In this document: positions 1 through 45,398 of the stretch, piece by piece | Position numbering within the stretch: position 1 is the stretch's first letter | How the letters are laid out: every line of letters starts with the position of its first letter | Origin: a virus | Reading direction: 5' to 3' (one strand) | IMG/VR virus record: IMGVR_UViG_3300009514_000044 | Coordinates: 1 to 45,398 of that record | DNA: 45,398 bases | Made by a program: the position numbers and the translations under genes | The notes under the pieces: generated by a model | The model's input: the letters and a program-made list of their open reading frames with translations, nothing else | The model's database searches: none | Told to the model about the DNA's origin: nothing

Positions 1-411
1 GAGTTCACGCCCGAGGACGTGAGCCAGCTGTGGAACCTGCAGGTGCCGGTCGCCTGCGCGGCGTACCGGATGAAGCGCCCCGACAGCGTGCTCTCGGCGT
101 GGATCGACGGCGAGCTCGTGACCGATCTGGAGCGCTACACCGAGCCCGTCGCCTGCACCTACGCCGGCACCGGCTTTCTCATGATCGACCGCGAGGTGCT
201 CGCGCAGATGCGCGATGCATGGCCGGAGATCGAGTACGAGGAGAGCGTCGGCACGACCTGGAACTTCTTCGACCCGCACGTCGACCTGAAACAGAAGGTG
301 CTGCTCTCCGAGGACTACGCCTTCTGCAAGCGGTGCACGGAGCTCGGGATCCCGATCATCCTCCACCCGGGCATCCGCCTCGGGCACTGGGGCAGCTATC
401 GTTACGGCTGA
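1..411 (+). CDS. Glycosyltransferase-like protein, C-terminal part (5' truncated by window edge)
   Basis: The frame is open from base 1, so the start lies outside the window. The 136 visible residues contain AGTGFLMIDREVLAQM, then LLSEDYAFCKR and a closing HPGIRLGHWGSYRYG. This GTGFLMI / SEDYAFC / RLGHxG order is typical of the C-terminal half of GT-A-fold glycosyltransferase-like proteins often found in phages; the SED acidic residues would be catalytic-side. Its stop overlaps the next start by one base (TGATG). The N-terminal half of what looks like the same protein begins at 45137, at the other end of the window. Substrate unknown; surface glycan or virion decoration is possible. Confidence 0.7.
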   Translation, partial: EFTPEDVSQLWNLQVPVACAAYRMKRPDSVLSAWIDGELVTDLERYTEPVACTYAGTGFLMIDREVLAQMRDAWPEIEYEESVGTTWNFFDPHVDLKQKVLLSEDYAFCKRCTELGIPIILHPGIRLGHWGSYRYG

Positions 412-1031
412 TGCCGCTCGAGTCCCTCGGGTTCAACCTGGAGCGGTGCCCGGCGAAACACTTCCGGCGCTACGGTGGACGCAAGCTCATCATCGCCGGC
501 AGCGCCAGGTGCGTGTGGGACGATCTGCGCGCCATGGGGCTTGCGCACGCCGACCGGGCGAGCTTCCCGTGGGAGGTGATGGTGCTCAACGATCTCATCA
601 TGCACATCCCCTGGCCGGCGCAACACGCCTACTCGAACGACCACAAGATGTTGCCGCGCTGGCTCGCGGCGCGACGGCCGGATCTCGCGCGCGACAAGCC
701 CCTCGGCGGCGTCCATACGTGCTCCATCGGCCCGAACGACATGAACGTGTGGCCGTGGTCGGGGCAGGGCACGAGCGGCCTCAACGCGGTGCTGACGGGG
801 CTCGCGATGGGCTACGACCGCATCGTGCTCTGCGGCATCCCGCTCGACGACGAGGGCCACTACTTCGACGCCCCGTGGGTGCGCTCGCGGTTCACCCAGG
901 AGATCAGGGAAGGCCACGAAAACCCGCAGTGGCCGCGGTACTGGGACCGCTTCGCGCGCAAGTGCTTCGACAACAAGGTCCGCTCGATGAGCGGGCGCAC
1001 CCGCGACATGCTTGGGGGCCCCGGTGACTGA
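411..1031 (+). CDS. MptE-like / DUF115-like phage protein (putative glycan or pterin-type transferase fold)
   Basis: 206 aa. ATG at 411 overlaps the previous stop. Visible motifs are KLIIAGSARCVWDDL near the N-terminus (a GSxxS-like nucleotide loop), VMVLNDLIMHIP, YSNDHKMLPRW, and GTSGLNAVLTGLAMGYDRIVLCGIPLDD with a following GHYFD. The GTSGLxAVxxALxxGYDxIxLCGxPxD block is shared with MptE-like (6-hydroxymethylpterin diphosphokinase-like) and sialyltransferase-like phage proteins that sit next to terminases. The biochemical role is not known for the phage members; a nucleotide-sugar transferase acting with the upstream glycosyltransferase is inference. It overlaps terL by 8 bp. Confidence 0.6.
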   Translation: MPLESLGFNLERCPAKHFRRYGGRKLIIAGSARCVWDDLRAMGLAHADRASFPWEVMVLNDLIMHIPWPAQHAYSNDHKMLPRWLAARRPDLARDKPLGGVHTCSIGPNDMNVWPWSGQGTSGLNAVLTGLAMGYDRIVLCGIPLDDEGHYFDAPWVRSRFTQEIREGHENPQWPRYWDRFARKCFDNKVRSMSGRTRDMLGGPGD

Positions 1032-2523
1032 CCGCACCCAGCAGATCGACCAGTTGATCGACACCCTGAAGGTGCTCGGCAGGACCGCGCGCATCTACGG
1101 CTACACGCCCTACGGTCACCCCGACACGTTCGAGATCCCCGACTGGACGAAAAAGCCGTGGCAACTCGACTTTCACAACGCCGGCGCGACGAACAAGGAG
1201 CGCATGCTCGCCTGCGCGAACGGGGTGGGCAAGAGCATCTGCGGCGCCGCCGAGATCGCCATCCACGCGCTCGGCGACTACCCCGACTGGTGGGAGGGGT
1301 GGCGCTTCGAGAAGGCGCCGAGCATCTGGATCGGCTCCATCTCGAACGAGTTGCAGCGCTCCTCGACGCAGGGCCTGCTGCTCGGCCCGGACCTCGAGGC
1401 GGGCCTCGGCACCGGCTTCATTCCGAAGGACCGGCTCGCGATGAAGCCGCGCACGCGCCAGGCGGCGATCTCCGGGGTGTGCGACAACTTCACAGTCCTG
1501 CACGCATCGGGCGAGTACTCGCACATCCAGTACAAGACCTACGAGCAGGGGTGGCGAAAGTGGCAGGCCGCCGCGCCCAACATCGTGTGGCTCGACGAGG
1601 AGCCAGACGAGAACGAGGTGAACCAGCGGCCCATCTTCTCCGAGGTGCAGACCCGCCTCGTGCGCTCCGGCGGGATCCTGCTCGTCACGTACACGCCGCT
1701 GCTCGGAATGACGCAGTTGACGCGCCACTTCATGGAGCCGAAGAGCCCGGGGATCTGGTACATGGGCGCGACCTGGGAGGACGCGCCGCACTTGGAGGAG
1801 GAGGACAAGAAGCGGTTGCGGGCGACCTACCCGGCGCACGAGTCCGAGGCGCGCACGATGGGCCTGCCGATGATGGGCGAGGGCCGCATCTTCGTCACGC
1901 CCGAGGAGGAGATCCTCGTCCCGGACCGCCGCGAGATCCCCCCGTACTGGGCGCGGATCAAGGGCCTCGACTTCAGCCACGGCGGCGACCACCCGCTCGC
2001 GCACGTCGAGCTCGCGCACGATCGGGACGCCGACGTCATCTACCTCATCCGCTGCTGGCGCCGGGCGCGCACCGACATCGAGGAGCACGCCGCCGCGGTC
2101 AACGAGTTCGACCCGTGGGTGCCGGTGGCGTGGCCGCACGACGGGCACCGGCGGGAGGGCTCGAACAAGATCGCCGCCGCCCGGCTGAAAGACCACTACC
2201 GCGATTGCGGCGTGCGGATGCTCTCGAAGTCGGCGCGCTACAAGAACGACGAGGGCGGCCCGCAACCGGTGTGGCCCATCATCGAGCGCCTGCAGGCCCG
2301 CGAGCAGAACGGCGGCTTCAAGGTGTTCGCGAGCGCGCGCGAGTACCTCGAGGAGCGCCGCAACTACCACACGAAGGAAGGCAAGGTGGTCGCGGTGCGA
2401 GACGATCTCCTCAAGGCCTGTTTCTACGCGCTGATGATGTTGCGCTATGCTGTAAGCCACAGCGGTCGCCGGCACGCGGCCCAGACGGCCCCGAGGGCCC
2501 CGGTGTTCACGACGAGGATCTGA
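1024..2523 (+). CDS. terL: Terminase large subunit (packaging ATPase/nuclease)
   Basis: 499 aa from GTG at 1024, which overlaps the upstream stop by 8 bp; an upstream TTG at 1012 is possible but adds only four residues. The Walker A motif ANGVGKS is near residue 62 and the Walker B motif NIVWLDEEP near residue 185, followed by a coupling motif around LLVTYTPL. The C-terminal RNase H-like nuclease shows GLDFSHGGDHP (first Asp), WPHDGHR (second) and RDDLLKACFYALMM (third). Length and motif order fit the TerL family. The small subunit is not adjacent; the best candidate is 29 kb away at 31510. Confidence 0.95.
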   Translation: MTDRTQQIDQLIDTLKVLGRTARIYGYTPYGHPDTFEIPDWTKKPWQLDFHNAGATNKERMLACANGVGKSICGAAEIAIHALGDYPDWWEGWRFEKAPSIWIGSISNELQRSSTQGLLLGPDLEAGLGTGFIPKDRLAMKPRTRQAAISGVCDNFTVLHASGEYSHIQYKTYEQGWRKWQAAAPNIVWLDEEPDENEVNQRPIFSEVQTRLVRSGGILLVTYTPLLGMTQLTRHFMEPKSPGIWYMGATWEDAPHLEEEDKKRLRATYPAHESEARTMGLPMMGEGRIFVTPEEEILVPDRREIPPYWARIKGLDFSHGGDHPLAHVELAHDRDADVIYLIRCWRRARTDIEEHAAAVNEFDPWVPVAWPHDGHRREGSNKIAAARLKDHYRDCGVRMLSKSARYKNDEGGPQPVWPIIERLQAREQNGGFKVFASAREYLEERRNYHTKEGKVVAVRDDLLKACFYALMMLRYAVSHSGRRHAAQTAPRAPVFTTRI

Positions 2524-2948
2524 TGAAGAAGATCCGCAACCTCACGTCTCCCGCGGCGCTGGAGGCGTTCCACGCCGCGAAGGGGCTGCGCCCCATCGGG
2601 CGCTGGGTCTTCGAGGGCCTCGGGGCCGTCCGGGTGGCCTGCTGCGAGGTGACGGCGGTGGAGGCGGCGAGGATGCCGTGGCGCCAGCCGACCACCGGCC
2701 TCAAGCTCACGAAGCGCGAGGAGTGGCCCGGCGGCTTCTGGCAGTACTACTGGTCGGCCGAGCGCGGCGTCTCGATCGGGCGCATCGTCGAATTCCCCCG
2801 CAACCCGCCCGACGCGACGGCGAACGAGGCTCAGAAGCGCCGCCTCGAGTTGACGCTCGAGGACGCGAAGAACATGCTCCGGGCGCTTCGCCGCGCCGAC
2901 CCGCGCCGCGTCCACCACGCCACCACAGAGGCCGCCAATGCCGGCTGA
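2523..2948 (+). CDS. Hypothetical protein between terminase and portal
   Basis: 141 aa. ATG at 2523 overlaps the terL stop (TGATG), and the gene overlaps the portal start by 11 bp, so it is translationally coupled on both sides. It is basic, with aromatic-rich central sequence (PGGFWQYYWSAERG) and a C-terminal predicted helix with many Arg residues (EDAKNMLRALRRADPRRVHH). I do not recognise a family. Position suggests a packaging or portal-assembly accessory. Confidence 0.75.
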   Translation: MKKIRNLTSPAALEAFHAAKGLRPIGRWVFEGLGAVRVACCEVTAVEAARMPWRQPTTGLKLTKREEWPGGFWQYYWSAERGVSIGRIVEFPRNPPDATANEAQKRRLELTLEDAKNMLRALRRADPRRVHHATTEAANAG

Positions 2949-4830
2949 GACGGTCACCCGCGAGGACACCTCCACCCGGCTGCGCAAGCGCCGTCGCTTC
3001 GACAAGCGCGACTGGAAGTCCATCGCGGAGTACATCCTGCAGGAGTGGAAGGACCGCTCGAGGCGGCGCGGCGACCGCGAGAAGCACTGGAAGGAGATCG
3101 ACCGCCAGGTCGCGATGATCCCGCCCGAGCAGAAGTCGGGGCGCTCCGGCCAGCAGCCCGCGCCGCAGTGGTTGCCCGAGTTCGAGCTCCCCCTCCAGGC
3201 CCAGACGCTCGAGGTGCTGACCGCCGACGACCGGCGGATGATGTTCCCGCGAAACGCCCCCTGGTTTGTCTCGCACGCCGAGATGACCGAGCAGGGGATC
3301 CGGGACTTCAACCAGTACGTCAACCCGACGGGCAAGGAGACCGACGCGCAGACGCACTCCACGCAACTCGACCTCGACAGCGTGGTGACCGGCCTGCAGA
3401 TGACCTGGCAGTCGCGCTACGACTTCCGCGGCAACGTGACCCGGATCGCCGGCGAGCGCTACAAGTACGGCGACGGGGTCGGACGGGTCGTGCCGGTGAC
3501 GAAGCGCATCGTTCGCACCGGTGCGCGCGGCATGGAGGCAACGAACCTCGTCTTCCCGGCGCTGCTGCCGCGGACCATCAAGCAGACCTACCTCGACGAC
3601 CATTCGGTCGCGATCATGCACGAGGGGCACTACCTGTCCGGCGGCATCATCTTCGCGACCTCGAAGCGCTACGAGGATCTGGTGATCGCGGCGAAGAAGG
3701 GGGAGTCCGACCCGAACAAGGACGACGGCGGCTGGATGCCCTCGGCGCTCGGGCGCCTCAAGCCCGACGAGAAGGGCTTCATCGACGTGATCGAGTACGA
3801 GGGCGATCTGGTGATCCCCCGCTCGACCACCGACTCGATGGTGCTGCGCGGCGTGGTGGTGAGCGTCGCGGTCGCGAAGGCGGGGTCCGAGTTCGTGCAG
3901 GGCGACACCACCGGGGTTTTCCGCTTCCGGTGGCGCCAGGACGCCTTCAACTCCTACATCCACTTCCCGTGCTTCTACGAGGAGGACGTGACCGGCGCGT
4001 ACTCGTCCTCGCCGCTGATGAAGGGCCGCCCGCTCGCGGCCATCGCGCGCGACACCATGTCGAGAGCGATGGAGGCGGCGGCGCTGAACACCCAGCCGCC
4101 GGTGTCCTACGACCCGGACGACCCGCACATGCAGGCGACTGGCGGGCCACAGCTCTACCCCAACGCGACCATCCCGTCCGCGACCGGCATCAACGTCCAC
4201 AACGAAATCGGCAGCGTGTCGGACATGTGGCAGATGTACGTCGGCGTGCTCGCGCAGTACGCGGACGTGACCGGCATCAACGCGGCGCGGCTTGGCGCGC
4301 AGACCATCTCGCACACCACCGCGTTCGCGAAGGACGCGGAGCTCACCCGCGCCTCGGTGCGTACCGTCGACCACGTCGGCGAGGCCCTCGACGGGCCGCT
4401 CCAGCAGTTCCTCGACTACTCGTGGATGCTCGGGCGCCGGGTGTTTCGCAAGCAGGCGTGCTACGTCCAGCCGTTCGGCGGGTACGTGGACGTCGAGTCG
4501 AAGAAGGCGCTGCCCGAGCGGGTCGTGTGGGAGACCCACGGCTCGGGCACGCCGGCCGAGGAGGCGGCGAAGCTGCAGCAGCGCATAGCCGCCGTCCAGC
4601 AGGCGATCCAGGTCGAGGTGATGCGCCTACAAGTGGGCATGGAGCCGAAGCTCAACCTCGACGAGATCCAGAAGAGCATCCTCCGGGAGGGTGGATTCAC
4701 CGATGTCGACGCTTTCCTCAGCAGCCCAGGCGGCGCTCGCGCGCCTGCGATCGGACCCGGCGTTCCCGGAGGTTCTGGAGCACCTGCGCCCGGAGGTGGA
4801 TCACCGATTGCGCTGGTCGGAGGGGCGTAA
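2938..4830 (+). CDS. Portal protein
   Basis: 630 aa. It follows terL and precedes the scaffold and capsid genes. The N-terminal region is highly charged (TRLRKRRRFDKRDWKSIAEY), followed by LPLQAQTLEVLTADDRRMMFP and NAPWF, a block typical of podovirus-type portals, and a long C-terminal helical part with EEAAKLQQRIAAVQQAIQ. The last ~35 residues are Gly/Pro/Ala-rich (PGVPGGSGAPAPGGGSP) and share DNA with the next gene in another frame. It forms the dodecameric DNA entry/exit ring at one capsid vertex. Assignment rests on size, order and these weak motifs rather than on a catalytic signature. Confidence 0.88.
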   Translation: MPAETVTREDTSTRLRKRRRFDKRDWKSIAEYILQEWKDRSRRRGDREKHWKEIDRQVAMIPPEQKSGRSGQQPAPQWLPEFELPLQAQTLEVLTADDRRMMFPRNAPWFVSHAEMTEQGIRDFNQYVNPTGKETDAQTHSTQLDLDSVVTGLQMTWQSRYDFRGNVTRIAGERYKYGDGVGRVVPVTKRIVRTGARGMEATNLVFPALLPRTIKQTYLDDHSVAIMHEGHYLSGGIIFATSKRYEDLVIAAKKGESDPNKDDGGWMPSALGRLKPDEKGFIDVIEYEGDLVIPRSTTDSMVLRGVVVSVAVAKAGSEFVQGDTTGVFRFRWRQDAFNSYIHFPCFYEEDVTGAYSSSPLMKGRPLAAIARDTMSRAMEAAALNTQPPVSYDPDDPHMQATGGPQLYPNATIPSATGINVHNEIGSVSDMWQMYVGVLAQYADVTGINAARLGAQTISHTTAFAKDAELTRASVRTVDHVGEALDGPLQQFLDYSWMLGRRVFRKQACYVQPFGGYVDVESKKALPERVVWETHGSGTPAEEAAKLQQRIAAVQQAIQVEVMRLQVGMEPKLNLDEIQKSILREGGFTDVDAFLSSPGGARAPAIGPGVPGGSGAPAPGGGSPIALVGGA

Positions 4831-4945
4831 CGGGGAGCTCCCCGAGGCCGAGGACACCAAGCACGCCCGATGGGCTTTCCTGTCGGGAAGGCTTGACCAG
4901 CACGACCGAGTCGTGCGTACACTGAAACTAGAGGGATACGAATAG
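4703..4945 (+). CDS. Small conserved phage protein overlapping portal 3' end
   Basis: 80 aa from ATG at 4703; an in-frame ATG lies at 4691. It shares 128 bp with the portal gene in the +2 frame. The C-terminus TKHARWAFLSGRLDQHDRVVRTLKLEGYE has a pattern (hARWAFLxGR... Lxx..GY) I have seen in small proteins between portal and scaffold in other phages. The gene stops one base into the scaffold GTG. The long overlap with portal is unusual; the portal tail there is low-complexity, so the constraint probably lies in this frame. Confidence 0.65.
   Translation: MSTLSSAAQAALARLRSDPAFPEVLEHLRPEVDHRLRWSEGRNGELPEAEDTKHARWAFLSGRLDQHDRVVRTLKLEGYE
4893..4923 (+). promoter_or_regulatory. Putative promoter with dyad in a 19-bp spacer, upstream of scaffold/capsid
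   Basis: TTGACC (4893-4898) and TACACT (4918-4923) are separated by 19 bp, two more than optimal. The spacer holds a perfect 7-bp inverted repeat, GCACGAC (4900-4906) and GTCGTGC (4910-4916), with a 3-base loop. This arrangement resembles MerR-family-controlled promoters, but no MerR protein is encoded here. It lies inside the preceding small gene, 22 bases before the scaffold start. Confidence 0.35.
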
Positions 4946-5553
4946 TGGCAGACGAAAGTACCGAGGGCGCAGTCACCAAACCGGAGCCAGGGGCAGACGG
5001 TGCGGCAGATGCGACCGCTCGCGACAAGTCTCTCGACGAACTCCTGGGCGAGTTCGAGAGCGACGACACGGGGTCGTCCGGTGACGGGCAACCCGGCAAT
5101 GGGAGTGCCGCGGCGGGGGCAGTCGACCCGAAGCGGCTCGAGGCACTCGAACGCAAGATCGCCGAGGGCGAATATCGCACCTCGATGGGCGAGGCCATCG
5201 GCCTCATCCGCGGCGACTTGCCGGCCGATGTCGTCGCTGACGACGAGGTCGAGGACTTCATCGAGGGTCTCGGTCGACGCGACGAGCGGTTCCGGCAGGC
5301 GTGGAACAACCGTGGCTCGAACCCCGACGGTTTTCGCAAGGTCCTGCAGGCGGCGAGCAAGGAGTTCGCTCGTCGTGCGCGGGTCGCAGCGGATGCCGAC
5401 GACCGGGATGCCGTGACCCAGGCGGTCCTCAACGCAGGCGGAAGAGGGGCCTCGGCCGACCGGGAGCCCGACTTCGCGCGGATGAGCGATCGTGAGCTCG
5501 AAGACACGAAGATGAAGCTCAACGCAGCGGAGCGGCGCGCACGGCGGGGCTAG
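4945..5553 (+). CDS. Putative capsid scaffolding protein
   Basis: 202 aa from GTG at 4945 (overlaps previous TAG). The AGAGGG at 4929-4934 can serve as ribosome binding site. The N-terminal ~70 residues are acidic and low-complexity (many D, E, G, S, A), the middle is helical and the end is Arg-rich (NAAERRARRG), a charge layout typical of scaffold proteins, whose basic C-terminus binds the capsid. It lies directly before the major capsid gene. No protease motif is seen. Confidence 0.7.
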   Translation: MADESTEGAVTKPEPGADGAADATARDKSLDELLGEFESDDTGSSGDGQPGNGSAAAGAVDPKRLEALERKIAEGEYRTSMGEAIGLIRGDLPADVVADDEVEDFIEGLGRRDERFRQAWNNRGSNPDGFRKVLQAASKEFARRARVAADADDRDAVTQAVLNAGGRGASADREPDFARMSDRELEDTKMKLNAAERRARRG

Positions 5554-5584
5554 GGCCACCTCGAGCATCTGAGAGAACACAGCC

Positions 5585-6673
5585 ATGGCACTCACCGTTT
5601 CCGCGACCGACTCGGAAGTCACGAAGCCGGTCAACACCATCTTCCAGCAGACGCTGCTGCGGCGTGCGCGCCGTCGCGCGCCCTACTTCATCGGATCGCG
5701 TCCGGGCGAGATCGAGCGCCGGCGCGGCACGGCGACCTGCACCTGGCGCCGGTACGCCAACCTCTTGGCGTCGACCACGGCGCTGTCCGAGCTCACCGGC
5801 AACGCCTCCTACGGGCAGGGCCGCACGCCGGCAACGCTCTCGGTCACCGACGTGACCGCGACGATGAGCAAGTACGGCAACTTCATCATCGAGAACGAGG
5901 AGGTGGACGTCTTCACCTACAACGCTCACGGTGACGAGGTCATGGGCGTGATGGGCGAGAACGCCGGTCACTCGCTCAACATCCTGCAGCGCAACCTCAT
6001 CGAGGACAACGCGACGGCGGTCTACTCGTCGAACGCGGCCTCGGCGGGTGCGGTCATCGCGACGCTCGCGGCGACCGATCTGCAGGTCGCGCTCAACGCG
6101 CTCGACGAGAACTCGGCCGAGCCGTTCGCGCCGATGACCACGGGCTCGCAGAACGTCGGCACCTCGCCGATCCTCCCCGCTTTCTGGGGGATCTGCCACC
6201 CGGATCTGGCGCGCGACATCGCGGTCAACATCACCGGCTTCACCTCGGTCGAGAAGTACGCCGGCCAGGTGGACGTGGTGTCGGGCGAGTTCGGCGCCTA
6301 CGGGCTCGCGGGCGTCGGCATCCGGTTCGTCTCGACGCCGCTCGGCGGCATCGACACCGGCGCCGGTGCTTCGGTCACGTCGCAGGACGTGTACGCCACC
6401 TCCGGCAGCGCGGACGTCTACAACCTCGTCATCCTCGGTCGCGACGCGATCGGCTCGGTCGGCCTCGGGGAGATGTACCCCGACGGGGTCTACCGCGCCG
6501 GCGACGACCTCGGGCCGGTGGAGATCATCGCGCACGGCCTCGGGTCGGGCGGCACCTCCGATCCCTACTCGGAGGTCGCGACGGTCGCCTGGAAGGCGTG
6601 GTGGACCGGCGCGGTCCTCAACGGCGACTGGGCCCGCGTGATCCGCACCGCGGCGACCAACATCAACAACTAG
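5585..6673 (+). CDS. Major capsid protein, N4-gp56 family
   Basis: 362 aa. The N-terminal part reads TKPVNTIFQQTLLRRARRRAPYF, then CTWRRYANLLASTTALSEL, GRTPATLSVTDVTATMSKYGNF and ENEEVDVF, the pattern of the N4-gp56 major capsid family (HK97 fold). ICHPDLARDI in the middle is the usual P-domain segment. ATG at 5585 is preceded by a GAGAG-type ribosome site. A strong terminator-like hairpin follows the stop, as expected for the most highly expressed virion gene. Confidence 0.9.
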   Translation: MALTVSATDSEVTKPVNTIFQQTLLRRARRRAPYFIGSRPGEIERRRGTATCTWRRYANLLASTTALSELTGNASYGQGRTPATLSVTDVTATMSKYGNFIIENEEVDVFTYNAHGDEVMGVMGENAGHSLNILQRNLIEDNATAVYSSNAASAGAVIATLAATDLQVALNALDENSAEPFAPMTTGSQNVGTSPILPAFWGICHPDLARDIAVNITGFTSVEKYAGQVDVVSGEFGAYGLAGVGIRFVSTPLGGIDTGAGASVTSQDVYATSGSADVYNLVILGRDAIGSVGLGEMYPDGVYRAGDDLGPVEIIAHGLGSGGTSDPYSEVATVAWKAWWTGAVLNGDWARVIRTAATNINN

Positions 6674-6686
6674 GCCCTCGGGCCGG

Positions 6687-6710
6687 GGAGGGGCCTCGCG
6701 CCCCTCCTTT
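6687..6710 (+). terminator. Hairpin terminator after major capsid gene
   Basis: GGAGGGGC (6687-6694) and GCCCCTCC (6700-6707) form a perfect 8-bp stem with a 5-base loop, followed by a short T run (TTTC). It begins 13 bases after the capsid stop. The weak T tract suggests partial termination or an RNA-stabilising 3' end that separates abundant capsid message from downstream tail genes. Confidence 0.65.
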
Positions 6711-6725
6711 CACTTCGGGACGCCC

Positions 6726-7400
6726 ATGAGGCAGCTCTACGAGTTCTGCACGCCCTCGGCGAGCGACGTGGTCGAGCACATGCGCCGGGACCACATCTCG
6801 CGGGTGCTGACGAGGCACAACATCCCCCACAAGCCCGACGCGCCGAAGACGGCGCTCGCGGCGATACTGCGGGGCTCGGGCATCGACCCGACCGCCCCGG
6901 CCCCGGACGGGGAAAGCATCATCGAGTGGGTGCCGATCAAGCAGTACGACGATCGCGGCCGGGAGATCGGGGTGACGTTCTTCCCCGCCGAGCACCAACC
7001 CGAGAGTGCACGCCTCGGGATCGACTCGGGCGCGGCGCTCGCGCGCGCGGTCGAGGCGCGGGCACGCGAGGAAGACGACGCGCTCGCGAAGGAGAATGCG
7101 GCGCTGCGCGCGACCAACGACGCGCTCGAGGCCCGGCTCGCGGCGCTCGAGGAGCGGATCATGGGTGTGCCGGGGGCCGCCCCGCCGCCGCCGCCCGAGC
7201 CCGAACCGGAGCCCGCCCCCGCGATGCGGTCCCCGGAGTCGAACGAGATCCCGCTCGAGCAGTTGAACATGGCGCAGCTGTGGAAGCGCTACCGCGAGAG
7301 CGACGCGACGGGCTGCGCCTTCGGGACGAAGAAGATCGATCTGGTGGCGGCCATCCGAGAGGCGATGAGCGATGACGACCCTGCTCACCGGGGTGAATGA
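6726..7400 (+). CDS. Virion-region protein with coiled coil, Pro-rich linker and SAP/HeH-like C-terminus
   Basis: 224 aa. Residues ~100-140 form a likely coiled coil (AREEDDALAKENAALRATND...ALEERIM). Next comes a proline/glutamate-rich linker (PPPPPEPEPEPAPA), then a ~37-residue end (LEQLNMAQLWKRYRES... KKIDLVAAIREAM) resembling the short two-helix SAP/HeH DNA-binding motif. It lies between capsid and adaptor, so it may be a minor head or DNA-contacting protein. The gene overlaps the next start by 29 bp. No strong ribosome site is visible, and expression may depend on read-through of the hairpin upstream. Confidence 0.7.
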   Translation: MRQLYEFCTPSASDVVEHMRRDHISRVLTRHNIPHKPDAPKTALAAILRGSGIDPTAPAPDGESIIEWVPIKQYDDRGREIGVTFFPAEHQPESARLGIDSGAALARAVEARAREEDDALAKENAALRATNDALEARLAALEERIMGVPGAAPPPPPEPEPEPAPAMRSPESNEIPLEQLNMAQLWKRYRESDATGCAFGTKKIDLVAAIREAMSDDDPAHRGE

Positions 7401-8097
7401 CGTCCTGCGCGACGTGGGCGTCGTCCACGGGACGTCGGGCGCGCTTGCGAGCCTGAGCGACGGCGCGCGCCAGGGCTACATCGACAACGCCGTGACGGCG
7501 CTCAACCGGGCGCTCGAGGATGCGTACTCGCTGACCGGCCGGCAACTGCCGCAGCAGACCGCGACGAGCACGGTGACGCTGGTCACCGACGACCGCGACT
7601 ACGCGCTCGCCTCGGATCTGGCGGTGCTGCTGTGGCCGCTCACCGATGAGACCAACGGGCACCGCATCTACCAGTACCCGGGCGAGGATCCGTACTGGGA
7701 GATGCGCCGCGCGCAGCGCCAGCCCGGCAACTGGACGGGACGCCCGACGCACGCCGCGGTGAGCCCAGAGGACGGCGAGCTCTACATGAACCGGATCCCG
7801 CAGTCCGACGACAACGGGCTCGTGTTCACCTACCACTACGAGAAGGACGTCTCGATGTCGGCGGCGACCGACACCTTCCCCTGCACCGATCCGGCGTACC
7901 GAGCGGTGGTGCAGGCGGCGAGCGAGGAGTGGAAGCGCCTTCGCCGTCGCGACTACGACGAGAAGGCGTACCGCGACGGGCTCGCGCGGGCGGCGCGGCT
8001 GATGCGCCAGGTGCCGATGTCCGAGACCTGGGGACCGCGGCGCTGGCCTGGCCCGGACAACACCGACGGGATCCCCGACCCGTTCCGGTCGCAGTAA
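7372..8097 (+). CDS. Putative head-tail adaptor protein
   Basis: 241 aa. The N-terminus MTTLLTGVNDVLRDVGV and the following ALNRALEDAYSLTGRQLPQQTATSTVTL resemble podovirus adaptor / tail-tubular-A-like proteins that join the portal to the tail. The C-terminal helix DPAYRAVVQAASEEWKRLRRRDYDEKAYRDGLARA fits this type. Order (capsid, accessory, adaptor, hub) also fits. Overlap with the preceding gene suggests translational coupling. Confidence 0.65.
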   Translation: MTTLLTGVNDVLRDVGVVHGTSGALASLSDGARQGYIDNAVTALNRALEDAYSLTGRQLPQQTATSTVTLVTDDRDYALASDLAVLLWPLTDETNGHRIYQYPGEDPYWEMRRAQRQPGNWTGRPTHAAVSPEDGELYMNRIPQSDDNGLVFTYHYEKDVSMSAATDTFPCTDPAYRAVVQAASEEWKRLRRRDYDEKAYRDGLARAARLMRQVPMSETWGPRRWPGPDNTDGIPDPFRSQ

Positions 8098-8100
8098 CGC

Positions 8101-9744
8101 ATGCCAACGCCTGCGCGCACCCGGCGCGACACCCGCCCGCGCAGCGAGGGACCGGAAGACCACGTCGTCAACATCCGCTTTGGCGGCGGGGTGCACTCCA
8201 GGTCGAGCGAGCGCGACATCCACCCGCGCGAATGCACCACCGGTGAGAACTTCCTGCTCGGCCTGAACGGCAGCGAGCTCAAGCCGCGCGAGCACTTCGA
8301 CCTGCTCGGGAAGGTGCCGAACGGCGGGCAGATCAACGGGTTCGTGTCGCTTCGCACCGGGGCGGGCACGGTGTCGATGCTCGTGCAGGCCGGCACCGTG
8401 GTCTACAAGTGGGACGGGTCGAACTTCACCGAGATCCTGACCGGCCTGAGCGCCAACGCGCGACTTCACGGCGGGCGGGAATCGACGTGGGGCCTGAGCG
8501 ACGTCGTGCTGGTCGCGGACACGGCGCTCGCGGAGGTGGTGAAGGTATGGGACGGCACGACGCTCGCCGACGTCGCGTTCGTCAAAGAGGATCTCTCCAC
8601 CTCGATCACGCTCTACGCGAAGTACATCCACGTCGACGAGGAGCGCGCGCTTTTCGCGAACGTGAAAAGCGGAAGCGAAACGGGGCATCTGCTCGTCGGC
8701 AGCGCGCTCGGCGACTACACCATCGTCTCGGTGGCGCAGCGCCCTTCGTCTTCGCTCGGTGCGTCCGACCCGTGGTATCTGGTCGCGCCCGACAACCGGG
8801 CGATCAACGGCCTGACCACGGTGTTCGGCGTGATCGCGCTGTCGACGATCAACGGCGACTTCTTCAAGCTCTCGGGCAACGACGCGACCGACTTCAAGCT
8901 CGCGAGCCTCTTCCACGGCTCCGGCGCGCTCGGCACGCACTCGGTTGCCTGGATCGGGAACGACGTCATGTACGGGCGCGACGGGCGGATCGAGCGACTC
9001 GTCGACACCGACCGCTTCGGCGACACCGACGCGAACGACGCAAGCCTGCCCATCAACAACCAGCTGTCTGGCTACAACGACTGGAACATCCGGTACAACC
9101 AGCGGCTTCAGCGCGTCTACTGTCACCCAGTCGGGCAAAACGAGGTGTGGGTCTACTTCAAGACCATCGCCGACGCCGATCAGGATCGGGTGAGTCCGTG
9201 GAGCAAGTACACGACGACGCACGCCTCGCAGATGAACCCGACGGCGATGGCGTCGTGCTTCGACCCCTCCGACGGGCTCGAGTACGTGTTCTTCGGCGAC
9301 GATGACGGCAACGTCTATCGCATGGAAGGCACGGCGACCGGGGACGGCGACGGCGCGCAGAACATGCAAACCGTCTTCGAGTCCGGGCTCGTCGAAATGC
9401 CGATCGGGGATGCGTTTCGCCTCGAGGGGCACCTCGGCTACCGCGGCGGCGGTGACGCGACGGTCACCCTCGAGTTCCTGGCGGCGGGGCAATCAGTGTT
9501 CAACGAGACCATCACGGTCTCCATCAGCGACGTGTCGAGGACATATGTCTACGGCGGCAGCAGGTACTACGGAGGCGGGGACGCCCCGGCGTACTACGGG
9601 AACACGTTCGAGGGGCGGCTCACCCGCTTCCCCATCGACGTCCCCGGCCAGTACGAAGCGTTCCAGGTCCGGGTCACGGTCGAAAGCGTCGACCGCGTCA
9701 CCCTCACCGACATCGGCCTCCGACTCGAAGCCGTCGACCCGTAG
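8101..9744 (+). CDS. Tail hub / DNA-stabilisation protein, beta-propeller type
   Basis: 547 aa, rich in beta strands with repeating aromatic/Gly motifs (VVYKWDGSNFTEI, VVKVWDGTTLADV, YVFFGDDDGNVYRMEGTATG) that suggest a propeller. Size and position match gp10-like packaged-DNA stabilisation or tail-hub proteins of podoviruses. The C-terminal ~130 residues (LEFLAAGQSVFNETITVSIS..., VTVESVDRVTLTDIGLRLEAV) look like a separate beta-sandwich. Start ATG 8101 is three bases after the adaptor stop. Confidence 0.65.
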   Translation: MPTPARTRRDTRPRSEGPEDHVVNIRFGGGVHSRSSERDIHPRECTTGENFLLGLNGSELKPREHFDLLGKVPNGGQINGFVSLRTGAGTVSMLVQAGTVVYKWDGSNFTEILTGLSANARLHGGRESTWGLSDVVLVADTALAEVVKVWDGTTLADVAFVKEDLSTSITLYAKYIHVDEERALFANVKSGSETGHLLVGSALGDYTIVSVAQRPSSSLGASDPWYLVAPDNRAINGLTTVFGVIALSTINGDFFKLSGNDATDFKLASLFHGSGALGTHSVAWIGNDVMYGRDGRIERLVDTDRFGDTDANDASLPINNQLSGYNDWNIRYNQRLQRVYCHPVGQNEVWVYFKTIADADQDRVSPWSKYTTTHASQMNPTAMASCFDPSDGLEYVFFGDDDGNVYRMEGTATGDGDGAQNMQTVFESGLVEMPIGDAFRLEGHLGYRGGGDATVTLEFLAAGQSVFNETITVSISDVSRTYVYGGSRYYGGGDAPAYYGNTFEGRLTRFPIDVPGQYEAFQVRVTVESVDRVTLTDIGLRLEAVDP

Positions 9745-9793
9745 GCGGGTCGGGCTTCGCAAGGTACTCGACCGCGAGCCGCGGCTTCGCCCG

Positions 9794-10258
9794 GTGAGCT
9801 CGTCCGATCTCCCGTGGCTGTGGGCCTCGTATCGTCGCGGTGATTGGCCGGAGACGCTGCTCGCGGGCGGTGTCGAGCAGGGCGAGTTCCGCGCCGCGGT
9901 GGAGCGTCTGGTGGCCGCGTTCGCAGTCTTCGAGTTGCTGGTCGCGCCGACCGCGGAGGGCAGCACGCCGCTCGGCCCCGTGGGCGTGGCGCTCGGGCAC
10001 GCATCGGACCACCGCATCGAGGCGCACTTCCTGTGGTTCGACTGGGCGACCGCGCGCAACCGGCTCGAGTGCGGGGTGAAGTTCTTCCGGCTCGCGGCCG
10101 ACGAGCACATCGCCATCGTGTACGCCGAGGAGAGCGACGAGGGCTACTTCGACCGGGTCTGCCGCTACGGGTCGCTGAAGCGGCGGGCGACGGTGCCCGG
10201 TTTCTTTTCGCGGTCGCGACCGGCTATCTTGTATACGACCAGGACGCGAGACACATGA
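9794..10258 (+). CDS. GNAT-like phage protein of unknown function
   Basis: 154 aa from GTG at 9794; no in-frame ATG/GTG lies closer to the hub stop. Central sequence IEAHFLWFDWATARNRLECGVKFFRL, a following DEHIAIVYAEESDEGYFDRVCRYG, and SLKRRATVPGFF recall GNAT-like folds that phages carry between tail and internal-protein genes. No clear acetyl-CoA R/QxxGxG/A loop is visible, so catalytic acetylation is not claimed. Its stop overlaps the next ATG. Confidence 0.6.
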   Translation: MSSSDLPWLWASYRRGDWPETLLAGGVEQGEFRAAVERLVAAFAVFELLVAPTAEGSTPLGPVGVALGHASDHRIEAHFLWFDWATARNRLECGVKFFRLAADEHIAIVYAEESDEGYFDRVCRYGSLKRRATVPGFFSRSRPAILYTTRTRDT

Positions 10259-11640
10259 GCATCTCGACACTCAGCCCCGGCAACAAGAGCCTGCTCAAGG
10301 CCGGCGCGCGGATCGGTGCGAACCTGCTGATCCCGAAGCTTCTCGGCTCGGGCGATCCCATCAGCGCCCTGCAGGACTACAAGCCGCTGCTCGCGGCCGG
10401 CGGCGGGCTCACGTCGAGCCTGCGCAACAACACCATCAGCGCAGGCGCAACGCCCGCGCGCCGCTCGGCGGTGGCGGGGCTCGGCGACATCTACTCGAGC
10501 TACGCCGGCGAGCTTTCCGCGCTGCTGCCGCAGGTTGCCATCGGCACTTCGGACCTTCGCAAGGCCGCCCTGAACGCCGTGGAGAACGCCCGCGCGCGGT
10601 CGCGCTCCGACCTGCGCGGCGACATGGAGCGGCGCCGTCTCGGTGGCTCCTCGTTCGCCGCCGACACCCTGAGCCGCAGCGATGCCGAGTTCTCCCAGAT
10701 CGCCGCCGAGGTCGAGTCCTCGGCGTTCCTGAAGGAATTCGAGATGGCGACCAAGGTGATGGAGCAGCGCACCGCCGCCGAGCTCCAGGCGCTGCAGGTC
10801 TTCCTCGACGAGTCGAACCTCGAAGCCGACTTCGCGCTCAAGCTCGTGCAGAGCGCGCAGGGGATCCTCGGGCAGAACCAGCAGACGCTCGCCACCCTGC
10901 TCGCGCAGGACCAGGCAGGCCAGGGCGCCTTCGCCCGCGACCTCATCGACGAGGTGTTCGGCGTGAGCCGCGATGCCGCCGGCAACATCCTATCCGGCGC
11001 CGGCGCCGCCTCGAGCCTGTTCTCCGGGGCGGGGCTGTTCCCGGACAGCGCCGGCCTCGGGCTGACGCTTGCGCGCGAGGGAGGGGCGGCCGCCGGCCTC
11101 GACTTCGCCGGCAGCGCCGGCCTCGACTTCGGCCTCAGCGCGGGGGTTCCCGAGACCGGACTGACGGCGGGGATCGGCGGGTCGCAACTGCTCGGCGCGG
11201 CCGGCGCCATCGGCGTGCCGCTCGCGGTCATGGCCGCAGCCGGCGGCTTCTCGCCGGGCGGCGTGCTCGGGCCCGAGTCCGCGCAGATGAGGTTCTCGAA
11301 CAGCGTCATCAACACGATCAACGCGGCGGTGCCTTTCGGCTCGACCGGCAAGGTCACGGTCCCGGTCGGCGGTCGCAACCAGACCATCAGCGTGGTCAAC
11401 CAGCCCATCAGCGACGGCGGCTCGCCGAAGTTCCCGCTCGCGGACGGCTCGGGGCGGTATCTGGAGGTCGACCCGATGCAGGGCGTGACCCGGATCATCG
11501 GCGGCGCGGCGGCGAAGAAGAAGGTGGAGTTCGCGAAGAAGGCCACCGCGGTGGCCGCCTCGCCGGGCACCATGAGCCTGTCGCCGGAGCACATCGCGGG
11601 GATGAAGCGCATGCAGACGTTCCAGCCGGTGGACAACTAG
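10255..11640 (+). CDS. Internal virion / DNA-ejection protein
   Basis: 461 aa from ATG at 10255 (overlaps TGA). N-terminal helical segments (NKSLLKAGARIGANLLIPKLL) precede a long helical middle (ALNAVENARARSRSDLRGDMERRR...) and a Gly/Ala-rich, hydrophobic stretch (LGAAGAIGVPLAVMAAAGGF) that could insert in a membrane. It opens a run of three large proteins between hub and fibre, the place of ejection proteins such as P22 gp7/gp20/gp16 or T7 gp14-16. Family not certain. Confidence 0.65.
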   Translation: MSISTLSPGNKSLLKAGARIGANLLIPKLLGSGDPISALQDYKPLLAAGGGLTSSLRNNTISAGATPARRSAVAGLGDIYSSYAGELSALLPQVAIGTSDLRKAALNAVENARARSRSDLRGDMERRRLGGSSFAADTLSRSDAEFSQIAAEVESSAFLKEFEMATKVMEQRTAAELQALQVFLDESNLEADFALKLVQSAQGILGQNQQTLATLLAQDQAGQGAFARDLIDEVFGVSRDAAGNILSGAGAASSLFSGAGLFPDSAGLGLTLAREGGAAAGLDFAGSAGLDFGLSAGVPETGLTAGIGGSQLLGAAGAIGVPLAVMAAAGGFSPGGVLGPESAQMRFSNSVINTINAAVPFGSTGKVTVPVGGRNQTISVVNQPISDGGSPKFPLADGSGRYLEVDPMQGVTRIIGGAAAKKKVEFAKKATAVAASPGTMSLSPEHIAGMKRMQTFQPVDN

Positions 11641-13326
11641 ATGGCACTCAGCGGATTCTTCGCGAAGGGCGACGTCGCGCAGGGCAACTTCAACCGCGAG
11701 CTCGGGCAGCGTGCGCTCGAGGCGCGGCAGACCCACGAGCGCGGCATGCGCGGCCTCGACCTCGAAGAGAGGACGATCAAGGGAGCGGAGGCGGGCGCCG
11801 CCTCGGAGGCGATCAGCGACCTCGTCACGAACACGCTGAAGGAAGTCGATGCCATGCTGCCCGACGTGGTGGCGCGGGCCGGGCCCAACGCGACCGCGGA
11901 AGAGGTCGAGGCCACGGCAACGCAGTGGGTGCGCTCGTGGTATCCCGCCATCCGCCCGACGGTTGCCGCAGCTGACCCCGCGCTCGCGAAGCGGCTCGAT
12001 GCCGCAATGGTGCAGCGCCTCGGCGCGGTGGTGCCGGGTGCGACCGCCCTCGAGACGCGCGGCGCAGAGGCGCGCACGACGGCCAAGCAGACCGCCGTCG
12101 GAAGCGCGCAAGGGGCGCTGACGCCGGAAGCGCAGGCGGTGGCGGAAGCGGAATCTGCCCGGAAGATCGCCGACGCTCGAGGTGTCGCGAGGGCGACTGC
12201 GCTCGGGGAAGCCGACGCCGAGAAGATCCTGTCGCCCGGCGGCTCGACGCCGGCCGTTCACATCGACAACCCCCGGTGGAAAGAGCAGGCGCTCACCGTC
12301 ATCGGACGTAAGATTGCCGGGTCGTCGAGCGGGTGGCTCGGGATCACGCCGGAAGAGCAGTGGACGTATGCGATGGCCTACCACCAGATGACGACCCCGC
12401 AGATCGTCGCGGGGCCGAACGGTCAGAAGATCCTCGCCGATCCGACGCCCTTGCCGCTCGACTTCCCGCGGCCCGGACGCCCGCTCGACGAGCGCGACCC
12501 GGACGTCCAGCGCATGCTTTCCTTGCAGGCCAACCTGCAGGCGCGCGCACGCGACCCGGAGAACGCGCCGAAGGTGAGCGAGGCAGACCAGCTCGAGTAC
12601 GTCGGACTGCTCAGCAAGGTGCGCCGGAAGTACGAGGCCGACGCCGCGAAGGCCCCTCGCGCGGGCGCGACGACTGGCGCTGCGTCCGGGGAGATCATGC
12701 CGCGAACGCTGTCCCCGGAAGGCGGCGGCCGGTATGCACAGGTGGTGACGGGAACCAGCATCGCGGACGAGCTTCGCAGCGGGTTTCTCGGAGAGGGGGG
12801 CGAGGTCGATGTCGACACCTACCTCCTTGCGTGGACGGGCGGCACTGACATTCCTTTCATGGGGAAGGGGGTCCCGTGGACCGAGGGCCGAAATCTCCGC
12901 ACGCTGTTCGAGATGGTCGCGGCCGACAAGCTGCGAATCGAGACCGGCGCGCAGGCGAACGCCGAGGAGATCAGGTCGGTTGTCGACCGCTACATGCCCC
13001 GCCTGGGCGACAACGAGCAGGGCATCAAGCGCAAGCTCGATGCGCTGGTCGAGTTCTTCGAGACTGCGTATAGCGCGATCGACCCGAAGGGGTTCGCGAA
13101 GATGCGCGGACGCGCCGACCGCGACCCCGGAGAGATCATCGGGTACGTGACCGACCCGGAGACGAAGCGCCCGGTCACTCTTTACACCCGGGCCGGCGTG
13201 CAGCCGTCTCGGCCGCCGCCGGAGTTTCAGGGGTACGAGTTCCTCGGCCTGGCGCGTGAGCCGGGCGGGCCGGAGCTTCACATGTTCGCCGGCCCCGACG
13301 GCGACATCATCGGGGTTGGGCCCTGA
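11641..13326 (+). CDS. Internal virion protein
   Basis: 561 aa. ATG immediately follows the upstream TAG. The N-terminal 200 residues are Ala/Glu-rich helix (GQRALEARQTHERGMRGLDLEERTIKG...), followed by Pro-rich and globular regions and a C-terminal QGYEFLGLAREPGGPELHMFAGPDGDIIGVGP. No enzymatic motif is recognised. Context (second of three large genes before the fibre) supports an ejected internal protein. Confidence 0.65.
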   Translation: MALSGFFAKGDVAQGNFNRELGQRALEARQTHERGMRGLDLEERTIKGAEAGAASEAISDLVTNTLKEVDAMLPDVVARAGPNATAEEVEATATQWVRSWYPAIRPTVAAADPALAKRLDAAMVQRLGAVVPGATALETRGAEARTTAKQTAVGSAQGALTPEAQAVAEAESARKIADARGVARATALGEADAEKILSPGGSTPAVHIDNPRWKEQALTVIGRKIAGSSSGWLGITPEEQWTYAMAYHQMTTPQIVAGPNGQKILADPTPLPLDFPRPGRPLDERDPDVQRMLSLQANLQARARDPENAPKVSEADQLEYVGLLSKVRRKYEADAAKAPRAGATTGAASGEIMPRTLSPEGGGRYAQVVTGTSIADELRSGFLGEGGEVDVDTYLLAWTGGTDIPFMGKGVPWTEGRNLRTLFEMVAADKLRIETGAQANAEEIRSVVDRYMPRLGDNEQGIKRKLDALVEFFETAYSAIDPKGFAKMRGRADRDPGEIIGYVTDPETKRPVTLYTRAGVQPSRPPPEFQGYEFLGLAREPGGPELHMFAGPDGDIIGVGP

Positions 13327-15434
13327 TGGCAACGGTGCGCCGCTTCGAGGGTGCCGCCGGGCCCACCGCCGACGCGGGCAGCGGCAAGGTGCGTCGCTTC
13401 GGCGGCGGCTCCAAGCCGGCGGCGGTCGACGCGCCGTTTCACGTCCGAGGGCTTGCCTCAATCCCCGAGAGCCCGGAAGGGAAGAAGGGATACCTCGAGA
13501 CGGTGTTCGGCGCGGGGAACGTGCACGTCATGGCAGACGGCGAGATCCTCGTGCGGACGCCCGAGACGATGAAGTCGTCCCCGGACGTGAGCGGCTGGAC
13601 CGCGTTCGACCCGTCCTCGTTCGACGACATCGGCGTGGATCTCACGGCGGATCTGGTCGGCCCGGCGATCTCCGCGGCGCCCTCCATCGCGACCGCCATG
13701 ACGCTCCCGCTGCTCGAAATGCACCCGGCTGGCGCGGCGGCGACGGCGGCGGTGGGCAACGTGCTGCGGCAGGGTGCTGCTGCTGCCCTGGTGCCCGGGA
13801 CGAGCCTCGGAGACCGGAGCGTAGAGGATCGCGTAGCCAGTGTTGCCATCGATGCGGCGCTCGGCGGCGCCGGCCAGAAGATCATCAACATGGGCGCGAC
13901 GGTGTTTGACGCGCTTCGCCCGCGCAACATCGTGGGCGGCCAGATCCGAAAGCACACCTCCACCGCAACGGCGCGGCGCGGCGAGCGCCTGCAGAAGGAC
14001 ACCGGGATCCAGATGCGCTTGGGCGACATCACCGAATCCACCATGGTGCGCCAAGCCGAGGGCGTGTCCGAGCGCTCCATCTCGGCGGCAGACAAGTTCG
14101 TCGAGGCCGACACTCGGTCGCTGCGTGCGGCGATGCGGCGCATTCAGCAGATCAGCGCTCGTGTGGGGACGCGGTTCGGTAAAGGTGGTGCCGGAATGAA
14201 GATCACCGGCGCGGTGGAAACGGCGCTCGATTCGGCGAACAAGCTTCGCCAGACGCAGGCCACCTTGGACTTCGGTCTGGTCGACGATCTGTCCAAGGGT
14301 GGCGGCATCATCCCGGTCGACACCCTGCTTGCGAAGATGGACGAGATCATCGAAAGCGTGAGCACCATCGAGGGTGCTGCCGGGGATGCGACCGAGCGGT
14401 TTCTGCGCCAGGTGAAGGCGATGCGCAAGGCGCTGTCGGCTCGCACCAGGGAAGCCCAGGTTGCCGACGGGCTCGAGCTCACCGTCGAGGCGACGGGCGG
14501 CGCCCCGGCGCTGACCGGCACCGAGGTGAAGCGCCTGCTGTCGATCTACGGCAACGCGATGGGCGGCAAGGCCGATCTGCTGAAGGACGCCCCGAGGGCG
14601 CAGCAGAAGAAGCTCGCGGGCGATCTGTGGCGCGCCTTGCAGGACGATGTGGACGCCGCCGTCGACGCGGGCGGCGGCACCATGCGCGCCGAGGTCGCCG
14701 CGGCGCTGAAGCACGCACGGGACAACTACAAGGCGAACTCGGCCGCGATGGACGAGATCCGCGACTCGGTACTCGGCAAGCTCGTCGGCAAGGACATGAG
14801 CCCCGAGAAGCTCACCGACGCCATCGTGAGTCTCGACCCGACCGACGCGGCAACCACCTTCGCGTTGATTGACCGTCTGGATTCGGGTCTCGCGAACGAT
14901 GTGCGCCGCCAGGTCGTCGAGAAAGCGTTCACCGCCGGCAGGGACATTGCCGTCACGGCGCAGGGCGGCATCAAGCGCGCCCGGTTCAGCCCCGCAAACT
15001 TCGTGAAGGCGCTGCCGTCGGTGAAGCACATGAAGGCGATGGGGTTTCGCGGCGAGGACATCGCGGAACTGCACAAGGTCGGTGCCGTGCTGTCTCGAAT
15101 GGCGGAACGCCCGATGGCGGGCTCACCCACCGGCCCGATCTTGATGGCGATGAACGTGCTGCGCGCCGCGTTCGCGTTCACGCCGCTCGCCGGCATACAG
15201 GCGGCGGCGACGGTCCTGACCCCGGTGAAGATCGCCGACATCGCGCTCACGCAGCGGGGGCGCCGGGCGATTCTGACGATCGCGAGCACGAGCGCGTCGA
15301 AGAAGGCCCGCACCGCGGCGTCGATCTACTTCCTGACGAGCATCGGCGCCGACTCTTTGCTCGACAACAACCCGGATGCGCCGTCGACGAAGGAGTTTCT
15401 CGCCGCAGAGCGCGCCGCCGCAGGAGCACAGTAG
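13326..15434 (+). CDS. Large internal virion / ejection protein
   Basis: 702 aa. ATG overlaps the preceding TGA. It contains SPEGKKGYLETVFGAGNVHVMADGEILVR near residue 50, a module I associate with large phage internal proteins, then hydrophobic helical stretches (LVGPAISAAPSIATAMTLPLL, AAATAAVGNVLRQGAAAAL) and long helices. A second hydrophobic pair occurs near the C-terminus (VLRAAFAFTPLAGIQAAATVL). Such membrane-active segments fit a trans-periplasmic ejection conduit. No lysozyme or transglycosylase motif is seen. Confidence 0.65.
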   Translation: MATVRRFEGAAGPTADAGSGKVRRFGGGSKPAAVDAPFHVRGLASIPESPEGKKGYLETVFGAGNVHVMADGEILVRTPETMKSSPDVSGWTAFDPSSFDDIGVDLTADLVGPAISAAPSIATAMTLPLLEMHPAGAAATAAVGNVLRQGAAAALVPGTSLGDRSVEDRVASVAIDAALGGAGQKIINMGATVFDALRPRNIVGGQIRKHTSTATARRGERLQKDTGIQMRLGDITESTMVRQAEGVSERSISAADKFVEADTRSLRAAMRRIQQISARVGTRFGKGGAGMKITGAVETALDSANKLRQTQATLDFGLVDDLSKGGGIIPVDTLLAKMDEIIESVSTIEGAAGDATERFLRQVKAMRKALSARTREAQVADGLELTVEATGGAPALTGTEVKRLLSIYGNAMGGKADLLKDAPRAQQKKLAGDLWRALQDDVDAAVDAGGGTMRAEVAAALKHARDNYKANSAAMDEIRDSVLGKLVGKDMSPEKLTDAIVSLDPTDAATTFALIDRLDSGLANDVRRQVVEKAFTAGRDIAVTAQGGIKRARFSPANFVKALPSVKHMKAMGFRGEDIAELHKVGAVLSRMAERPMAGSPTGPILMAMNVLRAAFAFTPLAGIQAAATVLTPVKIADIALTQRGRRAILTIASTSASKKARTAASIYFLTSIGADSLLDNNPDAPSTKEFLAAERAAAGAQ

Positions 15435-16100
15435 ATGACGACCCTGACGTACACGAGCCAGTCGATCTCCGGCTACAACGACAGCCCGCCGAGCGACGAC
15501 GGGGCGGCGACGGCCGCGAACGAGGTCGCCTGGTCGAAGCACAAGGACAAGCTCGCCGACCCGGTGAAGACCCTCACCGAGGCAATCAACACCGAGCTCG
15601 TCGCGTTCGCGGCGGCGCTGACGGCTGGGATCGATGTTGACGCCAGCGACAACGCCGTCATTCAGAACATGCTGCTGGCCCGGAGCCAGCCGGCGTTCCT
15701 GGCGCTTAACACCACGGCGCCCGCGAACGTGACCGGCGATGGCACGGCATATACCGTCGTGTTCGACAACGAAGTCATCGACCAGGGCTCGGATTTCGCC
15801 TCCAACACGTTCACCGCCCCCGTCGATGGTTCGTACTACCTGGCGACGGCGATCCGCTGGAGCGGCGCGGACGCCAGTGCGGACACCGTAGACGTGACGA
15901 TCGTCACGTCGAATCGTTCCTACATTTATCGGCTGTCGCGCACCAACGACATTGCGGGCACATATACCGAAGCGTTCGCGGTGCTCGCCGACATGGACGC
16001 TTCGGATACCGCCACCGTCACGCTGACGGTATCCGGCGGCGCCAAGACGGTCGACGTGAGCGCCGCAATCACCTATTTTTCTGGACACCTAGTCGGGTAG
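15435..16100 (+). CDS. Tail fibre/appendage protein with C1q-like C-terminal domain
   Basis: 221 aa. A helical N-terminal ~75 residues (attachment/trimerisation) is followed by a C1q/TNF-like jelly roll: QPAFLALNTTAPANVTGDG, AYTVVFDNEVIDQGSDF, NTFTAPVDGSYYLATAIRW. This F.a... vtgdGt.y.v.Fdne..D.g..f......ftap.dG.Y order is characteristic of C1q-like domains of phage fibres. Short for a complete fibre, so it may be a distal or accessory trimer. The main receptor-binding proteins may be those at 41.0-43.9 kb. Confidence 0.7.
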   Translation: MTTLTYTSQSISGYNDSPPSDDGAATAANEVAWSKHKDKLADPVKTLTEAINTELVAFAAALTAGIDVDASDNAVIQNMLLARSQPAFLALNTTAPANVTGDGTAYTVVFDNEVIDQGSDFASNTFTAPVDGSYYLATAIRWSGADASADTVDVTIVTSNRSYIYRLSRTNDIAGTYTEAFAVLADMDASDTATVTLTVSGGAKTVDVSAAITYFSGHLVG

Positions 16101-16108
16101 AGGACGCC

Positions 16109-16378
16109 ATGCCGCTTACCATTACCGTGACGCTTTCGGACGCGGACCTCGCCGCGCTTGAGCACGATTTGCTCGATGTCGAAGGGTGGGTCCATGCCGC
16201 GGTTCGCGGCAAGATCAACAGTTGCCGCAAACGCATGGCCCGCACGGCGCAGGCCGCGTTGATGGCGGACCCTGATGTAGCGACCATGCCGGCGGACGAG
16301 GACGGCCTGATCAACGCGCTGCGCGCGAGGGGTGGTTACAAGAACCGCGCGAAGCGCGAGGCCGAGCGCGGGTCGTGA
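16109..16378 (+). CDS. Conserved small phage protein
   Basis: 89 aa. The sequence has a pattern widely conserved in phages downstream of tail genes: LSDADLAALEHDLLDVEGWV, AVRGKINSCRKRMARTAQ, DPDVATMPADEDGLI and GYKNRAKREAERG. Function is unknown. ATG at 16109 is preceded by an AGAGGA site. The stop overlaps the M15 peptidase start. Confidence 0.75.
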   Translation: MPLTITVTLSDADLAALEHDLLDVEGWVHAAVRGKINSCRKRMARTAQAALMADPDVATMPADEDGLINALRARGGYKNRAKREAERGS

Positions 16379-16785
16379 GCGACACCCCCTGGCCCCACTT
16401 CGCCGCCGCCGAGCTTGCGTGCAAGTGCGGTCGGTGCGGGCTCGGCCACCGCCAGATGGACGACGACTTCATGGAGATGGTCGAGCGCATCCGCGAGCTG
16501 TGCGGGTTTCCGCTCCCGGTGTCGAGCGCCTATCGGTGCCCGACGCACAACGCCGCGGTCTCCTCGACCGGGCTCGATGGCCCGCACACGACGGGGCGGG
16601 CGATGGACATCCGAATCTACGGACACCGCGCCTGGTCGCTGCTCGAAGCGGCGCTCGAGGTCGGGCACTTCACCGGCATCGGTGTCGCGCAGAAGAACCG
16701 CGACCGCGGCGCCCGCTTCATCCACCTCGACGACCTGACCCCGGACGACGGCTTCCCGTCGCGCCCGTGGGTGTGGAGCTACTGA
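16375..16785 (+). CDS. Peptidase M15A-like endolysin (D-Ala-D-Ala carboxypeptidase fold)
   Basis: 136 aa from GTG at 16375 (GTGA overlap). The zinc-site motifs of M15 peptidases are present: SSAYRCPTHNAAV, then GPHTTGRAMDIR (HxxGxAxD, supplying His and Asp ligands) and FIHLDD (the C-terminal His). The N-terminus has CKCGRCG, a Cys cluster common in phage M15A proteins. It would cleave peptidoglycan cross-links at lysis. There is no signal sequence, so release needs a holin, for which several small membrane proteins downstream are candidates. Confidence 0.88.
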   Translation: MSDTPWPHFAAAELACKCGRCGLGHRQMDDDFMEMVERIRELCGFPLPVSSAYRCPTHNAAVSSTGLDGPHTTGRAMDIRIYGHRAWSLLEAALEVGHFTGIGVAQKNRDRGARFIHLDDLTPDDGFPSRPWVWSY

Positions 16786-16786
16786 C

Positions 16787-17224
16787 ATGACAATCGCCGA
16801 CCGCATCTCGTACCTCGCCGTGCTGCTCATCCTCGCCGTCTCGCTCGCCGGCTGCGCCGGCACCGCCATCGACGAGAACTTCGCCGTCAAGGAGGCGGGA
16901 CAAACCTCGTTCACCTCGGAGCCCGTCATCGGCTCGGAGGGCGACGTGAAGCTCGGCCAGCGCTACACCTACCGCTCGGGCCGGGACGTCGACGAAGTCC
17001 AGCTACGGGCGACCCTGATGTGCGAGGGCGGTGCGCTCAACACCATCGAGCTCGGCGCGCAGGGCATCGTCTCCTCGACCGCCGCCGCCATCGCCGCCGA
17101 CGCCACCGCGCGCGTCACCGAGGTGCTTGCCGAGCGTGACAAGGCGCTCGCGGAAACCATCACGCCGGCGGTGTCGGATGCCATCAAGGCGGCCATCCGC
17201 GCTGCGGGCGTGCCGCTGCCGTGA
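16787..17224 (+). CDS. Lipoprotein (possible outer-membrane spanin component)
   Basis: 145 aa. A hydrophobic signal segment (ISYLAVLLILAVSLAGCAG) ends in a lipobox LAGC, so Cys at ~22 should be lipidated. The mature part has a beta-like front and an Ala-rich C-terminal helix (ATARVTEVLAERDKALAETITP). It lies directly after the endolysin, the usual place of a spanin lipoprotein, but it is longer than typical Rz1 and lacks a proline-rich stretch. The spanin role is inference. Confidence 0.7.
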   Translation: MTIADRISYLAVLLILAVSLAGCAGTAIDENFAVKEAGQTSFTSEPVIGSEGDVKLGQRYTYRSGRDVDEVQLRATLMCEGGALNTIELGAQGIVSSTAAAIAADATARVTEVLAERDKALAETITPAVSDAIKAAIRAAGVPLP

Positions 17225-17316
17225 CCCTCGCAGAGAAGTTCGCGGCCTACCCGACCGCGGGCTTCGTCTTTGGGCTGACGGTGATCGGCCCTGTGCTACA
17301 GTGGGTAGTGAACTGA
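17221..17316 (+). CDS. 31-residue membrane microprotein
   Basis: A GTG start overlaps the lipoprotein stop (GTGA). The product begins MTLAEKFAAYPTAGFVFGLT and continues as one hydrophobic helix ending WVVN. It is too short for standard gene finders. Coupled position after endolysin and lipoprotein suggests a small holin/antiholin or an accessory lysis peptide. A promoter-like element for the next gene lies inside its 3' end. Confidence 0.5.
   Translation: MTLAEKFAAYPTAGFVFGLTVIGPVLQWVVN
17275..17302 (+). promoter_or_regulatory. Putative extended -10 promoter for the secreted fibre-like gene
   Basis: TGTGC precedes TACAGT (17297-17302), an extended -10; CTGACG (17275-17280) 16 bp upstream is a fair -35. 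The 9-mer TGCTACAGT recurs upstream of 19732. The element lies 45 bases before ATG 17348, with an AC-rich leader. Confidence 0.4.
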
Positions 17317-17347
17317 CGTCGTAACCGACACACGGAGACTCAGCAAC

Positions 17348-18007
17348 ATGAAGACGTTCCGCACCGTCGCCCTCGGGCTTTCCATCGGCCTCGCGCTGGC
17401 CGTCGCGCTCCCGCACGGGGTGCAGGCTGCGCGGACTCTCATCATCAACTCGAGCCTCAACTCCAACGACATCGGCAACAACTGGCAGGCGGTCGACACC
17501 GTCCTCGGCGCCCTCATCGAGGCCGGCACCGCCGTCACCTCGACGGCGGCCGAGCTCAACATCGTGGACGGCGTCACGGCCACCGCGGCCGAGTTGAACC
17601 TCGCGGCGGATCTGTCGGCGAAGTTCGAGGCGGTCACCGAGACCAATACGCTGACCGCGGCCGAGTGCGGCAAGACGATGACGTTGAACTCGACCACCGA
17701 GTTCTCCTCGACGTTGCCGGCGCTCACCGCGGGCTGCACGTTCACGTTCGTGGTGGCCGGCGCGCCGTCGGGTGACGACTACAACATCCTGTCGAACGGC
17801 GGCTCGAACATCATCGTCGCGCTCGTCAACGAGCTCGATACCGACACCGGTGACGACGGCCCGTACACGACTACCGCCGACACGGTGACGTTCGTCGACG
17901 GGACCGCGGTGCAGGGCGACTGGCTCGAATGCACGTCTGACGGTACGAACTGGTACTGCCGGGGCACCACGAATGCCGACGGCGGCATCACCTTCAGCCA
18001 GTCGTAA
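17348..18007 (+). CDS. Secreted protein with fibre-like TAAELN repeats
   Basis: 219 aa. It has a clear Sec signal peptide: MKTF, then a hydrophobic core LGLSIGLALAVALP and an AQA-like cleavage site HGVQAA at ~27-28. The mature protein has VTSTAAELNIVDGVTATAAELNLA, repeats typical of phage virion/fibre proteins, then a beta-rich domain with paired cysteines (AAECGKTM, TAGCTFTF, WLECTSD, WYCRG), which would suit an oxidising periplasm. A phage structural-type protein exported by Sec is unusual; it could act outside the cell or in the periplasm. Own promoter likely. Confidence 0.75.
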   Translation: MKTFRTVALGLSIGLALAVALPHGVQAARTLIINSSLNSNDIGNNWQAVDTVLGALIEAGTAVTSTAAELNIVDGVTATAAELNLAADLSAKFEAVTETNTLTAAECGKTMTLNSTTEFSSTLPALTAGCTFTFVVAGAPSGDDYNILSNGGSNIIVALVNELDTDTGDDGPYTTTADTVTFVDGTAVQGDWLECTSDGTNWYCRGTTNADGGITFSQS

Positions 18008-19484
18008 CCGCGCCTCGTGGATCGCGGCGGGCGCTCTCGCCGCGATCCCCCTGCTGTTCATCCCCGGCTTGCGTGACGCGGCGAACCTGCCGCAGTCGGC
18101 GCTGCTCGCGGCCGGGGGCCTCGCGGCGCTCGCGGGCTTCCTCGCCTTCGGCGGCGCGGTGCGCCTTGCGCGTCACGAGGTGGTCGGCATCGCCTTCCTC
18201 GGGTGGTGCGGCTGCACCCTGCTCTGGACGCCCGACCCGCACACCGGTGCGATGACGTGGTTCCTGTGGGTCGGAGGGGCCGCGGTGTACCTGCTGCTCT
18301 CCCGTGCCCGCCTCGAGCCGCGTGCGCTGCTGCGCGGGGTGGTGGCCGGCGCGGTGCTGGTCGCGGGCGTCGGGCTCGCGCAGGTCGCGGGCCTCGACCC
18401 GGTGGTCGCGGTCGACCCCATCGGGAGCACGCTCGCGAACCGCAACCAGGCCGCGCACCTCGCCGCGGTCGGGCTTGCCGGGCTTCCCCTGCTGCCGGTC
18501 CTCGCGGCGCTCGGCGCCGGCGCGGTGCTGCTCGCCTACCTGCTCGTCGCCGGCAGCACGACCGCGTGGCTCATGGCTGCGCTCGTGCTGGTCGGGTACG
18601 GCTGGTTCGCCGCCGACCGCGAGCGGCGTCTGGTCATCCTCGGCGGGGTCGCGGTCGCACTCATGGTGCTGACCCCTCTCGCGCGGGCGCGACTCGCCGA
18701 CGAGCCCCGCATCGCGATGTGGGCGAACACGGTCGCGATGTGGGCGACGGCGCCCGCCGCCGGTCTCGGGCTCGGCGGGTGGTCGGTGCGCTATCCGGCG
18801 TTCGCGCACGCCGTCGTGCCGGATGAGCACCTCACCACCACCCGACAGCCGCGCAGGGCGCACAGCGAGCCGTTGCAGCGCCTCGCCGAGACCGGGGTGG
18901 TCGGGGCCCTGCTCGCAGGCCTCGCGCTCGTCCTCGCGCCGTGGCGGGCCGACTCCCCCGAGCACCGTGCAGCGGTGCTCGGCCTTGCCGCGCTCGGTGT
19001 CGCGGCGTGCTTCTCATTCCCGCTCGAGCGTGCCTGGGCGGTCCTTTTGGCGGCGGCCCTCGCGGGCATCGCGTTCCCTCCTCCGACGCATGCTTCCCCC
19101 ACGCGGTGGGTCGCCGCCATCCTTCTCGCCATCGCCGCCCTTGCCGGCGTCTACCACGCCGCGAGCCTCGTCGCCGACCGCGAGCACCGCCTCGCCATCG
19201 ACGCGTGGAACGGGGGCGACAAGCTCGCCGCCGCGCGCCACGGGATCCGGGCATGGCAGGCGCAGCCGCTCGACCCGGCGCCGCTCTCGGTGGCCGGCAT
19301 CGCGCTGGTGCTCGAGCGCCGCTACGCCGAGGGCCAGGTGCTGCTCGAGCGCGCCGTGCGTGCGCGCCCCACCGACACCGCCGCCCTGCAGCACCTCGCC
19401 CACGCTTACGTATGGCAGCGGCGCCCCGACGATGCCGCGGCGACCATGCGGCGCGTCAAGACCATCACCGAGGGACGACCATGA
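17973..19484 (+). CDS. O-antigen ligase/polymerase-like (Wzy_C) membrane protein with TPR tail
   Basis: 503 aa with about ten hydrophobic segments, then a soluble C-terminus. Motifs of the Wzy_C / O-antigen ligase superfamily are present: LANRNQAAHLAAVGLAGLP (the NxNxxA helix) and PRRAHSEPLQRLAETGVVG (the P..AHNxxLQxxxExG periplasmic-loop motif with its conserved His). The last ~110 residues contain TPR-like repeats (ALVLERRYAEGQVLLERAV, HAYVWQRRPDDAAATMRR), as in many bacterial Wzy_C proteins. ATG 17973 overlaps the previous gene by 35 bp; no closer start exists. It would act on undecaprenyl-linked glycans at the inner membrane and could alter the host O-antigen. Confidence 0.72.
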   Translation: MPTAASPSASRNRASWIAAGALAAIPLLFIPGLRDAANLPQSALLAAGGLAALAGFLAFGGAVRLARHEVVGIAFLGWCGCTLLWTPDPHTGAMTWFLWVGGAAVYLLLSRARLEPRALLRGVVAGAVLVAGVGLAQVAGLDPVVAVDPIGSTLANRNQAAHLAAVGLAGLPLLPVLAALGAGAVLLAYLLVAGSTTAWLMAALVLVGYGWFAADRERRLVILGGVAVALMVLTPLARARLADEPRIAMWANTVAMWATAPAAGLGLGGWSVRYPAFAHAVVPDEHLTTTRQPRRAHSEPLQRLAETGVVGALLAGLALVLAPWRADSPEHRAAVLGLAALGVAACFSFPLERAWAVLLAAALAGIAFPPPTHASPTRWVAAILLAIAALAGVYHAASLVADREHRLAIDAWNGGDKLAAARHGIRAWQAQPLDPAPLSVAGIALVLERRYAEGQVLLERAVRARPTDTAALQHLAHAYVWQRRPDDAAATMRRVKTITEGRP

Positions 19485-19669
19485 ACCTGCTTGCCCTGCT
19501 CAGACTGAAGGACGACCCGCGCATCGTGGAAGCGATGGAGGCCGTCGGCGTCACCCGCGAGGCGATGGCCGACCGCGTCATCACCCGCGCCGAGGCGCAG
19601 CGCATCGGCTACGAGATCGTCGACGCGGTCGTCGCCGTCCTGCCCGACGAGATCCGACTCGACGGGTAG
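19481..19669 (+). CDS. Hypothetical small protein
   Basis: 62 aa. ATG at 19481 overlaps the previous TGA (ATGA). The sequence MNLLALLRLKDDPRIVEAME, with a following VTREAMADRVITRAEAQRIGYEIV, is predicted all-helical and has no cysteines or TM segment. Not recognised. Coupling to the O-antigen-ligase-like gene suggests co-expression. Confidence 0.6.
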   Translation: MNLLALLRLKDDPRIVEAMEAVGVTREAMADRVITRAEAQRIGYEIVDAVVAVLPDEIRLDG

Positions 19670-19725
19670 GCGGTTACAAAGGGTTACGCGCCGAACACAC
19701 GGCGGTTACATTCCCTTGCTACAGT
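19670..19725 (+). promoter_or_regulatory. Intergenic repeats and extended -10 element upstream of 19732
   Basis: The spacer carries GGTTAC three times (around 19673, 19682 and 19704), two of them within GGCGGTTACA direct repeats about 34 bp apart. TACAGT (19720-19725) has an upstream TGC. There is no good -35. The next start codon is only 7 bases downstream of the hexamer, so a transcript from it would be leaderless. Confidence 0.35.
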
Positions 19726-19731
19726 TGCCTC

Positions 19732-19974
19732 ATGCCTGACACCGAATCCGTTGCGACGTGGCTCGGGTGGATCGAGCAGCGCCCGCTCGCGGTGCTCGTC
19801 CTCGCGTGCATCGCGGCGTGCTGGTGGCTGACGCGTCGGGTGCAGGCGCTGTCGAGGGAGAACCGCGCGCTGGTGCGGGCGCTGTTCCGGCTCGAGGCCG
19901 GCGGCGCGGACATCGGCGACGACGTCACCGAGATCATCACCCGGCGCGACCCGCGCAAAGAGGGCCGGGCGTGA
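19732..19974 (+). CDS. Single-TM small protein with C-terminal coiled coil
   Basis: 80 aa. Residues ~16-32 (RPLAVLVLACIAACWWLT) form one TM helix, followed by a coiled-coil-like QALSRENRALVRALFRLEAG and a charged tail. ATG 19732 has no Shine-Dalgarno. The layout (short N-out, TM, helix) suits an i-spanin-like or holin-like protein in the lysis block. Confidence 0.6.
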   Translation: MPDTESVATWLGWIEQRPLAVLVLACIAACWWLTRRVQALSRENRALVRALFRLEAGGADIGDDVTEIITRRDPRKEGRA

Positions 19975-20354
19975 GCGCAGCGGTCTTCCCCTGGCTCATC
20001 GTCGGCTATCATTTGGTGGCCGCCGTGGCGCTGCTGGTGGAGCCCACGGTCCACGACATCACCTCTCTGCACCTGTCTCCTTCCCCGGCAGTCGGCGCTG
20101 CCGCGTTCACCATCGGGTCCATCCTTGCGGCCTACGGGATGCTGGCGCGCAAGCGCGAGATCTGGCTCTACCCGCAACAGCTTCTGCTGGTGCTCGCGGG
20201 CCTCTCGGCGATCATGGCGGCGCTGTCCGGGCAGTACCCGGACGGCTACGTGCCCGCCGGTGGCTGGGTGTTCATCGGAACCGACCAGGCGGTGTATCCC
20301 CTGATCGCCGCCGCGCACTGGGCCGAGATGCGCCGGCTCGAGTTCGGTCGCTGA
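19971..20354 (+). CDS. Four-TM membrane protein (holin candidate)
   Basis: 127 aa from GTG at 19971 (GTGA overlap). About four hydrophobic segments are visible: FPWLIVGYHLVAAVALLV, VGAAAFTIGSILAAYGML, LYPQQLLLVLAGLSAIMAAL and WVFIGTDQAVYPLIAAAHW. Small polytopic proteins in this position are often holins; sequence alone does not decide. Confidence 0.6.
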   Translation: MSAAVFPWLIVGYHLVAAVALLVEPTVHDITSLHLSPSPAVGAAAFTIGSILAAYGMLARKREIWLYPQQLLLVLAGLSAIMAALSGQYPDGYVPAGGWVFIGTDQAVYPLIAAAHWAEMRRLEFGR

Positions 20355-20366
20355 CAAGGAGAGTCG

Positions 20367-20681
20367 ATGTCGAGCGAGAATGGCAACGGATTCCTGCGCG
20401 TCGGCGCGCAGCGGCTCGCGGAGATGGCGCTGCTCGCGGGCGTGCTGTGGGGCACGCTCGGGTCGGACGTGCGCAAGTTGCAGGCCGACGTGGAAGATCT
20501 CCGCGCGAAGTTCGACGCCGCCGGGATCCCCGCGATGCGCGAGCGCGTCAAGCAGAACGAGAAGGAGCTCGAGCGGCGCAGCGCCATCATCGAGAGCGTG
20601 TTCGAGATGCGTGCGGAGATGCGTGCGCTACGGGATGCGCTGGACCGGGAGACGCGCGCCCGGTTGCAGGCGCGGGACTGA
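20367..20681 (+). CDS. TM plus coiled-coil small protein (i-spanin-like)
   Basis: 104 aa with an AAGGAGAG ribosome site 6-13 bases before ATG 20367. The segment LAEMALLAGVLWGTLGSDV is short and weakly hydrophobic, followed by a long charged coiled coil (KLQADVEDLRAKFDAA..., ALRDALDRETRARLQ). This is the architecture of inner-membrane spanins or of gp-like membrane anchors. Partner could be the lipoprotein at 16787; inference. Confidence 0.55.
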   Translation: MSSENGNGFLRVGAQRLAEMALLAGVLWGTLGSDVRKLQADVEDLRAKFDAAGIPAMRERVKQNEKELERRSAIIESVFEMRAEMRALRDALDRETRARLQARD

Positions 20682-20863
20682 TGCGCCCTGCGCCCCTACG
20701 CTGCTCCTGCGGCGCGTTCATCCGCGAGGACGGCCGCTGCGCCCACGCCCGTAACTCTACGGGCCCTCAGCGAGCGCCGGAGGCCGTCACGGTCGCCCGG
20801 GTGCACGCCGACACGCTGCACTCGGTGCTCGCCCACCTCGCGAAGGCGACCGCGCGCCGGTAG
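20681..20863 (+). CDS. Small Cys-containing protein
   Basis: 60 aa; ATG overlaps the previous TGA. An N-terminal LRCSCGAFIREDGRCAH suggests a small metal site (CxC...C.H). The rest is basic helix (VARVHADTLHSVLAHLAKATARR). Last gene of the rightward late block; the leftward operon ends at the very next base. Confidence 0.5.
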   Translation: MRPAPLRCSCGAFIREDGRCAHARNSTGPQRAPEAVTVARVHADTLHSVLAHLAKATARR

Positions 20864-21061
20864 TCAAGCCGGATCCGGCTGGTCGTCCTGCACCCACTCG
20901 AAGCGCTCTACCCATTTTGCGCCGCAGGAGCATACCCACGGCTGGATAAATACCGGCGGCCATAAGTCGTCCGCTGTAGCCCACATATCGTCCGGACCGG
21001 AAGGCGGGAATGGATTACCACACGCCGGACACTCCCCGAACCCGCGCGGGTTGTCAGCCAT
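20864..21061 (-). CDS. Zinc-ribbon small protein
   Basis: 65 aa. CPACGNPF near residue 11 and CSCGAKWV near residue 44 form a two-knuckle zinc ribbon. It is the last gene of the leftward recombination operon; its stop abuts the stop of the convergent gene with no terminator between them. It overlaps the upstream gene by 8 bp. Function unknown. Confidence 0.6.
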   Translation of the reverse strand: MADNPRGFGECPACGNPFPPSGPDDMWATADDLWPPVFIQPWVCSCGAKWVERFEWVQDDQPDPA

Positions 21062-21266
21062 TGATCACCTCAACAAAACTAATCGGGTACTCCCAAAAAC
21101 GCCCGTTGCCGTCTGTGCATTCTACGAACACGCCGGGGTTCATCCGCCCCGTGCGCCGGATGGTGCGCACGTAGATACCATCACGCTGTGGGTTCGTTGG
21201 GGATGCGTGAATACCACGCAGCCGGGTGCGCCCGAACACGAACTCGCGCGGGTTGTCAGTCGGCAT
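21054..21266 (-). CDS. Small hypothetical protein
   Basis: 70 aa, beta-rich and basic (REFVFGRTRLRGIHASPTNP, IYVRTIRRTGRMNPGVFVEC, FWEYPISFVEVING). The N-terminus MPTDNPREF resembles that of the next protein (MADNPRGF), which may reflect similar translational start contexts or local duplication. Not recognised. Confidence 0.55.
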   Translation of the reverse strand: MPTDNPREFVFGRTRLRGIHASPTNPQRDGIYVRTIRRTGRMNPGVFVECTDGNGRFWEYPISFVEVING

Positions 21267-21269
21267 CGT

Positions 21270-21521
21270 TCAGGGCCTCGGCCAGCACGAAAGAACAAGC
21301 AGGCGGTCGACGCCAGACGAAAGCCGCCGGCACGGGAACACCGCGCGCCGGCTGACCATGTAGACGGTCCCCGGCTTCGCGCTGCGGTCCTTCGCGCGGA
21401 TCTTCTTCACCAACCCGCGACTCGCGCGCCATGTCTCGCGCAACTCCTCGATGATGTCGCCGCCGCCCTCGAAGCGCTGGCTGAATCGTTCGATGGCGTG
21501 GTGCGTCAACTGGTAGTTCAT
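21270..21521 (-). CDS. Small phage protein (LTxHAxERFxxR type)
   Basis: 83 aa from ATG at 21521, with a GGAGGGG ribosome site just upstream; the in-frame ATG at 21551 lacks one. MNYQLTHHAIERFSQRFEGG and GKPGTVYMVSRRAVFPC-like text match a pattern common in small phage proteins of unknown role. A RelE-like fold is possible but not supported by motifs. Confidence 0.6.
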   Translation of the reverse strand: MNYQLTHHAIERFSQRFEGGGDIIEELRETWRASRGLVKKIRAKDRSAKPGTVYMVSRRAVFPCRRLSSGVDRLLVLSCWPRP

Positions 21522-21580
21522 GTCCCCTCCCCGCCGGGGCCGGCCTCGCAACGGTGGCGGGCCGACCCCGGCTCAGTGGT

Positions 21581-22675
21581 CTACGCCGAATCGAGGTCGA
21601 GCGCGCGCTTCGTGTCGGCGATGGCGTTCGCCAGATCGTTGCGCACCCGGGAGCCCCGGCGGAAGCCCGAGGCTGCGGCCTCGATCTCGGTGAGTTCGTC
21701 GGCGAGCACGGCGCGCTCGTCGAGGTCGGTGGCGTCCGACGCCGCCTCGCGCAGGCGCTTCAGATCCGCGAGCAGGGCGGCCGAGTCCGGGCCGACATCC
21801 TCCTCGGCCGGCGTGGCCTCTGAGTCGCCCTGGGTGGCTTCAGGAGCCTCGACCGACTCCTCGGCGGCAGGGGGGGCCTCCTCCGGGTACTCCTCGACCT
21901 CCTCGGGACGCTCGGCCGGCTTCTCCGGGGCCTGATCCTCCGAGGCCGGCTCACCCCCCTCGCGCGGGGGCGAGGCGTCCTCCTCGACGACCTTCTCCGA
22001 CTCCTCGACGACGTGGAGTCCGCGGAGCGCGTCCCCGGAGGGCACGAGGCGCTCGTTGAGGTCGCCGGCGGGGGTGTGCGTGACGACGACCTCGCCCTCG
22101 ATGATGTCGTCACGCGCCTCCTCGTAGACGCGGAACCCACCGAGCACGTCCGCGAAGAGATCGCGCAGGCAGAACGCGCGGGCGCGCATCTGCAGCATCC
22201 GCGTCGGGTTCGTGATCCACGGGGTGTCCCCGCCCGACCTCGTCTTCTTCCCCCAGAGCTTCGCCTGCTCGGCGTCGGCCCGAGAGAAGGAGACCTCCCG
22301 CGACTGACCGTCGGTGCGCACGGCGTAGCACGTCGCGGTCTCGGTCTCCTTGTCGAACGACTCCACGATGCGCTTGCACACCCCGCTGCCGCGCACGACG
22401 CCGATGAGCGCGTCGCCGTAGAGCGTCGGCTTGCCGTTGACGACCGCGATGCCGATCAGGCTCGCCATCGGCGACAGTCCGACCTCGGCGCCCATCTGGA
22501 TCGCGACGAAGATGTCGCGCGGCTTGCCCTGGTAGGCGTTCGGCACCAGCGAGGAGCCGGCAAGCGTCTTGGCGATCTCCTGCGCCTCGGCGAACGTCGA
22601 CGCGGTCAGGTCGAAACGCTGGCGCTTCGCGGGTGCCGGCGTGCGGATCATGTCGGTCTTCGGGTGGTCGTCCAT
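21581..22675 (-). CDS. RecT-like single-strand annealing recombinase
   Basis: 364 aa. ATG at 22675 chosen because GGAGG lies 5 bases before it and the start is 1 base after the upstream stop; ATG 22687 is in frame but less placed. The core VAIQMGAEVGLSPMASLIGI, AVVNGKPTLYGDALIGVVR, then TPWITNPTRMLQMRARAFCLRDLFADVLGGF is typical of the RecT family. The C-terminal ~140 residues are a low-complexity acidic/Pro tail (EEPAEEPPEEV type) followed by a basic helix. It would anneal ssDNA produced by the exonuclease encoded at 23069. Confidence 0.85.
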   Translation of the reverse strand: MDDHPKTDMIRTPAPAKRQRFDLTASTFAEAQEIAKTLAGSSLVPNAYQGKPRDIFVAIQMGAEVGLSPMASLIGIAVVNGKPTLYGDALIGVVRGSGVCKRIVESFDKETETATCYAVRTDGQSREVSFSRADAEQAKLWGKKTRSGGDTPWITNPTRMLQMRARAFCLRDLFADVLGGFRVYEEARDDIIEGEVVVTHTPAGDLNERLVPSGDALRGLHVVEESEKVVEEDASPPREGGEPASEDQAPEKPAERPEEVEEYPEEAPPAAEESVEAPEATQGDSEATPAEEDVGPDSAALLADLKRLREAASDATDLDERAVLADELTEIEAAASGFRRGSRVRNDLANAIADTKRALDLDSA

Positions 22676-22676
22676 C

Positions 22677-23060
22677 TCATCCTCCATTGAACAGTTCGCC
22701 GAGCGCGGCGTGCAACTCCCGCGCCTCGGCGATGGTGAACTTCTTGCCCAGCACCACGATGTGCGGGCTCGCGCTGCGCGCGATCTTGGCGGCGGTCTTC
22801 CCGCGGCTCTTCCACATGGCGGTCAGGCGCCGCTGCGCCTCGCGCGGCACCACCATGCTCGCGGAGATGCGGTACAGGAAGCCGTTGGGCCCCTTCCCGC
22901 ACTGCTCGATGAGCCCCGCCTTGCCAAGCGGATTCAACGCGGCGCTGATCTCCGATGTCGTCTTGCCGGTCGTATTTGCGATAGAGCGGCTGGTGAATTC
23001 GTGCGCGGCGTTCGTCTTTGCCGCGGCGTAGATGGTGCTGTAGCAGTCGATCGCCTTCAT
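22677..23060 (-). CDS. Winged-helix/MarR-like protein inside the recombination operon
   Basis: 127 aa from ATG at 23060, with GGAGGAG immediately upstream. The segment SIANTTGKTTSEISAALNPLGKAGLIEQCGKGPNGFLYRIS is a wHTH with wing. The C-terminal part (IARSASPHIVVLGKKFTIAEARELHAALGELF) may be a partner surface. Placed between exonuclease and annealing protein, it may regulate the operon or act as a recombination accessory. Confidence 0.65.
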   Translation of the reverse strand: MKAIDCYSTIYAAAKTNAAHEFTSRSIANTTGKTTSEISAALNPLGKAGLIEQCGKGPNGFLYRISASMVVPREAQRRLTAMWKSRGKTAAKIARSASPHIVVLGKKFTIAEARELHAALGELFNGG

Positions 23061-23068
23061 GGCTCCTC

Positions 23069-23950
23069 CTACATGTGGTGAACGCGCCTCGCCCACGCGG
23101 GCAGACGCAAGGGTCGAATGTGCTCGGGGTAGCCCGGCCAGTTGCCGGTGCTCAGGCACTGCGCGTACACCGCGAGGTCACGGCGGGCGAGGGTGCGACC
23201 GACGTAGCGGTCCTCTTCGTCGAGCTCGAACATCGAGACCTGCCACGGCGGCTTGCTCTCGACGACGAGGAAGATGAACGGCCACCGCTCGCCCGTGAGC
23301 ACCTCCCAGCCGTCGCCGTACCACGCATCCTGAACGTGGTAGCGGAAGTTCGCAGCCGCGCGCGCGAAGCCGTCCTCGCTCGCGTCCGCGGCGGTCTTCA
23401 CGTCGAGCAGGACGCTGTGCCCGGTCGACAGCCAGTCCATGCGCAGCCGGCAGAGCACGTCGTGCTCCTCGTCGGTCCAGTAGCACGAGCGCTCCACGAC
23501 ACCGTCGGCGAGCAGCGCCGAGGCGTAGGGGTTCGCGAGGACCGCGTCACGCATGTGGTGGACGGCGTCCCACGCCGGCGCGTTCCAGAAGGGGTCGTCG
23601 CCGGGCTCGGTCGCCAGGACGGTCTTGCCGGCCGCCTCGACCTCGGCCTTCCACGCCTTCGCCTCCTTCGACCGGAACGAGGTGTACTCGGCCGGCACGA
23701 ACTGGTCGGCGAAGCGCTCCGGCTCAAGCAGCAGCGTGTGCAGCGCGGTGCCGAGCGCCATCGCCGGGGTCGACGAGCGCGGGTGGAGCTTGCCCATCAC
23801 GTAGTCGAGCGGCGAGCGCGCGATGGCGTCGAGGCCGTGCTTCGAGATGCCGGCGCTCGCGTGGTAGGCGTGGTCGGGCATCCCGTCGTAGGCGCAGCCC
23901 GGCTCCGGGTCGGTCGTGAGGGCGCGGCCGGCGAGGTCGATGACGTTCAC
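23069..23950 (-). CDS. RecE-like exonuclease, PD-(D/E)XK family (DUF3799-like)
   Basis: 293 aa from GTG at 23950 (GTGA overlap with the upstream stop). Motifs: GISKHGLDAIARSPLDYV, AMALGTALHTLLLEPERF (the GxxxHxxxLEP box), RMDWLSTGHSVLLDVKTA (catalytic D...DxK) and FRYHVQDAWY (QxxxY). This is the exonuclease VIII/RecE C-terminal fold. It should degrade dsDNA 5' ends for the RecT-like partner encoded downstream. Length matches stand-alone phage members. Confidence 0.85.
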   Translation of the reverse strand: MNVIDLAGRALTTDPEPGCAYDGMPDHAYHASAGISKHGLDAIARSPLDYVMGKLHPRSSTPAMALGTALHTLLLEPERFADQFVPAEYTSFRSKEAKAWKAEVEAAGKTVLATEPGDDPFWNAPAWDAVHHMRDAVLANPYASALLADGVVERSCYWTDEEHDVLCRLRMDWLSTGHSVLLDVKTAADASEDGFARAAANFRYHVQDAWYGDGWEVLTGERWPFIFLVVESKPPWQVSMFELDEEDRYVGRTLARRDLAVYAQCLSTGNWPGYPEHIRPLRLPAWARRVHHM

Positions 23951-24147
23951 TTCTCGCGCTCGGCCAGCATGGCGTCGGCCTGCCGGTATGCTTCCGCCGC
24001 GCAATCGTGCGCGTCCGTGTCCTCGCGGTAATATGCCAGCAACCCCGTGAGCGCGGCCGCCGCAAAGTAGTCGCGCAGGGTTATCTCTTCATGCGCAAGG
24101 ACACCCGGTCTCGAGAGGGTGCGTCCAAACATGACCTCGCCGTTCAT
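23947..24147 (-). CDS. Small hypothetical protein
   Basis: 66 aa from ATG at 24147 with GAGGAGGG upstream. Sequence includes EEITLRDYFAAAALTGLLAYYR and DCAAEAYRQADAMLAERE, a pattern (LRDYFAAAAL..LL......AxxAYxxADAML) common in small proteins of phage early operons. Function unknown. Confidence 0.65.
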   Translation of the reverse strand: MNGEVMFGRTLSRPGVLAHEEITLRDYFAAAALTGLLAYYREDTDAHDCAAEAYRQADAMLAEREK

Positions 24148-24314
24148 CGCCGCGCCCTCCTCGGCCGCCTGTCGATACGCTGCGTGCGCCGCCCGCCGGG
24201 GCACCGCTTGTGGTAGCGCCCGTCGGCGAAGTCGAGGCCGTGATGCGCAGGACAGGGCTTGCCGCACAGCACGCACTCGACCTGGCGGAACACTTCACGG
24301 TTCGTTGCGGTCAT
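24144..24314 (-). CDS. Small Cys/His zinc-finger-like protein
   Basis: 56 aa. CVLCGKPCPAHHGLDFADGRYHKRC supplies a plausible Cys/His metal site, followed by a very basic tail (RRTQRIDRRPRRARR) suited to nucleic-acid binding. ATGA overlap with the downstream start. Confidence 0.5.
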   Translation of the reverse strand: MTATNREVFRQVECVLCGKPCPAHHGLDFADGRYHKRCPGGRRTQRIDRRPRRARR

Positions 24315-24597
24315 CTCTTTCTTCCTCGTCGACGTCCATCGTCGCGACCTCGTCGGCCAGCGTGCCGGCCACGCGCCGCAGGTTCTCCACCGGCGCGCCC
24401 TGCACGACACACCGAAAGGTGGCGGCGACCCAGCGGCGGTAGAGGTGCGGCGTCTCGTAGATGCGCTCCGAGAGCATCCGCCACCCGGCGGCGTCGCGCA
24501 GGTACGTCTCGACCACCTCCGCGATGCGATCGTCGCGCGCGTCTTCGTGCCGCGACTGCCCGGGCGGGTCGAGACGGTGGTCGGGGAGGGCGCTCAT
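24295..24597 (-). CDS. Hypothetical protein
   Basis: 100 aa from ATG at 24597, overlapping the upstream stop (ATGA). Acidic at both ends; the middle IAEVVETYLRDAAGWRMLSERIYETPHLYRRWVAATFRC is helical and aromatic. No family recognised. Co-transcribed with the recombination genes. Confidence 0.6.
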   Translation of the reverse strand: MSALPDHRLDPPGQSRHEDARDDRIAEVVETYLRDAAGWRMLSERIYETPHLYRRWVAATFRCVVQGAPVENLRRVAGTLADEVATMDVDEEERDDRNEP

Positions 24598-24923
24598 GAC
24601 CCCTCCCCGCGCGCCTTGGCGAGGGCTGCGCGGATGCCGTCCAACTGTCTCCACAGGATCTCCGGCGTGCCGGGCGGTCCGAGGACGTTCGTCAGGATGG
24701 ACTCGACCGCCTTCAGCGCCTCGGACATGTCCGGCGATGCGATGACGAGGCGCGCGTTCGCAACGTCCACGGCGCACGGCCCGAGAGGCCTCGACTGCGT
24801 CGGCTGGCAGTCCGCAACATGCCAACAGTCCTCGAAGGCGTCGCCGGTTCCGGGCGGGCCGAACACGTCCGCACCGTTGCCGCCGATAGACCACGGACCC
24901 GGCGTGTGCTTGATGTTGGTCAT
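24594..24923 (-). CDS. HTPGPW-type conserved phage protein
   Basis: 109 aa. It starts MTNIKHTPGPWSIGG and contains VANARLVIASPDMSEALKAVESIL, the signature of a widespread small phage family (HTPGPW ... ANAxLIAxAPDLxxAL) of unknown function. First gene of the leftward operon, with an AGAGGGGA site and the operator-covered promoter at 24954-24982 upstream. Confidence 0.75.
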   Translation of the reverse strand: MTNIKHTPGPWSIGGNGADVFGPPGTGDAFEDCWHVADCQPTQSRPLGPCAVDVANARLVIASPDMSEALKAVESILTNVLGPPGTPEILWRQLDGIRAALAKARGEGS

Positions 24924-24953
24924 CTCGAATCCCCTCTGAGTCCCGCGCCCCGG

Positions 24954-25018
24954 ATACTATTGCATGACGGCAAGGTTTGCAAGTGGGCAAGCACGCGGCT
25001 ATGCTTGCCGCACCGCAA
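24954..25018. promoter_or_regulatory. Divergent early promoters sharing one -35 hexamer, with three TTGC-N6-GCAA operators
   Basis: Three exact 14-bp palindromes TTGC-N6-GCAA lie at 24960-24973, 24977-24990 and 25005-25018. TTGCAA at 24977-24982 is itself palindromic and can be the -35 in both directions: rightward with TATGCT (25000-25005), 17-bp spacer, towards the HTH gene at 25034; leftward with TAGTAT (complement of 24954-24959), 17-bp spacer, towards the operon starting at 24923. The two promoters therefore compete for one hexamer and are covered by the operators. The triad layout recalls lambda-type operator regions, without sequence similarity. Confidence 0.7.
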
Positions 25019-25033
25019 CCGAGAGGACGACCC

Positions 25034-25243
25034 GTGGCGAAGCCCGTCATCGAGCAGATCCGAGACAAGCTCAACCGCCGGCCCTACGCCGGGCACTGGC
25101 GCAAGGCCGCGAAGGAGATCACCGTTCGCGAGGGCGTGGAGGTCAGCTACAACTACCTCTACCGGGTCGCGACCGGCCGGGTCGCCGACCCGCCGTTCGG
25201 GCGCACTCGAGCGATCGCGCGGTATCTGGGGATCCGAATCTGA
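25034..25243 (+). CDS. Small HTH (Cro/Xre-like) DNA-binding protein, likely regulator
   Basis: 69 aa from GTG at 25034, with GAGAGGA upstream. WRKAAKEITVREGVEVSYNYLYRVATGR followed by RTRAIARYLGIRI fits an HTH with the helix-turn at GVEVSYNYLYRV. It is Arg/Lys-rich and of Cro size. It lies directly after the three-operator control region, so it is the first candidate to bind TTGC-N6-GCAA. No larger CI-like repressor with a dimerisation or LexA-like domain is present. Confidence 0.7.
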   Translation: MAKPVIEQIRDKLNRRPYAGHWRKAAKEITVREGVEVSYNYLYRVATGRVADPPFGRTRAIARYLGIRI

Positions 25244-25340
25244 TACACTGTCAAGGCGGGTCGGGACAACGGTTAGCTACCGCGGTTCTGCCTTACCAGA
25301 CCTACCACCCGCCACTTTCTTCTGCCTGTAAGGAGGCGCC

Positions 25341-25649
25341 GTGAAAGAGACAACCGAATTCCGCTCGCACGCGGAGGTCGCAGCGTGGCTGATCTCCTTC
25401 GAGGTCATTGCCGCACACAAGCCGCTGGTCATCGGGGCGCGGGAGAACTTCCGCCAGATCGCCCCATGCGACGTGTCCCACCGGGCGCTCCGCAAGGCGC
25501 TGGAGGCGCACGCGAACTCCCGGCCATACCTGGAAGCCCTGGCGGCCGAGGGCGCGCAGCGCCACGGGCTGGACGGGGAACCCGTGTGCCCGGTGTCGGA
25601 GGAAGACCGCGCCTACGCGCTTCACCGGCTGGGAGCGCTCGATGGCTAG
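25341..25649 (+). CDS. ProQ/FinO-family RNA-binding protein
   Basis: 102 aa from GTG at 25341, with a consensus AAGGAGG five bases upstream. It matches the FinO/ProQ domain along its length: HKPLVIGARENFRQIA (PLxIGi), SHRALRKALEAHANSRPYLEAL (LRxAL..h..s..YL) and GAQRHGLDGEPVCPVSEEDRAYA (conserved Arg and LDG). There is only the core domain, without the linker and Tudor-like end of E. coli ProQ. It would bind structured RNA 3' ends and may steer host or phage sRNA pairing. First gene of the replication operon. Confidence 0.85.
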   Translation: MKETTEFRSHAEVAAWLISFEVIAAHKPLVIGARENFRQIAPCDVSHRALRKALEAHANSRPYLEALAAEGAQRHGLDGEPVCPVSEEDRAYALHRLGALDG

Positions 25650-26493
25650 GGCGCGCAACATCAAGCCGGGGCTGTTCACCAACGACCTGCTCGCCGAGGT
25701 CGACCCGCTCGGCCGGCTGCTGTTCATCGGGTTGTGGACCATCGCCGACCGGGCCGGCCGCCTGGAGGATCGGCCCAAGCGCATCCGCGCCGAGGTGCTT
25801 CCCTACGACGACTGCGACGTCGACGCGCTCCTGCGCCAACTCCACGAGCGCGGGTTCATCTCCCGGTACGTCGCCGAGAATATCAAGTGCATTCAGATAG
25901 TTAACTTCTGCAAGCACCAGAATCCCCACGTCAAGGAACGTGCCAGCGAGATACCAGAACGGGGCGAGCACGATGAAAGCCCGGTGCAAGCACCAGACTC
26001 GCACAGTACTAATCCTGCTGATTCCCTCTTACTGATTCCTGATTCCGGGATCGGGGATCCGGATCCCCTTCAACAGCAACAGACTCCGGCACCCCGCGCT
26101 GCGGGGCGACCGGCCCGCACGAACGGCTCGCGCGAGCCGAAGAGCGCAGCCGCATGGGAGGCGTACTGCGCGGCCCACTACGACCGCTACGGCGTCGACC
26201 CGGTGCGCAACGCCAAGGTCAACGGCATGCTCTGCAGGCTCGTGGACCGTCTGGGCGCCGCCGACGCCGCCGCGGTGGCCGGGTGGTACGTCGAGCACCC
26301 TGACGCGCTCTACGTCCGCTCAGGGCACACCATCGACCTGCTGCTGCGCGATGCGGAGAAGCTGCGCACCGAGTGGGCGACCAACCGGCGCACCACCGCC
26401 GCCGGCGCCCGCGAGCTCGACGGGCGGGCCGAGCGGGGGCAGGCCGCACAGCGCGTCATCGACCGGCTACGGGCCGAGGAGGGTCAGGCATGA
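25642..26493 (+). CDS. Replication initiator-like protein (wHTH N-terminus)
   Basis: 283 aa. ATG 25642 overlaps the ProQ-like gene by 8 bp. The N-terminal ~100 residues (NIKPGLFTNDLLAEVDPLGRLL, GRLEDRPKRIRAEVLPYDDCDVDALLRQL, IQIVNFCKHQNPHVKE) form the winged-helix module common to phage replication proteins of the O/DnaD-like kind. A Ser/Pro/Gln-rich linker leads to a C-terminal helical domain (AWEAYCAAHYDRYGVDPVRNAKVN...). Paired with the next gene it resembles an O/P-like initiator-loader couple. Confidence 0.75.
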   Translation: MARARNIKPGLFTNDLLAEVDPLGRLLFIGLWTIADRAGRLEDRPKRIRAEVLPYDDCDVDALLRQLHERGFISRYVAENIKCIQIVNFCKHQNPHVKERASEIPERGEHDESPVQAPDSHSTNPADSLLLIPDSGIGDPDPLQQQQTPAPRAAGRPARTNGSREPKSAAAWEAYCAAHYDRYGVDPVRNAKVNGMLCRLVDRLGAADAAAVAGWYVEHPDALYVRSGHTIDLLLRDAEKLRTEWATNRRTTAAGARELDGRAERGQAAQRVIDRLRAEEGQA

Positions 26494-27056
26494 GCACCGC
26501 AGACATCGCCGCCGCGCTCGCGGTGTGCGCCGAGGTCATGGGACGCGAGCTGTCCGAGCCCGCGCTCGAGATGATGGCCCGCGATCTGGGCCGCTACCGG
26601 CAGTCCTACGTGTTCGCCGCCCTCGACCGCTGCCGGCGCGAGGTCAAGGGCCGGCTCACGCTCGCCGACGTCATCGAGCGCCTCGACGACGGGCGCCCGG
26701 GCCCCGAGGAGGCGTGGGCCGCGGTGCCGAAGGACGAGGGGGAGACCGTGGTCTGGACCTACGAGATGATGCTGGCCCACGCTGCGTGTCTCGGGCTCAT
26801 CGCAGCCGGTGACCTCGTGGCCGCCCGCATGGCGTTCATCGAGTCCTACCGCAAGCTGCTCGTCGAGGCGCGGTCCAGCTACACCCCGGTTCAGTGGCGC
26901 GTGAGCCTCGGCCACGACCCGGCGGGGCGCGAGGGGCCGGTGGTCGAGGCCGTGGAGAAGGGCAGGCTCCCCGCAGCGCAGGCGGTGCGCGCCCTGCCGG
27001 CGAGCGATGCGGTGCAGGCGCTGGCGGCCGGCAGGGCGCTCGAGGTGCAGTCGTGA
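26490..27056 (+). CDS. Helicase-loader-like / replisome organiser protein
   Basis: 188 aa from ATG at 26490 (ATGA overlap). RLTLADVIERLDDGRPGPEEAWAAVPKDEGETVVWTYEMMLA matches a segment seen in small phage replication proteins encoded after an initiator (PGPEEAWA...E..TVVWT.EM). There is no Walker motif, so it is not an AAA+ DnaC. A role in helicase recruitment is inferred from position. Confidence 0.6.
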   Translation: MSTADIAAALAVCAEVMGRELSEPALEMMARDLGRYRQSYVFAALDRCRREVKGRLTLADVIERLDDGRPGPEEAWAAVPKDEGETVVWTYEMMLAHAACLGLIAAGDLVAARMAFIESYRKLLVEARSSYTPVQWRVSLGHDPAGREGPVVEAVEKGRLPAAQAVRALPASDAVQALAAGRALEVQS

Positions 27057-27244
27057 GCGGCCCGCCGGACGCCCGGGACGAGCGCCCGCCCATCGTTTTC
27101 CGCATGGGGTGTGTCCTCGAGTATTCGGACGGGAGGCGGGCGGAGGTGACGCGAAAGGGAATCAGATCGATCACGCGGTTCGTGAGTTGCCCCCATGGTG
27201 CGCCGCCCTGTGCGCTGTGCCGCTGGCTGGAGACGTGGGGGTGA
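27053..27244 (+). CDS. Small hypothetical protein
   Basis: 63 aa from GTG at 27053 (GTGA overlap). Beta-like core VFRMGCVLEYSDGRRAEVTRKG and a C-terminal SCPHGAPPCALCRWLETWG with Cys/His that could bind metal. Not recognised. Confidence 0.5.
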   Translation: MSGPPDARDERPPIVFRMGCVLEYSDGRRAEVTRKGIRSITRFVSCPHGAPPCALCRWLETWG

Positions 27245-27597
27245 GCGTCGTCGAGTGCGGGTGCTGCGGAGCGCCGGTTCCACGTGGAAGGGCGCACCGG
27301 GTGAGCGACGGCTTCGTCTGCGACGGGTGCTGGCGGTGGACCCACCTGACGCTCATGGTCGGCGAGCCCCTCATGGCCGCGCTCGAGGCCGAGGCCCGCC
27401 GCCGCCTCGCCGAGCGCGGCCTCCCGGCGCGCACCGGTGCCGCCCCCCGGCCCGCCGGCAGCGCCAGGCCCCTCGACACCGCCGCCATCAAGGCCCGGGT
27501 CGAAGCGACGAAAGCGAAACAATCGCAGGATCCGCCAGCCCCGCGGCCCGCCCGGACGCCGCTGGGCGCAGATCCACACCCCGATATCCCGTTCTGA
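27241..27597 (+). CDS. Zinc-knuckle protein with SSB-like DIPF C-terminal tip
   Basis: 118 aa from GTG at 27241 (GTGA overlap). The N-terminus ECGCCGAPV, then VCDGCWRW gives a four-Cys zinc ribbon, followed by a helix (EAEARRRLAERGLP), a disordered Pro/Ala/Lys-rich linker and the C-terminal tip HPDIPF. DIPF at the extreme end is the hallmark of bacterial SSB tails, which dock onto PriA, RecO, RecG and others. There is no OB-fold. It may recruit host SSB-interacting proteins to the phage replisome. Confidence 0.6.
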   Translation: MSVVECGCCGAPVPRGRAHRVSDGFVCDGCWRWTHLTLMVGEPLMAALEAEARRRLAERGLPARTGAAPRPAGSARPLDTAAIKARVEATKAKQSQDPPAPRPARTPLGADPHPDIPF

Positions 27598-27637
27598 TGG
27601 TGTCGAGCGGCTTCAGGAGCCTTCAGGAGGCGACATC

Positions 27638-28294
27638 GTGAGGAATTCGGCTGAGGACACCGGGGCGGTGGGTGGTGGGGCTTGTGAAGGGCTGCGGGTT
27701 CTCGTTGCGTGCGAGCACACGGGGGTGGTGCGCGACGCCTTCCGGGCGCTCGGGCACGCGGCGATCTCGTGCGATCTGCTTCCGACGGCGGCGCCGGGCC
27801 CACACGTCGAAGGCGATGTACTCGAGTTGCTGACCCGGGAGGGGTTCGACCTGATGGTGGCTCACCCGCCCTGCACGTACCTCGCCGGCAGTGGGCTGCA
27901 CTGGAATCGCCGCCGGCCGGGCCGGGCCGGGCAGACCGAGGAGGCGCTGGAGTTCGTGCGCACCTTGCTGGCAGCGCCGGTGCCCCGCATCGCACTCGAG
28001 AACCCCGTGGGGGCCATCGGGACGCGGATCCGGCCGGCCGACCAGTACATCCAGCCGTATCAGTTCGGGGAGGACGCCAGCAAGCGCACGGGGCTGTGGC
28101 TGAAGGCTCTCCCGCGCCTGCGCCCCACCGGGTTCGTGGAGCCGCGCATGGTCGGCGGTCGGCCGCGGTGGGCAAACCAGACCGACAGCGGCCAGAACCG
28201 TCTCGGGCCGAGCGCGGATCGGTGGGCGCTTCGCTCGGCGACCTACCCGGGGATTGCAAGCGCGATGGCGGCGCAGTGGGGCGGGCATGTCTGA
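27638..28294 (+). CDS. DNA cytosine methyltransferase-like protein
   Basis: 218 aa from GTG at 27638 preceded by AGGAGG; CTTCAGGAG is duplicated in tandem at this ribosome site (27611-27629). LRVLVACEHTGVVRDAFRALGH is an AdoMet-type first strand and helix, DLMVAHPPCTYLAGSGLHW carries a PPC-like catalytic loop, IALENPVGAIGTRI matches the ENV-like motif, and YQFGEDASKRTGLWLKALPRL is common in phage C5-methylase-like proteins. It is shorter than full Dcm enzymes and lacks an obvious target-recognition domain. It may modify phage DNA against restriction or act in hypermodification. Confidence 0.65.
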   Translation: MRNSAEDTGAVGGGACEGLRVLVACEHTGVVRDAFRALGHAAISCDLLPTAAPGPHVEGDVLELLTREGFDLMVAHPPCTYLAGSGLHWNRRRPGRAGQTEEALEFVRTLLAAPVPRIALENPVGAIGTRIRPADQYIQPYQFGEDASKRTGLWLKALPRLRPTGFVEPRMVGGRPRWANQTDSGQNRLGPSADRWALRSATYPGIASAMAAQWGGHV

Positions 28295-28829
28295 ACCCTT
28301 CTTCACAGTCGAGGTGCCGTGGCCGGGCGGGGCGAGCGTGAACGAGCTCTACCGTCCGTTCAACCCGGCCGCCGACGCGCTCTACCGGCGCTACGGGAAG
28401 CGGATGAAGGGGCGACCCGACGCCCGGATCAGCATTGACTACCACACGCTGCTCGAGCTGCGCTCCCGGCTGCGCTTCGCGTTGAGCCTGCCGGGCAAGA
28501 ACTTCAAGAAGGGCGTGACGATGATGGCGCGCGTCGAGTACCGCCGCCAGGTCGGCCCGAACCCGGTCGAGGGCGAGGTGGTGATGCTCTACGAGTTCTG
28601 GGTGCCCGACAAGCGAAAGCGCGACCTGACCAACCTGCCGAAAGCGATCGAGGACGCCATCGTCGACGCCGGCGTGCTCCTCGACGACCGGCAGGTCGTG
28701 GACGCCCGGCAAGTGCGCCGCGGATTCGTCAAGGGCGGGCACGTGCGCGTCCACGTCTGGCATGCACCGGCGCTGCCGTTTTTGCCGGGCGAATTTGAAA
28801 TGGGCGTTGGATCCGAAACGCCTAGATAA
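28287..28829 (+). CDS. rusA: RusA-family Holliday junction resolvase
   Basis: 180 aa from ATG at 28287 (overlaps the previous stop by 8 bp). The RusA signature is clear: PDKRKRDLTNLPKAIEDAIVDAGVLLDDRQV supplies the catalytic aspartates (RDLTN...K..D..), followed by VRRGFVKGGHVRVHV. The N-terminal SVNELYRPF is the SVNxxW-like start of the fold. It resolves branched DNA before packaging. Last gene before the terminator at 28836. Confidence 0.88.
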   Translation: MSEPFFTVEVPWPGGASVNELYRPFNPAADALYRRYGKRMKGRPDARISIDYHTLLELRSRLRFALSLPGKNFKKGVTMMARVEYRRQVGPNPVEGEVVMLYEFWVPDKRKRDLTNLPKAIEDAIVDAGVLLDDRQVVDARQVRRGFVKGGHVRVHVWHAPALPFLPGEFEMGVGSETPR

Positions 28830-28835
28830 GAGCGT

Positions 28836-28855
28836 TCCCGGCGGGATTTTTTTAT
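28836..28855 (+). terminator. Intrinsic terminator-like element after the resolvase gene
   Basis: A short GC stem (TCCC at 28836-28839, GGGA at 28843-28846) is followed by a run of seven Ts (28847-28853). The stem is short, but this is the longest T run I noticed in the window and it directly follows an operon end. Confidence 0.5.
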
Positions 28856-28884
28856 TGGTTGGATGAGGTCTCTTCCGCGCGCGA

Positions 28885-28950
28885 GGACCTGGTCTTGGAC
28901 TGCAACGGTCCATCGGTGACAGGGTCGCACACCGCGCGAGTCTAAGACTC
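28885..28950 (+). other. Three consecutive small stem-loops in a non-coding region (possible ncRNA)
   Basis: GGACC/GGTCC (28885-28889 with 28907-28911), CGGTG/CACCG (28914-28918 with 28930-28934) and GAGTC/GACTC (28938-28942 with 28946-28950) follow one another. No protein start with a ribosome site covers them. It is not a canonical tRNA: no acceptor stem or TTCRANY loop. Further right, GTCGAGCGGCC is repeated (28961, 28998) and a perfect 16-bp palindrome lies at 29009-29024. Could be an ncRNA or a replication-related region. Confidence 0.3.
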
Positions 28951-29040
28951 CCAGACTATCGTCGAGCGGCCGCGCCGCAGCTGCACCGCGCGCCATGGTC
29001 GAGCGGCCCGCCCGCCGGCGGGCGCGCAGCAGCGTAGCGC

Positions 29041-29081
29041 TTGCGTTTCCGCAATCAGCCGCTATACTTGCAAGTGTGCAA
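29041..29081 (+). promoter_or_regulatory. Promoter with two TTGC-N6-GCAA operators
   Basis: TTGCGT (29041-29046) and TATACT (29063-29068) form a good promoter with a 16-bp spacer. Exact palindromes of the TTGC-N6-GCAA type lie at 29041-29054, covering the -35, and 29068-29081, covering the -10 edge and start site. The gene at 29104 follows with a GGAGGAAG ribosome site. Confidence 0.7.
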
Positions 29082-29103
29082 TCAGGCACGGTGGAGGAAG
29101 CAT

Positions 29104-29295
29104 ATGAAATATCGAGATGGCGAGTGTTGCGAATGCCGGGAATCCGACCTCGACCGCGGCTACACCGAAACCGACATCCAGCCCGTGCGGCTGGTCACGG
29201 TGCGCGACCCCGACGGAAACCGCCTTGTCAAGCGCGGATATCTGTGCCGGGACCACGTCGAGTGTTTTCTGATGGATGGTATGGAGGTTCACTGA
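29104..29295 (+). CDS. Small zinc-binding protein
   Basis: 63 aa. The N-terminal CCECRESD and later GYLCRDHVECF provide Cys/His ligands around a beta hairpin (DIQPVRLVTVRDPDGNRLV). First gene after the operator-controlled promoter, with a strong ribosome site. Function unknown. Confidence 0.6.
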   Translation: MKYRDGECCECRESDLDRGYTETDIQPVRLVTVRDPDGNRLVKRGYLCRDHVECFLMDGMEVH

Positions 29296-29296
29296 A

Positions 29297-29743
29297 ATGC
29301 ACCCATCGCACCACGATTTTGGCACAGCCGCGCCGACGATCTCGCGGGAAGGGATGACCGATTGTCTCTTCGTCCGGTCGTGGAATTACGAAGAGCAAAC
29401 GGACGCGTGCGAGATCGTGTTGCGCGACGCGGGCGGCGTGTTGGTCGTCGGCCCGACGGGCATCGACGTCTACGCTTCCGTGCGGGAATTCTCGGACGGT
29501 TATCAGCCGTCGCGAAGCTTCGAACTGGACGGCACGCGCGACAATTGGTGTCCGGTTTTCTGGCGGTGCGATCAGACCGGCGGAATGTGCATGGTCGACG
29601 TGGTCGAGTTCGCAAACGGGACCGCGCTCACGATCAACGAAGAGTGCGCCGTGCTACATGACCGGATCCCGGACTGGGAAACGTGCGACGGTTCGGACGC
29701 GATCGAGGCGGTCTACTTCGACGACTATTCGGAGGATCTGTAA
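29297..29743 (+). CDS. Highly acidic small protein
   Basis: 148 aa with roughly three times as many Asp/Glu as Lys/Arg by eye, ending FDDYSEDL. No known domain is recognised. GGAGG lies 9 bases before ATG 29297; an inner ATG (MTDCLF) is possible. Acidic early phage proteins beside the YNG..W-type gene can be DNA mimics, such as antirestriction proteins, but no ArdA or Ocr motif is seen. Confidence 0.6.
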   Translation: MHPSHHDFGTAAPTISREGMTDCLFVRSWNYEEQTDACEIVLRDAGGVLVVGPTGIDVYASVREFSDGYQPSRSFELDGTRDNWCPVFWRCDQTGGMCMVDVVEFANGTALTINEECAVLHDRIPDWETCDGSDAIEAVYFDDYSEDL

Positions 29744-29838
29744 TGCACAGACTGATCGATTACGCGGACGCGGCGGCGCCGTTGCTGGTAGCGGTTTCGG
29801 TGATCGTCCCGATGTTGATGATCGCGATCGGAGGGTAG
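29743..29838 (+). CDS. 31-residue membrane microprotein
   Basis: ATG overlaps the previous TAA (TAATG). MHRLIDYADAAAPLLVAVSV and the following VIVPMLMIAIGG form a single hydrophobic helix. The stop lies 4 bases before the next ATG, so it is part of the operon. Confidence 0.5.
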   Translation: MHRLIDYADAAAPLLVAVSVIVPMLMIAIGG

Positions 29839-29842
29839 GGAG

Positions 29843-30097
29843 ATGGCATACAACGGACATCCATCGTGGGCACTGTGGAACGTGTCGCTCTGGTTCGCGA
29901 ACGATGAAGGTTTGTACCGGCTCGCGCTCGACGCGCTGGCTGAGCACGGCCGGCTCGACGAAGCCGTGGACAGTGTGCAGGAACTGCTGGCGGAATCGGC
30001 ACCGGACAGGCTGCCCGATGGCGCCGCGTGCACGCCCGACGGCGCGCGGTACAGCAAAAGCGCGATCCGTCACGCGCTGCGGGGTTTGCGCGAATAG
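29843..30097 (+). CDS. NGxxxWxxWNVxLWxxNDExLY-type phage protein (DUF7249-like)
   Basis: 84 aa. The N-terminus AYNGHPSWALWNVSLWFAND and following EGLYRLALDALAEHGRLDEA matches a widespread small phage/plasmid family with the motif NGY..ywTWNV.LW..ND..LY. Members often sit near antirestriction genes; biochemical role unknown. AGGGAG ribosome site upstream. Confidence 0.7.
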   Translation: MAYNGHPSWALWNVSLWFANDEGLYRLALDALAEHGRLDEAVDSVQELLAESAPDRLPDGAACTPDGARYSKSAIRHALRGLRE

Positions 30098-30171
30098 TTG
30101 CTAGGTCGCGGCCGGTTCCGTGCGAGCCGGCCACCGCGTGGTAACTGGGCCACGGCACAGAGGAAAGAACG

Positions 30172-30789
30172 ATGATGCAATTTCAGATTCAGCGGGAACA
30201 CTTCAACGCGCTTCGCGTCGCGGCTGCGATGAACGACGTGCGCTACTACCTCGCGGGATTCCACGTGCACAAGAACGGGGAATGGTGGGCCGAGTCCACC
30301 GACGGGCACCGGCTGCTCCGTGTGCCGTTGACCCGGATCGATGACGGGCCCGACCCTTCCGATACCGGGCGCATGATCTATTCGCTCGCGGACGCGACCC
30401 GCAAGTTCAGCAAGCGCTCGGGCGAGACGATCACGATCGACGTGCCGAATCTCGACGACGCGTTGACCGTCGAAGGCGACGCGGTCTCGCGCGGTGCGCG
30501 GGTCACGGGCACCGACGGGCGCGTGCAGGTTTGCCCGTTGATCGACGGTAAGTTCCCGGATACGGACAAGGTCATGCCGGCCGGGCCCGCCGACGGCGCG
30601 AGCGTGTCGTGCATCGCGGTCAACGCGCAGTATCTCGCGGATGTCCCGAAGGCGCTGGAGGCGCACGGCATGGTCGCGGTGCGGCCGTCGGGAACGGAGA
30701 CGGCCGAGGGCGCGCCGACCGGACCGTTGTGGGTCGACATTCACGATGCGGACGACGTGCGCTACATCGTGATGCCGTGCCGGGTGTAG
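30172..30789 (+). CDS. DNA polymerase sliding-clamp-like (beta-clamp fold) protein
   Basis: 205 aa, about half a bacterial DnaN. NDVRYYLAGFHVHKNGEWWAES followed by TDGHRLLRVPL matches the clamp pattern (R.YL.Gv.v.....v.aTDGhRL), and IDGKFPDTDKVMP matches the later EG.(Y/F)PD...v.P element. It contains about two clamp-type domains, so a trimer is possible, as in PCNA/gp45 clamps. No phage polymerase is present; it may bind host Pol III or act in late-gene control or nucleases. GAGGAAAG ribosome site before ATG 30172/30175. Confidence 0.65.
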   Translation: MMQFQIQREHFNALRVAAAMNDVRYYLAGFHVHKNGEWWAESTDGHRLLRVPLTRIDDGPDPSDTGRMIYSLADATRKFSKRSGETITIDVPNLDDALTVEGDAVSRGARVTGTDGRVQVCPLIDGKFPDTDKVMPAGPADGASVSCIAVNAQYLADVPKALEAHGMVAVRPSGTETAEGAPTGPLWVDIHDADDVRYIVMPCRV

Positions 30790-30793
30790 GCGC

Positions 30794-30868
30794 GTGACCG
30801 TGCTCAAGGTGCTCGCGATCGCGTTGATGATCGCGTGGGTTTGGTGGGTGTTGATGCGCGACGACTAG
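30794..30868 (+). CDS. 24-residue membrane microprotein
   Basis: GTG at 30794 lies 4 bases after the clamp-like stop. The product (VTVLKVLAIALMIAWVWWVL then MRDD) is one TM helix with a charged end. Followed directly by a strong hairpin. Short, so coding status is uncertain. Confidence 0.4.
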   Translation: MTVLKVLAIALMIAWVWWVLMRDD

Positions 30869-30890
30869 CCGCGCCGAAGCAGGGTAGGAC

Positions 30891-30916
30891 CGGGGCCCGC
30901 CATCGCGCGGGCCCCG
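30891..30916. terminator. Bidirectional hairpin terminator between convergent genes
   Basis: CGGGGCCCGC (30891-30900) and GCGGGCCCCG (30907-30916) form a perfect 10-bp stem with a 6-base loop. It sits between the rightward microprotein stop (30868) and the leftward regulator stop (30923). No long T tract follows on either strand, so termination may be partial. Confidence 0.6.
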
Positions 30917-30922
30917 TTGCGT

Positions 30923-31156
30923 CTAGGCGGCGTGGTACACGCGCACGCGGCACGGCCAAGGGTAGCGGTGCCCGCGGTGCGCGACCACCGTGCGGGTCAC
31001 GGACGCGCCGTCGCGCTCGACCACGTCTCCGAGCAGTCTCACGACGTCGCTCACGGGCGCGCGCAGCCGGTGCGCAAGCTCGGCAGCGGTCAACGGGCCG
31101 TCGCGTGCCAGCATGGCGTGCACGGCGCGCAGCAGGGTTTCGTCGGAGGTATCCAT
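30923..31156 (-). CDS. Small winged-HTH regulator
   Basis: 77 aa from ATG at 31156 (the longer in-frame start at 31240 would cross the operator repeats). SDETLLRAVHAMLARDGPLTAAELAHRLRAPVSDVVRLLGDVVERDGASVTRT is a compact wHTH. Transcribed opposite to its neighbours. TATACT (complement of 31169-31174) upstream can be its -10. The nearest palindromes (31191-31204) would cover the -35, suggesting autoregulation. Confidence 0.65.
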   Translation of the reverse strand: MDTSDETLLRAVHAMLARDGPLTAAELAHRLRAPVSDVVRLLGDVVERDGASVTRTVVAHRGHRYPWPCRVRVYHAA

Positions 31157-31190
31157 GGTGCACGGGAGTATAGACCACGGCGCCTCGAGG

Positions 31191-31271
31191 TTAGTAGTCA
31201 CTAACGCTGAGGCCCGCGCCACCAGTAGTGTGCACCGCACAAGTTAGTGGTCACTACCGCTGAAACCCGCG
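31191..31271. repeat. Pair of 28-bp direct repeats with TTAGT...ACTAA dyads (operator-like)
   Basis: Two copies, at 31191-31218 and 31244-31271, agree at 24 of 28 positions and are 53 bp apart. Each starts with TTAGT-N4-ACTAM, an inverted repeat, and ends with CGCTGA..CCCGCG. They lie upstream of the leftward wHTH gene. A further AGTAGTG half-site lies between them. Confidence 0.6.
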
Positions 31272-31509
31272 TGGCCGCGATGTCAATACCTGGACTGTCC
31301 TGATTGCGACCTGTACTTGTCTATTTGCGACACGGACCCTTCTATGCCCATGGTGCTGCGGTGCAGCATGGCCGAAACCCGTGGTATCGTCCCGGTGAGG
31401 GCCCTGCCCGAACCGCGAAGGGGCGCCGTGGTGTCCAGGCGACGCCAGCGGGTCCACAAGGCCTGCAGGGGCGCGCAGCCGGGCGGGCGAGACGCTAGAC
31501 TCTCGCCGG
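31272..31509. other. Non-coding stretch upstream of small terminase (regulatory/packaging candidate)
   Basis: No credible gene is present. It holds two TTGCGAC direct repeats 20 bp apart (31304, 31324), an inverted repeat TGCTGC-GGT-GCAGCA (31354-31368) and a TAGACT hexamer (31496-31501) just before the next start codon. Being upstream of the small terminase gene, it is a reasonable place for a pac site or late-gene control, but nothing proves it. Confidence 0.35.
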
Positions 31510-32109
31510 GTGAAACCACCCGCACGCGGCAATCCAGCCGAACTAGTCGCTCCCAGGCTGCCCGAGGGCGCGCCGGACGCTGCAGCGGCTCTCGGTGGCT
31601 CCCAGGCCTTCCGGTCGCTCACTCCGACGCTACAGCGGCTCGCGCTTGAATACCTGCGCACCGGGCGCATCGGGCAGGCTGCTAAACTCGCCGGAATGAG
31701 CCGTGGACACGCGAGCCGAGTGATGGCGCGAGACATGACGCTGCAACGGGCAATCGAGGATGTGGCGGCGATGGCGGTCGATGAGGCAATGCTCACGCCG
31801 CAGCTGCTGCGGACCATGATGCTCAGGGAGGCTACCAGCCCGGAATCAGAGTCTCGGGACCGGCAGTATGCCATCAGCAGGCTGTATCAGTGGTTGGGGC
31901 ATGAGACGCCTGATGTCGGGGATACTGTGACGGCGGCCCTTGAAGCGCTGCGTCTCATCGAAGCCATCGCACCCGAACGGCTCCCGGAGGCGCGCGCTGC
32001 GCTCGCGGGCCGGCTGCTGGGGCCCGCAGAGGGCGCCGAAAGTGTCCTGAAAGCGACATCGGAAGGCCATAATCAGCCGGATCGGGGTAACGGACCCGTA
32101 ACCGACTGA
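31510..32109 (+). CDS. terS: Putative terminase small subunit
   Basis: 199 aa from GTG at 31510, without a Shine-Dalgarno; TAGACT lies 8 bases upstream, so a leaderless message is possible. TLQRLALEYLRTGRIGQAAKLAGMSRGHASRVMARDMTLQRAIEDV is the HTH and following helix typical of small terminases (AA..AG.s...a.r......v..ai). The long middle helix and flexible C-terminus also fit. It would bind the packaging site and recruit TerL. Another Terminase_2/phage HTH protein is the alternative. Confidence 0.65.
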   Translation: MKPPARGNPAELVAPRLPEGAPDAAAALGGSQAFRSLTPTLQRLALEYLRTGRIGQAAKLAGMSRGHASRVMARDMTLQRAIEDVAAMAVDEAMLTPQLLRTMMLREATSPESESRDRQYAISRLYQWLGHETPDVGDTVTAALEALRLIEAIAPERLPEARAALAGRLLGPAEGAESVLKATSEGHNQPDRGNGPVTD

Positions 32110-32142
32110 TTCCCTTGCGGTTTGGGCCGTGCGTGGACTGCG

Positions 32143-32158
32143 CATAACGGGTGTTATG
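32143..32158. promoter_or_regulatory. Perfect inverted repeat CATAAC-N4-GTTATG
   Basis: Arms at 32143-32148 and 32153-32158. It lies 34 bases after the small terminase stop, and CATAAC could be a -10 with TTTGGG (32121-32126) at a 16-bp spacer. Possible operator or attenuator; unrelated to the TTGC-N6-GCAA set. Confidence 0.3.
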
Positions 32159-32283
32159 TCAAATAGGTGCCTCGACGGCCCTGCCAGACCCGATCGAGCG
32201 GCCGCCAGGCGCGACCTCGAGCACCCCCCTCGCTTCGAGTACGAGTGCCCTTCCCACCCCCGATCCCCCCCCAGAAAACCCCC

Positions 32284-32312
32284 TTGCCAACCCGCAACCC
32301 CTGCCTGATGAT
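32284..32312 (+). promoter_or_regulatory. TTGC-N6-GCAA operator and weak promoter before the GGQ gene
   Basis: Exact palindrome at 32284-32297. TTGCCA (32284-32289) and GATGAT (32307-32312) are 17 bp apart, 6 bases before ATG 32319. This supports 32319, rather than the upstream in-frame GTG at 32151, as the start of the next gene. Confidence 0.5.
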
Positions 32313-32318
32313 ACGCCG

Positions 32319-32708
32319 ATGCGCTCCTACACTCGCCGCGACTTCGAGGTGCAGTGGTTCTCCGGCACGGGTCCGGGCGGCCAGCATCGGAACAAGCACC
32401 AGAACTGCTGCCGCATCATCCACCGGGAGAGCGGTCTGCGGGCGAGCTCGACGCGCCATCGTGAGCGCCAGGCTAACCTTCGGGCGGCGTTTCACCGGTT
32501 GGCGGGGTTGCTGCTCGCTGCGGAGGCTGGGGAGGCTGAGAGGCGCTCCGGCAACGAGGTGGTGCGGACCTATCACTTCGAGCGGGGGGAGGTGATTGAC
32601 CACGGGTCCGGGCTGCGCTCGACGACCTCGAGGGTGATGGACGGCGACCTCGACGAGTTCCGGGCGGGGCATGACGGGCGCGCGCTGCCGCGCACGGGGC
32701 GTGTGTAG
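32319..32708 (+). CDS. Stand-alone GGQ (RF-1 domain) release-factor-like protein
   Basis: 129 aa. The class I release-factor catalytic domain is present: WFSGTGPGGQHRNKHQNCCR with GGQ at residues 20-22, then IIHRESGLRAS, RHRERQANLRAAFHRL. The C-terminal EVVRTYHFERGEVIDH and RVMDGDLDEFRAG match the RF1/RF2 domain-3 end (xRTYxF...VxDHR..., xxDGxLDxFI). The stop-codon-reading domain (PxT/SPF) and domains 1 and 4 are absent. It resembles ArfB/PrfH-like rescue factors but without the basic ArfB tail. It would hydrolyse peptidyl-tRNA on ribosomes, perhaps stalled or damaged ones. Own operator-bearing promoter. Confidence 0.85.
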   Translation: MRSYTRRDFEVQWFSGTGPGGQHRNKHQNCCRIIHRESGLRASSTRHRERQANLRAAFHRLAGLLLAAEAGEAERRSGNEVVRTYHFERGEVIDHGSGLRSTTSRVMDGDLDEFRAGHDGRALPRTGRV

Positions 32709-32846
32709 CCGCTCCCTGGCCCTCCCTGGCCCTCGAGGCGTCTTCCCCTTCGCCGGGTGCCGCAAGGCTCGCATCCTGCTCCTGCTGGCGCTGGTGAAGC
32801 TTGTGAGGGCGCCGGCCCGCTGAAATCCCGGCGTTCCGCGGGCCTC

Positions 32847-32879
32847 TTGCATCTCCGCAACCCCCATGCCATCCTGCAC
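32847..32879 (+). promoter_or_regulatory. TTGC-N6-GCAA operator plus degenerate copy before 32992
   Basis: Exact site at 32847-32860 and a weakened TGC-N6-GCA copy at 32867-32878, 19 bp on, the same spacing as the pair at 34257. The element shares TTGCAT-N4-GCAACCCCC with that pair. TTGCAT/CATCCT (17-bp spacer) is only a weak promoter. The gene starts 113 bases downstream, after a GC-rich leader. Confidence 0.5.
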
Positions 32880-32991
32880 GTTGCCGGCGGCCTCGGGGCC
32901 CCCTGAGGGCGTCTGGAAGCCGTCGGGTGCTGCTTCTCCCCCATCAAGGGCGATGCGGCCCCCGGCGCACCCCGAGGCCTCTGGAGGAGCC

Positions 32992-33189
32992 ATGGACACC
33001 GATCAGAAACCGATCGAAAACCGATCGGAAACCGACACGAACGACGACCTGGCGGCGCGGCGGATGCTGCGCCTGGAGTTGGTGAAGGCGATGCTCGCCG
33101 CGGACGTGGCGTGGGCCGCCAACGAGTTGCCGGGCTTTCTCGTCGCCCTCGAGCGCTACGTGCTCAGCGGTGAGGTGGAGGAGGAGTAG
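32992..33189 (+). CDS. Small acidic/helical hypothetical protein
   Basis: 65 aa with GGAGGAG just before ATG 32992. Sequence includes three near-repeats of a DQKPIENRSETDT-like start and a helix RMLRLELVKAMLAADVAWAANELPGFLVALERYVL. The upstream ~280 bases after the GGQ gene hold the operator at 32847, a tandem CCCTGGCCCT repeat near 32716 and a GC hairpin, but no gene. It overlaps the leftward mini-operon's last gene by 26 bp tail-to-tail. Confidence 0.6.
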   Translation: MDTDQKPIENRSETDTNDDLAARRMLRLELVKAMLAADVAWAANELPGFLVALERYVLSGEVEEE

Positions 33190-33349
33190 CCGGCCGGGGC
33201 TCGAACATCTCGTCCTGCGCCGGGCACACCCGCTGCACCGCCATGCTGATGTCCCGCCGGCACCGCGCGCAGACATCGTCGGTCGAGCCGCACTGCGGGC
33301 AGGGCATGCGCCGGCCGTCGTCTTCCTCGAGCGCGCGCACCTTGCTCAC
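33164..33349 (-). CDS. Zinc-ribbon small protein
   Basis: 61 aa from GTG at 33349 (GTGA overlap). MPCPQCGSTDDVCARC is a four-Cys zinc ribbon; the tail is Pro/His-rich (PATPPPPHR). Last gene of the leftward mini-operon 34232-33164. A start at the inner ATG (33304-33306) is possible. Confidence 0.55.
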   Translation of the reverse strand: MSKVRALEEDDGRRMPCPQCGSTDDVCARCRRDISMAVQRVCPAQDEMFEPRPATPPPPHR

Positions 33350-33531
33350 AGCGCCCGCCTGAGCTCGCGCAGCAGCCACCGGGCGGCCCCCTTCGGGCTG
33401 TTCGCATACGCCCGGACCCACGCCACCTGGCGCTCCTGGGCGCACCGTTTCGGAGGCCGGCACATCTTCCGCTTGCGGTCGCAGTACGGCGGCAGCGGGT
33501 CGCCACACACGATGCAGCGCCGCTCGCTCAC
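33346..33531 (-). CDS. Cys-rich basic small protein
   Basis: 61 aa from GTG at 33531 (GTGA overlap). CIVCGDPLPPYCDRKRKMC then RCAQERQVAW suggests a zinc site like those of small HNH or nucleic-acid-binding proteins, with a basic helix behind (SPKGAARWLLRELRRAL). No HNH histidines are visible. Confidence 0.5.
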   Translation of the reverse strand: MSERRCIVCGDPLPPYCDRKRKMCRPPKRCAQERQVAWVRAYANSPKGAARWLLRELRRAL

Positions 33532-33662
33532 CACACCCTCCGCAGCACCTCGAGGACCGCGATGAACAGGCCGACGGGCACCGCGGCGATGGCGACCACG
33601 ACCAGGAACGAGGCGTCGGGGTGCTGCTCGCAGAACACGCGCCAGCGTTGCGCGCGGCTCAC
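33528..33662 (-). CDS. 44-residue single-TM protein
   Basis: GTG at 33662 overlaps the upstream stop (GTGA). Soluble start VSRAQRWRVFCEQHPDAS, TM helix FLVVVAIAAVPVGLFIAVL and a basic end (RRVW). Too short to classify. Confidence 0.5.
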   Translation of the reverse strand: MSRAQRWRVFCEQHPDASFLVVVAIAAVPVGLFIAVLEVLRRVW

Positions 33663-33772
33663 CCCGCCACCCACGCCAGCACATAGCACCCGATCGCCCA
33701 CGCGATGATGAGCGCGTAGCCGACCCACGGCGAGATGGGCGAGGGCCTCGGTTGCTGTCGCCTGCGCTCCAT
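33659..33772 (-). CDS. 37-residue single-TM protein
   Basis: ATG at 33772; stop overlaps the next GTG. MERRRQQPRPSPISPW followed by TM helix VGYALIIAWAIGCYVLAWVAG. Positive-inside rule predicts a cytoplasmic N-terminus. Part of the leftward mini-operon. Confidence 0.5.
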   Translation of the reverse strand: MERRRQQPRPSPISPWVGYALIIAWAIGCYVLAWVAG

Positions 33773-33777
33773 GGGAC

Positions 33778-34032
33778 TCAGGAGTGGGTCAGGCACGCGA
33801 GGAGCGCCCAGAAGGCGATCGCGAACCCGAGCAGACCGACCAGGAGGGCCGGAGAGCGCTCGGCCCGGTCGGGCGCCGGAAGTGGGTCGCCGCGCGCACA
33901 CCGCGCGCAGAGGTCGTCCCCGGCCTCGCCGTGGGTCGGTCGGTAGATCCACCCCTTGGGCCGGGGCTTGCTGATGAGTGCGGGCTCGATAATCTGGCAG
34001 CGGTCGCACTTGAAATAGTGGAGCTTCGTCAT
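33778..34032 (-). CDS. Zinc-ribbon protein with C-terminal TM anchor
   Basis: 84 aa from ATG at 34032. FKCDRCQIIEP then DDLCARCARG form a zinc ribbon at the front, and LLVGLLGFAIAFWALLACLT is a TM helix at the end, so the ribbon would be held at the membrane. Function unknown. Confidence 0.6.
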   Translation of the reverse strand: MTKLHYFKCDRCQIIEPALISKPRPKGWIYRPTHGEAGDDLCARCARGDPLPAPDRAERSPALLVGLLGFAIAFWALLACLTHS

Positions 34033-34037
34033 CGGCG

Positions 34038-34232
34038 TCACTCCGGGGTGTAGCAGACGCAGGCCGGCGCGAGGACGCGCGCGAGCGCGCTCTCCACCCG
34101 CGCATACGCCTCGGCGTTGAACCCGCCGTGCAGGCCGGGGAGGTCGATGGCGGCATCCTTCGTGCGCAGCCACACCGTGCACACCGGGGCGCAGCAGCAT
34201 TCCGTGCAGGACAGCAGCTTCTCGGGCACCAT
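34038..34232 (-). CDS. Cys-rich small protein, first gene of leftward mini-operon
   Basis: 64 aa from ATG at 34232 with GAGGAG 6 bases upstream; an in-frame ATG at 34253 lacks such a site. SCTECCCAPVCTVW is a dense Cys cluster; the remainder is helical (NAEAYARVESALARVLAPAC). Divergent from the gene at 34311 across the operator pair at 34257-34289. Confidence 0.55.
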   Translation of the reverse strand: MVPEKLLSCTECCCAPVCTVWLRTKDAAIDLPGLHGGFNAEAYARVESALARVLAPACVCYTPE

Positions 34233-34256
34233 CGCGTTCTCCTCGCTCCACATGCC

Positions 34257-34289
34257 TTGCATTCTGGCAACCCCCTTGCTAGATTGCAA
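34257..34289. promoter_or_regulatory. Divergent promoter with two TTGC-N6-GCAA operators
   Basis: Exact sites at 34257-34270 and 34276-34289. Rightward: TTGCAT (34257-34262) and TAGATT (34280-34285), 17-bp spacer, extended -10 TGC, towards 34311. Leftward: TTGCAA (complement of 34284-34289) and CAGAAT (complement of 34261-34266), 17-bp spacer, towards the gene starting at 34232. Each operator covers the -35 of one promoter and the -10 of the other. Confidence 0.7.
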
Positions 34290-34310
34290 GTCCACACCGG
34301 AGGCAGGCTG

Positions 34311-34562
34311 ATGAGCGACGAGATGGAACGGACCGACGACGAGATGGTGGAGATCCTGGTCGCCGATGCGCTGACGCTGCTCGAGGACCGCACCGAGGGG
34401 TGGGCGTTCACCTTGGTGTCGGTGCAGACCGGCATCGCGCCGGCGAGGCTGCTGGTGACGACCACCGGCGTGCCGGCCGAGGCGCCGGGGCTGCTGGTGA
34501 ACGCGAGCATCGCCGTTCAGGGCGCCGACCCGCCGAAGCGGGGCCGGGAGACGCTGCAGTGA
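34311..34562 (+). CDS. Small acidic hypothetical protein
   Basis: 83 aa, ATG 34311 with GGAGG 8 bases upstream. DEMERTDDEMVEILVADALTLLED at the front, beta-like middle and a C-terminal PKRGRETLQ. Not recognised. Opens the long rightward train of small genes that runs to about 41 kb. Confidence 0.6.
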   Translation: MSDEMERTDDEMVEILVADALTLLEDRTEGWAFTLVSVQTGIAPARLLVTTTGVPAEAPGLLVNASIAVQGADPPKRGRETLQ

Positions 34563-34951
34563 CCGGCAGGGGAGAAATGTCGACGCTCATCGCCTTGAGG
34601 GAGGCGCAGGGCGACGTAGAGCGCGCGCACCCGGCCCCGGTCGCCGAGACGCGCGATGGCGTCATCGCGATGCTGAAGACCGCGTTCGCGACGACGAGGG
34701 GGCACTGGATGTGCACCGCCGAGAACCTGCAGCTCGCCGCCGGCGTGCTGGCCGTGCTCCAAGTGCTCGGCGACGAGCATCCTGAGCACGAGAACCTCCG
34801 CGGCGACCTGAACGCCCTGATGACGATGAACGCCGCTCTGCATGCGGCCTCGAGCGGCGTGCCCGTCGACTTCGCGACCGTTGCCCAAGATCTCGGCGAC
34901 GCGGAGCGCGAGCGCTATCCCCTAATCCCCCTGTTCGACGACCGTGCATAG
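34559..34951 (+). CDS. Hypothetical helical protein
   Basis: 130 aa from GTG at 34559 (GTGA overlap); ATG at 34577 with GGGGAG close upstream is an alternative start. Helical content is high (ENLQLAAGVLAVLQVLGDEH, LNALMTMNAALHAASSG). No family recognised. Confidence 0.55.
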   Translation: MTGRGEMSTLIALREAQGDVERAHPAPVAETRDGVIAMLKTAFATTRGHWMCTAENLQLAAGVLAVLQVLGDEHPEHENLRGDLNALMTMNAALHAASSGVPVDFATVAQDLGDAERERYPLIPLFDDRA

Positions 34952-35126
34952 CGTGCCCGACGCCCCGCGCTGCGAGTACCACGACGTCGAGCTCGACGAC
35001 GAGGGCAAGTGCTCCGTGTGCGAGTACGAGGAGGACCGCCTGCAGGCCGCCGCGGAGGAGGGCCGCCCCCGGGCGATCGCCATCCTGCGCGCGCGGCGCT
35101 CGGCGAAGCTGAGGGGCGAATGGTGA
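34944..35126 (+). CDS. Small Cys/His protein
   Basis: 60 aa from GTG at 34944, overlapping the previous stop by 8 bp. CEYHDVELDDEGKCSVCEYEED gives C..H......C..C, a likely zinc site, followed by a charged helix. Not recognised. Confidence 0.5.
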   Translation: MHSVPDAPRCEYHDVELDDEGKCSVCEYEEDRLQAAAEEGRPRAIAILRARRSAKLRGEW

Positions 35127-35203
35127 TCGTCAGCCCCGCACGACCGAAGGGAACGTATCGTCCCGAGTGGCGGTCGTGCGGGGCCGACATGGAGGAAGCA
35201 TGA
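35120..35203 (+). CDS. 27-residue possible leader peptide over a hairpin
   Basis: ATG 35120 with GAGGGGCG upstream overlaps the previous stop. The short frame (MVIVSPARPKGTYRPEW...) runs through the 35134-35183 hairpin and stops over the DUF5131 ATG. It may be a translated leader controlling the next gene, or not be translated at all. Confidence 0.3.
   Translation: MVIVSPARPKGTYRPEWRSCGADMEEA
35134..35183 (+). promoter_or_regulatory. Long RNA hairpin before the DUF5131 gene
   Basis: CCCCGCACGACCG (35134-35146) and its exact complement (35171-35183) give a perfect 13-bp stem, with an inner GGGA/TCCC stem in the 24-base loop. It ends 8 bases before GGAGGAAG, the ribosome site of the gene at 35200. 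No T run follows, so translational control or mRNA processing is likelier than termination. Confidence 0.5.
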
Positions 35204-36105
35204 CGAACATCGAATGGACCGACGAGACGTGGAACCCCGTGCGCGGCTGCTCGCGCGTGTCGGCCGGCTGCGAGAACTGCTACGCCGAGCGCACCGCGAT
35301 CCGCATGGCCGGGCCGGGCGGGCATTACGAGGGCCTCGCGCGCAAGGTCAACGGGCACCCCGTCTGGACCGGCGAGGTCCGGTGCCTGCCGGAACTGCTC
35401 GACCGGCCGCTGCGGTGGCGCAAGCCGCGGCGGGTGTTCGTCAATTCGATGAGCGACCTGTTCCACGAGAAGGTGCCGGACGAGTTCATCGATCGGGTGT
35501 TCGACGTGATGGAGCGCTGTCCGCAGCACATCTTCCAGGTGCTCACGAAGCGGCCGGTGCGGATGTGGAAATACCTTTCCGAGGCCGTGCCGGTGCGTCC
35601 GGAGGCGTGGCCTCTCCCCAACGTCTGGCTCGGCGTTTCCGTCGAGGACCAAGCGACGGCCGACGAGCGCATCCCCGTCCTGCTCGACACGCCGGCCGCG
35701 GTGCGGTGGGTGAGCGCGGAGCCGCTGCTCGTGCCGGTGGACATGGCTCGGTGGCTGCGCCACGGCGCGCCGGTCTATCCGTCGAAGCACGCCTATCGTC
35801 GCCGTGAGCGGCTCGACTGGGTCGTGACCGGCGGCGAATCCGGCCCCGGCGCGCGGCCGTGCGACGTGGCGTGGATCCGCAGCATCGTCGAGCAGTGCCG
35901 GGCAGCGGCGATCCCGGTGTTCGTGAAGCAGCTCGGAGCGCGCGTCTCCGGCCGGGTCAACCACCCGGACAACGAGGGCTACGGCGTACACGACGTTCGC
36001 CTCGATGACCGCAAGGGCGGCGACCCGGCCGAGTGGCCCGAGGACCTGCGCGTGCGGGAGTGGCCCGACACACAGCCCGCCACCGCGCGGGCGGGAGAGG
36101 AGTGA
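35200..36105 (+). CDS. Phage Gp37/Gp68 family protein (DUF5131)
   Basis: 301 aa. The N-terminus IEWTDETWNPVRGCSRVSAG with CENCYAER is the family hallmark (IeWTd.TWNP..GC..vS.GC.nCYA), followed by VFVNSMSDLFHE, FQVLTKRP and WVVTGGESGPGARP. The three N-terminal cysteines recall radical-SAM/Fe-S cluster sites, but the reaction is unknown. Length is normal. A GGAGGAAG site and a strong hairpin lie just upstream. Confidence 0.88.
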   Translation: MTNIEWTDETWNPVRGCSRVSAGCENCYAERTAIRMAGPGGHYEGLARKVNGHPVWTGEVRCLPELLDRPLRWRKPRRVFVNSMSDLFHEKVPDEFIDRVFDVMERCPQHIFQVLTKRPVRMWKYLSEAVPVRPEAWPLPNVWLGVSVEDQATADERIPVLLDTPAAVRWVSAEPLLVPVDMARWLRHGAPVYPSKHAYRRRERLDWVVTGGESGPGARPCDVAWIRSIVEQCRAAAIPVFVKQLGARVSGRVNHPDNEGYGVHDVRLDDRKGGDPAEWPEDLRVREWPDTQPATARAGEE

Positions 36106-36386
36106 TGGCTTGCCCGAACTGTAACGCGACGATGCAAGGGCTCGCGGGCGACCCCATGTGGTTCTGGTGTCCGGTGTGTGGCACGGTCAAGCAGGGACAG
36201 CAAACCGACCATTACGACGTGCCGTCGGTCTCCCCCGCCGCCAACCTGGGCCGGGTTGCCTATGTGGCCCACCTGTTCACCAGCGCCGCACTGTGCAACA
36301 GCGTGAACGCTATGAAGTATGAACTTGCGCGCCGCGGAATCGACGACACACGGGAGCCATTGGACGACCCTATGGGGAGAGGATAG
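36105..36386 (+). CDS. Zinc-ribbon protein
   Basis: 93 aa; ATG overlaps the previous TGA. ACPNCNATM and WCPVCGTVK form a zinc ribbon; the rest (NLGRVAYVAHLFTSAALCNSVN) is helical. A similar CPxC..G..F.CP.CG layout is common in phage proteins paired with DUF5131. Function unknown. Confidence 0.65.
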   Translation: MACPNCNATMQGLAGDPMWFWCPVCGTVKQGQQTDHYDVPSVSPAANLGRVAYVAHLFTSAALCNSVNAMKYELARRGIDDTREPLDDPMGRG

Positions 36387-36607
36387 TGCGCCCCGCCCTC
36401 CTCCTCGCCCTCGCGTGCGTGGTGGGTGGGTGCAGCGATGCTGATATCGCACGCACGAAAGCCGTCAAATCTGACGTGACGCCGCTCTTATGCAAAGACG
36501 CGCGCATCGTCAAGGTGTACGTCCACACGTACGGATTTCCGTGGGATCTCAAGACTGTTATTCGCTGCGCAGCCTGGCGCGCGGCGCAGACAGGAGAAAC
36601 CCAATGA
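36386..36607 (+). CDS. Small lipoprotein
   Basis: 73 aa from GTG at 36386 (overlaps TAG). Signal segment RPALLLALACVVGGC ends in a lipobox VGGC; the mature part is ~57 residues with two further Cys. It would be anchored to a membrane on the periplasmic side. Early-type position, away from lysis genes, suggests superinfection exclusion or similar rather than spanin function; inference. Confidence 0.65.
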   Translation: MRPALLLALACVVGGCSDADIARTKAVKSDVTPLLCKDARIVKVYVHTYGFPWDLKTVIRCAAWRAAQTGETQ

Positions 36608-36903
36608 CACGCCACGAGTTGCAGGAGATGCGCGAGCGGGCAGAGGCTGCGGAGCGTGAGCGGGACGCACTACAGCGCGATGCCGATACGCACCGGACGC
36701 GCATGGCGCGCGTAATTGACGCGGAGCGGGGGCGCGATGAGGCGCGCGCGGATAACGAGCGGCTGCGGGAGGACAACGCGCGGTATATCCGCGCATTCAA
36801 GCACACGCACACCAAAGATCACGAGAGAGAAGACGATGCTTGCGCCGAGTGCGGGCTCGACATACGCGACCCGATCCACCGGAGGGTTGGTGATGACGAT
36901 TGA
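36604..36903 (+). CDS. Coiled-coil protein with C-terminal Cys/His site
   Basis: 99 aa; ATGA overlap. The first ~75 residues are coiled coil (HELQEMRERAEAAERERDALQ...); the end DACAECGLDIRDPIHRR could bind metal. This type is frequent in early phage operons; function unknown. Confidence 0.65.
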   Translation: MTRHELQEMRERAEAAERERDALQRDADTHRTRMARVIDAERGRDEARADNERLREDNARYIRAFKHTHTKDHEREDDACAECGLDIRDPIHRRVGDDD

Positions 36904-37219
36904 CACCACCGCTATCGAAGCGCGGCTGCGGGAAATGCGGCACATCCCGCCAAAACTGATGAGTCGCGACGAACTGGAGGAGGAGACTCGTATTCGTCGG
37001 CAACTCGCGCTAGATGCCAACGTAACGATTGCGCAGCAGGCCGACACCATCGCAACCCTGCGCGCGAAGAACGAGCGGCTGCGGGAGTGCGCGCAGGATT
37101 TGATCAACGAGGTGGCCCACGACGAGGACTGCCGTGCGGGCCAGTTCATCGGTGCATGTACGTGCGATATAGGACAGGCAGCGGAACGACTCAGCGAGGC
37201 CCTGCGCGATGACCAGTGA
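36893..37219 (+). CDS. Coiled-coil early protein
   Basis: 108 aa from ATG at 36893 with GGAGGG upstream; overlaps the previous gene by 11 bp. Contains IAQQADTIATLRAKNERLRECAQDLINEV and CRAGQFIGACTCDI. Similar small coiled-coil Ea22-like proteins occur in phage accessory regions. Function unknown. Confidence 0.6.
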   Translation: MTIDTTAIEARLREMRHIPPKLMSRDELEEETRIRRQLALDANVTIAQQADTIATLRAKNERLRECAQDLINEVAHDEDCRAGQFIGACTCDIGQAAERLSEALRDDQ

Positions 37220-37292
37220 CGGAGTCCTGATTTTGGTGGCGTACCTCGTCATCGCCGCGCTCGTGGTGCTGTGGATGTATTGGAGGGACTGA
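37209..37292 (+). CDS. 27-residue membrane microprotein
   Basis: ATG 37209 overlaps the previous gene by 11 bp. MTSDGVLILVAYLVIAALVV then LWMYWRD is a single TM helix. Its stop overlaps the next ATG (TGATG). Position and coupling on both sides support translation. Confidence 0.5.
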   Translation: MTSDGVLILVAYLVIAALVVLWMYWRD

Positions 37293-37567
37293 TGACGATT
37301 GACCTGAGAACCGACACCGAGAAGGACTTGGAGGACGCGCTGCACGCCTACCGAAAGCGTGCCGAGCGTCTGCGGAAGGCGGTTGAGCGCATCGACAGAT
37401 GGAGCAAGGCGTACCCAATCGACGTATTCCCGGAGCCGGATTGGAAGCGAGTGAATGAGGTGCTGGCCGCCTCCCGCCTGTCTCTGGCCGCGGTGAGTGC
37501 GAGCAACATGCGCCACGTTGTCGAGGGGGTGGGGAAGATTGCACGCGAGGCCCTGCGCGATGACTGA
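37292..37567 (+). CDS. Small helical protein
   Basis: 91 aa; TGATG overlap. KDLEDALHAYRKRAERLRKAVERID is coiled coil; the rest is helical. The end ALRDD mirrors that of the protein ending at 37219 (ALRDDQ), suggesting shared ancestry of gene ends in this cassette region. Confidence 0.6.
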   Translation: MTIDLRTDTEKDLEDALHAYRKRAERLRKAVERIDRWSKAYPIDVFPEPDWKRVNEVLAASRLSLAAVSASNMRHVVEGVGKIAREALRDD

Positions 37568-37943
37568 GACGAAGGCTGACGACCTACGCGAACTGGATCG
37601 CCGGATGGCGGTGGCGTTGGGGTGGACGAGCGCGATACTGACCCGCGCGTTCTATGAAGGCGTAGAACAATGGACGCGCCCGGACGGGACAAAAACAACC
37701 AATCTGCCCGCCTACTCCTCCGACTGGAACCCCATCATGAACGATGTATGGCCAGTGTTGGCGGAGCGCGGGTTGTGTCTGATGTTCATTGGCGCGCTGC
37801 ACGACATCGTCCTTTCTCGCGAGCAGCCAGAGGACCGCCTGTCGTCACTCAAAGCCGACGCACTCGTGTGGGCGCACGCCACCACCACCGACTGCGTACG
37901 AGCGGCTCTCGCGGTGCTGGAGAAAGACGCAGATGACCGCTGA
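37560..37943 (+). CDS. Phage ABA-sandwich-like domain protein
   Basis: 127 aa from ATG at 37560, overlapping the previous gene by 8 bp. ELDRRMAVALGWTSA, then LPAYSSDWNPIMNDVWPVLAERGLCL and DCVRAALAVLEKD match the small alpha-beta-alpha sandwich family common in phages (LD..VA..lGw......PsYs.d...A..V...l...G). Paralogous to the next gene. Confidence 0.65.
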   Translation: MTETKADDLRELDRRMAVALGWTSAILTRAFYEGVEQWTRPDGTKTTNLPAYSSDWNPIMNDVWPVLAERGLCLMFIGALHDIVLSREQPEDRLSSLKADALVWAHATTTDCVRAALAVLEKDADDR

Positions 37944-38319
37944 CGAACAGGCCCGTGTGGCGAGGGTGATGGAGGCGTTGGGGTGCGAGCAGTATACGCA
38001 CGGATTCCTTCGTAGAGATTCAGATGGACGGATCAATTTCGCGGTGGGTCCCTGCTTCAACCCCTGGATCAACCTCAATGACGCATGGGTGGTGGTGGAG
38101 TTGCTGCGGGAGAGAGGGATTATGTTGCCTATTTGGCCGCTCCCAGATTGGGAGCGAGCAACGTGGGCGACCGGAGGGAGTCCTCCGATGTATCAAGCGG
38201 GGGTGTTAAGACAGCGCAACAAGGTAGACGCCTTGGAGTCTGCCGACACAGCCCCCCGCGCCATCATGCTCGCCGCCTGTCGGGCGTTGGGCTTGGAGGA
38301 AGACGCAGATGACGACTGA
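37933..38319 (+). CDS. Phage ABA-sandwich-like domain protein (paralogue)
   Basis: 128 aa from ATG at 37933, overlapping by 11 bp. RVMEALGCEQY, GPCFNPWINLNDAWVVVELLRERGI and APRAIMLAACRALGLEED repeat the layout of the upstream protein (lGw ... W.p..d...V...l.erG ... A...al..L). Probably an old tandem duplication. Function unknown. Confidence 0.65.
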   Translation: MTADEQARVARVMEALGCEQYTHGFLRRDSDGRINFAVGPCFNPWINLNDAWVVVELLRERGIMLPIWPLPDWERATWATGGSPPMYQAGVLRQRNKVDALESADTAPRAIMLAACRALGLEEDADDD

Positions 38320-38572
38320 GATCGAGATCCCCGGCGCGCCGGGCTGGCGGGTGGCCGCGGAGGAGTACTCGTGGGCGCTGCAGACGTTTCACACGCCGAA
38401 GCGGGGCGAGCCCTACTGGCGCGCGGTCGCGTGGTATCCGACGCTCGTGCAGGCGCTCGAGGCCGTCATCGACCGCGCCATCAAGGACGCCGACATCCGG
38501 CGCCTGTCCGGCACGGTGTCACTGCATCGCAAGCTCGTGGAGGAGATCAAGGAGGTGGTCGGTGAGCGGTGA
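38309..38572 (+). CDS. Small conserved phage protein
   Basis: 87 aa from ATG at 38309, overlapping by 11 bp. WALQTFHTPKRGEPYWRAVAWYPTLVQALEAVIDRAIKDADI has the pattern (W.L......G......YypsL.qAL..vid..l+) of a widespread small protein in phage early regions. Function unknown. Ends VGER, as does the next product. Confidence 0.65.
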   Translation: MTTEIEIPGAPGWRVAAEEYSWALQTFHTPKRGEPYWRAVAWYPTLVQALEAVIDRAIKDADIRRLSGTVSLHRKLVEEIKEVVGER

Positions 38573-38885
38573 GGAGAGACACATGGAAACTGATGATGTA
38601 TTCGGCGATGTCGAAGATACGTATGGCGACCTTTCGAGGGCAGAACTTCTCGCGCTGCTTTCCGAGGAGCGCCGCGAAAAGGAGCGCTGGTACGGGCTCT
38701 GTCTTTCGGAGGGGCGCGAGGCGAAGCGCGCTCGCGAAGGGATGAGGGAGGAGCGCCGCGAAAAGGAGCGCGTGGTCGACGACGTGCAAGTGCTGCGGCT
38801 GCGGCTGGCGAAGTATCGGGGGGTGATCGCCGCGCTCGGGCGCCCGGAGTTGCTCGACCAAGAGGACGGTGTCGGTGAGCGGTGA
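38562..38885 (+). CDS. Charged coiled-coil protein with an internal repeat
   Basis: 107 aa from GTG at 38562; an ATG at 38583 is also possible. EERREKER occurs twice, encoded by an identical ~24-bp DNA repeat, flanking LCLSEGREAKRAREGM. The protein is highly charged helix. Its start region (GTCGGTGAGCGGTGAG) is nearly repeated at the start of the next gene. Confidence 0.6.
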   Translation: MSGEERHMETDDVFGDVEDTYGDLSRAELLALLSEERREKERWYGLCLSEGREAKRAREGMREERREKERVVDDVQVLRLRLAKYRGVIAALGRPELLDQEDGVGER

Positions 38886-39069
38886 GAAACGCTACGTGAT
38901 GACGACGCACGATCTGGATGGCCGATCCGCGCCGTGGACGTGCCCGCGCCTTCTGACCGAGAGGGAGGTCGAACTGCTGCTGATGGTTCAGGAGCGCGGG
39001 GAATCGAGGGAGTGGCTGTTTACTGAGCTTGACGACTCCCTGTTCGTGAAGCGTCCAGATGGCGACTGA
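38875..39069 (+). CDS. Small hypothetical protein
   Basis: 64 aa from GTG at 38875, overlapping by 11 bp. TTHDLDGRSAPWTCPRLLTEREVELLLMVQERG has no recognised family. The stop overlaps the next ATG region by 11 bp. Confidence 0.55.
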   Translation: MSGEKRYVMTTHDLDGRSAPWTCPRLLTEREVELLLMVQERGESREWLFTELDDSLFVKRPDGD

Positions 39070-39394
39070 CGTCCCCTGCAACGGCTGCACGGCGTGTTGC
39101 CGGGGCACCGACGACTGGGAGTGGTATCTCCTGTTCGACGACCTCGACGAGGTCACCAGGGCGTTCGCGAACGGCCTCGCGCCGGTCTTCCGCGTGCCGC
39201 CTTTCGAGCGCGAGGGCCGGTGGGAGATGCCCCGCGGCGACAACCGCTGTCTCTACCTCGGCGAGAGCGGATGCGAGGCCTACGACGTGCGCCCGCGCAT
39301 GTGTAAGGAGTTCGACTGCCGCGAGCAACCGTTCGACCTGCTGCCGAAGCACGTCGCCGAGGCGGTGCTCGCGCTGCCGGAGGAGGAGACATGA
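39059..39394 (+). CDS. YkgJ-like cysteine-cluster protein
   Basis: 111 aa. CNGCTACCRGTDD at the N-terminus, CLYLGESGCEAYDVRPRMC in the middle and EFDCRE near the end fit the YkgJ / zinc- or Fe-S-chelating Cys-cluster family (CxxCxxCC...C......C..Y..RP..Cr.F.C). In bacteria such proteins are linked to metal handling or flagellin N-methylation; the phage role is unknown. Confidence 0.8.
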   Translation: MATDVPCNGCTACCRGTDDWEWYLLFDDLDEVTRAFANGLAPVFRVPPFEREGRWEMPRGDNRCLYLGESGCEAYDVRPRMCKEFDCREQPFDLLPKHVAEAVLALPEEET

Positions 39395-39642
39395 GCCGCG
39401 TCTACCTGTTCTGGAAGACGTTTCGCCACATCCTGCACGGCTGCGTGGAGTTCAATCGACGCTGGCCGCATTGGGAGCGCGCGCCCGGAGAACAGTACCC
39501 ACGCTGCAGCCTGTGCGGGGGGAAGGCGTACTGGATGTGGGGGTACAGGCATTACGCGCCGGATCTGGTCGCCCAAGCAGTGCAGCGGACCACGCCGAGC
39601 CCGAGCGACAGGTACTACGCCGAAAAGGATGGGTGGAGATGA
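39391..39642 (+). CDS. Small hypothetical protein
   Basis: 83 aa; ATGA overlap with the YkgJ-like gene. Begins MSRVYLFWKTFRHILHGCVEFNR; RCSLCGGKAYWMW contains a CxxC knuckle. Its N-terminus (MSRVYLF) and the product at 39686 (MTRVYLF) come from a duplicated DNA segment. Confidence 0.55.
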   Translation: MSRVYLFWKTFRHILHGCVEFNRRWPHWERAPGEQYPRCSLCGGKAYWMWGYRHYAPDLVAQAVQRTTPSPSDRYYAEKDGWR

Positions 39643-39689
39643 TCCTTTCCGTCGAGGCGGTGCTTACGCTACCGGAGGAGAAACCATGA
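39639..39689 (+). pseudogene. 16-codon remnant of a duplicated YkgJ-like gene end
   Basis: The tiny frame MILSVEAVLTLPEEKP reproduces the last codons of the YkgJ-like gene (AEAVLALPEEET) and ends on the next ATG (ATGA). It is best read as the leftover 3' end of a duplicated copy; it may still be translated and couple ribosomes to the next gene. Confidence 0.45.
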
Positions 39690-39880
39690 CCCGCGTTTAC
39701 CTGTTCTGCTGTGATGAGTGCAAGCTCGTCGGCGCTTCACGAGGCGAAGGACTGCTGCCCGACGTGGTGCTCCCCAATTTCGACCTGTGCAAGCCGTGGA
39801 GGGCGGCGATAGGGGAGACCGGGGAGGCCCTGCACCTGTGTGCCGACTGCGCGGAGCGGCGCGAGACCGGCGAGCAGTGA
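39686..39880 (+). CDS. Zinc-ribbon small protein
   Basis: 64 aa; ATGA overlap. FCCDECKLVG and HLCADCAERRE form a zinc ribbon about 45 residues apart. The DNA at its start is a copy of the start of the gene at 39391, but the proteins diverge after seven residues. Stop overlaps the sulfotransferase GTG. Confidence 0.6.
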   Translation: MTRVYLFCCDECKLVGASRGEGLLPDVVLPNFDLCKPWRAAIGETGEALHLCADCAERRETGEQ

Positions 39881-40467
39881 TCCTCTCCGACGAGCACGGG
39901 TTCTGCTTCTACGCGATCCCCCGGTGCGCCTCGACGGCCATCGGGCAGCACCTCATCGAGACCTACGGCGGCGTGCGCTCGCACTGGCACCGCTACGACC
40001 CGCAGCCCGGGCGCTTCCGGTTCCTGTCCATCCGCCACCCGCTCGAGCGCCTGGTGAGCCAGTGGTGGTTCTCCTGCCGTCGCGGTGACGACCGCTACGG
40101 GGTGCTCGCCGCGCTGAAGGCCGCGGGGTACGACTCCGATCTCGAAGGCTTCACGCGCTGGCTGCTGGTGGTCCCGCCGGCGCAGCCCCCGCGCTCGCGC
40201 CCGCTGTTCATGCGCCAGAACGAGATCATCACCCGGGTGCGCCCCGACGCCATCCTGCGCGTCGAGCACCTCGACGAGGACTTCGGCAAGCTCCCCTTTG
40301 CCCGCCCCGACGACCACGTCCCGGCGCTCAACCGCGCGACCGACGGCGAGCACTGGGGCCGCGGCGCCATCGAGCCGCGCCGGCGCGCCGCCGAGGACTA
40401 CCTCACGCCCGAGGTCGAGGAGATGGCGCGGCGGTGGGCGCCGGGGGACTTTCGCCTGTACGAGTGA
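39877..40467 (+). CDS. Sulfotransferase-family protein
   Basis: 196 aa from GTG at 39877 (GTGA overlap). FCFYAIPRCASTAIGQHL is the 5'-phosphosulfate-binding loop (PKxGST/PRCAST type) near residue 14, and FLSIRHPLERLVSQWWF is the 3'-phosphate-binding segment (RxPxxRxxSxY-like). Later RVEHLDEDFGKL resembles the usual C-terminal part. PAPS is the expected donor; the acceptor (surface sugar, lipid or protein) is unknown. It is a little short compared with bacterial members. Confidence 0.78.
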   Translation: MILSDEHGFCFYAIPRCASTAIGQHLIETYGGVRSHWHRYDPQPGRFRFLSIRHPLERLVSQWWFSCRRGDDRYGVLAALKAAGYDSDLEGFTRWLLVVPPAQPPRSRPLFMRQNEIITRVRPDAILRVEHLDEDFGKLPFARPDDHVPALNRATDGEHWGRGAIEPRRRAAEDYLTPEVEEMARRWAPGDFRLYE

Positions 40468-40485
40468 ACGGTCTATGCTGATGGG

Positions 40486-41025
40486 GTGGACGCGCCCGCC
40501 CCCGACGCGCTGATCTCGCCCGAGTACCGGGCGCTCCTGCGTTCCTGTCACGTTGCGGACGCCCGCTGGGGCTCGACCGCGGGCCGGTGGGCGGGCATGG
40601 TCCGCAACGCGCTCTCGAACCTCCCACACGGCGCCACCGTCCTCGACTACGGCTGCGGCAAGGGCGAGCTCGCCCGCGCGCTCGACGACGTCGAGGTGCG
40701 CGAGTACGACCCCGCGATCCCGGGCAAGGACGACCTGCCCGAGCCCGCCGACCTCGTGGTATGCGTCGACGTCCTCGAGCACGTCGAGCCCGACCGGCTC
40801 TACGAGGTGCTCGCCCACATCGCCTCCCTCGCACGCAGGCGCGCGCTGCTCGCGGTCGCCACGCGCGCGGCAGTGAAGGAGTTGAGCGACGGGCGAAACG
40901 CCCACCTCATCGTTCACCCGCACACGTGGTGGGAAGACCAGTTGCTCGAGCACTTCCGCCTCGAATACGTCCACGTCAAGAACCGCGGCGAGTTCGTGGC
41001 GCTCGCCGCGCCGGAGCCGAAATGA
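40486..41025 (+). CDS. Class I SAM-dependent methyltransferase
   Basis: 179 aa from GTG at 40486. NLPHGATVLDYGCGKGELARAL is the AdoMet motif I, followed by the acidic EYDPAIPGKDDLPEPADLVVCVDVLEHVEPDRL (motif II-IV region of small-molecule methyltransferases), and a later HPHTWWEDQLLEHF. No Shine-Dalgarno; TATGCT lies 6 bases upstream (40474-40479), so it may be leaderless. Pairing with the sulfotransferase suggests glycan or small-molecule tailoring. Confidence 0.8.
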   Translation: MDAPAPDALISPEYRALLRSCHVADARWGSTAGRWAGMVRNALSNLPHGATVLDYGCGKGELARALDDVEVREYDPAIPGKDDLPEPADLVVCVDVLEHVEPDRLYEVLAHIASLARRRALLAVATRAAVKELSDGRNAHLIVHPHTWWEDQLLEHFRLEYVHVKNRGEFVALAAPEPK

Positions 41026-41072
41026 ATTACGAGCGTTTGAAAGCCGACATTCAGTTAGGGGGCCGATTGTGA
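41022..41072 (+). CDS. 16-residue possible coupling peptide
   Basis: ATGA overlap with the methyltransferase stop, and its own stop overlaps the GTG of the next gene. The product MNYERLKADIQLGGRL resembles no family. It probably serves, if translated, to couple translation across the junction. Confidence 0.3.
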   Translation: MNYERLKADIQLGGRL

Positions 41073-41491
41073 ACGTCATTCACCGCAGGACGCTGGAGTA
41101 CCGGACCAGCGTCCACACGCCGGACCACCCGGAGTCGGAGTGGAAGCACGGGCCGGATCTGTCCGCGGTCGCTGTGGTCCCATCGCGCTACTGGAAGGCA
41201 CCGGCCGACTGGGATGCCCCGGGTGCTGGCCCGGTGCAGATGACGCAGCAAGAAAAGGATGCGGTAGACGCGCAGGCGGACGCGGACACGCGCACCAGCC
41301 TGCGCGGTGATGCGCTGGCCTCCCTGATGGAGAATCGGGACGGACGCGCCCTGGTCATCCGGGCGTTCGCCCGCATCGTACTCGACGAGATCAACGCCCT
41401 GCGCGCCAACGCTGGCCTGTCCGCACGAACGTGGCCGCAGATGGTCGCCGCGTTCCAGAGCAAGATCCAGGCCGGCGAGGGCGAAGTCTGA
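41069..41491 (+). CDS. Tail-region virion/assembly protein
   Basis: 140 aa from GTG at 41069. The C-terminal half (MTQQEKDAVDAQADADTRTSL..., RALVIRAFARIVLDEINALRANAG) is a helical module often encoded beside phage fibre genes, frequently fused to or near tail tip proteins. Front half carries WKAPADWDAPGAGPVQ. Possible fibre chaperone or virion accessory. Confidence 0.6.
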   Translation: MNVIHRRTLEYRTSVHTPDHPESEWKHGPDLSAVAVVPSRYWKAPADWDAPGAGPVQMTQQEKDAVDAQADADTRTSLRGDALASLMENRDGRALVIRAFARIVLDEINALRANAGLSARTWPQMVAAFQSKIQAGEGEV

Positions 41492-41988
41492 TGGCAACCG
41501 CGGAACTCGGTTTCCCGGTGCCGGCGCTGGAGGCGGTCGAAAGCGCGTTCGCCCCCATCGAGAAGATCGACGGTACGAACGTCGACCTGGTCGTCTGCGC
41601 TTTCGATGACACCGCCGAGGAGTACCGCAACGGCAGCTTCACCGTCCCCGGTGACGCGGACACGTCGGGCACGGTCACGTTTCGAGCCTATGTGCGCGCC
41701 AAGACGGCAGCGGCCAGCAAGAATGTGAAGCTCACCTTTGGACACCTCGCGTTGAACGATAGTGAGGCAGAGGATCAGGCGTATACCGACGAGGACATAG
41801 ACGACCAGGCAATCGACGCAACGCAGGGGGACTACAGCGAAATTACCTGGACCGAGACGTTCTCCAATCTTGGCTGGGCAGTGAATGACATGGTGCTATT
41901 CCGCATCTCCCGCCAGTCGGCGACTACGAACAACCTCTCCGGCGACATGTACTGGCGGCACTTCACCATCGAGATCCCGCTGGCCTGA
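41491..41988 (+). CDS. Beta-rich tail/fibre-associated protein
   Basis: 165 aa from ATG at 41491. Beta-sandwich-like: SGTVTFRAYVRAKTAA, KNVKLTFGHLALNDSE, SEITWTETFSNLGWAVND and MVLFRISRQSATTNNLSGDM followed by YWRHFTIEIP. This strand pattern is common in phage fibre or appendage modules. Followed closely by a LamG-like protein, so likely part of the same appendage. Confidence 0.6.
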   Translation: MATAELGFPVPALEAVESAFAPIEKIDGTNVDLVVCAFDDTAEEYRNGSFTVPGDADTSGTVTFRAYVRAKTAAASKNVKLTFGHLALNDSEAEDQAYTDEDIDDQAIDATQGDYSEITWTETFSNLGWAVNDMVLFRISRQSATTNNLSGDMYWRHFTIEIPLA

Positions 41989-41991
41989 TCG

Positions 41992-42768
41992 ATGGCAAGC
42001 CTGGACTTCACAACCGCTTCGTCGCAGTACGTAAGCCGTGGTTCGTTCACCGCGCTCCAGGGTATTCAAAAGCTGACGATGGCTGCGTGGATGCGTCGGA
42101 AGGCGACCACCGACTACTCGATTCTCGGCGTGTTCAAGGCGACCAACGACAACAGCCATCGTCTGTCTCTCTACTGGCACCCGACCGGCAGCGGCAGGCT
42201 CTACTTCGGGGTAGGAAACGGTGGCGGCACTTGGGGCCACGTCGCCAACACGAGTGCCGCGGTGTGGCGACATATCGCGATGGTGTTTGATGGAACAGGA
42301 GCTACATACGCCGACAGGCTTAAAGGGTACGTCGACGGAGTTCAGCAGACTCTATCCTTCAACGGAATAATTCCGACCGTCTCAAGCAGCAGCATCGACA
42401 CGTTGGACAACCGACACTCGACCGCCGCAATCTACCCCGACGCGCAGCATGCACACTTCCAAGCATGGTCTCGCGCGCTCTCTGACGACGAAATCGTGGA
42501 AATCATGTGGCGGCCTGGCGCGCTTCCTGATTCGTTGGAGGTGTGGTCGCCGATGATCAACGCCGAGGACCCGGTGCCGGACTGGAGCGGTAACGGGCGC
42601 ACGCTCACGCTCACGAATACGCCGGTGAATTCGGACTACGGACCTCCGGTCAGTATCGGGCGCACGCGGACGTACTTCATTCCGGCTGCGGTGGTTGGTG
42701 GCGCCAACCCGAAAGGCCCGCTCGGCCACCCACTGCACGGGCCGTTCGCCGGCCCCGTCGGCCCGTAG
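41992..42768 (+). CDS. LamG/concanavalin-like receptor-binding protein
   Basis: 258 aa. LDFTTASSQYVSRGSFTALQ, LTMAAWMRRKATTDYSILGVF, WRHIAMVFDGT, LKGYVDGVQQTLSF and HFQAWSRALSDDEIVEIM together are the LamG/ConA-like jelly-roll signature, followed by LEVWSPMIN. Such domains in tail proteins bind carbohydrates. Gly/Pro-rich C-terminus (PLGHPLHGPFAGPVGP). Likely a host-recognition component. Confidence 0.78.
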   Translation: MASLDFTTASSQYVSRGSFTALQGIQKLTMAAWMRRKATTDYSILGVFKATNDNSHRLSLYWHPTGSGRLYFGVGNGGGTWGHVANTSAAVWRHIAMVFDGTGATYADRLKGYVDGVQQTLSFNGIIPTVSSSSIDTLDNRHSTAAIYPDAQHAHFQAWSRALSDDEIVEIMWRPGALPDSLEVWSPMINAEDPVPDWSGNGRTLTLTNTPVNSDYGPPVSIGRTRTYFIPAAVVGGANPKGPLGHPLHGPFAGPVGP

Positions 42769-42781
42769 GAGAGCCTGACTG

Positions 42782-43906
42782 ATGCTCGACCTTGGCACCG
42801 TTCGACCCGGGACGACGCTGTACGTGCCGTTCCACACGTTTGACAGCAACGACCCGAGCGCGAGCGTGACGCTGACCGGCCTCGCAACGACCGACATCGA
42901 GGTCTACAAGGACGGCAGCGCGACGCAGCGGGCGTCCGACTCCGGGTATGCGCTGCTCGACACCGACGGCATCGATTTCGACTCGACCACGGGTATCCAC
43001 GGTTTCAGCATCGATCTGGCGGACAACACCACCGCGGGGTTCTGGGCGGCTGGCTCTCAATACTGGGTCGTCGTCGCCTCGGTGACGGTGGATGCGGCGA
43101 CGGTCAACTTCGTCGCCGCGACGTTCCGCATCGGCTACCCGGACGCCATTCTCAACACGACCATCGCGACGCTCGCATCGCAGACCTCGTTCACGCTGAC
43201 CGCGGGCCCTGCGGACGACGACGCGCTCAACGGGTGCCCGGTGCTCGTTCACGATGTCGCGAGCGCGGTGCAGATGTGCATCGGCTACGTGTCGGACTAC
43301 ACGGGCGCCACCAAGACGGTCACGCTCGCCGCGGACCCCGGCATCTTCACGATGGCCGCGACCGACAACATCGCGGTGATGATGCCGTCGAACGTGGCGG
43401 CGGTCGCAGGCACCGCGCAGACCGCGGGCGACATCCCGGCCCTGGTGACCACCGTCGACACCGTCGTGGACGGCATCCAGACGGATCTGGACAACGGCAC
43501 CGACGGGCTGGGGGCGATCAAGACCGACACCGCCGCCATTCTCGTGGACACCGCGGAGATCGGCGCCGCCGGCGCGGGCCTGACCGAGGCCGGCGGCGAC
43601 GGGGACCACCTGACGACGCTCGCAACCGCGGCGTCGGTGAGCGCGTTGAACGATCTGAGCGCCGCTGAGGTCAACGCCGAGGTGCTCGACGTGCTGTTCA
43701 CCGACACGCAGGCCGAGGAGTCGGGCGTCCCGGCGGCGAACGCGGCCATCGGCACGAAGATGAACTTCGTCTTTGCGTGGTTCAGGAACAAGATCACCCA
43801 GACCGCGACGACCATCGCGCTGCGAAACGACGCCGACAGCGGAGACATCGCGAGCGGGTCGGTCTCCGACGACGCCACCACCGCGACCCGCGGGGAGCTT
43901 TCCTGA
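42782..43906 (+). CDS. Tail fibre/appendage protein
   Basis: 374 aa. N-terminal ~120 residues are a beta-domain (VRPGTTLYVPFHTFDSN, VTLTGLATTDIEVYKDG, GIHGFSIDL, YWVVVASVTVD) resembling N-terminal domains of baseplate/upper-fibre proteins. It is followed by a helical, heptad-like region (DIPALVTTVDTVVDGIQTDL...) and a C-terminal segment (FVFAWFRNKITQTATTIALR) typical of fibre stalks. Confidence 0.72.
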   Translation: MLDLGTVRPGTTLYVPFHTFDSNDPSASVTLTGLATTDIEVYKDGSATQRASDSGYALLDTDGIDFDSTTGIHGFSIDLADNTTAGFWAAGSQYWVVVASVTVDAATVNFVAATFRIGYPDAILNTTIATLASQTSFTLTAGPADDDALNGCPVLVHDVASAVQMCIGYVSDYTGATKTVTLAADPGIFTMAATDNIAVMMPSNVAAVAGTAQTAGDIPALVTTVDTVVDGIQTDLDNGTDGLGAIKTDTAAILVDTAEIGAAGAGLTEAGGDGDHLTTLATAASVSALNDLSAAEVNAEVLDVLFTDTQAEESGVPAANAAIGTKMNFVFAWFRNKITQTATTIALRNDADSGDIASGSVSDDATTATRGELS

Positions 43907-44184
43907 TGCAGTACCGGCCCGACGGAAAGTCGGTGGGCGTCGAGCGCCGCGGGCACAACGGCCGGAAGGTCATCCTCGTGCCCGCGGTGCGCGAAACGCC
44001 GGTGTGGCAGGGCCAGCACATCGGCGCGCTGCGAAAGCACGAGCTCGTGCGCCTCGGGCGAGACGAGCTCGGCATGTCGCCGGCCGAGTGCAACTCCAAC
44101 ATCCCTCACGTCCACCTGGTCGAGGCCGTCGGCGAAGCCATCGCGGAGTACCACCGCGAGCGCGAGGGCTTCTTCGGACGATGA
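43906..44184 (+). CDS. Small virion-region protein
   Basis: 92 aa; ATG overlaps the fibre stop (TGATG). Basic N-terminus (GKSVGVERRGHNGRKVILVP) and C-terminal PHVHLVEAVGEAIAEYHRERE. Not recognised. ATGA overlap with the next gene. Confidence 0.6.
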   Translation: MQYRPDGKSVGVERRGHNGRKVILVPAVRETPVWQGQHIGALRKHELVRLGRDELGMSPAECNSNIPHVHLVEAVGEAIAEYHREREGFFGR

Positions 44185-44429
44185 GCGTCGGGATCCTGCA
44201 CACGCTCACCGAGCGGTTGAGGCTCATCACCCGGATCGGGCATCGGGAGCAGGAGCGGCGCAAGCAGATCGAGGTGCAGCTACAGAAGCTCGAGTCGCTC
44301 TACGAGGCGCAAAGGACGCTCGATGCGGGCATCGCTCGCGTGAGCGACCGGCTGGCGAAGCTGAAGTTCGAGCCGCCCGCGACACTGGAGGAGGCGATCC
44401 GCATGAGGCGCAAGGTCCATGGCCGTTGA
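44181..44429 (+). CDS. Small coiled-coil protein
   Basis: 82 aa, mostly helical coiled coil (IGHREQERRKQIEVQLQKLE...ARVSDRLAKLKFEPP). Overlaps the next start by 11 bp. Function unknown; virion or assembly accessory by position. Confidence 0.6.
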   Translation: MSVGILHTLTERLRLITRIGHREQERRKQIEVQLQKLESLYEAQRTLDAGIARVSDRLAKLKFEPPATLEEAIRMRRKVHGR

Positions 44430-44628
44430 CACCGCGAACAAGCGATTCTCGATGATGACGCTCGGCCGGCCCGGGCAGCCGCCCCTGTTCGTGCCGGACG
44501 GCTCGATCGGGCAAGGCGACCGCCAGGCGCTGCTGGGGCTATACTCCGGCATCGCCGCCGAGGAGCCGACCGCCGGAGGCGCGCGCGGCGGCATGATGGT
44601 CAACCCCGACCGGATGATGAACCCCTAG
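44419..44628 (+). CDS. Small virion-region protein
   Basis: 69 aa. KRFSMMTLGRPGQPPLFVPDGSIGQGDRQALLGLYSGI is a pattern seen in very small proteins of phage virion regions. Gly/Met-rich end (GGARGGMMVNPDRMMNP). Not further classified. Confidence 0.6.
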   Translation: MAVDTANKRFSMMTLGRPGQPPLFVPDGSIGQGDRQALLGLYSGIAAEEPTAGGARGGMMVNPDRMMNP

Positions 44629-44631
44629 ACC

Positions 44632-44931
44632 ATGGCGACACTTCACGTAGAGACCTACCAGCGGCTCGCGCAGGAAGGCGGCGGGTTGCACTCTCCGATC
44701 CCAGACGACCCGCTGGACGAGGATCAGGTGACGATCCAGGGCTCCAGCACGAGCTCGTCGGCGGTGGACAAGTCGGCGAAGTTCGTCTGCCTGACCGGGG
44801 ACGCGGCCTGCCACATCGCCATCGGCGCGTCGCCCACCGCGACGACGAGCAAGCGCTACCTGCCGGCCAACACGCCGCGCTTCTACCGCATCCGCGGCGG
44901 CGAGAAGGTCGCCTGCATCGAGGTGTCGTGA
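44632..44931 (+). CDS. Beta-rich small virion protein (decoration/stabiliser-like)
   Basis: 99 aa. SKFVCLTGDAACHIAIGASPTATTS-like segment (visible as FVCLTGDAACHIAIG, then SPTATTSKRYLPANTP) and RIRGGEKVACIEVS form a small beta-barrel pattern often found next to capsid or tail genes (T..aDA..hi.iG..PtAt...l.a......v.pG.kvavi). Function in the virion is inferred. Confidence 0.6.
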   Translation: MATLHVETYQRLAQEGGGLHSPIPDDPLDEDQVTIQGSSTSSSAVDKSAKFVCLTGDAACHIAIGASPTATTSKRYLPANTPRFYRIRGGEKVACIEVS

Positions 44932-45140
44932 TGGTTTTCTGGGAGGCGATCATCGTCCTGTGCCTGCAGGCAGGCGTCGGCCCCTGCCAGGACGTCCCCA
45001 TCGCGACGGGCATCGTGTTCCGCGCCGAGGACGTCTGCCAGGCGTTCTCGAGGGCGCAGGCGATGCAGATATCCGCGGTGCTCGCCCCCGAGGTGCGGCT
45101 GCGCACACGGTGCCGGCGCATCGAGATCTCCGGCGCATGA
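44931..45140 (+). CDS. Small protein with N-terminal hydrophobic segment
   Basis: 69 aa from ATG at 44931 (overlaps TGA; GTG 44928 is an alternative). Hydrophobic start MVFWEAIIVLCLQAGVG, then four Cys in total (ACLQ, PCQD, VCQA, RTRC). It might be a signal-anchored or exported peptide. Stop overlaps the glycosyltransferase ATG. Confidence 0.55.
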   Translation: MVFWEAIIVLCLQAGVGPCQDVPIATGIVFRAEDVCQAFSRAQAMQISAVLAPEVRLRTRCRRIEISGA

Positions 45141-45265
45141 GCCTGTGCGTGTGCGTGCCCTGCTACGGGCAGGTCGAGACGAAGTTCATGCAGTCGATGC
45201 TCGATCTGCAGGAGGCGTTCATCGACGCGGGGTTCCCGTTCGAGTTGAACCTCACCATCGGCGAA
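45137..45265 (+). CDS. Glycosyltransferase-like protein, N-terminal part (broken at contig end)
   Basis: ATG 45137 overlaps the previous stop (ATGA). The first 43 residues (SLCVCVPCYGQVETKFMQSM, then FPFELNLTIGE) are the N-terminal strand-helix of a GT-A glycosyltransferase. The frame continues a few codons to a stop at 45295, but the sequence after ~45265 no longer looks like the family and belongs to a foreign end. The C-terminal half of the same kind of protein is at 1-411. Confidence 0.65.
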
Positions 45266-45398
45266 GTCGCCATATCCATGAAGATGCGCCGCTGATTCTT
45301 GACGATCTGCCCCTTTGAATCCCGATAGGTTATGCCTTGAATCCCATCAAAATCCTTGCCTTTGGCGAGGGCGCTCAGGAGTTCCGCCATCGACTCTT
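45266..45398 (-). other. Foreign contig end: fragment of a B12-binding radical SAM protein gene
   Basis: On the minus strand from the window edge the frame reads ESMAELLSALAKGKDFDGIQ, then GITYRDSKGQIVKNQRRIFMD. This is the linker of B12-binding radical SAM proteins (GEGE..l.eLl.al..g..l..I.Gi.yr..g.iv.N..R), with lower G+C than the phage. It loses sense where the phage sequence resumes near 45260-45285. Probably an assembly chimera rather than a phage gene. Confidence 0.6.

Follow-up and report, generated by a model that had tools for sequence, protein, structure and literature searches.

What might a phage do with a release-factor-like protein that has no reading head? This question is raised by a gene at positions 32,319 to 32,708 of the window, the whole 45,398-nucleotide stretch of viral DNA that was analysed. 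The gene encodes a genuine, conserved, headless release-factor-like phage protein, which belongs to a group of sequences that we call clade B. Its sister group, clade A, is RF1-like without domain 1 but with the PxT reading head kept, and is the more surprising result of the two.

The gene and its product

The 129-residue product matches the Pfam RF-1 family (PF00472) with an E-value of 3.1e-13 and 50.1 bits against a curated cut-off of 35, GGQ included; no other RF-1 gene occurs on the virus record of 45,398 bp. The ATG at 32319 agrees with the N-termini of the closest relatives (L002 and L003), and no clear Shine-Dalgarno sequence is seen before it. The features of the gene are:

32319..32708, + strand: coding sequence for the headless release-factor-like protein of clade B, 129 amino acids (translation of the ATG frame; Pfam RF-1)
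32334..32525, + strand: domain 3, the GGQ catalytic domain, residues 6–69 (Pfam match over 6–95; AF2 pattern of strands 9–13, 31–35 and 41–44 and helix 50–69)
32376..32384, + strand: GGQ motif, residues 20–22 (read directly; invariant in the 64 aligned members)
32385..32414, + strand: signature HRNKHQNCCR, residues 23–32 (H23 to N29 and R32 invariant, C30 and C31 almost invariant)
32562..32672, + strand: domain-4 remnant, residues 82–118 (VRTYHFERGEVIDHG...VMDGDLDEF...), aligning to RF1 at about 283–319 and to the end of RF2 (AF2 hairpin 83–94 and helices 103–118)

The first-pass annotation had pointed to the GGQ loop and to two C-terminal motifs of RF1/RF2 type, RTYHF...VIDH and MDGDLDEF, and all of these are found in the protein, the loop at residues 20–22. 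It had also placed the gene beside the small terminase gene and given it an operator-bearing promoter of its own. Upstream of the gene we find:

31510..32109, + strand: neighbouring gene, possibly the small terminase subunit, a weak assignment (phrog_51, E=6e-4; phrog_4044, E=3e-3; no Pfam match)
32204..32233, no strand assigned: imperfect palindrome (72%), the sole local candidate for an operator, not distinguishable from chance
32284..32312, + strand: the sole upstream sigma-70-like match, TTGCCA-17-GATGAT, 9/12 (mean of 0.1 in shuffled sequences)

The neighbouring gene is present with a weak identity, its better match being that to phrog_51, and the promoter with its operator is unsupported, the scan yielding a single 9/12 match and a single palindrome. 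The promoter-like match stops 6 nt short of the ATG, would give a leaderless mRNA at best and is no evidence of function. A sliding-clamp-like gene, which also matches a PHROG named RusA-like resolvase, lies at 30172–30789 of the window.

Domains 1 and 2 are missing and domain 4 is retained

A profile was built from the 64 aligned members, two of which (L065 and L080) belong to clade A. Its best matches among solved structures are to RF1 and RF2 over nearly the whole length (E of about 1e-23), with profile positions 3–123 aligning to RF1 189–319 and positions 5–126 to RF2 232–362 of 365. C12orf65 (E=1e-11) and PrfH gave lesser matches over the GGQ part, and ArfB barely matched. From these alignments it follows that domains 1 and 2 are gone while domain 4 is kept. 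The start of the protein is equivalent to about residue 189 of RF1, such that domain 1, which makes the contacts with RF3 and L11, is absent, and neither the protein nor any frame of the same strand within 600 bases upstream contains a PxT or SPF reading-head motif. The NCBIfam prfA and prfB models score just 34–46 bits against cut-offs of 370–423. The loss of domains 1 and 2 had been read correctly at first; the accompanying claim that domain 4 is also missing was wrong, as the last 45 or so residues form domain 4 of the superdomain 2/4 of release factors, aligned as far as RF1 319 and RF2 362. Between this and the GGQ domain the alpha-7/switch-loop stretch is some 12–15 residues shorter than that of RF1. 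An assignment of the RTY...DH segment itself as the switch loop was dropped, since published descriptions put the switch loop just before this segment, in the stretch that is shortened here.

The AF2 model of the protein has a mean pLDDT of 80, the domain-4 part having values of about 90 up to residue 110 and 71 for residues 111–120. It consists of two confident units, the GGQ domain on the one hand and the hairpin of residues 83–94 with the helices of 103–118 on the other; with a pTM of 0.51 the model does not fix their mutual placement. Comparison with ArfB, PrfH and RF2 had been proposed as a check on the protein, and in a Foldseek search with the model RF1 and RF2 rank first. Together with the profile matches this supports the original reading of a stand-alone GGQ factor of RF1/RF2 ancestry. 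The absence of an ArfB-like basic tail also stands, because the net charge over the C-terminal 30 residues is +1 for the window protein, and +1 as the family median, compared with +4 to +10 in six ArfBs.

Clade B is a conserved and mostly viral family

Searches of IMG/VR returned 239 homologous stretches with the single protein as query and 372 with the alignment, giving a clade of at least 372. Cellular relatives are few (11 stretches in 84,980 bacterial and archaeal species genomes), and the relatives are mostly viral. A DNA search of the window locus against isolate phages gave no match. In the 64-member alignment 19 residues, GGQ among them, are invariant, and the median pairwise dN/dS is 0.107 in a set that includes the two clade-A members. 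Clade B is under strong purifying selection, and this, together with the 239 to 372 homologues, means that the ORF is not a chance one.

The clade is recognised by the motif GGQHRNKHQN, by about 110 residues following the GGQ and by the domain-4 end RTY...DH, all of which the window protein has. Its signature, GGQHRNKHQNCCR, stands in place of the GGQHVNxxxSAxR of RF1 and RF2, the residues that match the signature in the host RF1 and RF2 being HVN(T/K/R)xxSAxR. In a tree of 75 sequences running from the GGQ to the end, with 140 usable columns and hence an uncertain deeper order, clade B is monophyletic (100/98), clade A (97/85) is its sister and the two join with support of 100/98. RF1, RF2 and ArfB are each separate, and clade B lies apart from these and from PrfH. 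Just outside clades A and B is a third group of phage RF1-like proteins without domain 1 (L287, L288 and L289), which have GGQHQNK or GGQHKNR and no in-frame stop.

Many clade B genes lie among phage tRNA genes

Within 6 kb of the clade-B gene, tRNA genes are found in 41 of the 63 non-redundant loci, and are missing from the other 22. A tRNA or tmRNA lies within 150 nt of the gene in 28 loci, where random placement in the same loci would give 6.4 (P of about 1e-16, by a statistic that ignores relatedness among the phages). All 64 RNA genes near the factor are on its strand, and in 22 loci they flank it on both sides. The association recurs in separate branches, namely those of L003, L007 (at 157 nt) and L076 and a large branch of 124-residue proteins. 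The two closest relatives of the window gene sit by arrays of 16 (L002) and 21 (L003) tRNAs; the 45,398-nt window itself contains no tRNA gene. Phage tmRNA genes are present in six clade-B loci (L047, L050, L053, L056, L059 and L064). As a control we took DUF5131, a family from the same window, which has a tRNA in 6 of 80 loci, none of them adjacent, and no tmRNA. The window member of this family, a phage Gp37/Gp68 gene, is at 35167–36105 (E=1e-85).

Clustering of the neighbours revealed no conserved protein partner, with no family common to more than 12 of 77 loci and tRNAs as the commonest neighbours. No defence or repair gene recurs in Pfam and PADLOC scans of the neighbours, and no RtcB or RNA-ligase partner is seen among 25 of the 42 neighbour families listed. 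For the ten genes beside relatives in bacterial genomes PADLOC gave a single weak match, to peptidase_U41 (E=4.5e-4). A DUF2828/DUF7788 protein, which we take to resemble Ro60/TROVE-type proteins, recurs near the tRNA arrays (L052:7747–9192, with homologues in seven other loci). Directly upstream of the factor in one locus is a gene that weakly matches von Willebrand A (L016:4944–5981), whose homologues lie near the factor in five more (L002, L007, L012, L025 and L063).

A probable role in ribosome rescue

It would seem fairly likely that the window protein, made by the phage, hydrolyses peptidyl-tRNA without regard to the codon and so rescues ribosomes in infected cells; its catalysis, its ribosome binding and its substrate are inferred. 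Its ancestor would be a release factor of RF1/RF2 type that lost domain 1 and, with domain 2, the codon reader. The GGQ domain would enter the peptidyl-transferase centre of a ribosome with an empty or tRNA-starved A site and there hydrolyse the peptidyl-tRNA, while the hairpin and helices of domain 4 might sit towards the A site, in the position of RF1 domain 4, and serve as an anchor in place of the mRNA-channel tail of ArfB. Given that its relatives lie among phage tRNA genes, the factor probably frees stuck ribosomes, in infection those stalled by cut or scarce tRNAs or mRNAs, and would so complement the phage tRNA arrays that house many of the relatives. Presumably the phage of the window, which has no tRNA, also uses its factor for rescue. 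Rescue from stalling by host defence nucleases had been suggested at the outset; rescue has gained independent support from the place of the clade in tRNA arrays, at times with tmRNA, whereas the direct link to host nucleases has not, the weak peptidase_U41 match being all that PADLOC offers for those ten genes and the window being without tRNA. Phages are already known to carry tRNAs, tmRNA/SmpB, release factors and peptidyl-tRNA hydrolases, and several hundred headless GGQ factors, many of them inside tRNA arrays, are likely to be a ribosome-rescue addition to this kit.

Other explanations have to be weighed against rescue of 70S ribosomes. The factor could act on split large subunits or on dropped-off peptidyl-tRNA rather than in the 70S A site, as does the mitochondrial C12orf65/mtRF-R, which likewise joins a GGQ domain to a short C-terminal extension, lacks a domain for codon reading and matches the profile at E=1e-11. 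We regard this as unlikely, as the C-terminal unit corresponds to domain 4 of RF1/RF2, RF1 is matched far better and over the whole length, and the neighbours share no candidate partner. The neighbours also bear on the idea, to which we give slightly less weight still, that the protein is one half of a split system whose other half, be it another protein of the phage or, as in ArfA-RF2, one of the host, supplies decoding or anchoring. Domain 4 normally packs on the domain 2 that is missing here and, left exposed, could serve for docking to a partner, with which the pTM of 0.51 would be consistent; no neighbour family, however, is present in more than the 12 of 77 loci noted above, and the commonest neighbours are tRNAs.

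A headless GGQ factor without a codon check might instead shut off the host by releasing nascent chains indiscriminately and so aborting host translation, and overexpression of RF2 is indeed toxic in B. subtilis (PMC12421855). The linkage to tRNA arrays and tmRNA points rather to sustained translation, which the phages themselves need, making shut-off improbable. That the gene is a decaying, functionless remnant of a captured release factor might be suspected from its small size and from a piece of domain 4 kept without the support of domain 2, but is contradicted by the dN/dS and the 19 invariant residues; with a clade-specific invariant signature and several hundred phage contigs as well, we give it hardly any credence. 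Ribosome rescue by a codon-independent hydrolase remains our preferred explanation.

The sister clade carries an in-frame UGA

Upstream of the clade-A members from bacterial genomes, and of those from two phages, the same frame encodes an RF1 domain 2 with its PxT head (GGHRIQRVPPTE..GRVHTS), and a TGA interrupts this frame. A dedicated scan gave 75 phage loci, 72 of them in clade A (L215–L286). In 71 of these 72 the TGA is at the same place (69 of the 70 parsed, along with L224 and L282), the exception being L276; examples of the region are L215:2968–3069 and L219:2935–3036. Six bacterial loci and two plasmids (Bosea and Rhizobium leguminosarum) also have the TGA (L084, L085, L087, L089–L091, L212 and L213). 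Across 385 alphaproteobacterial genomes the in-frame TGA was found, among the matches listed, in the centre genome alone, which gives no hint that it is widespread in bacteria. The reading frame is the same before and after the TGA, which sits exactly at a conserved Trp codon of RF1 (TGG in 25 of 30 matched RF1/RF2 sequences). The residues on either side resemble those of RF1 and show purifying selection (0.25 ahead of the UGA and 0.15 after it). With the UGA read as Trp, the 221-residue product is modelled with a pLDDT of 88.5 and a pTM of 0.74, and superposes on ribosome-bound RF1 with a TM score of 0.91 and an rmsd of 2.0 Å.

The UGA is probably a site of programmed readthrough that gates expression, in which case the gene may sense termination capacity. 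A reassigned code was rejected because TGA serves as the stop for 120 of 258 long frames in these loci. Selenocysteine was rejected for the six clade-A-bearing genomes searched (five with the in-frame UGA and that of Hahella), all of which lack SelA, with E. coli positive as a control. An internal start after the UGA was likewise set aside, 39 of 67 genes having no ATG, GTG or TTG in the stretch from the UGA to the reading head. The surroundings of the UGA showed no conserved RNA structure. In a single clade-A locus ARAGORN reports a tRNA with a UCA anticodon, of the SeC type and a possible UGA decoder (L284:5202–5273, − strand).

Two loci have a different arrangement. L086 (Hahella) has TGG where the TGA is otherwise found, and then CTT TAG C (5826–5834) with a +1 frame change; in L276 the TGA is followed by the same sequence (3000–3008) and frame change. 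CUU followed by a stop is the shift site of prfB (PMC5009743), which these sites resemble, but with the RF1 codon UAG. In a 2025 survey of 8,164 genomes TAG never occurred in the prfB motif, and prfA showed no programmed recoding (PMC12421855). According to a 2016 review, an in-frame UGA with a continuing frame was once considered for RF2 genes, but no release-factor gene of bacteria was known to have one; nor was a corresponding UAG known for RF1, a giant-virus release factor being the only precedent (PMC5009743). No literature report of the phage clade was found in a search that most subscription papers and preprints lay outside.

We lean slightly towards clades A and B being a single phage lineage with one ancestor, in which A is switched on by readthrough of the UGA at the RF1 Trp codon and B is the ungated rescue branch. 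If the readthrough is real, phages of clade A would make a minimal release factor only when UGA termination fails, and the clade would provide the first example, in phages and bacteria, of readthrough of a same-frame stop codon gating a class-I release-factor gene. It makes the decades-old same-frame proposal for RF2 directly testable.

Comparison with known systems

Such proteins already have domain labels in databases, though the labels contain nothing of mechanism, tRNA arrays or domain 4. Of the 64 members, 63 or all 64 match PHROGs 3122 and 20323 ('RF-1 domain peptide chain release factor') and 19918 (unknown function), the match of the window protein to 3122 and 20323 covering the GGQ part only. 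Huge phages have been reported with RF1, RF2 and tmRNA (PMC7162821), and among the rescue tools named in a survey of jumbo phages are tRNAs and peptidyl-tRNA hydrolases (PMC7824862). In a published survey, an RF-1-domain gene is the core of the mycobacterial G1 tRNA arrays and extra rescue factors are suggested to be needed (PMC5966550); this gene has the same domain and the same tRNA-array setting and may belong to clade B. Among cultured phages, gp125 of Tunturiibacter phage Tunturi_3 has the GGQHRN motif and 48% identity over 60 residues, but differs in its C-terminus, which has no RTY...DH segment; this gene and a homologue in Tunturi_4 are the closest cultured-phage relatives that the searches gave.

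The GGQ domain and domain 4 of RF1 and RF2 (prfA and prfB) align end to end with the window protein, which differs from them in having no domain 1, no PxT/SPF domain 2 and a shortened alpha-7/switch loop; clade B also has its own HRNKHQNCC signature and forms a separate clade. PrfH, of the RtcB2-PrfH system, is also a release factor without domain 1 and is used against damage to the translation apparatus, but it keeps a modified domain 2, which the window protein lacks, and has RtcB2 as a partner; the PrfH model (TIGR03072) gives the window protein 38.1 bits against a cut-off of 166.65. C12orf65/mtRF-R shares the plan of a GGQ domain with a short extension, but is mitochondrial and matches more weakly, mainly over the GGQ part. 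ArfB/YaeJ is a stand-alone codon-independent GGQ factor, as the window protein appears to be, yet has a long basic mRNA-channel tail that the window protein does not, forms a distant clade and has a family model that matches 11 of the 64 members, weakly. Clade B would be a new way of placing a GGQ, with neither a reading head nor the tail of ArfB.
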